This document shows positions 1 to 64,000 of a DNA stretch of 64,000 nucleotides, in pieces; position 1 is the stretch's first letter; every line of letters begins with the position of its first letter. This stretch comes from Tubulanus polymorphus. Taxonomy: Eukaryota > Nemertea > Palaeonemertea > Tubulaniformes > Tubulanidae. The stretch covers positions 29,406,650-29,470,649 of the forward strand of contig NC_134026.1 in NCBI RefSeq assembly GCF_964204645.1, in the 5' to 3' direction. The notes below the pieces were generated by a model. It was not told the origin of the DNA and did not search any database. It worked only from the letters and a program-made list of their open reading frames with translations. The translations under genes and the position numbers were made by a program.

Positions 1-830
1 TTATTTTAGATAGTTCAAAGGACTGTAGAAATTAGCGGATTTATACTTGTTGAAATTCAAAAAATTCACTTATTACTTATGCTTTGCTTGTTACCTTTAG
101 AACGATAAGTGTAAATAATGCCTTGCTTATTTGTCTGATCAATATAATTATTCACAGAAATACTTTAGTTCACGAAGACAATTAATCAAAAAATAAAATT
201 GCCTATGTTGAATATTTTGACTTGTTTGTCAATTTTTTTGAGTTAAGTTTCCACTCTCGAACTCCGCGGCCAAAATGGTTACATTTGCGAGAATGAATTT
301 TGTTCGAGGTCTTGTCTCTCTGGACCAGTAGCTTGTTTGCACAGTGATGGCTTAGATTTTAAGTCAGTCTAAGACCAATTTTGTTCCATACCAAATCTAA
401 CAACCTACGAGTACGTTGTCTTAAAAGCTAAGACCCGTTTTGGATTTAGTCACGACTGTGCAACTGGATCCAGGAATTTCATAAAGGCCAGTTATCTCAA
501 GAGAAATTCTTCCAAAATTTTTGAACCGGGCCTGCAGCATATTCGACTATACCGCCGAGGAAGGTACTGCATGTAGTATGCGGCCAGTGTGGTCAAAACA
601 GTGACCAGCGACTTTTCGTTTCCAAGGAGAGGCAATAATTCAGTTCATCCGTTATCCGATAAAGACACACAAAAAAACTTACACAATTGTTCAGGGGAAA
701 CTAAAGGACATTCAGGGGGTTTCGACATACGAACCAACACATCGCTAATAGGCATTTCGAAATAAGTTCCTATTCGTCAAATGCTTAAATCAACAATAAC
801 CAAAAACGAACGTTTCAATATTGTACACTA
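1..830. other. Intergenic flank, no gene seen
   Basis: No convincing coding exon was found on either strand. Positions about 311-477 hold an imperfect foldback sequence whose right end resembles the foldback repeats at 54.4 and 56.7 kb. The rest is AT-rich and unremarkable. Confidence 0.5.
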
Positions 831-836
831 TTTATT
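831..836 (-). terminator. Poly(A) signal of CCDC186
   Basis: TTTATT on the plus strand reads AATAAA on the minus strand. It lies about 930 bases downstream of the CCDC186 stop codon, giving a 3' UTR of about 0.95 kb without further coding exons. Confidence 0.5.
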
Positions 837-1764
837 TCATACAATCTTACAATATATACATACATAAATTAGAATATAATTTACATAAATTTACATTATT
901 AAATAGACATTAAGTGTTAAGATATGACTGACCAGACTTTGAATACATTATAACAGACAACCTGAAACTTGCTAAGTCTAATACTGAGGTACATGAGATA
1001 AAAGTGGAAAGAAAATACTGTGGAATCTCATTACAACAACCTCAGATATAACGATTCATTGTTATTACATGTATAAAGCTAAAATAGGACAATCTTAATA
1101 ATTTCATGCTGAAGTTCGTTGTAACGAGGTTCCACAGGAGTAGGGCAAGAATTTGTACTCGTTACATAAATATAGTAAGTAGAGTTAAAGTCGAGACGTC
1201 GACCAACAGATATTCATGGAGATACCAGGCTACTGTAGAAAATTTCAAGCTTAAAAGCAAAAATCATCGAGGAGTAGCTGACAAATTCAATTACCGGGTA
1301 TCAATCATTAAAATACTATCAACAAAGTAATTACGCCTGCAATTAAAATGATTTAACCATGCTAATCAAAACATTTCATCATCAATAAATTCAGAAAAAA
1401 CTTAATGATGACAGTACACAATGTGCATACCATAATCAATTAAAATACACCGATTAAAATACACTGATAATAACTTGAAGCCATGCTTAGAATATAGGAC
1501 CCAGATCTGCAGTTGTTGGTGAAGAATTGAAATTAGTTTTTTCCAATGTCATGAGTCGAATCAAGAGTCAGATGTCAATCGAGATCTGGGTCAAGTAGAT
1601 GATGTATTAACTTAACTATAGATGATTTTCCAAGTTATATTTTAAGTATAGTATTTCTAGTATATTCAAATTAGTCCCAACAATAAAATAGAGTTCATTT
1701 CACAATTCTGCAGTAATATCACACACGTACATGTATTATTTCAGTCTATCACGAATGAATTTTG

Positions 1765-9454
<7,690 letters not shown>

Positions 9455-10800
9455 TTTTCATCAACCTACAAAAATTAGCTCAATTTAGATTTCTATTATG
9501 CAGTTGGGTTAAATTTTCAGTTGGGCCCGGGGGGAATACCAGCCAGTGGAATTTTAAAGTGTGTCACTGACTTCAAACTGTTGAAGGCGGGCAGTTGGAA
9601 GAATTCATTCATTCAATTTCAGGTTGTGTCGTGGTGGACTGGACACACTGGCAACTGTGAACTGGTGCTGAGGTGGTTTGTTGATGACTTTTGATACATC
9701 GTCATCATCTCATCATACGGATCGGATAGGTCGTAATTATTGTGTTGAATGTTGTGTAATCGTTAACTTATTATTTGTAAGCTTCAGATCTAAAATATGT
9801 ACAATAAAAAAACCTTATCTCTAACCTTCCAGTCTTCTCAAGCATCGAGGAAAATCAAAAGAAATGGAATTAATCATACATGTTAATCGCATGTCACTAT
9901 TCAACGCAATGCATGTAACATGGCGGACTTGTCGGTTTACCAATACCTAACGTTTGTATGTAGTCGATACCCGCAGTTAGATGATAAGAGTCTTGCGGGC
10001 CGCACGCCATCAAACGAACCCGGCACGCGCGCTCCCGTGCCAGCCACGAGCGAGAGTGAATGGAATGTTAAATATTTTCATTATGGTTAAAAATGCACGC
10101 AGGTCTATTGGAAAATGATTTCAGAATTTTCACCCAGGCCAGTGTTCTATTCAAAGCACAAATTTCTTTGATGACCATCACTGACCACCACTGACAAATT
10201 TAAACTTCTCGAATATGAGAACGATATATCGCGTTTTGTGTCAGACTAAAATGATTCACCATTGCAAATTTATAAATTAACCACGCTGACCAATTCAAAC
10301 TTTTCGAATTTGAGAGATTTGATTTCGAATTCAGTAAGACTGGGCAACATTTCAAACATTTCGAAATAATATACAGCTAAAGATGGTCATGAAAATTATA
10401 GGAAGTAGTCTGCAGCGGGCACTTGGCGGAGTTGGCAATCACCATTTCCCATTTTTGGCCATTAATTGCTTTGTCAATGGTACTTGATGATCAGACATGA
10501 TTACTTACTAATGTTTCCTTTTCACAATACAACCCCGACGATTCCCCTTGGCGTAAATCAATGTGACTAATTTTAAAGATAAATAGCGAAAACAGCCGTA
10601 CAGCCGTACAGCCGTAGTCGATATCGCTTGCGAAAAGTGCAGATGCAATAAAAGTACTACTCCAGAGTTATCGTTTGATATTTGATTAATCGCTTATTTT
10701 TTCGTCTGTATTTGATCTGATAATCAGTTCTATATATAAATTCACTGGGTGGATAAGATGCACGGTAGTTTGGGTTTCATACACTTCGGTGGCTGATAAA
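9455..10800. other. Divergent upstream region between CCDC186 and the protease gene
   Basis: Head-to-head spacer of 1.35 kb. It should contain the CCDC186 promoter and 5' UTR exon (3' splice site near 9464) and the protease promoter. The short tandem 'cagccgta' (about three units) near 10593-10617 is visible. No coding exon is supported. Confidence 0.5.
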
Positions 10801-12181
10801 ATGGAACGTCATTCATTAATTACGGCCTTGTTGGTGGTTACATTTGCAGCAACATCTTGTACGTATCCTGTAAGATAATCAATTGTTAGATTTTAGAAAT
10901 CGAGTGATGTATGAAATCGTTTTGAATATTCTTAGTAGAGGCACGTGTGAAAAGAGGAGATTGGAGAATCATAGGCGGTAGTGTGTCGACCTTAGGTCAA
11001 CATCCATGGCAAGCAGCCATCTTATATACACCAGATTTCAGATCTGTTAAATACATCTGCGGAGGAGCTCTAATTGATGCGACTACAGTTGTGACGGCCG
11101 CTCATTGCTTTGACGAGTAAGAATTTTTTCATTTTCCTGAATGATGTGAAAAATCGTCGAGAATTCTCGTCTCATCCCCCCCCCCCCGACACATTTCATA
11201 AGACTAGCAAATGATTGCATTCTTTCTCTTTAGAAACGAAGATCCGAAACATTATCTTGTGACGACTGGAACTCTGTCTTTGAAAACTAAATTTCAGGAG
11301 AAGAGAACAACAAGAGCCATTAAACTTACTTTCCACGAAGACAGGCTGTTTGATCCTGACGGTAAGACGCCTTCATAGAGTACAAAACAAAAACTAATTC
11401 CAAATGGGGTTAAACACAATACGGTATTTATTTTTCACGTGGAATCTAATTTCAGTGATACAAGTTTCTTTCTCAAACAAAACTGTTTATTGTTATAACA
11501 AAGGACCACAACGATATCAAGTTTAAATACTTCACAGGTTATGATATTGCTATAATCAAATTAAGAAAACCTCTACTGCTGGATGAATACGCAAGCGCAT
11601 TAGCATTACCAGAATCGGTAAATGATAGAGCTAAAGTAAATGACACATGTTATGTAGCTGGCTGGGGAGCTACGACCCCAACCCAAGGTAATCAAGAAAG
11701 CTCTGAGGATGAAAAACGAAAGGTTATCATAGAACATCCAGTTAGTTATTGCAACAAATGTTCTGTTTTCACAGGAAAACAGTCCTCCACGGCTCTGTTA
11801 TATACAGATTTAAAGATACGTAATAACGCATATTGTGATCGAGTTTATCCGAGGAGTCGCGTACAAGCTGAACACGTCTGCGCTGGTGGTTATACTACTA
11901 ATAAAAACGCTTGCAAGGTAAAACATTGCCTACAGTCAAAACTTTCATATCAAAATCAAGTCCCTACAATTGATGTGAATGATTTATCTGCATAAATTAC
12001 ATCGTATGATTGTATTTGTCAGGGTGATAGCGGTTCACCACTAGTATGTATGCGTAATGGACACTGGGTTTTTGAAGGCGTTTTATCATATGGTCAGAGG
12101 ATTTGCGGAAAATATGGAATCCCAACTGTTTACACAAGTATTGCCTATTACAGAGATTGGATTGAAGAATTTAGAGTTTAA
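10801..12181 (+). CDS. Secreted trypsin-fold (S1A) serine protease with unusual S1 pocket
   Basis: Six exons (10801-10858, 10936-11116, 11234-11361, 11538-11687, 11775-11917, 12023-12181) give 272 residues in frame. A hydrophobic signal peptide ([19 protein letters not shown]) is followed by a short basic propeptide and the activation site R-IIGG. The catalytic triad is present: His in TAAHC, Asp in YDIAIIKL, Ser in GDSGSP. The usual cysteine pairs can be traced (CGGALI/AAHC, CYVAGWG, CDRVY, CAGG, NACKGDSG). Counting back from the catalytic Ser gives Asn at position 189, where trypsins have Asp and chymotrypsins Ser; PTVYT puts Thr at 226, where Gly is usual. Substrate preference therefore cannot be called tryptic. 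The first exon is fixed by phase: the donor is GTACGT at 10859 rather than the stronger-looking GTAAGA, which would break the frame. Likely a digestive or immune extracellular enzyme; active and intact. Confidence 0.9.
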
Positions 12182-12185
12182 GCGA

Positions 12186-12191
12186 AATAAA
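12186..12191 (+). terminator. Poly(A) signal of the serine protease
   Basis: AATAAA begins 5 bases after the TAA stop. The 3' UTR would be very short, fitting the tail-to-tail arrangement with PRIMPOL. Confidence 0.5.
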
Positions 12192-12312
12192 TTCTTTACT
12201 GTCTACAATGTAGTTACATCAGTTCTTTGTTTAACAATAATACTTGAATCAATTTTTCCTCCAAATGTCGCATATCTCAGCAGATTAAAATTACCCATTC
12301 AGGTGAGTCAGT

Positions 12313-12391
12313 AAACTCAGGACCCACTAAACATGAGATCTAACACCTAGAAGGGTTTAGATCTTAGGTTATTGTGTTTAGTGACACCCAT
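12313..12391. repeat. Short foldback between protease and PRIMPOL 3' ends
   Basis: Arms around 'ccactaaaca...agatctaa' and its reverse complement near 'ttagatctta...tgtttagtg' form an imperfect hairpin of about 80 bp in the gap between two convergent genes. It could be a degraded MITE. Confidence 0.5.
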
Positions 12392-12432
12392 CAATCTGTA
12401 CGAAACGGAGTAATCCCTCACTTATATTTCAA

Positions 12433-15220
12433 TCATTGTTTCTGTTTTTCAGCAGCAGCAGTTTCTGCTGATATCGTAGCATTTAACAATTCTTCATCTG
12501 ATAACGAATTGTTTTCATCGTTTTCTAACTGTAAAGCAGCATTCAGTAACTCTTCGTCGTTTACTTCCTCTTCACCGTTCTCTTCATCATCATTATCCAC
12601 GAAATATTTCGGCAAAGTGTTCTCTGGTAGTTTATAGTCTGAAAGTCAATATGAATAGTTTTGAGCGTTTTAGATGGTTTTTAAAGCGTCAAGTAGGGAT
12701 AGTATAATTCACTACCTGCAGATCTATAGTTCACTGAACGACAGTCCGGATCATGACATTTCTGATAGTAAAATCCTCCTCGTAAATCAGCCACAAATCT
12801 ATCAACAATTAACGAAATTAAGAATTAGGATTACAAATCATAATTTCGTCATTAGTATTTGAAAATGATAGAGAAACTTTGAATCATCATGTTTTCATCA
12901 ACTTTTCAGAATCTATCTTTCTGAGTGTAGGATTTTTATACTATCGTTACAACACAAAAACAGAGTGTTTCATAAATGGTTTAATCTTACATGATATTAT
13001 TATTCTTGTGGTGGCGTTCAATCCTACCACACCAGCGATAATTAGCTATATCATAAACTAACTGTTCTCCTTGAGCGAAATAAAACCATCGTCTAATTTT
13101 TCCTCGAATTCCATCTTTATTTAATACTGACGAAATATATGAATCAATCTCAGGATAAGGAGAATGTTGATAACCGTGTAAACTTTCTACAATAGATACT
13201 GATACACCTTTAGAAGAAAATAGATATAACATTTGCTACATTGGGAAGAGGAAGAAATTTTCAATATGTCGCAAATAAAGACTACAGCATCAAACCCACA
13301 ATGAAAAAACAAATAAGTTTTATAAATCTGTAACTCAGAATTTTCGGTTTTCAACTCAAGCCATTATTAAGGAATGACTACGTACAAGATATGACAAGTT
13401 TATACATGGAATCTGATCATTGCGAGCTATTGCAGCTATTCGGATTGACTAAGTCACTAGTTCAAGGTTTTACAACTTTCTGTTTTTTCCGTGGCATTGA
13501 CTCAATGCTACAATGTATGCAAAGAAATGCAGTGTTGCAAACCTTGTTTATGTGATTGAATCTGTTCAGTGGCAGCTGAGGAATTCCTATAACACGAATC
13601 TCCTTCACAAGTCAATATTCTCATATTATCAGCAAATCTATTATAAAACAGATAACTTATCACTGATTACTTAACAAATACAATTTCCTCATTTTACTTT
13701 ACTGATAACTTGTACCTGATGTTTGATATGAGTGAATCTAGAAAATATTGTTCATCAGATGAACAAATGTACTCATTTTCACTCGCTATTAATAGAGGAT
13801 TCTGTTGTTTCAATTTACACGACTTGTACAACCGAAAATTCCGGTTTTTTGTATAAACCGCTGCAAGCAAGAAAAAGAACAATAAAAAGTTATCGATAAA
13901 AAGTTTCAATAAAGGATGCGAATATTAAAGCAAACCTGTATCGCATAGGAATGATTCTTTTCCATCTTTATCAATGACGATGAAATCTTTCAAAACTTCA
14001 GCAGAAAAACTATTTATTTTACCTAATAATATGAACCATCAAATATTAAAGTTCCTTCAACATAAAAAACACACGAAGACAGCGATTAGTTCAAAATACA
14101 ATACATTTACCATCTGTCTTTCTGCTTTCTTTTAATATTTCATTACACACTCGTTTAACAAAGTTTCCTGAAATCAAAAGTCCACAATCTCGGTGAATTA
14201 GCAAGCCTTTAATCATTTAAACCTTCGGTAAAAATACCTGCTTGAATGTTGTCTTTGAAAAGCGAATTAGACGATTGGAAAATAAGATGTCTGCTGAACT
14301 TTGATGGAGTTGTAGCATCTAATTCTAAAACATCCGTCTCACTGACATCAGCTCCAAAATCTTTCTTCAAATAGTAAAGAACAATCTGCAAATATTAAAA
14401 AGCAAGATGAGAAGAGCTGAATTGGCAGAGTGGTTCCCTAGTGGTTCATAGGTGCCACTCAGTGGATTGAGGGATCATGAAAAATTACCTGTATCAATGT
14501 TTTGACTAAAAGTGCCCCATTTCTTTCATTATAAGCTTTCTTATATTCTAAATCGAAATATAATTTACAGACAGCGCATTCAGGAATCACTTCATAATGA
14601 TGACGTTTATCTAGTTGAAGCTGACTGTAATAGTGATAAAACTGTTGATAACTGCACACTAGGTAGAGTCTTCCACCAGAACTATTGTATTCTTCACTCT
14701 CAAAGGCAAATACATGCAAATCCTACAAAAAATGTTCCACGTCACGAGTATTATCTGTTTACTCAACTACACATGTTGAGCTGTCTACAGCTTGTTTCAT
14801 TTTGATCACAAGGGAATTAATTACCTCTGACTTGACCGATCTAGCGAACTGGAAGGCATCATTTTGCCGATAGAATGTTTTCCTAAAGATGCAAGGATCA
14901 GTTAACCTGCAAGAGTGCAACATGATAGATAACATTGAAGATATCATTAGAATGAATCATAGTTCATAGATTTCATATGCCAACAATCAATGAGACTCAC
15001 TTAGGAATATACTGTTTTGGAAGAGGATTTTCCAGAAATAATTTTTCAGTTTTCTCAATTTTTCTTCTCTTTCTTATTGCATTTAAATCAGCCCTAAATA
15101 AAATCAGGTAAGAAAATACAAGTCAGTAATAAACAGCTCAAATAATAGTATAGAATCACAAGCCTGATAGATTTTGTTTGCATACCGCTTGGAATAAAAA
15201 CAAACACCTTGAAGACTCAT
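12433..15220 (-). CDS. PRIMPOL: DNA-directed primase/polymerase PrimPol
   Basis: Twelve exons join in frame to 493 residues: 15220-15186, 15093-15001, 14906-14825, 14722-14489, 14385-14238, 14167-14111, 14022-13936, 13860-13716, 13637-13543, 13207-12991, 12798-12716, 12638-12433. PrimPol is an archaeo-eukaryotic primase that reprimes stalled forks in nucleus and mitochondria. The active-site DxE is in KLYFDLEY (Asp127, Glu129); the third carboxylate is the Asp of CDTAVYTKNRNFRL. The C-terminal zinc knuckle (YRWC...H...QKCHDPDC) needed for priming is complete. The insert between the SRHLIF block and the third carboxylate is short compared with the human enzyme as I recall it. The tail is acidic with two copies of DEELLNA, at the place where vertebrate PrimPol carries RPA-binding motifs. 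The start in exon 1 is a phase-compatible ATG but rests on a short, weakly conserved N-terminus, so an upstream start is possible. Confidence 0.93.
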
Positions 15221-17059
15221 TATAATTGTTTTTGGGAAAGTGTCATTTGGAGCCAGTGACGTGTGTGTGGAGTAGGTCACTACATATTTACGCTGTTTAG
15301 TGTTTGTTGTCACCGAGAATAATTAATTTTCTAGGTATGCTAATCCCAGAGAGTATGATCGATTACAGACGAAGCATTACGTTGTGTCAGTCAGTTACGG
15401 TACCACTACTGACAGTCAAGTGTCCCACCAACCGATTTAATAACCAACCAAACTAACAACGTCAACTCTCGTCACTCTCTCTTCTCTATATTAATCAGCA
15501 AGGCAATATTTCACACCTACTCCAAAAGTAGGCTATACAACAAATACTGTTTCCATTGCTCATGGCTTTCCCAATATCAGAAACGGCGTTTTTTATGCGA
15601 ATATGCCAGGAAAGTCATTTCTCAATGAATGAATAAAGTGTAAATTGAATTGACCGCGACTCCACCTTATTGGGATGATCTCGGAACACGGCTTCAGCTT
15701 GAACCGAATATATTAAGCTCCACTTTATCATCCACAATCTCTCGACTCAAATTCCAGACTAGTGTCTGTGTTACCGCAATTCCATTTTTTGCCAAAACTA
15801 TCAGATCCGAGGCCAAGATACTGAAACCACTGATTCCTGAAATACTCGTTTGAATAATGGGGATGTGACTATGAGGACGATGATGAATAATGGGTACACG
15901 GCGCAATGAGAGCAAAACTAGCTTTCATTATGTGGCGCCACCGTGCGGCTAATAGTGTTACTATGGCGGCTGTAATTTCATGTTGTTCGTTTTACGAGGT
16001 ACTTAAACTTCCTTTCTGAGGCAATCAAGCGCATCAAATACATAAATATCGTTGTAAAGGTAATCAGTTTCTGAACTGAACTTTATTTACACTATATGAC
16101 GGCGGCTGACACTGTGCTAAATGGGTTAAGCCGTCAAGGATTAAAACTCCATCCGGCGATCAGACCGTCGTCGATTCTTTCTTTAACAAAAGTTTGACTC
16201 AAGATACTCAACCTTTTGCCCCTTTTCATTACCTCACACAGACCGACACATTCACCAGTCATCAGTTTTTCTAAGTAAATACTGGACTAAAATTATACCA
16301 AAAACAAAACCTGCTAATTTAGGTCCGTTATAACTTGCCTATCTCTCCATCTTCTCCACTACTGAATCTAAGAAAAGAGAAAAGAAACTGACAAAATGAA
16401 AAAAAATGAGAGGTTGGGAGAGGGTATTGTATAATTGCACTGGTCAGCCTGTAGGAAATATTCAAATAGTCTGAACTGAATGAAATATAATCAACTATCT
16501 CTTTAACAACTGCCAATTAAATATCAGTGTAAATTGATGAAATGAGTTTCCATCCCCCTGACCCTGGTTGTTCCCGGGTTAATACCGAATTCGATTCTCC
16601 TAATGACGATGGATTGGTATCCTTGAGACTTACATCTTGTGCGCCAAGTGCTTGTTGCAGTAATGGCTTAAAATTAGGGCCAGTCCTTGAAACCAGAATT
16701 AAGACCACGACTGCAAGAGAGCAACTGATTCCTGATTGGAATAGCTTATTGCTTATTTCTTATTTTTAGATGAGAAGAAATGATGATTTGCTTATCATAT
16801 TCAATAAAATCGCCTTAAAAATCCTGAATCAGAAAATTATGTTTAACTGGCACCTGTGGATATAGAGGACCTAATTGATTAACAAAACAAATCAAGCTCT
16901 GAATGATCCGTTCTAACAAATTATTAGCACAATCCATTTTAAACGCCATTGATAGTCAAATGAGCTGCATCCTGTCATAGCCCTTACCGTAATTGCTAAA
17001 ACGCACGCCAAAATTTCTGTGCAAATCTTTGATGAAATGAATTTTTTTTATACGAACAG
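15221..17059. other. Head-to-head spacer PRIMPOL/LDB
   Basis: No conserved coding exon is recognisable in these 1.8 kb. The promoters of PRIMPOL (minus) and LDB (plus), and an LDB 5' UTR exon, are expected here but cannot be located from the sequence. Short open frames at 15650-15915 and 16517-16769 overlap on both strands and show no family signature. Confidence 0.5.
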
Positions 17060-17137
17060 GTTTAAACTGTCAGACTGGATCACCAGCCACAGTTTGTGCC
17101 AGGACCCTGGCCTCAAAATCAACCACCTCCACCTTAC

Positions 17138-20110
17138 ATGATGCCAGCGCCACGAATGCCAAGCCCTTTACCGAGGGATCCTGCCATGGCTATGCCGTAA
17201 GTATCATTCCAACTTTTTATTTGTACGTATGTAGTTTTGTCAGATTTGGTGTTACTTAACTTATGAATAGACACAGATGTGATTATAGTTGTGTGATGTG
17301 CAGTCATCATTTTTTGTTTAAATCGAAGTACATAATTGGAAATTTTGGTTCCGGTTAATTTTGAAGATTGTGATCGAAATTCAGTTTAACTTAACTGATT
17401 ATGCTCAAATATTTTGTATTAACCTTAGCTAACTTAAGCTTATCAACTGTTGTGTTCATCATTGTTGACTAGATATTAAATAAAATTATAACCAGGAGAA
17501 GATCCACGGTCCAATCTCGACTACCTCACCAATGAAAAAGGCACATTTGCTTGGGAACAATACCATCAACCCCCAACCCAAAATACTTTTCAGATTAAGT
17601 GTACTTGGAAATTTTGACTCGTCAAACATTTTTAAAAGTTTCAAAGTCGATTTGAATTTTTTTCTGCCTTCATGTAGAGCAATTCGGAGTGCTTCACACG
17701 AGGCATAATCCACTCCTGATGAAAGATATATCAATTCCTAGTTTACCAATTTGGAAGATTATACTAGTGTAAATTGTGTAGAATTTAAGCTGAACATTTC
17801 TACTTGCTTGTCTTCATTTGATTTAAATCTTTTCCCTCTTTTTCCTTCTCTGCGCTTTAATCTATTTTTCTCTAATCACCACCATGATGTACCTTTGTCC
17901 TCCAGATCTGACTACGACTACAATTTGAGAGTAGTTACTCTTTCTAGAGTTCCACTACTGCCAAAAATATCGAAATACTCTTGAAATCAGAATAATTTTT
18001 AGTTCATTTTCTATTAGCCTTAACTACTTTACTCAATTTTCATTTTTTTGAAACCATTCAAATGAAACCTCATTTATACAAACTCTGATAATACAGATTT
18101 ATTGCGTGAATCAAAATTGGAATTTTTTCCTAAAATAGGATGATTATTTATAATTTCATACTGAATAGAATGAACTATCGATTATAACAAAACAGATTTT
18201 CCTGTGCCCTGAAGTTCGTTGTACCGAGTTTCAACTGTAGAAACAAGAGATTTCAGGTATGGTAGTTGGGACTGCTCCTCGCCCCTCTCTCCTGTATCTG
18301 ATGCAGGCACTTGTCGTCGTTAAGTTTATTCGTAACCACTTGTAAAACTACATCAGCAATATTTACCAACTTATCACCTTTTATCGCGTTACCGCGGTTA
18401 CTATCAGACGCTATTCACGTTACTAGGCAACTAAACTTCGGATAAAGTGTCCAATGTTTGGACATAAAAGTTACATGAGCTCACAGTATTTCATATCTGT
18501 TACTGGTGGCTTTCATTCTGCTACGTCTCTGATATCATCTAACAGTTATTTGCCTACTTGGTATGTATTGTATTATAGTGTATTGCATGTATTCTGTTTT
18601 TCTTACGAATTGGATTTAAATATTTGAGTTTGTTATACTTTAATCTAAAGATATATTTGAAGTCGAGGTAATTTTCAGTAATTTTTTGTCGTCATTCCTG
18701 ACCACTTTGGGAGTAGTTTCTGCCCTTTTAAGAGCTCATCTATTCCCAAAAAATATTTGAACACTCTCGAAATCAGACTTATTTTTAGTTCATTTTCGAT
18801 TAAACAACTATTTTGATGTCAAATTATTCTAATTTGTGTTGAAACTACTACGATTAGAGATATCAGGTGATCTCATCTGTGTTGTATTAATCAAGAAAAT
18901 TTCTCTCATCAATTTATTCAAATTCGTGCAAAGTGATTTGAAGACTTTCATCAATTTTTTAAAGACAATTCATAATCAATGAAGAATTTTGTTCTGCTTT
19001 TAACATACAGCGAAGTGTACCGTCGACCGGTATATAAAGAATTTATGTATGAAAAACATTATAATTTAGTCTGAAAGCTGTGAATTATCATTCATTTGAC
19101 AGAAATATTATCTAATTATATGTAATTATCCATATACTACGTGGTGTAGGTCAACTGAGTATGGATTGATTTATTAATGTAGGTTTTTATCATGCCAGTA
19201 ATCCACAGCACTGTTGTGTCTGAGTCTTACAAAATGTTCAAATAATTTGAGGTTGTTCAAGGCCCCTACGAACTCTCCCTTAAACTCTCTTGAGCAGGTT
19301 TTTCTTTGTGGTAGATAGTGTGATAGTTTGCTGATAGATGGCACCATAGATTCAGTTCTCTCATTACAGCGAAACCGCTACTGAAATTTCATTAAATTTA
19401 CTGCTAAAAATATCGTGTTTAAGAATGTTTTCAACTATGCAGTATATATTCTATTCAATACAATAGTCAATGAAAATATGATTCACTATTTTAAGGAATT
19501 AAATTCATCTGTTTTTTTTCTGTCTCTGATAGTTTTGCAGTTATTTAATGCCCTGATAATATTTTCCTAAACAAATAATTAAATTCACTCTCATCCCTGA
19601 TTCAGGGATATGTTTTTTTGTCTGTGCAGATTAAAAAAACGATGCTTCAATTTCATAGCTGTGAGATAAGTTTTTCCATAATTTTTTGGTCGAAGCTGAA
19701 TTCATTTGTTACAATCGACAAAATGTGTTGCCGTGGCAACATTTACAATGCTTTTGTCTTAATTTACGAAACTTTTCTATAAGTTTCGTACCAGATCGAG
19801 TTTTGGGTTGATATTTTATTGTGCTTTGCTCCGATCTTCACTCTGTCGATTCTTGCCGATTTCAATGGTTACCATGGTAACATTAGCTGCCACTGTATAA
19901 AACTCGGAGCCGAGTAATGGGGATGTACCATGTGATAGGGAGATAGATCGGGTGAGTTTAAATCGGTCGGAGGGGTGGTAGCGATGTTTCACCTGTACGC
20001 AATGAAGGAATAGATATTGATTATTTTGGTCCAGTCAGCATCCCCTCATCGAGCATCATTCTCTATGACAATAAGCTAGTCCACATCCTTACAGTTAAAT
20101 ATATATATAT

Positions 20111-20143
<33 letters not shown>

Positions 20144-23100
20144 CATACTTACAGTAATATTCGTACATAAAGCTGTACGATTGGAGGCAAATTGTTTAGA
20201 TTTTATGTGCTTCATCTTTCTCTTATTCTCATTTTATTTGAATATTTCTTACTCAGAATCTCTTTATTCCCTTTATGTAATGTTTTCTTAAAGATGTTAT
20301 ACGAAATATATTCCAATACAATGTTTTGAATTATTAACGCTGAAGCTGCTGGATTTGCTAATAGTACGATATCGAACATCCATTTCAGTTAAAAGTTTAA
20401 TCGCGATTGAAAATTCTCTTAAGATTGGCGTATATTTTTGTAGGGTTATTTCTGAGTGATTATTAAGATAAAAGCCCATTTCATAATGGGAGTCAATATG
20501 ATGTATTAAACTTTGAAAGAAATATCTTAATTCGACTCTGAAAAAATGGGTTTTAACCCGTGAACCACCATCACTCGGCGCACATATCTAATACGCTTAA
20601 CCCTTATATAGCTATGCTGGGTGTACTTTTAACCCATTCATGGCCACCCGTAGATTATATTGTCACGTATTAGAAAGTGACACAGGTTGTATGTGTCGCA
20701 TGTATTGAACTGTACGCGGCTTGTATTGGCAATTCTCCAATGTATTCGCATTGATCTTAGAACAGAGCATATTGAGGTTTTCCCTACCCAATGACTCGAT
20801 TTTTATGCAAATGGCAGCGCGTGGAGCAGGTTCCATACTGCATGTATAATAGTTAACTGAAGCCAATCGGATTGTCAGAGATGCAGTGAGCGCGATGTAT
20901 ATATTATACACTGCTGGGAAATACGTATATCTGCTGTTTACACCGGTTTTATGATGGAATAAAATTTCTCGTCAAACTTTATCCGTATCGTAGAGGAGTG
21001 TTTAATCTAGTCAAATGATGATGAACATGTTAGACGGTGGTCAGATGCCCATGGGGCCTGGCCCGGGCCCTAAAGGACCCATGAATCCGGGAATGACACC
21101 GGATCCTTACTATAGTCCTCAATTTGCTCCTGCTCCTTGTTACAGGCGACATACTCCTTATATGGGGCAACCGGATTACAGGATTTATGAACTTAATAAA
21201 CGTTTACAGCAAAGAACCGAGGTAAGTTCTACTGCTTACTATTTCACGTCACTAATCGTCACATAAACTTCACATTTTATAAATTATGGAAAAACTGTGT
21301 TGACTACTGAAACTATATGCATTAATACAAATCAGACGAGTTGATTGTCTGATTATATTCAATGTGTAACATTAGATTGATATATAGTTGGGTACAGTTT
21401 GCATTTAGCGTTGTTGATGCATGTATTACACGCCGAGTCTATTGTATTGATAATGTATACAGACAGCAGTAGTACTACATTTTAATTCACGTATCTGAAA
21501 CCTGAAAAGTGCTGTATTTTCAATATGAAATCCTACAATATTGTGTCGTATATTTGCAGGAAAGTGACAATCTGTGGTGGGATGCATTCTGTACAGAATT
21601 TTTTGAAGATGATGCGACGCTTACGTTGTCATTTTGTTTAGAAGATGGACCAAAGAGATATAGTACGTGTTGATGGTTCGATTAGTCTTTGTTCAAAAAC
21701 TCACACCGAAGTCATCACTAGAAATGGTTTCCTGATATAACCCGAGCTAATTTGAGACTCAATATTAAACCATAGCCATATAACATTAGGTAGACATACT
21801 GAGCCTGGGGGTAAGATCTGAGGGTCTTACCAAATCTATTGGGCAAAATTATCAGAAAAGAATATTCTGGCAGTGATGCATCGTTTTGACAGGCAATATA
21901 CCTTTTTTGGACAAAATTGTGCCTTTGTTTCACAGAAAGTGCCCTTTAAAGAAACATAGTGCCCAAAGGCCGTTCTGTGATTTTCTGAAGGGGTTGGACC
22001 AGAATTTCTGGTCCAAAATAATTCTGTAATATTTTGAATGGGTGCTTTATTTCAAAAGGGTGGATTTGGCCACATGAGCACATGCAGGCTTGATGCATTG
22101 GAGGAGAAATTTATGAAAATTTGGGGCAAAAGAAGGCTTTTCTGGTTTTATTCCTCAAATTACTGAACTTTGGAGCATATTTGAATATATTCTTATTTTT
22201 CATTGCCAAAGAAAATGTTCCTAACTTTTTGGAGGGCACATTTGAACATACTTTGAAATGGGTGTTAATCCGCACTTGGTGCCAATTTTTACGTTACGTG
22301 CCTTAGAATGAATAGGGCTCTCGAGGTTTTGAGGGTCTTACAGAAATTCCGCGCCTGGATCCATCCACCTATGAAGTCTCCGATCTGAAACTTTATATTT
22401 ATGTTTGTTTTGTAGCTATAGGAAGAACTTTGATACCGAGATATTTCCGCAGTATTTTTGAAGGTGGCGTAACAGATTTATATTATATATTAAAACATCC
22501 CAAAGAATCATTCCATAATACGACATTAACGTTAGACTGCGATCAGGCTATGATGGTTACCCACCACGGTAAACCTATGTTTACCAAGGTTTGTATACCG
22601 GTACATTAAAATTTCTTAAAATCAAATTCGAAATTCTATTCGAGTCACTCGCGTTTCCCTCGAGACTGCATCGAAAACAAGTTATGATTTTGTCGTATAT
22701 AGGTAATAACGGAAGGCCGATTGATATTAGAATTTACATTTGATGATCTTATGAGAATTCGTTCTTGGCATTTTGCAACAAGGCAGCATCGTGAATTAAT
22801 ACCACGTAGTGTGATAGCCATGCAGGTACATGTACGTTGTTTTTCTTATATTTCCCTCATCATTTCCTATACGAATTGTTTTATAGATAAAACAAATAAT
22901 GCTCGTTGAATCCATACTCAGGGGTCAGATTGATGTGAATAATTGATGTCTGTTTCAAGAAATTGTGAAAAAATAAAATCATGAAAATGGTGAAAAATCT
23001 AAGAAAAGTGTATAGCAAAATGTTTTTATCTCCTTTCTTTGTCATTTTCTGAGGAGGTGAGAATTTATGCATAAGTTGGGTTAAGTTTTAAGAATTTTAT

Positions 23101-25095
23101 TTCAATCTGTCCCGATATTGTTCAGTAACTGCTTATGTCATTGTACCTTGACATAGAAAAATGTGCAAAAATCATGAAATATTATGTGAAAAATCCTGGT
23201 GTTGTGAAAAAACCAATAGTTAAGATATGAAAAATCTGAAAATTCACTGAGTTGATCAATCTGAGCCCTGATACTGTATAACTGGCTAAACTTATACTTA
23301 ATTGTTTTTTGTTTTGATGTTTACAGCAGGATCCAGCGATGGTTGAACAGCTCTCAAAAAACATCACGCGACAAGGATTAACAAATTATACTTTAAATTT
23401 TCTAAGAGTGAGTACAGATTTTCGATTGCTTTTCAGATGAGCTGAATAAAGAGCCATGGAAATTTCCGATTGTAGACGATAAGTTGAATTTTAAGTAGAA
23501 ACTTCTTAATTGTATTATTTTCTCTGTTCGATAGTTATGTGTTATATTAGAACCAATGCAAGAACTGATGTCAAGGCACAAGGCGTACGGTTTAAATCCT
23601 CGAGACTGTCTCAAAACGACGTTATTTCAAAAATGGCAGAGAATGGTAGCTCCGCCAGGTAAAGGTGTGCTATCTATCATCAACATTTTTATTATTTTTA
23701 CATTTTTTGACTTATGAAATATCGATTACTGTAATATGGATCGATTGAAAATAATTCACAAGATACAACATTTTGGTTAATATTCTTTCCAAAGTTTTCA
23801 ATTTTCCCTTTTAAACACATTAAGATAATTTCCCAACAAAATTATGTCTTGACAATTTTTATTTGCAAGTGTTTATCTTATGGAGTTTAAACACTAAAAC
23901 CATTTAGTTTGGTCAGAACTCGGTTTCCTGTTCAATTTGATACGAAATTCAATGCAAATTTTGATATCATTTGATTACAGAAAGTCAACGTCAACCGAAT
24001 AAACGTAGAAAACGTAAATCATCAGCGAGCACGAACGCATCAGTGAATAGTGTTGGTAATAGTGGCGGTAAACAAAAGCGATCTCCAGGACCACAATCGG
24101 CTTCATTTAATATCTCATCATCAGTACCTGGTGTAAGTATCAACCCAAACATGTACCAGCCTTTCCCCACCCCTTTGTATCATCTGTGGGTCAAAAATAT
24201 CTCTTAATGGGATGAATGGGTAGGTATCCCCTTCATCCTCCTGGGGCCAGTTTTATAGATTACCTGTAATTTTCCTATCTAGAATTAATTCAATTGACAA
24301 ATCATTTGGTGAAAAACCCTTGGGTTAAAGTTAAGAATAGATCTAATCTATAGAACTGGTTCGTTTTGTTAGTGTATCACGTTAACACACGACCTGTCTG
24401 TGTAAACTGGTGATGTATTTTCATCTAAAGCTATTATCTAAAAGATTATATAACTGTGTACGTTGATGGTGTTAGTTTGTCATCAGCTTCTTAATGAAAT
24501 CAGTAGAAGAAACTTAAGCATTTTAATCATTTCAAATGTCAACTGTTTGTCTGAACATTTGACACTTTGGTAGATTACTTAGTGTATATGGTGTTTAGAT
24601 TGTATAGAATGGCTGATGGCTGGCTTTCATGGGTTGCTGAATCCATACTTGTAAATATCCCAAAATAGTAGTACAGTATATTTATTTTTTCAGGATGTTA
24701 TGGTAGTTGGGGAACCAACACTTATGGGTGGGGACAGTACTGATGAGGATATACGCCTAATAACACGATTAGAAAATGATAATAACAAAGAGAACACCTA
24801 GTTTGCCATCTAGTGGTCATGTTGTGAACTAATATGTACATGTTGTACATGTTTTCAGGATGTAATGGTGGTTGGGGAACCGACGTTGATGGGAGGGGAG
24901 TTCGGCGATGAGGACGAACGATTAATAACACGTCTCGAGAATACGCAGTACGAACCGAACAATGGAGATGACGATCCTAATAATTACCACAGTTCAGCGG
25001 CGTTGAAGTCCGGACCGTGGGGACAACCGCCTCCAGATAGTAAAACTCCCCAACCTCCTAATCCTCCGAACTCTACCGAAGATAAGAAAGACTGA
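17138..25095 (+). CDS. LDB: LIM-domain-binding protein (LDB1/LDB2/Chip), canonical isoform
   Basis: Nine exons give 420 residues in frame: 17138-17196, 21011-21221, 21560-21662, 22416-22588, 22703-22825, 23327-23407, 23535-23658, 23981-24132, 24859-25095. LDB dimerises and bridges LIM-homeodomain and LMO proteins at enhancers. Landmarks: RHTPYMGQPDYRIYELNKRL, DNLWWDAFCTEFFEDDATL and LEDGPKRY of the dimerisation domain; RQHRELIPRS; LEPMQELMSRHKAY; a nuclear localisation signal NKRRKRKS; then the LIM-interaction domain DVMVVGEPTLMGGEFGDEDE and RLITRLENTQ. The first coding exon adds a Pro/Met-rich N-terminus (about 90 residues precede RHTPY). If that exon starts at the acceptor at 17060, an in-frame TAA at 17063 makes ATG 17138 the start; if it starts at 17074, coding could extend upstream. 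A second copy of the LIM-interaction exon lies just upstream (24694-24801). Exon 6 starts at a CAGCAG tandem acceptor. Confidence 0.95.
17197..21010 (+). other. LDB intron 1 (3.8 kb)
   Basis: Large intron without a recognisable exon. It holds a pair of diverged direct repeats (about 17925-18035 and 18707-18815) and a TA-rich microsatellite at 20098-20142. Enhancers may be present but cannot be identified by eye. Confidence 0.6.
20098..20142. repeat. TA microsatellite
   Basis: About 22 TA units interrupted by one AAA, inside LDB intron 1. Confidence 0.9.
21800..22365. repeat. Candidate dispersed repeat in LDB intron 3
   Basis: The segment begins near 'ctgggggtaagatctgaggg' and ends with 'gagggtcttacagaaattcc', so 'gagggtcttac' occurs at both ends in the same direction. 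The interior contains the palindrome ggaccagaatttctggtcc and no exon. Its texture is that of a degraded transposable element, but the identity is unknown. Confidence 0.35.
24247..24360. repeat. Foldback repeat in LDB intron 8
   Basis: Arms 'ccagttttatagatta' and 'taatctatagaactgg' face each other about 110 bp apart. The 'ccagtt...aactgg' ends recall the repeats at 54421 and 56668, so this may be a diverged relative. Confidence 0.55.
24694..24801 (+). CDS. LDB: Duplicated alternative LIM-interaction exon of LDB with early stop
   Basis: Directly after a good 3' splice site (tttttttcag) a 36-codon frame reads DVMVVGEPTLMGG, then DSTDEDIRLITRLEN, a short polar tail (DNNKENT) and TAG. It is phase-compatible with exon 8 (ends 24132). 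It parallels the first 28 codons of the canonical exon at 24859: the core DVMVVGEPTLMGG and RLITRLEN are identical, while only EFG/DST and E/I differ within them. By hand count about 12 codons differ synonymously and 4 non-synonymously, so both copies appear selected as protein. Using acceptor 24693 would give a protein with a variant LIM-interaction core lacking the canonical C-terminal tail; using 24858 skips this copy. The 57 bp between the copies end in the second acceptor. I see no donor that would join copy 1 to copy 2 without a premature stop. Confidence 0.8.
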   Translation, partial: DVMVVGEPTLMGGDSTDEDIRLITRLENDNNKENT

Positions 25096-26290
25096 GAAAT
25101 CAAAAATGGATAACATATTTTACCTTGCCAGTATACGATACAACGGATGGATTATCGCGCAGTGTCCATAGCAACACGCCCGCGGTGCACGTCGATGCAT
25201 TGTTGGCGTGCGATAACGTCAAGAACGCACATACTCTCGGAGAGGGAGACTAGTAGAGACACCTGGTGGATTACTACAACAGCCTGGTCGATATAGACGT
25301 GGTCGGTTTCCCATGTGCAATAGTGAAGTGCGAGTCAGAGAGAATTTGACAGCTGTTAGAATTAACTGTATAATAATATAGGTCAGTCGTTTGACCTACG
25401 TGAACTTTTATAAAAAATGTAAAATAAGTAAACTTAAGATCTGAGTTATTTCATGAGTAAATAATTAATTTGTTGTATGTACAGTTAGTTAGTTGATCCT
25501 GGTCCTATTTATATAAACAGAAAACTGACAGGTTCTATATATACAGTGGTGGATTAACTAAACCCACACTTTCTCTTCTTGAGTTGAAATTATGACGAAG
25601 GAAAAATAGAATCCTTACAGTAAATTAATGGGTAATCGTTTATATTCAGTGAAATTAATGTTTGTTGTGTTGAGTGAATTGACCACTGTGTAAGAGGCTT
25701 GAATTTCTAGAGAACATGTATGTAGTCGATTTAGTATTTATTGTTGAATATTTAACTGTTATACAGAGATTGTATACAGTAATACATGCTATATTAGTTT
25801 CTCAAACTCGGGGGCCCTTTCTGTAACAGTGATTACAACTGTGAATCTCTCTCTTTCTCTTTGTCTATTCCGAGTTCATGGGTTCGATTTTGATTTTTAT
25901 TAGTATCAAAATTGTATGAATTGTTCTTGGAAGTAGACAAAATGATCTGTTTCTGACATTATATCACCCCTGTAACTTGGGCTAGATAGTTATAGATTTC
26001 AACACAAGATGGCAGCATCTACCTACATGTGAGATGAAGCTAGATCGAATCTACTCAGAACCCATGAATTCTGAATATTTTGTATTTATTCCGTAATCAA
26101 ACTTCTGGAATGATTTTAGTTTGTAATCTCCTGTTTTCGAGCTATTTGGTATTGTTAGAATATATTTGAATCACTGCCTTTTTTAAAGGGGAGAATACAT
26201 TTTCTTATTCCAGACATTAAAACTTTATTTTGTAATGTGTCTGAACGTAATGTATGTCGCACGTTTCTGTGGCCAGAATTTCTACAGACT

Positions 26291-26296
26291 AATAAA
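26291..26296 (+). terminator. Poly(A) signal of LDB
   Basis: AATAAA about 1.2 kb downstream of the canonical stop. The intervening 25096-26290 carries no exon and is read as 3' UTR; an earlier cleavage site cannot be excluded. Confidence 0.45.
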
Positions 26297-26309
26297 AACT
26301 CCTTTCATT

Positions 26310-27211
26310 TGAAAGTTATAATTAAGATACATTTATCAGGTGTTTTGCTTTTATTTCTGATTAGGGATCGTTTGAGTTGAGCGGATCGGTGAAGTGATCA
26401 ACAATCTCTATCTGCAATTATTGAAAGTGACTCAAAGCCCTTTTGAAAAGCAGATTCTTCTTTTGATAAAGCTTCAGCGTTGATAGAATTATACGTTTCA
26501 AACAAAATAGTACCAGCAAAAATTCATGAAGACTAAAGTCTATGAATTTTTCATCGGACGCAGCCCACTGAACATTTATTACTCGCACATTTATTACTGC
26601 CACAGTAGCATAATCGGTCTTGAACTTGAACTTATTTTACAACTCAAACCACATTACAGTGATACATTGAGGATACAGGAATTATCATGTAAAAACAGTT
26701 ACAAAGAAATGTCGAAAAAGAACAAATTTAGCAATATTCTAACCGTCACGTGCTGCCCCTAGATATAACGTTTGCGGCGAATATGTGAACTAATTTAATC
26801 CCCGCATGCCACAGTTGGAATAATGGGCTATCGGGTTAGTTCATATATTTACCGTCAATGATATACATAGCGGCAGCACTTAACGGTCAAGTTCTGACAA
26901 CCCACTGGCGCGGAACATGACCGGCCGGACAATTTTGTGAAACGTTTTGTCAAGAAATTGTCCTACAAGAGAGCTTAGCAAGTTGATCCAATTCTGATCA
27001 ATATGTGGCACAAAGTTTAGTTGCATGCCTACCTAAGGCGATTAGATCAAATGAACAAAAGAAAACGGCGGTGATAAAAACATTTAGCCGACTGGTGCTG
27101 CCGTCAGGGACAAATTTATACCACAAGGGGGTGCACCGGTAGATTATCAGAAACTCACTGATTTTAATTTTTTAAATTAGGTACTCGTGTTGATTCACAT
27201 TTGGCTTCATA
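26310..27211. other. Spacer between LDB and the UPF0390 gene
   Basis: About 0.9 kb without a supported exon. The promoter of the UPF0390 gene is expected in its right half. Confidence 0.5.
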
Positions 27212-28055
27212 ATGCCTCAAGGAAAGATCAAAGTTAAAGCCCAACTACCAAGTGGTACGAAGCAAAAATCAGGGCCGCGCAAAATACCAAAATTAAAGAA
27301 AGGACGTAAGTGTTTTTGTCACTTTTGTTAATTTTTACTTCCTTTTTTTACTTCCTTATCCTATTTTAAGATAAACCAATAAAAATTAACAATAGGAGCC
27401 ATTGCAGTTTATCAATCAGGTGTTCTTAGTGGTTTTGTACCTAATCTAACCATACAATAAGACTATTCTTTATTAACGCTAACCCCACACACCACAGCAC
27501 TAGAGGGTCTAATATTAGGTAGTTAGTTATCTACTCGTTGGTGGTCAACTTTTATAATCGCACGAGCTTATACCTGTGGTATGTCCTATCGTGAGACCAC
27601 ATACAGGTTATTGATTAATGTTGTTAAAGTTCGTAAGAATTCTACGAAAGATATTGGAAAATGGATGGCATCAAGATATTATGTTGACCAGCTAAAACGA
27701 TTTATGAGTCGATGTATAAATCAAGAAAGTATCTCAAATCCATTCTTACAATTCTCATTTCATTTTTACAGCTCATATTCTGAAGCCGAAGAAACCAAGA
27801 CACATCGATGGTGCTAAGTTAAAAGAGGTTAGTACTATCAAATAGTGTCAAATGATATTACAAATCTGTGTAAGATATACGACTATTCCTTTAGTGAAAT
27901 CTGTATATAATTACTGTTTCTATTTTCAGGCAATTTCCAAAACGATTAGTCAAAATGTCGAATCGCAAGTGATTTCAAGAGCGGCCACAATTGAAAATAA
28001 GTCTCTGAACGTATTAAAAACAAACTCAACAACAAAGAAAAAGAAGAAATCCTAA
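27212..28055 (+). CDS. UPF0390 family small basic protein (C19orf53-like)
   Basis: Three exons (27212-27305, 27772-27827, 27930-28055) encode 91 residues in frame. The protein starts MPQGKIKVKAQLPSG, has the family block ILKPKKPRHIDGAKLKE, and ends in a Lys-rich run KKKKKS. It matches the vertebrate Leydig cell tumour 10 kDa protein homologue (C19orf53), a small, highly basic nuclear/nucleolar-type protein of poorly defined function. The length is close to that of the family (about 100). The ATG is the first one after an in-frame-stop-rich leader. The gene converges on the DUF3105 gene to its right. Confidence 0.85.
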
Positions 28056-28108
28056 TTTACGTTGATAATGGACGTTGTTGTCTGTCATTGTTTTGTACAA
28101 ATGAGAAA

Positions 28109-28114
28109 AATAAA
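28109..28114 (+). terminator. Poly(A) signal of the UPF0390 gene
   Basis: AATAAA 54 bases after the stop codon. Confidence 0.6.
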
Positions 28115-28554
28115 TGTATTTAAAACCTGTTGGAGGCCTTCAGTGAAACAAACTCTTGATTTCATCTTTCGGGTTCATTGGATATACTGTATCAAATGGA
28201 GGAAATTTCATACTTAAAATGGAGCTTGGTAAATGTATCAGCATATAATTTGAATTCAGAGGTTGAAGAGACTGAGTGAGGGAGTAAGTAGGTAATTTCA
28301 CAATAAATGCCAGGAAGAGTGGACATATGTTTTGTCCGAATCGATTCTGTTAATCTTTGGCTGTCATCATCAGACATACTCTCATATAGAAAAGTTACAT
28401 GGTATACATTCCGTTTCAAAAAGTGAGTGATAATGATTAGAAAGTGGAAATTGATTAAAAGTAATCCTGGGATAGTTTTTCGGAACTAAATAGACCACAA
28501 AAATCATAAAGAACGAGAAGATAGGTTTGGCAGAATTTTTAACAATTGTTATTA

Positions 28555-28560
28555 TTTATT
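28555..28560 (-). terminator. Poly(A) signal of the DUF3105 gene
   Basis: Reads AATAAA on the minus strand, about 0.5 kb downstream of the stop at 29053. The 28561-29052 stretch holds no exon and is read as 3' UTR. Confidence 0.5.
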
Positions 28561-29052
28561 GAATCAAAAGCAATTAATAACGAATTCATTCATTCGATAA
28601 CAATATGATATTCGAGTAACAACATTCAAAACATCCAAAAAGTATCGGATCCAATCAGGGGAGAAAAGTTCCTGAAAAATAACTAACGAAAAAGTCGAGA
28701 AGAAGATATATAATATCCGAGTAGAGAACGAAAAAAATCGAGGAGCTGATGAAATGGCCATCGACGTTCGTCTGCTTTACGTAGAACTCAAACCAGGAAG
28801 AGAATCTACTCAACACACATTGTATTTACACATTACATTCCGTATGCAATTGAATTTTGATAATAACTGATTCTGTCTACAACAGATTATAGAGAATTGG
28901 AATATGTAAACAAACAAAAACTAAATGGCACGACATTCATACACGATATTCGTTGCATGGAGCATTTCACAAATTTTTACTTCATAATTTCTTTAATACT
29001 AAATGTGGCACTACAGCTGCCTTTTAAACCTGAACGAACTATAGTCCTATAT

Positions 29053-32000
29053 TTAGGTTCGATGCGTTGCTGACGGCGGAGAGTTTTGAAATTTATTCCT
29101 GACGAGATTGGACGTAGCCCCTGGAATGATATTCACAAGCGTGTTTCGTCCATTCTGCGTGGCATGATTTGGCGAATCTCGTAAAGGTATCTTGTTTTGG
29201 ATATGATTTGGAATTATTTGCTTTTGATGCGCAAAATTCTGCCGATTTGGTGTATTGTGAAAATTCCGATACCACGGGTAGATTTTAATTGGTTTGAACG
29301 CGTAGTTCTGCTTCTCCAGTTGCCTGATTTTATTTGGATCCAGACAGGGACTGAAATAGAATACAACGATGGAAGTATTAGTCATTTTTGTTACATTTTT
29401 TGTCAAACAAATTTTGTTTCGTTAAATATATATAGATGAAGATAATACATATACATCTACTGGTACTTCTGGTTCAAAAATCAAAACACAGCACATCTGA
29501 GACCAGCTCAGCCAATCATCGTTGCCATATGTGAAATAGTATATATTCACTAATACTGCATATATAAAGACATGCTAATAAATTATTGTCAACAGAGAGA
29601 AGATAACCTATAACTTATATACATATGAATTATACTGGGATTCTAAAATGGTTTTGAGCGAATTGAGAGGCGAAACTTTTATCGGAAAACTCTCAAAATT
29701 GATTAAAAACGAAAAATTCAACGCCGAGAAGAGGAATAGCAGTAGTTCTCATCATCAAACATTTAACTGCGGATGATAAGCTTTGATTTGTTGATATAGA
29801 CATCAAGGATCGATATTTTGTCATGTAAATCAAGTATCACTCATGACACTTCGGAATATTGACGATAAATGCTGCGAATTTTTACAAAATTCTCTTGTTA
29901 GTAATTGATCAAGATTTATATATTCAGCGGGCAAACGATTCTTCTCGTCGTAAGTTTACGTCATTATTCAATACATGAAATTACAAAATGAAATTCACTT
30001 ACAAATAAAAAGTAAAGAATATATTTTCTAAAACTAATACTCAGAGATTGGAATGACGACTAAAAGTAAGCTATGGCCGGAATACCTGAAAAATCCTCGT
30101 GGTTTTGCCGTTTGGGTGGCGGCTAGTTGAGGTTTCTGTAAGAATATACTATGCACGTACTATCTGTCCTATGCGGTTTGTTTCATATGCCAAGAATTTA
30201 AAAACAGCAAATTTTAGACTTTAAGCGGAGGATGTATAGAATTGGAACGAAAAAATGACCCAATGACGGATATCCTTTAAAATTGATTAAAACTAAAGCT
30301 GAGAAGATCTAAGAAGCAGCTCTGTCAAGTGTATTTCCCAATTCAACCACGAGAAATACTTAAAAGAAAATCATCATGATGTTTGTTTCTATAGAGATAT
30401 CAAAAACAGATTTTGAACATTTTACCTGTAAATGCTTAACAACTATAAACATACGATGTAAAAATAATTCAAGTAGCCCAACCTAGAATATAAACCATCC
30501 CAAAACAACTCATCAATTATTGCTACGTATTTCAACTTAAAACTTTCGTTACTTAATCTATTTCCTTAATTAATGTATTTCCTCTATTTTGATATTTCAT
30601 CGAAAGATACGCATATATCAATTTGAATTAGCTGCCAATTCGATAGTCTTACCTCATAATATCTACAGACATGTGGATCAGATTTATCGCCATCAATAGC
30701 TACAGCAGCCTTTTTGAGGAGTCTTTTACCATTATCTAAATAACGGTCATAAGTCGAGCCGTTAAATCGGCCATTTTGATGAAGCATTTCTAATCCATGT
30801 TTGGCGTGTGTCTACAGAATACAAACATCATTACTCGTAAATATGCCTTCATCGTAGTCGAAAACGAGGATCTTAAACGGTACGTACCTTGATAAAAAGC
30901 GTGGCTTCTCTGGTGTTGGCGTGGCTCATTTCTACTATGTTGCCCCACGATAACAATGCAAATGGCTTGAAAATAATGAAATTATTTCGATAAAATTTTG
31001 AAATCATGAGGATGATTGCTCAACATCACCACGTACCCGTTCATGTGTGAGATTTCTGTTTGGGGTTATGACATGTCTGTATAAACATTTCTCAACTATT
31101 TTCCTGAATTTGTCAACTTCAATTGGATCGGCGCATGGATGATACAAGAATACAATAGCTCCATGCTGAAATACATGGCCATGCCAGTTATTGGCGGAAT
31201 CGAGATTAAATTGAAACTTTTCCACGAGACTCGTCGAGTCTTTACAAACAATTAACGATCAACGTCGAAGGAAGATAAATGCACATCGCATCCTACCTCC
31301 AAAGAGTGTAACCAGCGTTGTCTTGGCATAAACACGTACTCGCCATAAACAGGCCAGTTTGGTCGGTGAGGCCCACTAAAATGAAAGATGAAAACCCTCA
31401 GACTTGTGCCGTGCATCATACTACATTTCCGTTGCTGATTTTGAATTTGTAAATTTTGATTTTGAACAACAATTTTACTTACGCTGTTGGAATAACGGGA
31501 TTGTAATTGATTGGACCAAATGGATAATTGCGAAAATGTTGCATACAAATGTGTTTCTGTAATAATTTGAAGGTAAATTGTTATTCAACCTAAACTTCAT
31601 ACTTTACCCGCCAATCAATAGAACCAGTTGAACGGAGGATGCAAATACACCCGATTGTTCGTGATAAGACAAATGTCGATGTTACATTTATGAAGGCGAG
31701 AAGGGAGTCACTTGAGACTATGCTGATTCGACCCTGAAGTTCAGTCGTTATTCGTAACGAGGTAAAACTGCAATTCCGCGGAACTTGAGCCAATTAATTT
31801 GACCAGTCATAGCGAACATTTACGCTCAGATACGATCGTAATAGATTCCCCAGTACTGCAGAGATTGGCAGGAAAACTAATTCATCAGCAACGCAACAGC
31901 GTGGCGACTATTGACAATTGATTTACTGCAAATTTCACTCAATAGTTGTTGAATGTAGGAAGTGAATTGATGAAAGAAAATTAAACACACAAAGTGGAAC

Positions 32001-33561
32001 TGGACTTTCGGGAATAGGATGGCTCCTCCATTCAATGGTTATGTTTATATACTGAGATTAAAATACTAAGATTAGCAAACATCATAACTTTTTCATATTT
32101 CAGTTCATAGACTTATTGACTATAATCGATCAAAGGGATTACATTTATTTTCATTAGATTTTATCATATACTGGTAAATTGTCAATTACTTGCCTGCTCA
32201 TTTAAAACATAACTGAATAAATTGAATTATGAAAATATTAGATTTTTTTCGAGAATACGATCTAAACCTAATTCAATCATTCAGATGAAAATGGGCTGTT
32301 CTGAACTGCCACGAAACTCTATTATATAAATTACGATGAAAATCTTTATCAATAATCCAATTAAATTTGCGTCAATTTGGTCGACAAAGACTCGAACATG
32401 ACATACAAAACACATGACGCTTCGATATTTTTATGAATACAAATTGAGTGATATGACTTAACGACTTAACCCTCTTAAACCAACAGCCTGATGCGCAATA
32501 TGAAGAGGAAAATATTTGCACGATCGTTTTTAAGTAAAACTTCAAACATGAAAACCTCTTATAATTTGCAATAAGATGATTATTGATGACTTGTCACCAT
32601 AGTATAATGGAGAAGCAAGGGTTAACAACTACTCTTGGACAGCTCTTTGGTTTGCGCAGGTGTAGTCACGTAGGACGCCACATTTTTTCAACTTCAATTC
32701 GTTCATACGAAATTCCCATAAATTGATTTCCAATAGAAGTCATGTATCAATCCAAGAGCTGGGAAAATCATTGTTAAATCATACATAGACCATGGTCTAG
32801 CAGTGTTATACCTACCGGAGGAGGCTTTCGCACATTTTCATATTTCGTATATTTTGGATCTAGTGCCTGAAAGAAAAATCATTCACTCGATATTTTAGTA
32901 CGTATGTAAACAGGCACAGAGGCACATTCCCAGTCAGTTCTCCAGGCGTTATCAAATCGGTCAACAATTTAGGTGTAGAAAAGTGTACCAAGAAAAGTAC
33001 TATGAGAAGTCATCGAGATATCGCTGGGCGTTGCCGCCTAGAAGGTGTACGCCAGACAAAGACTGAGAGCGAAAAACCCAGAAAACCGCGGGAATTTAGT
33101 CCCTTCAAGTGAAACTGCTTTTTTTAGTGAATCGAGTAGAACATTTTTCGTATATGAATTGGCTTTGTTTATTAATTATTCTTACCCCGTTTGGCTTGAA
33201 GGTGTGTTTTCTATCGCATTTATAGTCCTTTTTATCACCATTCCAGTCGATACCGTTAGGGTCCTATCAACAATGACAATTAACATCAATGTGACGACGT
33301 GTGTATTTATAGTGATACGATTAGACAACTTTCAAAAACAAATAAAAATACCTCTAAGTTGTCACATGTGCCTACTGTTCCCATCAACATTCTCCCATGT
33401 GAATCACTCATTCCACCATCATTATTGGCTCTTTTATTGACATCTTGTTGTAATTCGTTGATAGCATCAGCTAATTTATCTGACACAGTTATAGATGGAA
33501 TACATAGGACCGTGACTAGACACAGTAACATCCCAGACGATGTAATCGTCACAAATCTCAT
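29053..33561 (-). CDS. Secreted DUF3105-domain protein, TP53I13-like
   Basis: Nine exons join in frame to 375 residues: 33561-33352, 32866-32816, 31556-31483, 31375-31297, 31165-31037, 30965-30888, 30811-30653, 30135-30086, 29350-29053. The N-terminus is a signal peptide (MRFVTITSSGMLLCLVTVLC). The core carries the DUF3105 signature: ICMQHFRNYPFGPINY, GPHRPNWPVYGEY, RWLHSLEHGAIVFLYHPC and PFALLSWGN. It resembles animal tumour protein p53-inducible protein 13 (TP53I13) from memory; DUF3105 is otherwise mostly bacterial. Molecular function is unknown. The Gly-Pro-His, His-x3-His and His-Pro-Cys residues are the best candidates for a metal or catalytic site (inference). The tail is Asn/Gln-rich and basic, and I see no transmembrane helix, so this version may be fully secreted. 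The 50-nt exon at 30086 is required: without it the last exon is out of frame. Confidence 0.8.
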
Positions 33562-38224
<4,663 letters not shown>

Positions 38225-41200
38225 ATGGCAGCCAGCACTAAGCAGCCTTTCAACTATTACACAACTGGGAAATATGGCACCCTCCCTCAGAAAGACACTG
38301 AGGTGTCGCAAGATATGCACCTTAAGATGTCAAAGAAAATTGCCCAGCTCACAAAGGTAACCGGATTGTTGAAGCTGGAGTTTTTGTTTTGTTATGATTG
38401 ATGATAGCCTAAAATACCTAGGAATGTTTGATTCTTGTATTTATCTTTACGTCTGTGTCATTTTCAGGTTATTTATGCTTTAAACACAAAAAACGACGAA
38501 CACGAAGCAATAATTCAAAACATCAAAGAACAAAACGAGGAACAAATACAAAAAATATTAGCGGAAACGAAAACTAAACTGGAACAATATCGAAGCAAAA
38601 TCGGAAACGATGTCGAACAAAAACGTAAAATACAATCGCTACGGGATGCGGTCGAGGAATACGAGAGACAGAAGAATCTCGCGCTCGGCGACTTCGAACG
38701 TTTCAAAAAGAACGTCGAAACTCGCGAACACGATATCAAAACCGAACACACGCAGAAAATCATTTCACTATCGAAAGAAATCGCGACGATCAAACGAGAT
38801 TACGAGGAACAACTGACGCGATTCGAGAGTTTACGAATACAGTTCAACGCAGATAAACAATCGATTATCGAAGATATGAAAAACGCTCATAAATTAAAAA
38901 TCGACGAACTGCTTAAAACTCAACAGGGACAGCAGACGGATTTAGAATCTGAGCGTCTTAAAATAGAACGAGAATATAACGAACGGTTACAAAAATTACA
39001 GGACGATTTCGATAAATTAACGGCGGAAAAATCTCGGCTTATCGAGGATTACGACGGGAAATTAAACAAAGCGCAAGCATTTTACGAGAAAGAGTTACAA
39101 GCGTTGAGAGATTCGCAAAGTAAAGCCGGTGACGAGCAGATTAGAGTGTTACGCGGGGAAAACGATAAACTGCGAAAAGATTACGCGTTTTTAGAAAACG
39201 AAAATAAAAAACGCATCGACGATTTGTTACAGCAGATTGTTACGGCTGAAGATGAGGTCGAAAAGTATAAACGGGAATTAGAGAAAGTGAAGAAGGAATT
39301 CGAAGAAAAAGATTCGAATTCGAGAAATATCAGCAGACAGGTTGGTATTAGACCAGGCTCACTAGTAGTCTTAGTTCAAAATACAGTGAACTCCCGATAA
39401 TCCACTCTCCATTTATCCATCACTCCCAGCTACTGCCAAGTAAAAGCTTAGTCCTGGGTCAATCAATGCTTTCAGCTTCCAATATTCTGCCAAATTCCAT
39501 ATCCACCATCTGCCACATAAAGATTCTTAACAAATCTTGTAATAATAGTTCATTTTCGTTAGATAATCCGCCAATGAAAATGTCTAACAAATGTAGTATT
39601 GAAATACAAATTAAAAGTAGTAATGAAGTAAAAATACATCTTAAATAATAGAACAAACTTCTCACTACCTCTTATGTGAAAGGCAGAGTTCAATAGAACG
39701 GTTAATACCTTTATAGAAAACAGCTTAATGATAAAAGTGAATATGTTTTGAGTAATTTCGGGTGTCTTGAATAAAATGGAAATTTCTTAAATTCTCTTAA
39801 ATCCTTCACCCTCAATTATGCACCGAAATCACAGAATTCCTGATAGTGATGGATAACTGGGAGTTGACTGTATTTGGTCGATGTTTAATAATCTTGATCG
39901 ATGTTTGGGATTTTTTTATAGTTATACGAAGTGAAGAATGAATTAGTGGAAACTTTAGGTCGTCTTCAGTTGACGGAAACCGATCTATCATCATCGCGAT
40001 TAAGAGTTGAAGAACAGGCAGAAGAACTGCTCAAACGATCCAGTAAGCAGAACTTTATTCTAAAGCTTTCATCGATCTGTAACTTCTCGTATTATGAAAT
40101 ATCTCAAATAATTGCAGCAAATATCGGTGAACTGGAAGCAACTCGTCTTCAACACGAGGCAACGATTAAAGATTTACGAATGGAAGTTGATAGACTGCGC
40201 GGTAAATTATCACATCTCGAAAAAGAGAAGGGATCAATAGAATCACAGAGTCAGTCTCATCAACATGAAACTAACAATAAAATCCGCACTTTAGAAAGGG
40301 TAAAGTATCATACTTTTGAATTGATTTGTATAATTTTCCACCGAAGTTTGATTAGAATTCTGATTTTAATTTCCTGACATCGTTTATTAGTTATTGGAAG
40401 ATCTACAAGTTGAGAAAAAAACAATGCAAGAGAAATTTGAGAGAGAAATTGTGAATCTGGAACAGAAATCTAAACAGAAAGAGAGTCAATTAATAGAATC
40501 GCATGCCACGGCCTTCTCTAAATTGCGAACACAAAATCAATCTGAGTATGACGAGTTAAAGAAAAATAAAGATGAGGAGATTGCAAAAATTAAAAGAGTG
40601 AGTATAGAAATAGTAGAAAAGTCCACGCATATCAGGATTACATCTCAGTAAAGACCACAAACGATGATTATTTTCATAAATCTTGTAGGAATTGGAAGCG
40701 ATGTTGAATAATAATTCTGAAAAATTCCGCGAAGATTACGAATCGCAGCAAGCAGAATTAATTAGAATTAAAAATGAGTTCAATAATCAACTACAAAAAG
40801 CCAATGATGAGGTGAGCTTTAAACCAGTACACAAATATCCAAGTAGAAACTGAACAATATCATACAATATGGTTATTCTTTTAAAAGATTTCAAGATTGG
40901 AGAAATTGATATCTGAAAGGGAACAAGGCCTCGGTTCAGCTTCTAGTGAGATCGAAACTCTAAAGAATACATCGGAAAAATTAAAGAAAGAACTAGAATC
41001 AACAAAAAATGATCTGAAATCAATCACCGACGAGTCTGTTATAACTAAGGTTTGTATATGTTATCTATTCTCTCGTCTGTAATTATTGTGTATAATCGAG
41101 TTTGGAATGTGCAACATTTGTAATTTTTAGGACGAGTTGCAGAAATTAAGACGTTTACACGAAGAAAAACTGCGAGAAGCAGCAGAAATGCTAGAAAAAC

Positions 41201-43461
41201 GTGTCAAAGATATCTCTACGGGAAAAGATGAAGATTGGGCAAACAGAATAAGGTAATTATTGCTTCAATCAGAAATTCGAAAATATGAATTTTTGAGGGT
41301 AATTTTCATAATTGTTTATTATCTATAGAGAGGAATGTGGTCGAATCAAACAGCAGGTGACAACAGAGAAAGAAACAGAGCGCCGTCTAGCTTTAGAACA
41401 GTTAACTAAACAGAAAGATGAAGAGATGAATGCGGCTAGAGACGGCTGGCAAAGTAAAATCAATGAACTATTAGAACAGGTACAAATCATCTCAAATATC
41501 AGCAGAATTCATTGTTCATTTGTCGATTTATCTCGAAAATTGAGATTGACTATCAATCAATTTTCAGATATCTCGATTAAAATCGAATATAAGAACGAAA
41601 GAAGATCAATCGTCTTCAATGATGGATAAACTCAGAAAAGAAGCCGAGGATGAAAATCGTCGGTTACGCAACGAGATGCTGGAAGCTGCAGATGAATACG
41701 CTAAGAATATAACTCGGATGAAACAAATGCATGAAGAGGAAATAAAGAAAGTTACAGACCAAAAGATGCAAGATTTGATTGTAAGTTTTACCATGTGTTC
41801 GTATCATGATCTCCTGTGAATACGGTGTATTTGATCATTTGAAGTTTCCTTCTTTTTTAGGATTTGGAAGAAAATCTGAAGAGAAAACATATTGAAGACA
41901 TGCAGTGCCAGATGACTGCTCACAAATCTACAGTCGATAGTTTGAAAAAACAAGCTGAACAACAATTAAAACTAGAGCTTGAAGATTTAACCGAAAAAAC
42001 CAAAAAAGATATTGGTAAATATACTTTAAATACAAGGACCTCGCTTAAGAAAAATATGGTAGTGATTCGATGAAATGGTTTTTGATTTTCTAGAGCGATT
42101 ACAAATTGAACTGAGACATAAACATTCTATTGAAATTGAGCAATACAGCAGAGCGCATCAAAATCAAATGTCAGCAGCGAGATTAGAATTAGACAGAGCT
42201 TTAGAGATTGCTAAACAAAAGGTAAACTTAATGAACGAAACATATGACCTTTAGAAAAAGAACTCAAGCCGCGTTCACGCTATCGCTAGTTAGTCCATTC
42301 TGATTAAGCCAACACCTGGAAGGGACCAATTTAAAAAAGACCATATCAATGCTGTGATTGACAGGCAATTAAAGCCAAGTTTCTGTTCACTTTCAATGAA
42401 TATCGCGTTTATTTGGTGGTTATTTCAGGAAACGCAATACAGTTTACAAGTAGATGAACTTCAGGATGATATCAGACACCGAGAAAAACACATTTCGACA
42501 TTAGAAACAGAACTGAACAAACTACAATTAGACATTGATGAATTAGCAAAAGAGCTCGACCATAAAGGCAAAGAAATATTGAAAGTTAGAAGTGATGCAA
42601 ATCAGCAAATCAGGTAAGATTTCATTGAGGAAAGATCATAGGCCACTGATTTATTACAACGTGGCTTTATATCAAATGATGTGTTATTCAGAACACGCGA
42701 GGAACAGATGAAAAATCAGCATACACAGGAGGTAGAGAAACTGATAGATGAACATACATCGCAGAGTGAGGCCATGCTGGTCGAGTTTAACTCTGCACAA
42801 GAACTTCTGAAAGTAAAGATTGAAGAATATAAATTCCTGTAAGTCTGTCTGCAATTCGTGCTTCAATTTCACTGAATATCGGTAACAATTTCTCCTATTG
42901 ATTTGTCTTCTATTTCACTGGTTAAGGTTGGAAGAAGCTGAAGAAAGATTCAGAAATCGTGAATCGCGCCCGGAAGATTTAGAACTCATCGAACAATTGA
43001 GAGCTGCTTTACAAGATAAAGAAATGGCCATGAAGAAACTACTAGTAAGTGTTTAAGACCCCGGTTACTCTTAGGCACCTGCTGAACATGATCAATGTAC
43101 AGGTAGTATAGATGAAATGATCTGTTTTTCAGGATGATAAGAAATATTATCAGATGGAGTTAGTCAATAGAGAAACCAACTTCAACAAAGTGTTCAGTAC
43201 AGCACCTAATGTTGGAGTCATGAATCCACTTGTAAAGGTTTGTATGAGATAAATCACTAAATCAGTAGTAAAAGCCACTCTGCTTTAGATACAAAAACAT
43301 TAGTTCTACATATTTTCTTTTAGCCAAAGAAGTATAAGAAGAACCAGAGTGCCACCAGTCTTACTAACGGAAAGCTGGATCCATTACCGGGATCGCCATT
43401 CCACGAAGAAAAACTGAATCCTGCTAGACCTCTTCCCCCTCATAAAAAATTCCTAAAATAA
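38225..43461 (+). CDS. FAM184A: FAM184A homologue, long coiled-coil protein
   Basis: Seventeen exons give 1,086 residues in frame: 38225-38356, 38468-39340, 39922-40042, 40118-40299, 40391-40597, 40689-40811, 40888-41049, 41131-41252, 41329-41479, 41568-41780, 41861-42014, 42094-42221, 42429-42613, 42692-42838, 42927-43044, 43133-43237, 43324-43461. The family hallmark near the N-terminus, MHLKMSKKIAQLTKVIYALN followed by TKNDEHEA, is perfectly kept, as are IEDYDGKLNKAQAFYE, the SEREQGLGSA block, a KGKEILKVRSDANQQIR block and the C-terminal VNRETNFNKVF...NPLVK tail. Apart from about 35 N-terminal residues and a Pro-rich end, the whole protein is predicted coiled coil. Function is not well defined; human FAM184A is about 1,140 residues, so this copy is full length. 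One unusually large exon (873 bp) holds the N-terminal coil. Vertebrates have two paralogues (A and B); assignment to A rests on overall similarity. Confidence 0.9.
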
Positions 43462-43918
43462 AAGCAATTCAGTGTTCAAGAATCAAAGGAAATATCTTAA
43501 TACAGTACGAGCCGTCTGGAGGATACAGATAGAAATGTGGCCTTTTCACTTGTAAATTGTAGGGATAACTAATGTATGTTGATTGAACAAGTATTAATTG
43601 ATGTATTGAAATATCTAATACTTGAACACATATAAAATTGCGAGATGCTGTGAGATTTTCTTAAAATAAATATGTAAATAAACACATACGTATTTTAATC
43701 CACTCTCGGTATGTAAACTGATTAGAATTTAGAGAATCCTATAATTGTTTTATCAGTTTCCTGTAGAATACTCGTGTTAACTTTACTGTCAGTTTTTCCT
43801 CCCTATTAGATTGTCTATGGTGCTATAACCAAACCCTACTATGTACTTAGAAATCTCTCCGTCCATGTCAGAATGAACTGTATCGTACAATAACCATATA
43901 TTTTTACAAATGTTAGTG

Positions 43919-43933
43919 AATAAAGTAAATAAA
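43919..43933 (+). terminator. Poly(A) signals of FAM184A
   Basis: Two AATAAA hexamers (43919 and 43928) about 460 bases after the stop. Confidence 0.6.
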
Positions 43934-44035
43934 ACCTGTTTATATTCTACATCGTCTCATCTCGTTATCTTTGATGGTTGGTAGGATCAGAAACTATTAC
44001 GAATGAAAAGGATTTTTGAAGGAGAAAATTTGTTA

Positions 44036-44045
44036 TTATTTTATT
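44036..44045 (-). terminator. Poly(A) signal of CDC23
   Basis: Overlapping AATAAA hexamers on the minus strand about 105 bases downstream of the CDC23 stop. Only about 100 bases separate them from the FAM184A signals on the other strand. Confidence 0.5.
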
Positions 44046-44149
44046 TATTACATTACGTAGTAATATATGCCATCATATATAGAAAACAATTATCGATTAT
44101 TAGCAATCATAAATACAGTAGTTCCTTTAGAAATAATTTCAACGATTCA

Positions 44150-47100
44150 TCAGTCGAACTGTAAATTAACGGGAGATATTCTATTGATAGGTGTTGTAGT
44201 TCTCTCAAAGCTCGACTGTTCACGTTCCGGAGGAAATGATCTCATATTCGCGATCTGACGTAATAACGCTTTACCTTCTTCCTTTGTCTAAAAAAAAACA
44301 ACACGAAATCAAAGATCGAAGCAGAGACCAGAGTCTGAACTATTAGATTGATTAGTAGAAGCAAAAACTCAGAATAATACAAGAACAACAGGTATATGGT
44401 TCTCGCGTTTTAGAGTATTTAACCCAGCATTAATTGAATAGGTAGACTAGAAGTATTCTCTGTTTCAATGCAGGTTGTTTTGTTTAATTCGATATAGATT
44501 AATAATTACCTGATAGAATTCAGTGCATTTAGTAGCAGCGACGTAAGCCTCATTTAATCTGTGATGTTTCAGGTGATAATTGGCGAGATATTGATAAGCC
44601 TGAGATAATTCCTCGATATTTGACTGCTACAATATCAAACATATCACACCTTGAAGACTACGTGTACTGTACATTTCTGAATTAACGAAGGACAAGTTTA
44701 CACCGAATACAAACCTGTGGTTGCTGGGATTCATTTATATATTCAGTATAAGCCACGGCTGCTTGTTCTTCTTCATTCAGTTTTGCGTATAATCTGCAGA
44801 AATAATTAGCGCGTCGCAGCATGTCCATGAAATAAAGGAATCGTCCATTGTTCATTATCATACTCACTTCGCTAACTTAATCAACGCCAATCCTTCCACG
44901 TCTCCGATATTGTGGGCTTTCCAGAAACACTTTTTAGCCTCTTGTAAACGATCTAATTTCTCGTAAGTTTCTCCTAAAGCGACAATCATTCTGGAATCGT
45001 TCGGCCTATAAAACAACAATTCCAGCACCGATATCAGTTATACGGAAGCGATAAGGGGCCTCGAGATGTCGCGTTCCAACTCGACAAGTCACCATATTTA
45101 TGTCGACATATCGCAATATATCGCGTCACGTCGACACGAATATGTCGATATATCGTGACGTAATCACGACAAATTTCGCTTTTTCGCCAATTTTCCACGG
45201 GACAAGCCGTCATTTGAAGACACGTCTAAATGTAAGACGAGGACGCCAGTAATATGACGACTGGGTTTCAAGTCGTCATGAATATGTCGACTTGTCGCGA
45301 AGAGAGTGGTCGAGAAAACGAAATATGTCGTCAAAACGTCACGATATGTCGACATATTCATGTCGACTTGACGCGATATATCGCGATATATCGACATAAA
45401 TATGACGACTTGTCGAGCTGGAACGCGACATCTCGAGGCCCCTTATCGCTTCTGTACAGTTATGCAAATAAAGACCAAAACGTAGGTATTTTAGATGAAA
45501 CTGTTCTTACCTTAATTGCTGAGCTTGTCTATAGTAATACATACAATAGAACGGCATTTTTAGAATTTCATAAGTTTGACCCAATCCATACCACGCCCTG
45601 TAGTCTCTCTTATTCACTTCTACAAAATAATCATTCAATTTCTCAACTAACTTTTAGAAAAATATGAATTTGTTAATATCGAGTCTTACCGATGGCTTGT
45701 CTATAAGCTTGTATAGCAGCTGAGGAATTCTTCATTTCCATGTATTCATGTCCCATCAATGTCCACGCTGACAAATAATGCGGGTTTAACTTCAAAGCTC
45801 TTTGGAAATACAAGACGGCTTTTTCATGCTGCGATCGCAAACTGTAATAATTGCCTTTAAAGAGATTTTAAAACCAGTAATAAATGACCTAGTACAGTAA
45901 GTAGATTACAGTAGAAATTGCCTTGAATTATTTGATGCTTCAGACAAAGTTTGAAATTGTCCTGCTCCAATTCATGTGATGATGACCAATCATCGCTCTG
46001 ACGGCCGCGGAATTCCCTCCTTGTCTCAGATTTTTGTACTCTATAGTCTGAAATCTAGTACGTAATTAGGTCTGGTTTACTGTATAAAAACTCACCTATA
46101 ACACAACAAGTTTCAACTCTATATTTGTCCACATCACAACAATGATGAGCTAATGTCGCTAATTCAGCCCTCATTTCCTTGAATCAAACAGAAATTAACA
46201 TTAAAATTTCATCTCCGGAGTTTATGAAATGTGATCGGTAATACATTTTACCTTGACGTAAAGTAAATTTGAGAAGATATCCATGTGTTCTAATCTGTAG
46301 GGATCAAGTTCTTGTATTTCAGTAAATGCTTCAACTGCCTGATCGACATCTATAAAGATAATTCACAGATTTCAATCAAACATCACTGATGATACAAAAA
46401 TCATGGGCCAATTGTACAGTCATGGGTTACATTTAAGACAAGTTTAAGACCATCTTACTTCTGTAGCCAATCTATAAGACAATTCTTAGGATTCAAGACC
46501 ACTAGTGGATGTCAAGACAGTAAAACTGAGTCCATGATCTGTTTATTCATTACCTCTGATATTATGGTAATGTACAGCTATCTGTGAACGTATATAGACA
46601 CTGTTTGAGAATCCGTGATCCAATAATTTCTGATAAAGCTGTAAAGCATCATCATTCAGTTGAAGTTCTAGATACATGTGACCGAGGAAAAATACTTTCA
46701 TCCAATGATCGGGAAGTTTCTGATTCATTAACTGAATAAAAATAATCCAAAATAATAATATTATTCTAAACTCGAAACATGAAAGCCTTTCAATAGATCA
46801 CGCATACAACTCACCATATCCTTATCTCTAATGAGTGTTGATAGCTCTAACCAAGCTCCCCAATGTAAGGGTTCACTATGAACTGCCTCTATCAACACAG
46901 AAAGTGCTTCTTTCTGTAAATCTAGTTTTTTCAATATCACTCCGTATCTACGAATAAATGATAACCTCAAATCATACACAATATTAACGAGAATCAGAAA
47001 ATTGATTTTGTTAGAAATTAGTTTCACGATCGGATATTGGTATAAGCCAATCCGATTATAGAAGCTTACTACTACTCACAAATATAATAAAAACCCATCC

Positions 47101-49036
47101 AATCCCTGATCTTTGTGATGTATTTGTAATTCAGTGCGCAACATACAAAGATGTTCATTATCGCCCTTATCAGCAGGTCCTAAATAAAATAAAACAAATC
47201 CATACATTAATTCATAAACAAAAGCAATCAATTGAGATTTTCTAATACAATACCTATTGTATCACTAGTTTCATCTAAACGTTTTTTCTCACCAGCCAAA
47301 TATCTAGAATACATTTGCAGGAAGAAAACCTTGTTATTTTTCGTGCAATTCTGCAGGAAAAATGCTGCTCTTTCATATTCCTTCAGATCAAAATAACTCT
47401 TAGCTAGAATATAATTATCATCGCATTCAACCAAATCCTACAGTGAGAGAAACAGAAAAACGTATTAGTTATTTCAGTACGTTAATTGCAGTATGTTAAT
47501 TAGGGATATAATTTAGTGGCTATGAGTGATTCAATCACCTGTGTTTGAAGTGACTTTAATTCTTCTGTGATGTCAACTTCATTTAGAGCGAATAATAATT
47601 CGGCCGACCTATAAAAAATAGAAAATGACTTTATGAAATAACTAGAAATATCATTTGGTGTAATAGGGGACAGATTTTAGTGTAATATAGCCGGTCCGAG
47701 CGAAAGTTTCGAATACGAATACGAATACGAATACGAATATTTATTACACTCCAACCATTTCCATGGTATATGGAGGAAAAGAAACAGTATTTACAATTAT
47801 TTACAAAAACAGTAGATAAAAGCACTTTGAAACATAACAAACGTTATTTACAACATACTATTTACACACACTACCGGAGGGATCTATATACATCCAGACC
47901 TAATTTGATAAATTTAGCAAGTTTAAAAGTTGGATTTTTTAAAACATCAAGATTCCGAAAGGTATTTGAATTTAGGTAGCTTTCACGGAATACGGTAAGT
48001 AATTTACAGTCAAAAATGAAATGTAGTTCGTCGCCTAAAACGTTACAGGTGGGGCATAATCTATCGGTTCTCGGTAGATGGAGATTTGACAATTTATTTA
48101 CAGGTAGGAGATAAGACCCAATCCTGAACTGGAATAAGCTGGTCACTAAGTCGTCATCAAGCCGATTTATATAGTTTTCAAATTTGATATCCTTCTTATA
48201 TTGTCTAAAATTAATGTATAACGGGTTATTATTTAGCCTAAATTCTGTCTCTTGCACATGCTGATCACGGAGTAAACGGTGTAATTGTTTTGGAGAAGTC
48301 CTAGAGTTTACCATAGATTGTTGTGTCCATATATACGAAAGGCCACAGTCATCAAAAGTCTTCTTAATAAATAACAGCCAGGGGCTCTTAAACCTATCAT
48401 TCAGATATAAATTATAAGATATCTTATAGAGAATTGAACTAAGTTTACTTTGTTTGCACTCTATCGTTTTGACCCAAAAATTAATCATTCTACGCTTTAC
48501 GCTTATATACATAGGACAACGTCCTAACTCCGCTAATACTTGAAGGTTATGGGAATATTTTGTAACTTTCATGATAATTTTACAAAATAAACAGTGGAGG
48601 TTTTCTAATAAGTCAAGGTTTTCATATCCCCAGATTTCGCAACCGTACAACGCGATAGGAGCGACGCACATGTCAAATAGTTTAAACATTACATCTACTG
48701 GAAGTTTCAAACGTCTGCCCTTTTGAATAATAGAATACATAGCTTTCATAGCTTTATCATAGAGAAATTTTTTTGCTTTAGCGAAACTACCGTTCCAATT
48801 GAATTTCAGTTTCAATACCAGCAAGTGCTGCCACCTCTAGTAGACCTGTAGTAAATCTACATTCCCTGGTAATTTCGGCTGTCTAATTTATATGATTGTA
48901 AAAATACAAACGAAATAGATATGGAAAATATGTACCATTTTGAACTATGGAGTAAACCTCGAGCAGAACATATCCTATTAGCGTCAAATAGTTCTTTTTT
49001 AATTGTTTTCAGATTCCAACTCGAAATAGCCGCCAT
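44150..49036 (-). CDS. CDC23: CDC23/APC8, TPR subunit of the anaphase-promoting complex
   Basis: Fourteen exons give 563 residues in frame: 49036-48936, 47608-47539, 47437-47254, 47179-47080, 46947-46815, 46731-46554, 46349-46252, 46177-46096, 45854-45690, 45619-45511, 45005-44868, 44793-44715, 44626-44510, 44287-44150. CDC23 is a scaffold of tetratricopeptide repeats in the APC/C, the ubiquitin ligase that drives anaphase and mitotic exit. Signature segments: [110 protein letters not shown] and ALGETYEKL. Length agrees with the human subunit. Intron 1 (47609-48935) has been invaded by a LINE in the same orientation, and the intron at 45006-45510 holds a 412-bp MITE. The gene is divergent from NDOR1, 561 bp start to start. 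Confidence 0.95.
45043..45454. mobile_element. Palindromic MITE with very long inverted repeats, TA-flanked
   Basis: The two ends (45043 onward, and the reverse complement ending at 45454) match almost base for base for about 118 bp, starting C(G/A)GAAGCGATAAGGGGCC. Weaker pairing continues inward, so nearly the whole element can fold back. It is flanked on both sides by TA (45041-45042 and 45455-45456), as expected for a Tc1/mariner-type target duplication. It lies in a CDC23 intron, has no coding capacity and is rich in 'atgtcgacat'-like units and CpG compared with its surroundings. Confidence 0.85.
47700..48835 (-). mobile_element. 5'-truncated non-LTR retrotransposon (LINE) in CDC23 intron 1
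   Basis: A 317-codon open frame (48824-47871) encodes the C-terminal part of a LINE polyprotein: the region after the reverse transcriptase palm with the typical ALYGCEIWG motif, a long helical segment, and a C-x2-C-x7-H-x4-C motif ([17 protein letters not shown]). The frame has no stop or frameshift, so the insertion is young. The element ends in a short 3' UTR and a tail of tandem TATTCG units on the minus strand (47714-47742), a 3' end style seen in CR1/L2-like clades. The 5' part, including endonuclease and most of the RT, is missing, so it cannot move by itself. It lies in the same orientation as CDC23. Confidence 0.85.
47714..47742 (-). repeat. Hexanucleotide tail of the LINE
   Basis: Four to five tandem 'gaatac' units on the plus strand at the 3' terminus of the LINE. 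Confidence 0.85.
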
Positions 49037-49597
49037 GTTTTTACTGTCGCATAATTTTTCAATAAAGGTAATTTTTGAATGTTCTGAATTTCACGAAATT
49101 TCATATAGAAACTTATGGAATACCTTAAAAACTAATGAATAATTGTTTTGTTATATTTAATTGGAAAATATTTGCTATATTTAGGATAAATAATAATTGA
49201 AGAAAGTGGAGGCACTGCAAATCGTCGCAACGTAGTCATACAGCAATCTGTAAAATTCACCAAAAAGTAAATATTTGGCATTAAATACGTGCTTTTTTGT
49301 TTTTAAAACTGTTTCAAATTGTGTGCATCAATTTATTGTTTATCACAATACCAGCAATTCTATATGCCAGTCTGTTATTGAAGCTGATAAATAGTCATTT
49401 TAGAAAAAAAATATGTTTCCTCACTTGCCAGGGCAACAATCTGGCTACACAATACAATAGAACTTTATTGAACTCTATAATTTTTACAATAAAAACATTC
49501 GAGTAAAAATCAATAAAGTACAGACAGGTGAAAGTTACATGAGATTCATAATTACACGATATCAATGTCTGTTACTTAAATGATAGATTGACTGCTG
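49037..49597. promoter_or_regulatory. Putative bidirectional promoter CDC23/NDOR1
   Basis: The 561 bp between the two divergent start codons must hold both 5' UTRs and core promoters unless non-coding exons lie elsewhere. The region is AT-rich with no obvious TATA box in a fixed position and no CpG cluster. No coding exon is seen. Confidence 0.5.
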
Positions 49598-52505
<2,908 letters not shown>

Positions 52506-52510
52506 TGAGA

Positions 52511-52516
52511 AATAAA
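52511..52516 (+). terminator. Poly(A) signal of NDOR1
   Basis: AATAAA beginning 6 bases after the stop codon, giving a minimal 3' UTR. Confidence 0.55.
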
Positions 52517-52623
52517 CGTTTATTCTAGTCCAGTTCTATTGCTGTCTTCATTAGCTGATAAAAATCCTCTCCAAGAGTAATACACAAACTTACAAAACGA
52601 TACGTAATTTCGACAGAAAAGAA

Positions 52624-52629
52624 TTTATT
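52624..52629 (-). terminator. Poly(A) signal of NUP155
   Basis: AATAAA on the minus strand about 130 bases after the NUP155 stop. The convergent NDOR1 and NUP155 transcripts end within roughly 100 bases of each other. Confidence 0.5.
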
Positions 52630-52757
52630 TTCATACAAAATGATTATTTTAAGTAAGTATAAACATGATACATGTATAAACATTAGAATAAAGTATCTCA
52701 AAAACCACGCTTTGAAATTACGCAAAATTTTCCCTATTGAACAAAAGATTTTTAGTG

Positions 52758-55700
52758 TTAAATGAGTCTATCAAGTTTGGCTTGTAATCCTTTGAAATCA
52801 CGGATAAGCTGATTGACAGGGATATCTATGCTGCTAGTTGATTGAAGTTCGACCAAATATCCGGCAAGTGCATCCAAACAAACAGTAGTAAACTGACGTC
52901 TGTAAAAACAACAAAATCAATTTAACATCAAAAAGTTACACAAGTTCATTAGTCTGTACTGGGTAGGTATCAATATGCCATTGAAAGGAGTGTGCTGATA
53001 AAATGTCTAATATCTGGTGTTTGTACGAGTATTTGTTTCAATTAAAAACTTAAGAACCGAATATCTGAAAAGGTAGGGTCCAGCTTGCATTAAATAAGGT
53101 TATGTTTACCTCTCATAAACTGGTACTAGAGCTGGAGTATCTGTGAATGCTAGAATCAGTTGATGAACAGCAGATAATAAATGTAATGGTTTTTTACTGG
53201 TTACCCAGAATGGATCCTGTAAGAAATGAAACACATTTTTACCGGGATGATTCAATAATTAAATACTGAAAACAAAACCTTATCACGCAGAGAGTGAATA
53301 ATCTTACCTTTGATTTGATCAGTCTATCATAAATTTCCAATAGAGTAGTTATTTTCACTCCGCAATCGATTAGAATAGTGAAAACCCATTTAGAGTCGAA
53401 ACCTAACTGACAACTTCTCTTTTCTAAATACTGTATTAGAAATGCTGAAACGATCGATTAAAGTTTTTAATACACTGTTTAACTTGATACAGGCTTACGA
53501 TTTGTGGAATGTTTATACAGTAACACGTACCAACAGGGAAATATCTCTCAGTAGCCGAGTAACTTCTGCCCAATGATACAATCTTATTACTCAATATTGT
53601 CATCGCTGTTTGAGATGGAATGTTAGCAGTCGTATTCAATTCTGTAAAATCCATAAATCATGACTTCAATCTCATATTTACACAACCAAAGATTGAGGCG
53701 AAGACAAATATGTGGTGTTATGGTCAGTTGCCCGAGACAAGTTGTTGTTTACTTTCTCACCATAAGAGGAACAGAAGTTATTACCTTTTTCAATGATATC
53801 CTGCCAAAGCGATTCAACCAAACTAGGGTCATAATGACTAGCGCAGTGGATGATAGCTAGTTTACTTTCTGCGATATCGAACCTTTCAGCGAAATCGCCG
53901 TATAACTGAAATTCAACCAGATGAATGAATGAATTCATTTTTACTGTGAATATTATGAGTTGATTCCACGTTATACTCACAGTAGTTATATCTAGCAGTT
54001 CAGAGTTCAATCGACTGATAGCCTCCTCGAGTTGTGGTACGGTTGCTGGTAGTCTTTGTAAAGTTTCGAGCATCTGTATTTGGAGTCTTGCGACGTCCAT
54101 TTTCTCCTCGAGTTCGTGGAGGAATTCGCCGTCTGCTCCAGAAACTCCTCGTATTGTGGAACTTTTAGCGCACATGATCGCTCGTGATAAATATTCAATA
54201 CGCTGCTGTAATGTCACATCAGTTCTACAATATGATTAATACATTACTAACTTACAAAAATCATACAAGAGACACTTGAGAATTAAAGCTTTCTATTATA
54301 TATGTACGAAACCTCGTTTCATCACAAACCGAGAATTTCATCCCAAATTTGACAATTTTAATAAGTTGATACTGGATATAACGAACTAGCCGCTATAATG
54401 AACATATTTTCTAGTCACCTGACCCAGTTCCACAGTTGTAAGTTAAAAGTTGACTCAGATTTAACTTGTTGAAAATGAACTAATTTCAACTCGGTTAACC
54501 CTAGCTCAGAACTGTGGAAGTGGATCCTGAAGTTCGTTGAAGTTCGAGTCTATAAAAGTTACAATAGACTCCGCTTGTCTCATAATTCACATGACTAATG
54601 AATTTTTTCCCCAAGACAGCAAGCGAATTCTGGAGTAGGTGGACCAACCATAATTCATCATCGCATGAAGGGAAAAAAAACCTTTAAGATTTTGTGATAA
54701 TCCTAAGGCAATTGACTCGCAAGGCAAACGCAAGTGAATTAACAAGAGACAATGAATATAAAGTTCACATACTGTTGTCTGTCTGCTAGTTTAGCTTGAA
54801 TCTTTGCCGCGGCTTGATAATTCTTGGTTTTCTCATAGTATTTCCACAACAGGTCCAACATTTCAGTCTCCTGCGCATTATGCTCAGTGGGTGCTTTCTT
54901 CAAAAATGCTTCAAGGAACGGCGATTGTATCTAGAAAACGAAAGTGCATAGGTAATGTAAATTGACACTATTAAACTCCATCAGTTTCATTCAGCGTATT
55001 TCAAACTACAATTGCACCTCTAAAAGTTTTTCATATAATTTCTGTTCGAGCAACCATTCATAGAGCGCTACATGGAAGAGTTGATCATCAGACCTTAAAG
55101 CCAGTTGAAACATTGACTCGCTCTGTAACAGAAAAGGTAAAATAGCCATTTAATCGATTGGGTAAAATACTAAAGAGAAAAAAGAGGAACGATACTCACA
55201 TACTGTTCAGCTTCATTGCTAGTTAATCTATCAGTATCCACAGCAGGAGGGGGTCCAGGTGTTCTAGGAACACTAGGTGATTGCGGATGTAGCATACTAG
55301 TCGATAACAAGCCTCCCAGCGTATCAGTTATACATTTATAAGCTTGATTTCTGCAATATTAATCATATCAAAATTTCTAAAAGAACCACAGGTGATCAGT
55401 ATGATCCGCATGCCTATTGAACTATCACAGCCACTTACCTTTTAAAGAATGCTTCCATTCCTGGATAATCGACTGTTAATGCACCACCGCACGAATAGTA
55501 ATGCAACGCTAACTGTTGAGGGTCACATTTATTGGCGACGCATAAACTCAAATCAACGATTCCCTCGTAGAAATGAACGAACGCAAAGTAATTACAAACA
55601 GACGGCAAATTAACACTGATAGCTATATTCTTATATAACTGAAAAGAAAACAATTCGAAAAACATGTGAAAACAATGAAAACGAATGAATTTAGAATAGT

Positions 55701-58700
55701 CAGCAGTTGAACAGTTTTAGCACAATTTGTTTAATCCTGATGTTTTAAACCAAAGTGTCAAATTTCAACCAAGAATTGCAAAATTGGATCTTGGATATTT
55801 AACTCACCGCTAAAGCCTCTCTAAGAATTGCTTCTCTTTCATTTGGATTTTGAATTGTTTTTACAGTCTGAAGCATTTCGTTTGCCTTGAAATATAAACA
55901 TAATTCGTTAGACAGTTGAAAGTTGTGTATGCTGTGCTTAAAGACGATCATTATTTATGTCATCATACCTTAGAACAAATAGCGTCCTCAGTGCTGTACA
56001 GAGTTGGACAAACTTCACGTAGTCTGCCACTGATAGCATCAACTGAAGCATTATCATTCAGATAATTGCGGATAATACTCGATACTAGTTCCTGACACAG
56101 CTAGTAATCAAAACAAAAAACAAAATCGTCAAACTTTTCGCCTCATGAAAAAAGAAGAGATTCAAATCATAACGTCAACTTACCTCTTTTCCAACAAGAC
56201 AAAACTGTCTGAATGTCATGGATTTTATGGTGTTTGTATTACGCTAGAAAACAACAAACAATCAATAAAATTGTTTTAACACGCATTATTGTAAAATATT
56301 CAGATACGCATGTGTACCAACCTCATCAAGCATAGCTATAACTGTATGGAACTGATGATCGCAGATTATCTTCCATAATCCAAGAGCCTCATAAGTCCTA
56401 TTAATCAACACTAGTATCTGTTGAAGGGAGGTTTTCTCATGAGTTTGAGCTTCAGCTGAAATAAAATAACAAACTGATATTACTTCTCAATAGTTTTTAA
56501 AATGTGAAGAATGAAGATGAACTACCGGTATATATACATTACCTTGTTGTTTCCTATACTGATCATCCATTTGACCCACAAGTCGACTTTGTTGAAAACT
56601 GGTCGTTCTACAATAATTGGAAGCATTAGATTCTCCTGATGCTTCTAAATATGCTATATAAAGTCCAGGATCCAGTTCCACAGTCGTGAGTTAGAGTTAA
56701 CTCTGAGTTAAAGTTAGTTCATTTTCAATGAGTAAACTCAGAGTCAAATCTTAACTCACAACTGTGGAACTGGACCCAAATTGCTTACTTACCCATCAGC
56801 GAGGCCTTGAGCGGAGAAATGAGTATTTGATTCGATAAAATCTTTCAAACCTTCCAAATGTTTAAGGAACCAACTAAGTTCTTCACTACTAAAGCGACTG
56901 CTTAGCTGTAAACAGCAACGAACAATTCATCTTACACAAAATAGATTAAATTTCAAAAATTCTAAATGAAGAATCATTCTTACAAATTCCTTTCCTCCGC
57001 AATTCAATGGCTTGTCGGACACAATTCTCATTTCCCAAATTGGCCTTAAAGTTAACACAAATCGAGTTTAAGTCATAAACATTCTCACAATAACATAATA
57101 CTCACATAACAAATAGTCAATTTACCTTAGAATACGAGATAGGTATAAACATATGCCATTATGTTTGCCCGAGAATTTGATATCCAGAGTGAAGTTTGGA
57201 CCAGTCGACGAACCAAACTGTGATTTCTGAGCGAACACTGTGTTAGGAGTGGACATCTGGATCGGTTGCGAGCCTAAAAATATCATTTCGATAATATATT
57301 TCAATGAACAAAGATTTTGAGCGATGGAACACCACGGTGGGTGATAGAAGAGTAAAGTCTTACCATGAGCAGGTGTTGCAAACGGAATTGTTTGAGACAT
57401 CGGTGAACTAGGCTGAAATCCTGAAGTACGCGATGCTGAAATTAACAACTTTAAGGTTAGTTTCAGGTTTGTTTTTTAAGCATCCGAACTGAAATCAAGA
57501 ATACCAACAAAATCGTACCAACAGCCGGAGATTGCGGGAAACCCGGTCCGATATTTCCAGTTTGTGACGGAGCGGATGAGAGGTAATTATACGTGGATTC
57601 TCCGCCGTACAAGAAGAAAGCTCTCGTCGCCCATTCAACTATGTGTTGATTCGACGGAGATCGGGAACAACAAAGAATCAAACACGTAGCACACGCTTGC
57701 TCTTCTTTATGCAGCTGAAAGAACGCTTTCACTTCCTCATTATCCGCGCCTTGATTTCTAATGAGAAGTTGTTGTAATTGATTCACCGGTAAATATTTAT
57801 CCATTAAATGCGATCCCTAAAATCAACAGACAGTTTATATCAATAATAGAATAACCACACTGAACTGTGAAGAATAGAAAATATACATTTAAAACCCACT
57901 ATATATGAATTTACAAGATTCTGAAAATAGTACCTGGGTCCAAAATATTGTCTTTTAACTTTTGATAAATGAATCATGTTATCAATCTTTTAAGTTTATG
58001 CGTATAAACCGGGGTTGTGGGTTATATATCATCACATCCATCGGATAATAGACTGATGATGATATAATGGCGTACCTTAGAACTAAGAAGAACAAATCTT
58101 CTGATTGGTTGGATATGTTGACTAACCACGATTGGTGGGTCACATTTTCCCGGCGTTTTAAAAGAGTCATCAGCTTCGAATCTCGGTAAACGAACTGGTA
58201 TTTCTGATAGAACCCACGTCCGTCCATCAACTGGAGTCATCGTCTAAAATAAACACATCAATCATTAGTGATTCAATATTTCCCATAAAAAACCGTCAGT
58301 AAGTTTGACTGTATCATTGAGAGACACCCACAATATCAATTTAAACATTCTGTTATTGTTTATTTTTGTTATTTTTCATATAAACTCCAGAGATGGGTGA
58401 AATAATTCCATCCTACGTAAGAACAAAAGCAATATAGGTAATAGTTATTTGAATTGATATTGTGGGTTTCTCAATGATATTCACGAAGATTGGAAATAGT
58501 CTTAATCATTTACATTGATTTAGAGACTTTACCTGTGTTTCCATGAGTTGCTGTTGAAAAGGGAAAGTATCGGCGCCGAGAGTCCACAATACATCACTAT
58601 CTACTTCTTTCCGAGAGGATGATAGAACTAAAGTACCTGCAAGATATAAACCTCATTAGTCAGATAAATTTATCCTGAATTTCATCTAAGATACAATCAT

Positions 58701-60836
58701 TGATTTTTCATAATACCTTTACTATAGTAAGCTTTATGTACGTTACACGGTTTCTGAGGAGATCCACTCGCTGAGAACCCTGGCGGAAGTCTAACGTGAA
58801 CCAATGATAACATCGACGGGCGACGATTCTGACCAAAATAATCAGTAGTAAAATACAAGCGAACACCTTTATAGGTGATCGCTACTAAATGAACATTCAC
58901 AGACTCTGATTTAGGTATCGCTGAAATGTGGATTATTTCTTTGAAATTTGTACGATCGATAGTCCTGAAAAATAACAAACAGATTTCATAAAGCAACCAG
59001 CGATCCTAAAAAGCCAATCAATTAACACAGTCAAATACCAGTACTTAAGACAATGACAGAAACTGTGACGCGCGATCTTATAATCTCAACAAATTTCCCT
59101 GACTTATTTAAATGGTTTATGTCTCGTATTGTTAAGGTTTATAAGTTACCTGGCTATAAGAGAGGCATTCTGCTGCGTCGTTTGTTGCGATACTGCCGCT
59201 ATTCGACTCATACTGCAACCATTTTCACCTAAATCATAAACCTACAAATAACACAAATACAACACATGAATAACTGCATTGATTAAATGAATAAAATCTC
59301 CTGAAGTGATTGTAGAATTTACCTGTATTGTTGCTTTTTGTGATCTCGTGTATAAAATGTGTCTAGATTCATCGATACTGATCTGCTGTAGGGGATCTAT
59401 AAATACATACAAACTATTCACATACCCTTCCATCATTCACAGCACAGGTTCTCCTAATCTAATTAATGACTTACCGTCTTCAGCTAGTGAGAAATTGAGG
59501 AACGACGGCATCAGAAACGACAATGTACTCGTCGAATGATTCACTTTACGACATTTCCTACTGAACCAACCATCTTCCGCTTGATAAATCAGTTCGTAAA
59601 GACAGCCGTCTTTACCAGCCATAAATATACGACCGTTCTCCGAGCCATTCACCGATATCATATGAGTGCCATCGGTAGGGATAGAGAACAGCGGGTCGGG
59701 CAGTAAATGCATCTCACCAAAACAACGATTATCTTCATGCAATGTACCTGAATGAAATGAACGAATTCACTTTACTTATCAAGCTAGTACTGTTAGTAAA
59801 ACGGGGTGGCCACTTTACTTTTAACCCGGTAAGGAATATCAGACATAATGATATAACGAGACAAAAGCTGGAAAATAAGTCAAACTATCATTAGAATTCG
59901 ATGAACTCACCATCAAATGGTTGAACAAAACTGACTCCGAGTAACACGATATCGACAGGTGTAGCTAAACACAATAAGTACTGAATATGTGGCTGAAATA
60001 TTCCTTAAAAAAAGAAAACTATCATCGATTAAAACAGCTTCACGTGTGGTAGAAGTACGATCGAATACTCTGCAGTTATCAAAGATGCTTACCCGGTTTA
60101 GGTATGATTAAACCAGCGCAGAGTATAGTATCGCTTAAACCATCAAAATACGCTAAATCAGACCTGAAATTGAAGATACACAGTCAATTTTATAGCATTA
60201 AATATAACAAATTCTATTTGATGGAATAAATAACGCATTAACTACGCACCCGTCTTCATAATTCCAAACAAATATATCGCTATCGATAGACAACCAAGCA
60301 CGACTGATTTCTGGAAACAATCCCATCATACAATGATACTGCATATCTATTCAAAATGTTAAAGATATTCTCAAATCAAAAAGGGCTTGTCTCGTATATA
60401 GCTGGGGGTTTAAAATCAAACATTTACAACCGTGTTAGAAACGCATTTATTCTAAAGGATACGAGCAAATTGTTCAACAAGCTCCGGGGGCAACGGAACA
60501 CGTTTTACAGAGCTAATCTCCGATAAAGAATCCAATCCAACTTTCGGATCGGAGAGAATTGGATAATCGACTTCATGCAGACCGCTTAAAGTTGGTTGTT
60601 CTGAAAAGCGTAAAAATCATCGAAATCAATATTGATCGGATATAAAACTTTAGAATAATTAAATAGTTAGAGACTGTAGATAGGGACTTACTGTGTGAGG
60701 CTAAACCTAGTAAATCAGATAGGTCTCCATATGCTTTATCAGCTTGTAAATTCTGTTCCACTAATCGACACGCGTTCTCAAGATCATCTTGTATTACACT
60801 GGCATTTGATGGCGGCACTGCAACAAATGATGCCAT
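52758..60836 (-). CDS. NUP155: Nucleoporin NUP155, inner-ring scaffold of the nuclear pore
   Basis: Thirty-one exons give 1,379 residues in frame (human about 1,391): 60836-60692, 60600-60463, 60346-60250, 60163-60093, 60003-59911, 59747-59475, 59396-59323, 59241-59150, 58964-58717, 58636-58533, 58243-58076, 57816-57519, 57435-57364, 57273-57126, 57044-56984, 56905-56793, 56607-56543, 56455-56322, 56243-56184, 56100-55969, 55885-55808, 55638-55439, 55350-55200, 55122-55018, 54930-54773, 54224-53981, 53905-53785, 53641-53531, 53444-53308, 53216-53110, 52899-52758. The N-terminal beta-propeller carries [63 protein letters not shown] and [14 protein letters not shown]; the C-terminal helical solenoid carries [35 protein letters not shown] and [10 protein letters not shown]. 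The start [10 protein letters not shown] follows an acceptor (ttttag) just upstream and aligns with the family N-terminus. Introns hold two related foldback repeats. Confidence 0.95.
54421..54527. repeat. Foldback repeat, copy 1
   Basis: Inverted arms 'gacccagttccacagtt' and 'aactgtggaagtggatcc' enclose a 'ttaactt...gttaac' core with a 'gaaaatgaac' centre. It lies in a NUP155 intron and belongs to the same family as the copies at 56668 and 63938. Confidence 0.8.
56668..56776. repeat. Foldback repeat, copy 2
   Basis: Arms 'ggatccagttccacagtcgt' and 'actgtggaactggaccc' with an internal 'gagttaactctgagtt'/'aactcagagtcaaatcttaa' stem. Cleanest hairpin of the family, in a NUP155 intron, about 109 bp. 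Confidence 0.85.
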
Positions 60837-61811
60837 TTCTTCTAAAAATGGAAACATCATCAATAAGTCAATATAGTCTGAATACCAGTCGTTGTTACGG
60901 TTCTGTTTCAGAAACTTCAAAGACACTGTTCCATTCCATCTCGCCTGGTATCTCATAAAGCTCCTGAATCAACATCTAGCAACATCTAGGGCTCAAAGTC
61001 AAGATGTAATCTTCATAAATAAATTACATTCTTCTGATAAAGTAAGGTAATCAATAAATGATAAGACCCGCCAGCCCAACCACGTCGAACGTAGATTTGA
61101 CAGACTATTTTAGCCGCGAAATGAAACATCAATCATTGTTTTCGAGGCACCATAGATCAATTCAGAGATGTAACACATAAACTACAATATCAAAATAATG
61201 ACTGTGCGTAGATACATTTCATAAAGACAGTAAATCAAACAAATATTGTAAAGAAAATTTAAAAAATACACGAGAAAATCGTTAACCAAAATAAGATTAC
61301 AAACCGGGTGTTCTTTGTCGACGACCTTGAGCTTTGTGGAGCAACGATTGAATTGAATTGATGTGGTTACCAAATTCAAATTCAATTTCAAATCGGCAGC
61401 TATCAACCAAGGTATCGTATTATGAATTTAAAATGGTTATAAAAAAACCTTTTTTTTTATTTTCTATCTTCTGATTAGGCCTGTGCTACATTTGTCCAAA
61501 GCTTGTTCCGAATATTTTTCTCAGATATAATTCTATGCTCTTCTTGAACACATCTCGAAAAGTCTTGCATTTGCCTTGGCCATTTGCAGTGAAACTATAC
61601 GTCTGAATTAACATTGTTTTTGGATTGCTAAACAGCTAGAAGTCAATAAAACATTTAGTAGAAGTCAATATAACATTGTCAAATTCATTCATAAATGTAT
61701 CAATAATCACACGAGTGAATGATATCTTTTTTGTGCTTTGGGAATGGATGGAGTGGTAAAGGAGATAGAAATGAATTTATGCATTATATTTGTCATTGCT
61801 ACAGGTGGTTG
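60837..61811. other. Head-to-head spacer NUP155/unknown gene
   Basis: Nearly 1 kb without a supported coding exon. An acceptor-like site immediately upstream of the NUP155 ATG suggests a non-coding first exon of NUP155 in this region; promoters of both genes are expected here. Confidence 0.45.
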
Positions 61812-63848
61812 ATGTTAATGATGGAATTTATTCATGATGATGATGATGATGTTCAAATATTGGAAGTATCATTGCCTCCTGCCACCATCCTCCATCCACC
61901 TGATGATTTATCGCGCAATGTCAAATATTGGTATGAACTTTTGAAGTTGGAAGAACATCAGCAGCAGATCACAAATACAAGGAAAATAAAACAAGATCTT
62001 AGCAAAGACCTTATCAATTTATCGCAAGTTTTCAATTCGTTAGTGGTAAGTCAATGTGTGGGAATGACCCTTGGGTTCAGTTTCAAATATTTTCAGTTGG
62101 TGGTAAAAGAATACCTCCAATGATTACGTAGCTAACTAATTGAAAATGTGAAGTAAACAAAAAATTGGAGTTTAAAAGCTTACCACCAATGATTAGGTAA
62201 CTACCGGTAACTTGAATGTGAAGTAAACCAAAATTTTTAATTCAACCCTCAAGGGGGTGCCCTTGGAAGGTTGGGTGCTTATTTCTATGAATCATTAGGC
62301 CTACTTGAAACTGGACCATGTGAATTATAGCAATGTCTTCGTCTTAAACAATGATAATGATTTCAGGATAATCCACTGCGTGTATTTGAGATGTATCCTC
62401 AGTTAGGGAATCTATTTAATCTATTAGCCTACAGTTCAACAGTGACACAGAATCAACAAACGTACCAAGCATTTCTACAGTGTTTATACCCTTTATCAGC
62501 TCTTAAATCTGATGATGTCCGATTAAAGAAAATCAGCATCTGGGCACTGGTGATTATCATCCTTATTTATTGTCATAAAGAATTTGTTTTTTCGAAATCG
62601 TCCATAAATATTTTCTTTTTTTTCCTCTAGAGACTCATCAGAAAAACTGTTTGTTCAACTTCAAAATCAATGTATGGTTTAGTTCGGTCTGTCGGTTATA
62701 GTCATCCTGATTGCTTACAGTTACATATTGAAAAAGTAAGAATTTTATTGGAGTCTAATTTGCTGCTGTTCAATTAGTTATCGTAGATCGAAACCCATAA
62801 TGACAAAATTTTCGGCTTTCAAGGAAAATCCATTGTCAAGAATGATTAGGTTTTTGTTGAAAACCAAAGCTCTGAGAATCTTAATTTTTTTTCTGTTTTT
62901 GTTTGCAGTTTTTTACTCATTGCGAATTTTCAACCACTTGATAAGTCGTTATTCTCTTTTCAGATGATAGCCAGAATGCGCACTACTTTTAACCAGTGTT
63001 ACGATTTATCCCATATTCCATTGATACTCGAGGTACTGGATTTCGTTGTAGAATATCCAGCAATTATTACCCCGATTTATTCAGATCTCATGAATTGGTT
63101 GATCAGAATTCCTCCAAGTGAAGCAGCTACTGTTTGGCAGAAAATTAGTGAAATCGTTTATATCAAAAAGGTTCCATGCGGTATGTTTAGAACATACAAA
63201 GTGTGTAACGTACTATAGGGCGTATTATGAAATTAAACTTATCTTTCAAAGATGTTTAAAAATGTCATTTGATAAATTCTACTATGGAATAGACAGGAAT
63301 TCTCACACTAGAATCATATGCAATAAGATTTCGAAGAGCTATTAAAGAGAAAAGTCAATATTTCTGTGGGTTAATGACACCCAAAACATTGTGGTTTCAT
63401 TTTGATATATTTTCAAAATCTTATTCCATGAAATGGGGCATTTTATTCACCTACAGTTGACACAGTGTTTTATTTGTCTACTACAGAGTATTCGTGTCTG
63501 AAGTCGTTATGGATGAATCACAGGCAAAGTATGGAGATGGAATTACTGAAAAATATCAAAGCGAATATAGAACAATCGCGTTATATATCGGTTTTTGAAA
63601 TGAAATCAGCTTTGATTCATGAAAATATTGTATGTATTTTGCATAAAAGCTGTGAAGGTGTTGAATTTTTCAACCTGTTGTGAGATGCTTTTAATTGTGT
63701 TTTTAAGGTTCAGGCTGCAGCCTCCAGTGCACACATACTCTCAATGCTTATACTGATGTTACATGATTTATATCAACGGACTGGTCGTGATTTGAGACTC
63801 ATTCATTTCTCAACTGCTCTTTTCAGATGTATTCAACAATCCACTCGG
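61812..63848 (+). CDS. Unidentified helical protein, 5' part of a gene running off the window
   Basis: Six exons join in one frame (61812-62045, 62367-62549, 62631-62735, 62964-63180, 63487-63629, 63708-63848), giving 341 codons with good splice sites; the last donor (GTAAAG, 63849) leads beyond the window. The first exon follows an acceptor at 61804, and ATG 61812 is only the first convenient Met, so the true start may lie in an upstream exon. The protein begins with an acidic stretch (MEFIHDDDDDVQILE) and then consists of alternating amphipathic helices (for example MYPQLGNLFNLLAYSS, FLQCLYPLSALKS, MYGLVRSVGYSHPDCLQ, LEVLDFVVEYPAII), as in HEAT/armadillo-type solenoids. I do not recognise the family with confidence; a meiosis-inhibitor MEI1-like or other large solenoid protein is one possibility. 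No transmembrane segment or catalytic motif is visible. Confidence 0.6.
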
Positions 63849-63937
63849 GTAAAGAGAGCTACTTGTATTCTTCTCCAGGACCCAGTTTTATAGACTCAGT
63901 GGTTAACTCTGTTCATTTTCAATTGAGCTAGCCCCCA

Positions 63938-64000
63938 GGACCCAGTTCCACAGTCGTGAGTTAGAGTTAACTCTGAGTTAAAGTTAGTTCATTTTCTACT
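63938..64000. repeat. Foldback repeat, copy 3 (cut by window end)
   Basis: The left arm and core are nearly identical to the left half of the copy at 56668, from 'ggacccagttccacagtcgt' to 'agttcattttc'. The right arm lies beyond the window. A diverged relative with 'ggacccagttttatagactc' stands directly upstream at about 63878-63930. Confidence 0.8.

Follow-up and report, generated by a model that had tools for sequence, protein, structure and literature searches.

A tandem copy of the LIM-interaction exon segment in the LDB gene of Tubulanus polymorphus, probably retained as an alternative C-terminus

The stretch of Tubulanus polymorphus DNA analysed here (64,000 nucleotides, hereafter "the window") carries on its + strand a gene encoding an LDB (LIM domain-binding) protein, a cofactor common to LIM-homeodomain and LMO proteins, by way of which they act, and customarily regarded as an invariant component of the "LIM code". 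The gene is identified as LDB by the match between positions 22418–22588 and the Pfam LIM_bind family (PF01803), whose score of 29.9 bits passes the cut-off of 24.2 bits; the segment 22703–22819 reaches 20.3 bits with the same family, a value below this cut-off, and no family was assigned by the Pfam scan to either 23535–23660 or 21015–21197. A PF01803 search of the 268-Mb genome found one place (44.4 bits), so that the locus in the window is probably the only LDB gene of this animal. The search for LDB in viral contigs yielded six pattern matches, none of them confirmed, and no match to the DNA pattern; that in prokaryote contigs yielded no LDB, the two mycobacterial pattern matches being presumably due to chance. 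A search for COX1, intended to place the animal through its mitochondrial genome, gave no match. The features on which the following analysis relies are collected in Table 1.

Table 1. Features of the LDB gene and of its duplicated last-exon segment (positions are those of the window)
Feature	Position	Strand	Basis and remarks
Upstream LDB exon, coding for a portion of LIM_bind	22416..22588	+	PF01803 match; exon end approximate
Penultimate LDB coding exon (…RRKRKSS…SSVPG, basic run)	23981..24132	+	Sequence, frame, GGT/GTAAGT donor
Intron end and acceptor 1 (TTTTTTCAG), probably co-duplicated	24663..24693	+	Alignment; intron part not significant alone
Copy 1, alternative LID exon segment	24694..24801	+	Translation; 35 codons and TAG; DVMVVGEPTLMGGDSTDEDIRLITRLEN-DNNKENT
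19-mer CCACTAGATGGCAAACTAG with CTCF-like core	24798..24816 (core 24805-24816)	-	Lead only
Acceptor 2 region: branch motif, hairpin, then TGTTTTCAG	24827..24858	+	Sequence and predicted fold
Copy 2, canonical LID exon	24859..25095	+	78 codons and TGA; DVMVVGEPTLMGGEFGDEDERLITRLEN-TQYEPNN…
Putative polyadenylation hexamers, ATTAAA (26216) and AATAAA (26291)	26216..26296	+	Hexamer scan; first after 24694

The segment of the last LDB exon that encodes the LIM-interaction domain (LID) is present twice, the starts of the two copies being 165 bp apart and the stop codon of copy 1 being separated from copy 2 by a gap of 57 bp (24802 to 24858). Both copies begin in phase 0, with no split codon, after the penultimate-exon donor, whose GT (24133–24134) is common to the two acceptors, and each is preceded by a TTTTCAG acceptor. 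In these respects the preliminary description of the locus, namely two LID exon copies 57 bp apart, each behind a 3′ splice site and in the same phase, was accurate, as was its reading of copy 1 as the LID core followed by RLITRLEN and by a stop after seven further residues, the translation being DVMVVGEPTLMGGDSTDEDIRLITRLEN-DNNKENT-TAG. Beyond DVMVVGEPTLMGGEFGDEDERLITRLEN copy 2 continues for 50 residues, whereas copy 1 has only the seven-residue tail beyond DVMVVGEPTLMGGDSTDEDIRLITRLEN.

Both copies pass the 25-bit cut-off of the Pfam LID family (PF17916), copy 1 with 36.7 bits (E 3.8e-9) and copy 2 with 47.9 bits, the lower score of the former being counted against its retention as a working C-terminus. 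A whole-genome LID search at E <= 1 returned just these two matches and no third, three candidates having been scored. Compared with PDB sequences, copy 1 matches the LID of LDB1 (best E 2.2e-10), and copy 2 is identical from D300 to Q329 to the LDB1 LID solved in complex with LMO2, LMO4, LHX3 and ISL1 (PDB 2XJY, 1RUT, 2JTN and 4JCJ).

The alignment of the two copies starts approximately 23–30 bp upstream of each acceptor and is clear through RLEN. The exon similarity is far above chance; on the other hand, that of the intron ends, taken by itself, is not (182 of 500 shuffles were equal or better), a result likewise weighing against the proposed retention, so that co-duplication of the acceptor is likely rather than proven and the duplicated unit likely brought its own 3′ splice site along. 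The tail of copy 1 after RLEN has no homology with the rest of the copy 2 exon (232 of 500 shuffles were as good), and its comparison with the upstream intron aligned only the acceptor end, again at chance level (182 of 500 shuffles). Since DNNKENT lacks detectable homology, the tail may be unselected, and this too was counted against the preferred reading.

Over the 84 nucleotides (28 codons) that can be compared the copies share 61, with 6, 3 and 14 mismatches at the first, second and third codon positions, respectively. An assembly artefact (a haplotype or joining error) or gene conversion is hardly credible as the origin of the second copy, for even if tandem repeats commonly attract errors of this kind, an artefact would leave near-identical copies and not copies diverged to this extent with a codon-position bias; furthermore, a 402-bp query covering both copies is found at a single place in the genome. 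Twelve codons are identical, 12 differ synonymously and four change the residue, exactly as in the hand count of about 12 and about 4 given earlier. By the NG86 method there are 14 synonymous differences over 19.2 sites and nine replacement differences over 64.8 sites (pS 0.73, pN 0.139), corresponding to a dN of 0.154, to a dS of ~2.7 that is so near saturation as to be unreliable as a figure, and to a dN/dS of 0.056 for copy 1 versus copy 2.

A ratio calculated between two copies blends the histories of both; if copy 1 had been dead while copy 2 stayed under constraint, the null value would by our reasoning be ~0.5. Decay was simulated starting from the sequence of copy 2, with copy 1 changing neutrally and copy 2 accepting only synonymous changes, at eight divergences with 4,000 runs each; none of the 32,000 runs kept the replacements to four or fewer while reaching 12 or more synonymous codons without a stop, and this scenario is accordingly rejected. 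The claim that copy 1 is maintained as protein is thus borne out by both the ratio and the simulation, and the check proposed along with it, i.e., a dN/dS near 1, gave instead the above value of 0.056, the proper simulated null of ~0.5 being rejected as well. Late loss of constraint on copy 1 is less easily excluded than early loss: the probability that no more than four residues would have changed, without a stop, is 0.20 after ~8 free substitutions in the 84 bp and 0.06 after 10 (~0.12 per site). Because the late decay that can be tolerated is small compared with the saturated synonymous divergence, copy 1 must have served as coding sequence for the greater part of its existence. Protein-level selection on the two copies is accordingly supported within the scope of these statistics, namely one genome and one pair of 84-bp sequences.

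The LID is a segment that is disordered without its partner. In LDB1 it comprises residues 300–330, of which, according to passages in PMC3405102 and PMC4195752, 302–309 bind on the LIM2 side, whereas R320, the buried I322 and T323 are located on the LIM1 side; M310–D318, with G312–G315 disordered, is defined as the spacer in a passage of PMC3405102. In LDB1 numbering the four replacements of copy 1, the only differences up to N327 from the LID of the aforementioned complexes, are E313D, F314S, G315T and E319I, and the sole further changes within the 31-residue LID are those of T328-Q329-F330 to D-N-N. Residues 300–312 and 320–327 are identical in the two copies, so that both LIM-binding motifs, as delimited in those passages, are kept, and the spacer with its adjoining residue 319 reads DST-DED-I in copy 1 versus EFG-DED-E in copy 2. 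All four replacements fall within codons 11–20 (residues 310–319), for which random placement gives P 0.010, and three of them lie together at codons 14–16 (313–315; P 0.0012); when only positions strictly inside M310–D318 are considered, the probability of finding at least three of the four is 0.084, all three values being post hoc.

In copy 1 the contact motifs have stayed fixed while the linker has been recoded. With the changes in or next to the spacer and the contact motifs the same, an "altered LIM-binding surface", proposed in the preliminary description as the outcome of acceptor choice between a full and an altered LDB, is not what the comparison reveals; what stands of that proposal is a segment that would be usable by acceptor choice and would give a short C-terminus. 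A retuning of the choice of LIM partners by copy 1 is possible, although it is not the simplest reading, and passages in PMC5496915 describe spacers as contributing minimally to the binding of the LIM/LID pairs characterised elsewhere, with that of nematode LIM-7 as an exception.

The EFG → DST difference (24733–24741 versus 24898–24906) could have arisen through two compensating 2-base indels with the frame regained within three codons or, alternatively, through seven substitutions, the alignment allowing either reading. The DSTDED sequence conforms to the acidic S/T-x-x-D/E consensus for casein kinase 2 sites, and the NKEN of the copy 1 tail includes a KEN triplet, both motifs being short enough to occur by chance.

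The two acceptors differ in their surroundings. Acceptor 1 has extra AGs at −27, −24 and −19 and is devoid of a yUnAy branch motif upstream of −10, whereas acceptor 2 is served by the branch motif CTAAT, whose A occupies −27 (24832), and is AG-free from −47 to the acceptor AG. Inspection of five other LDB acceptors indicated that one of them (22703, in the LIM_bind domain) carries an AG at −23 and likewise lacks a yUnAy motif; since this acceptor shares the weak features, the weakness of acceptor 1 is not decisive against its use. Judged by its sequence, acceptor 1 looks weak yet usable, a condition fitting a regulated or minor form, or one falling out of use.

This last prospect, according to which copy 1 would be a young relic, i.e., an alternative exon that worked for long and was lately disused, its acceptor being now too weak, is in our opinion distinctly unlikely. 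The competing AGs and the want of an evident branch motif would agree with it, as would the calculation that up to ~8 unconstrained substitutions would fairly often leave no more than four residues changed and introduce no stop, but the frame, the acceptor, the published LIM-contact residues and the in-frame stop are all intact, and the replacements are confined in a non-random manner to the spacer and its border.

Just 5′ of acceptor 2 lies the inverted repeat ATGTACA-TGT-TGTACAT (24831–24853), and the hairpin predicted for it would span the region from the branch motif to the acceptor. The 72 nucleotides around acceptor 2 have a fold z of −1.82, with seven of 200 shuffles as stable, which is a weak signal, and the fold of the 401 nucleotides across both copies is unremarkable (z −0.21; 38 of 100 shuffles as stable).

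A scan of 24694–26500 for AATAAA and ATTAAA found neither hexamer between the copies, so that the terminal exon and the 3′ end would be common to the two forms. A stop codon located in the last exon, with no junction downstream of it, is not marked by exon-junction-dependent decay. Given the position of the copy 1 stop in the last exon and the lack of an intervening poly(A) signal, the short form should escape this decay and end at the same 3′ end as the long one.

The explanation that we consider likely is that the LID-coding beginning of the last exon, and probably its 3′ splice site with it, was duplicated in tandem long ago and that the extra copy has been kept as an alternative C-terminus. 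A single terminal exon would offer two 3′ splice sites to choose from: a transcript joined from the donor after 24132 to 24859 (acceptor 2) would encode the full LDB, whereas one joined to 24694 (acceptor 1) would encode an LDB with intact LIM-contact motifs, a recoded spacer and DNNKENT in place of the 50-residue tail, the remainder of the exon, including copy 2, becoming 3′ UTR. We infer that both acceptors would be used and that the short form would still bind LIM domains, the isoforms presumably differing in hinge geometry or in regulation (with DSTDED as a putative casein kinase 2 site) as well as in the loss of the tail. LDB would itself become a spliced variable were both forms produced, and a gene with two LIDs differing just in spacer and tail would constitute a natural experiment on the role of the flexible spacer. 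In a broader and more doubtful version the locus would be an ancient spliced LDB switch in which the contacts were frozen and the hinge spacer and tail swapped, altering geometry or phosphorylation control and not affinity, and in which a CTCF-like site in the gap, described below, might slow the polymerase after copy 1 and thereby help to set the choice; this version we regard as rather unlikely.

Splicing of an LDB gene that alters the C-terminus has a precedent in the vertebrate LDB/CLIM forms (Tran et al. 2006, J Biochem 140:105), as reported in a passage of PMC8033514; according to that passage, however, those forms are without the LID, which the copy 1 form would retain. These forms, and in particular the LDB2 splice variant without LID, could be cited for the notion that the splicing of copy 1 is regulatory, truncating LDB for dose tuning or to give a dominant-negative form, with LIM binding incidental, and it is true that the short form would be without the 50-residue tail and would have three residues changed at the LID edge. 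Nevertheless, plain truncation requires no conserved 28-residue LID with the same contact motifs, and one would expect a dominant-negative LDB to lack the LID that is here retained; this alternative was judged quite improbable.

The arrangement resembles the C-terminal type of tandem duplicated exon substitution as characterised in the relevant passages of PMC9741552, where 77 of 236 human events are C-terminal, in that adjacent homologous exons, old and conserved as protein, are either of them able to end the protein; in fly, according to a passage of PMC9013439, mutually exclusive tandem terminal exons are known. Also common to this class are the same phase and the own acceptors of the copies (a terminal exon requires an acceptor only), features known here from the DNA. 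Unlike the members of this class, the LDB copies lie in one terminal exon and would differ by acceptor choice, no separate poly(A) site for copy 1 precedes copy 2, and the copy 1 tail is not homologous to that of copy 2. Homologous alternative C-termini generated by tandem exon duplication are a known class. The term "LDB" has no occurrence in the main text of PMC9741552 and PMC9013439, and a limited search of open-licence full texts on the LDB LID with splicing or exon duplication found no duplicated LID exon.

The gap between the copies contains a CTCF-like core, and the end of the 19-mer of which it is part overlaps the copy 1 stop codon. The pattern CCASYAGRKGGC, the CTCF core consensus, has 4246 matches genome-wide compared with 89 for reversed-pattern controls (~48-fold), an excess that is due in part to dispersed repeats and that suggests that the animal uses CTCF; taken with the LDB sequence, the motif hints at a bilaterian. 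The match at 24805–24816 is the sole one in the 64-kb window, and two of 100 shuffles of the window have one (mean 0.02), although the genome density predicts 1.01 matches per 64 kb, so that one per window is to be expected; only the location is striking, 0.0009 matches being expected, post hoc, inside the 57-bp gap.

The sequence CCACTAGATGGC alone has 280 genome matches versus 14 for controls; among 30 of these sites whose flanks were viewed, that of the window included, about nine of the 29 others could be grouped by eye through common flanks. At one mismatch or fewer, CCACTAGATGGCAAACTAG has 37 genome matches including that in the window, and 0 in the control. Thirty of the 37 were examined, again with the window site, and for 15 of the other 29 a flank plainly resembles that of another site (score >=60), whereas the flanks of the window site score 12–22 against the 29 others, mostly at shuffle level. 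Four of the 29 left flanks (L055, L056, L057 and L070, i.e., two related pairs) exceed the best of 30 shuffles by 1–5 points, the shuffle control covering left flanks only. Among the sites L043–L072 the 19-mer lies in dispersed repeats, with several groups of near-alike copies (such as L057, L059, L060 and L070–L072) that bear the CTCF-like motif. A remote repeat origin of the gap site is possible, and CCACTAGATGGCAAACTAG may be what is left of a repeat from which copy 1 gained its stop codon. Binding of CTCF downstream of an exon is linked to exon inclusion via polymerase stalling in passages of PMC8373115, in which exceptions and upstream binding are also described. With the match count as expected from density and the 19-mer borne by repeats, CTCF as a splice switch was set aside as a lead only and given no weight in the verdict.

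Other features of the window were noticed as well. Exons of a trypsin-like serine protease, recognised by eye from IIGG, TAAHC and GDSGSP motifs, occupy 10926–12178, and downstream of LDB on the same strand (27212–27970) is the start of a small gene, MPQGKIKVKAQLPSGTKQKSGPRK…, which on inspection by eye resembles C19orf53/UPF0390. Upstream of the identified LDB exons there is a 54-nt direct repeat (17963–18016 and 18749–18802), whose units are 85% identical and 786 bp apart.
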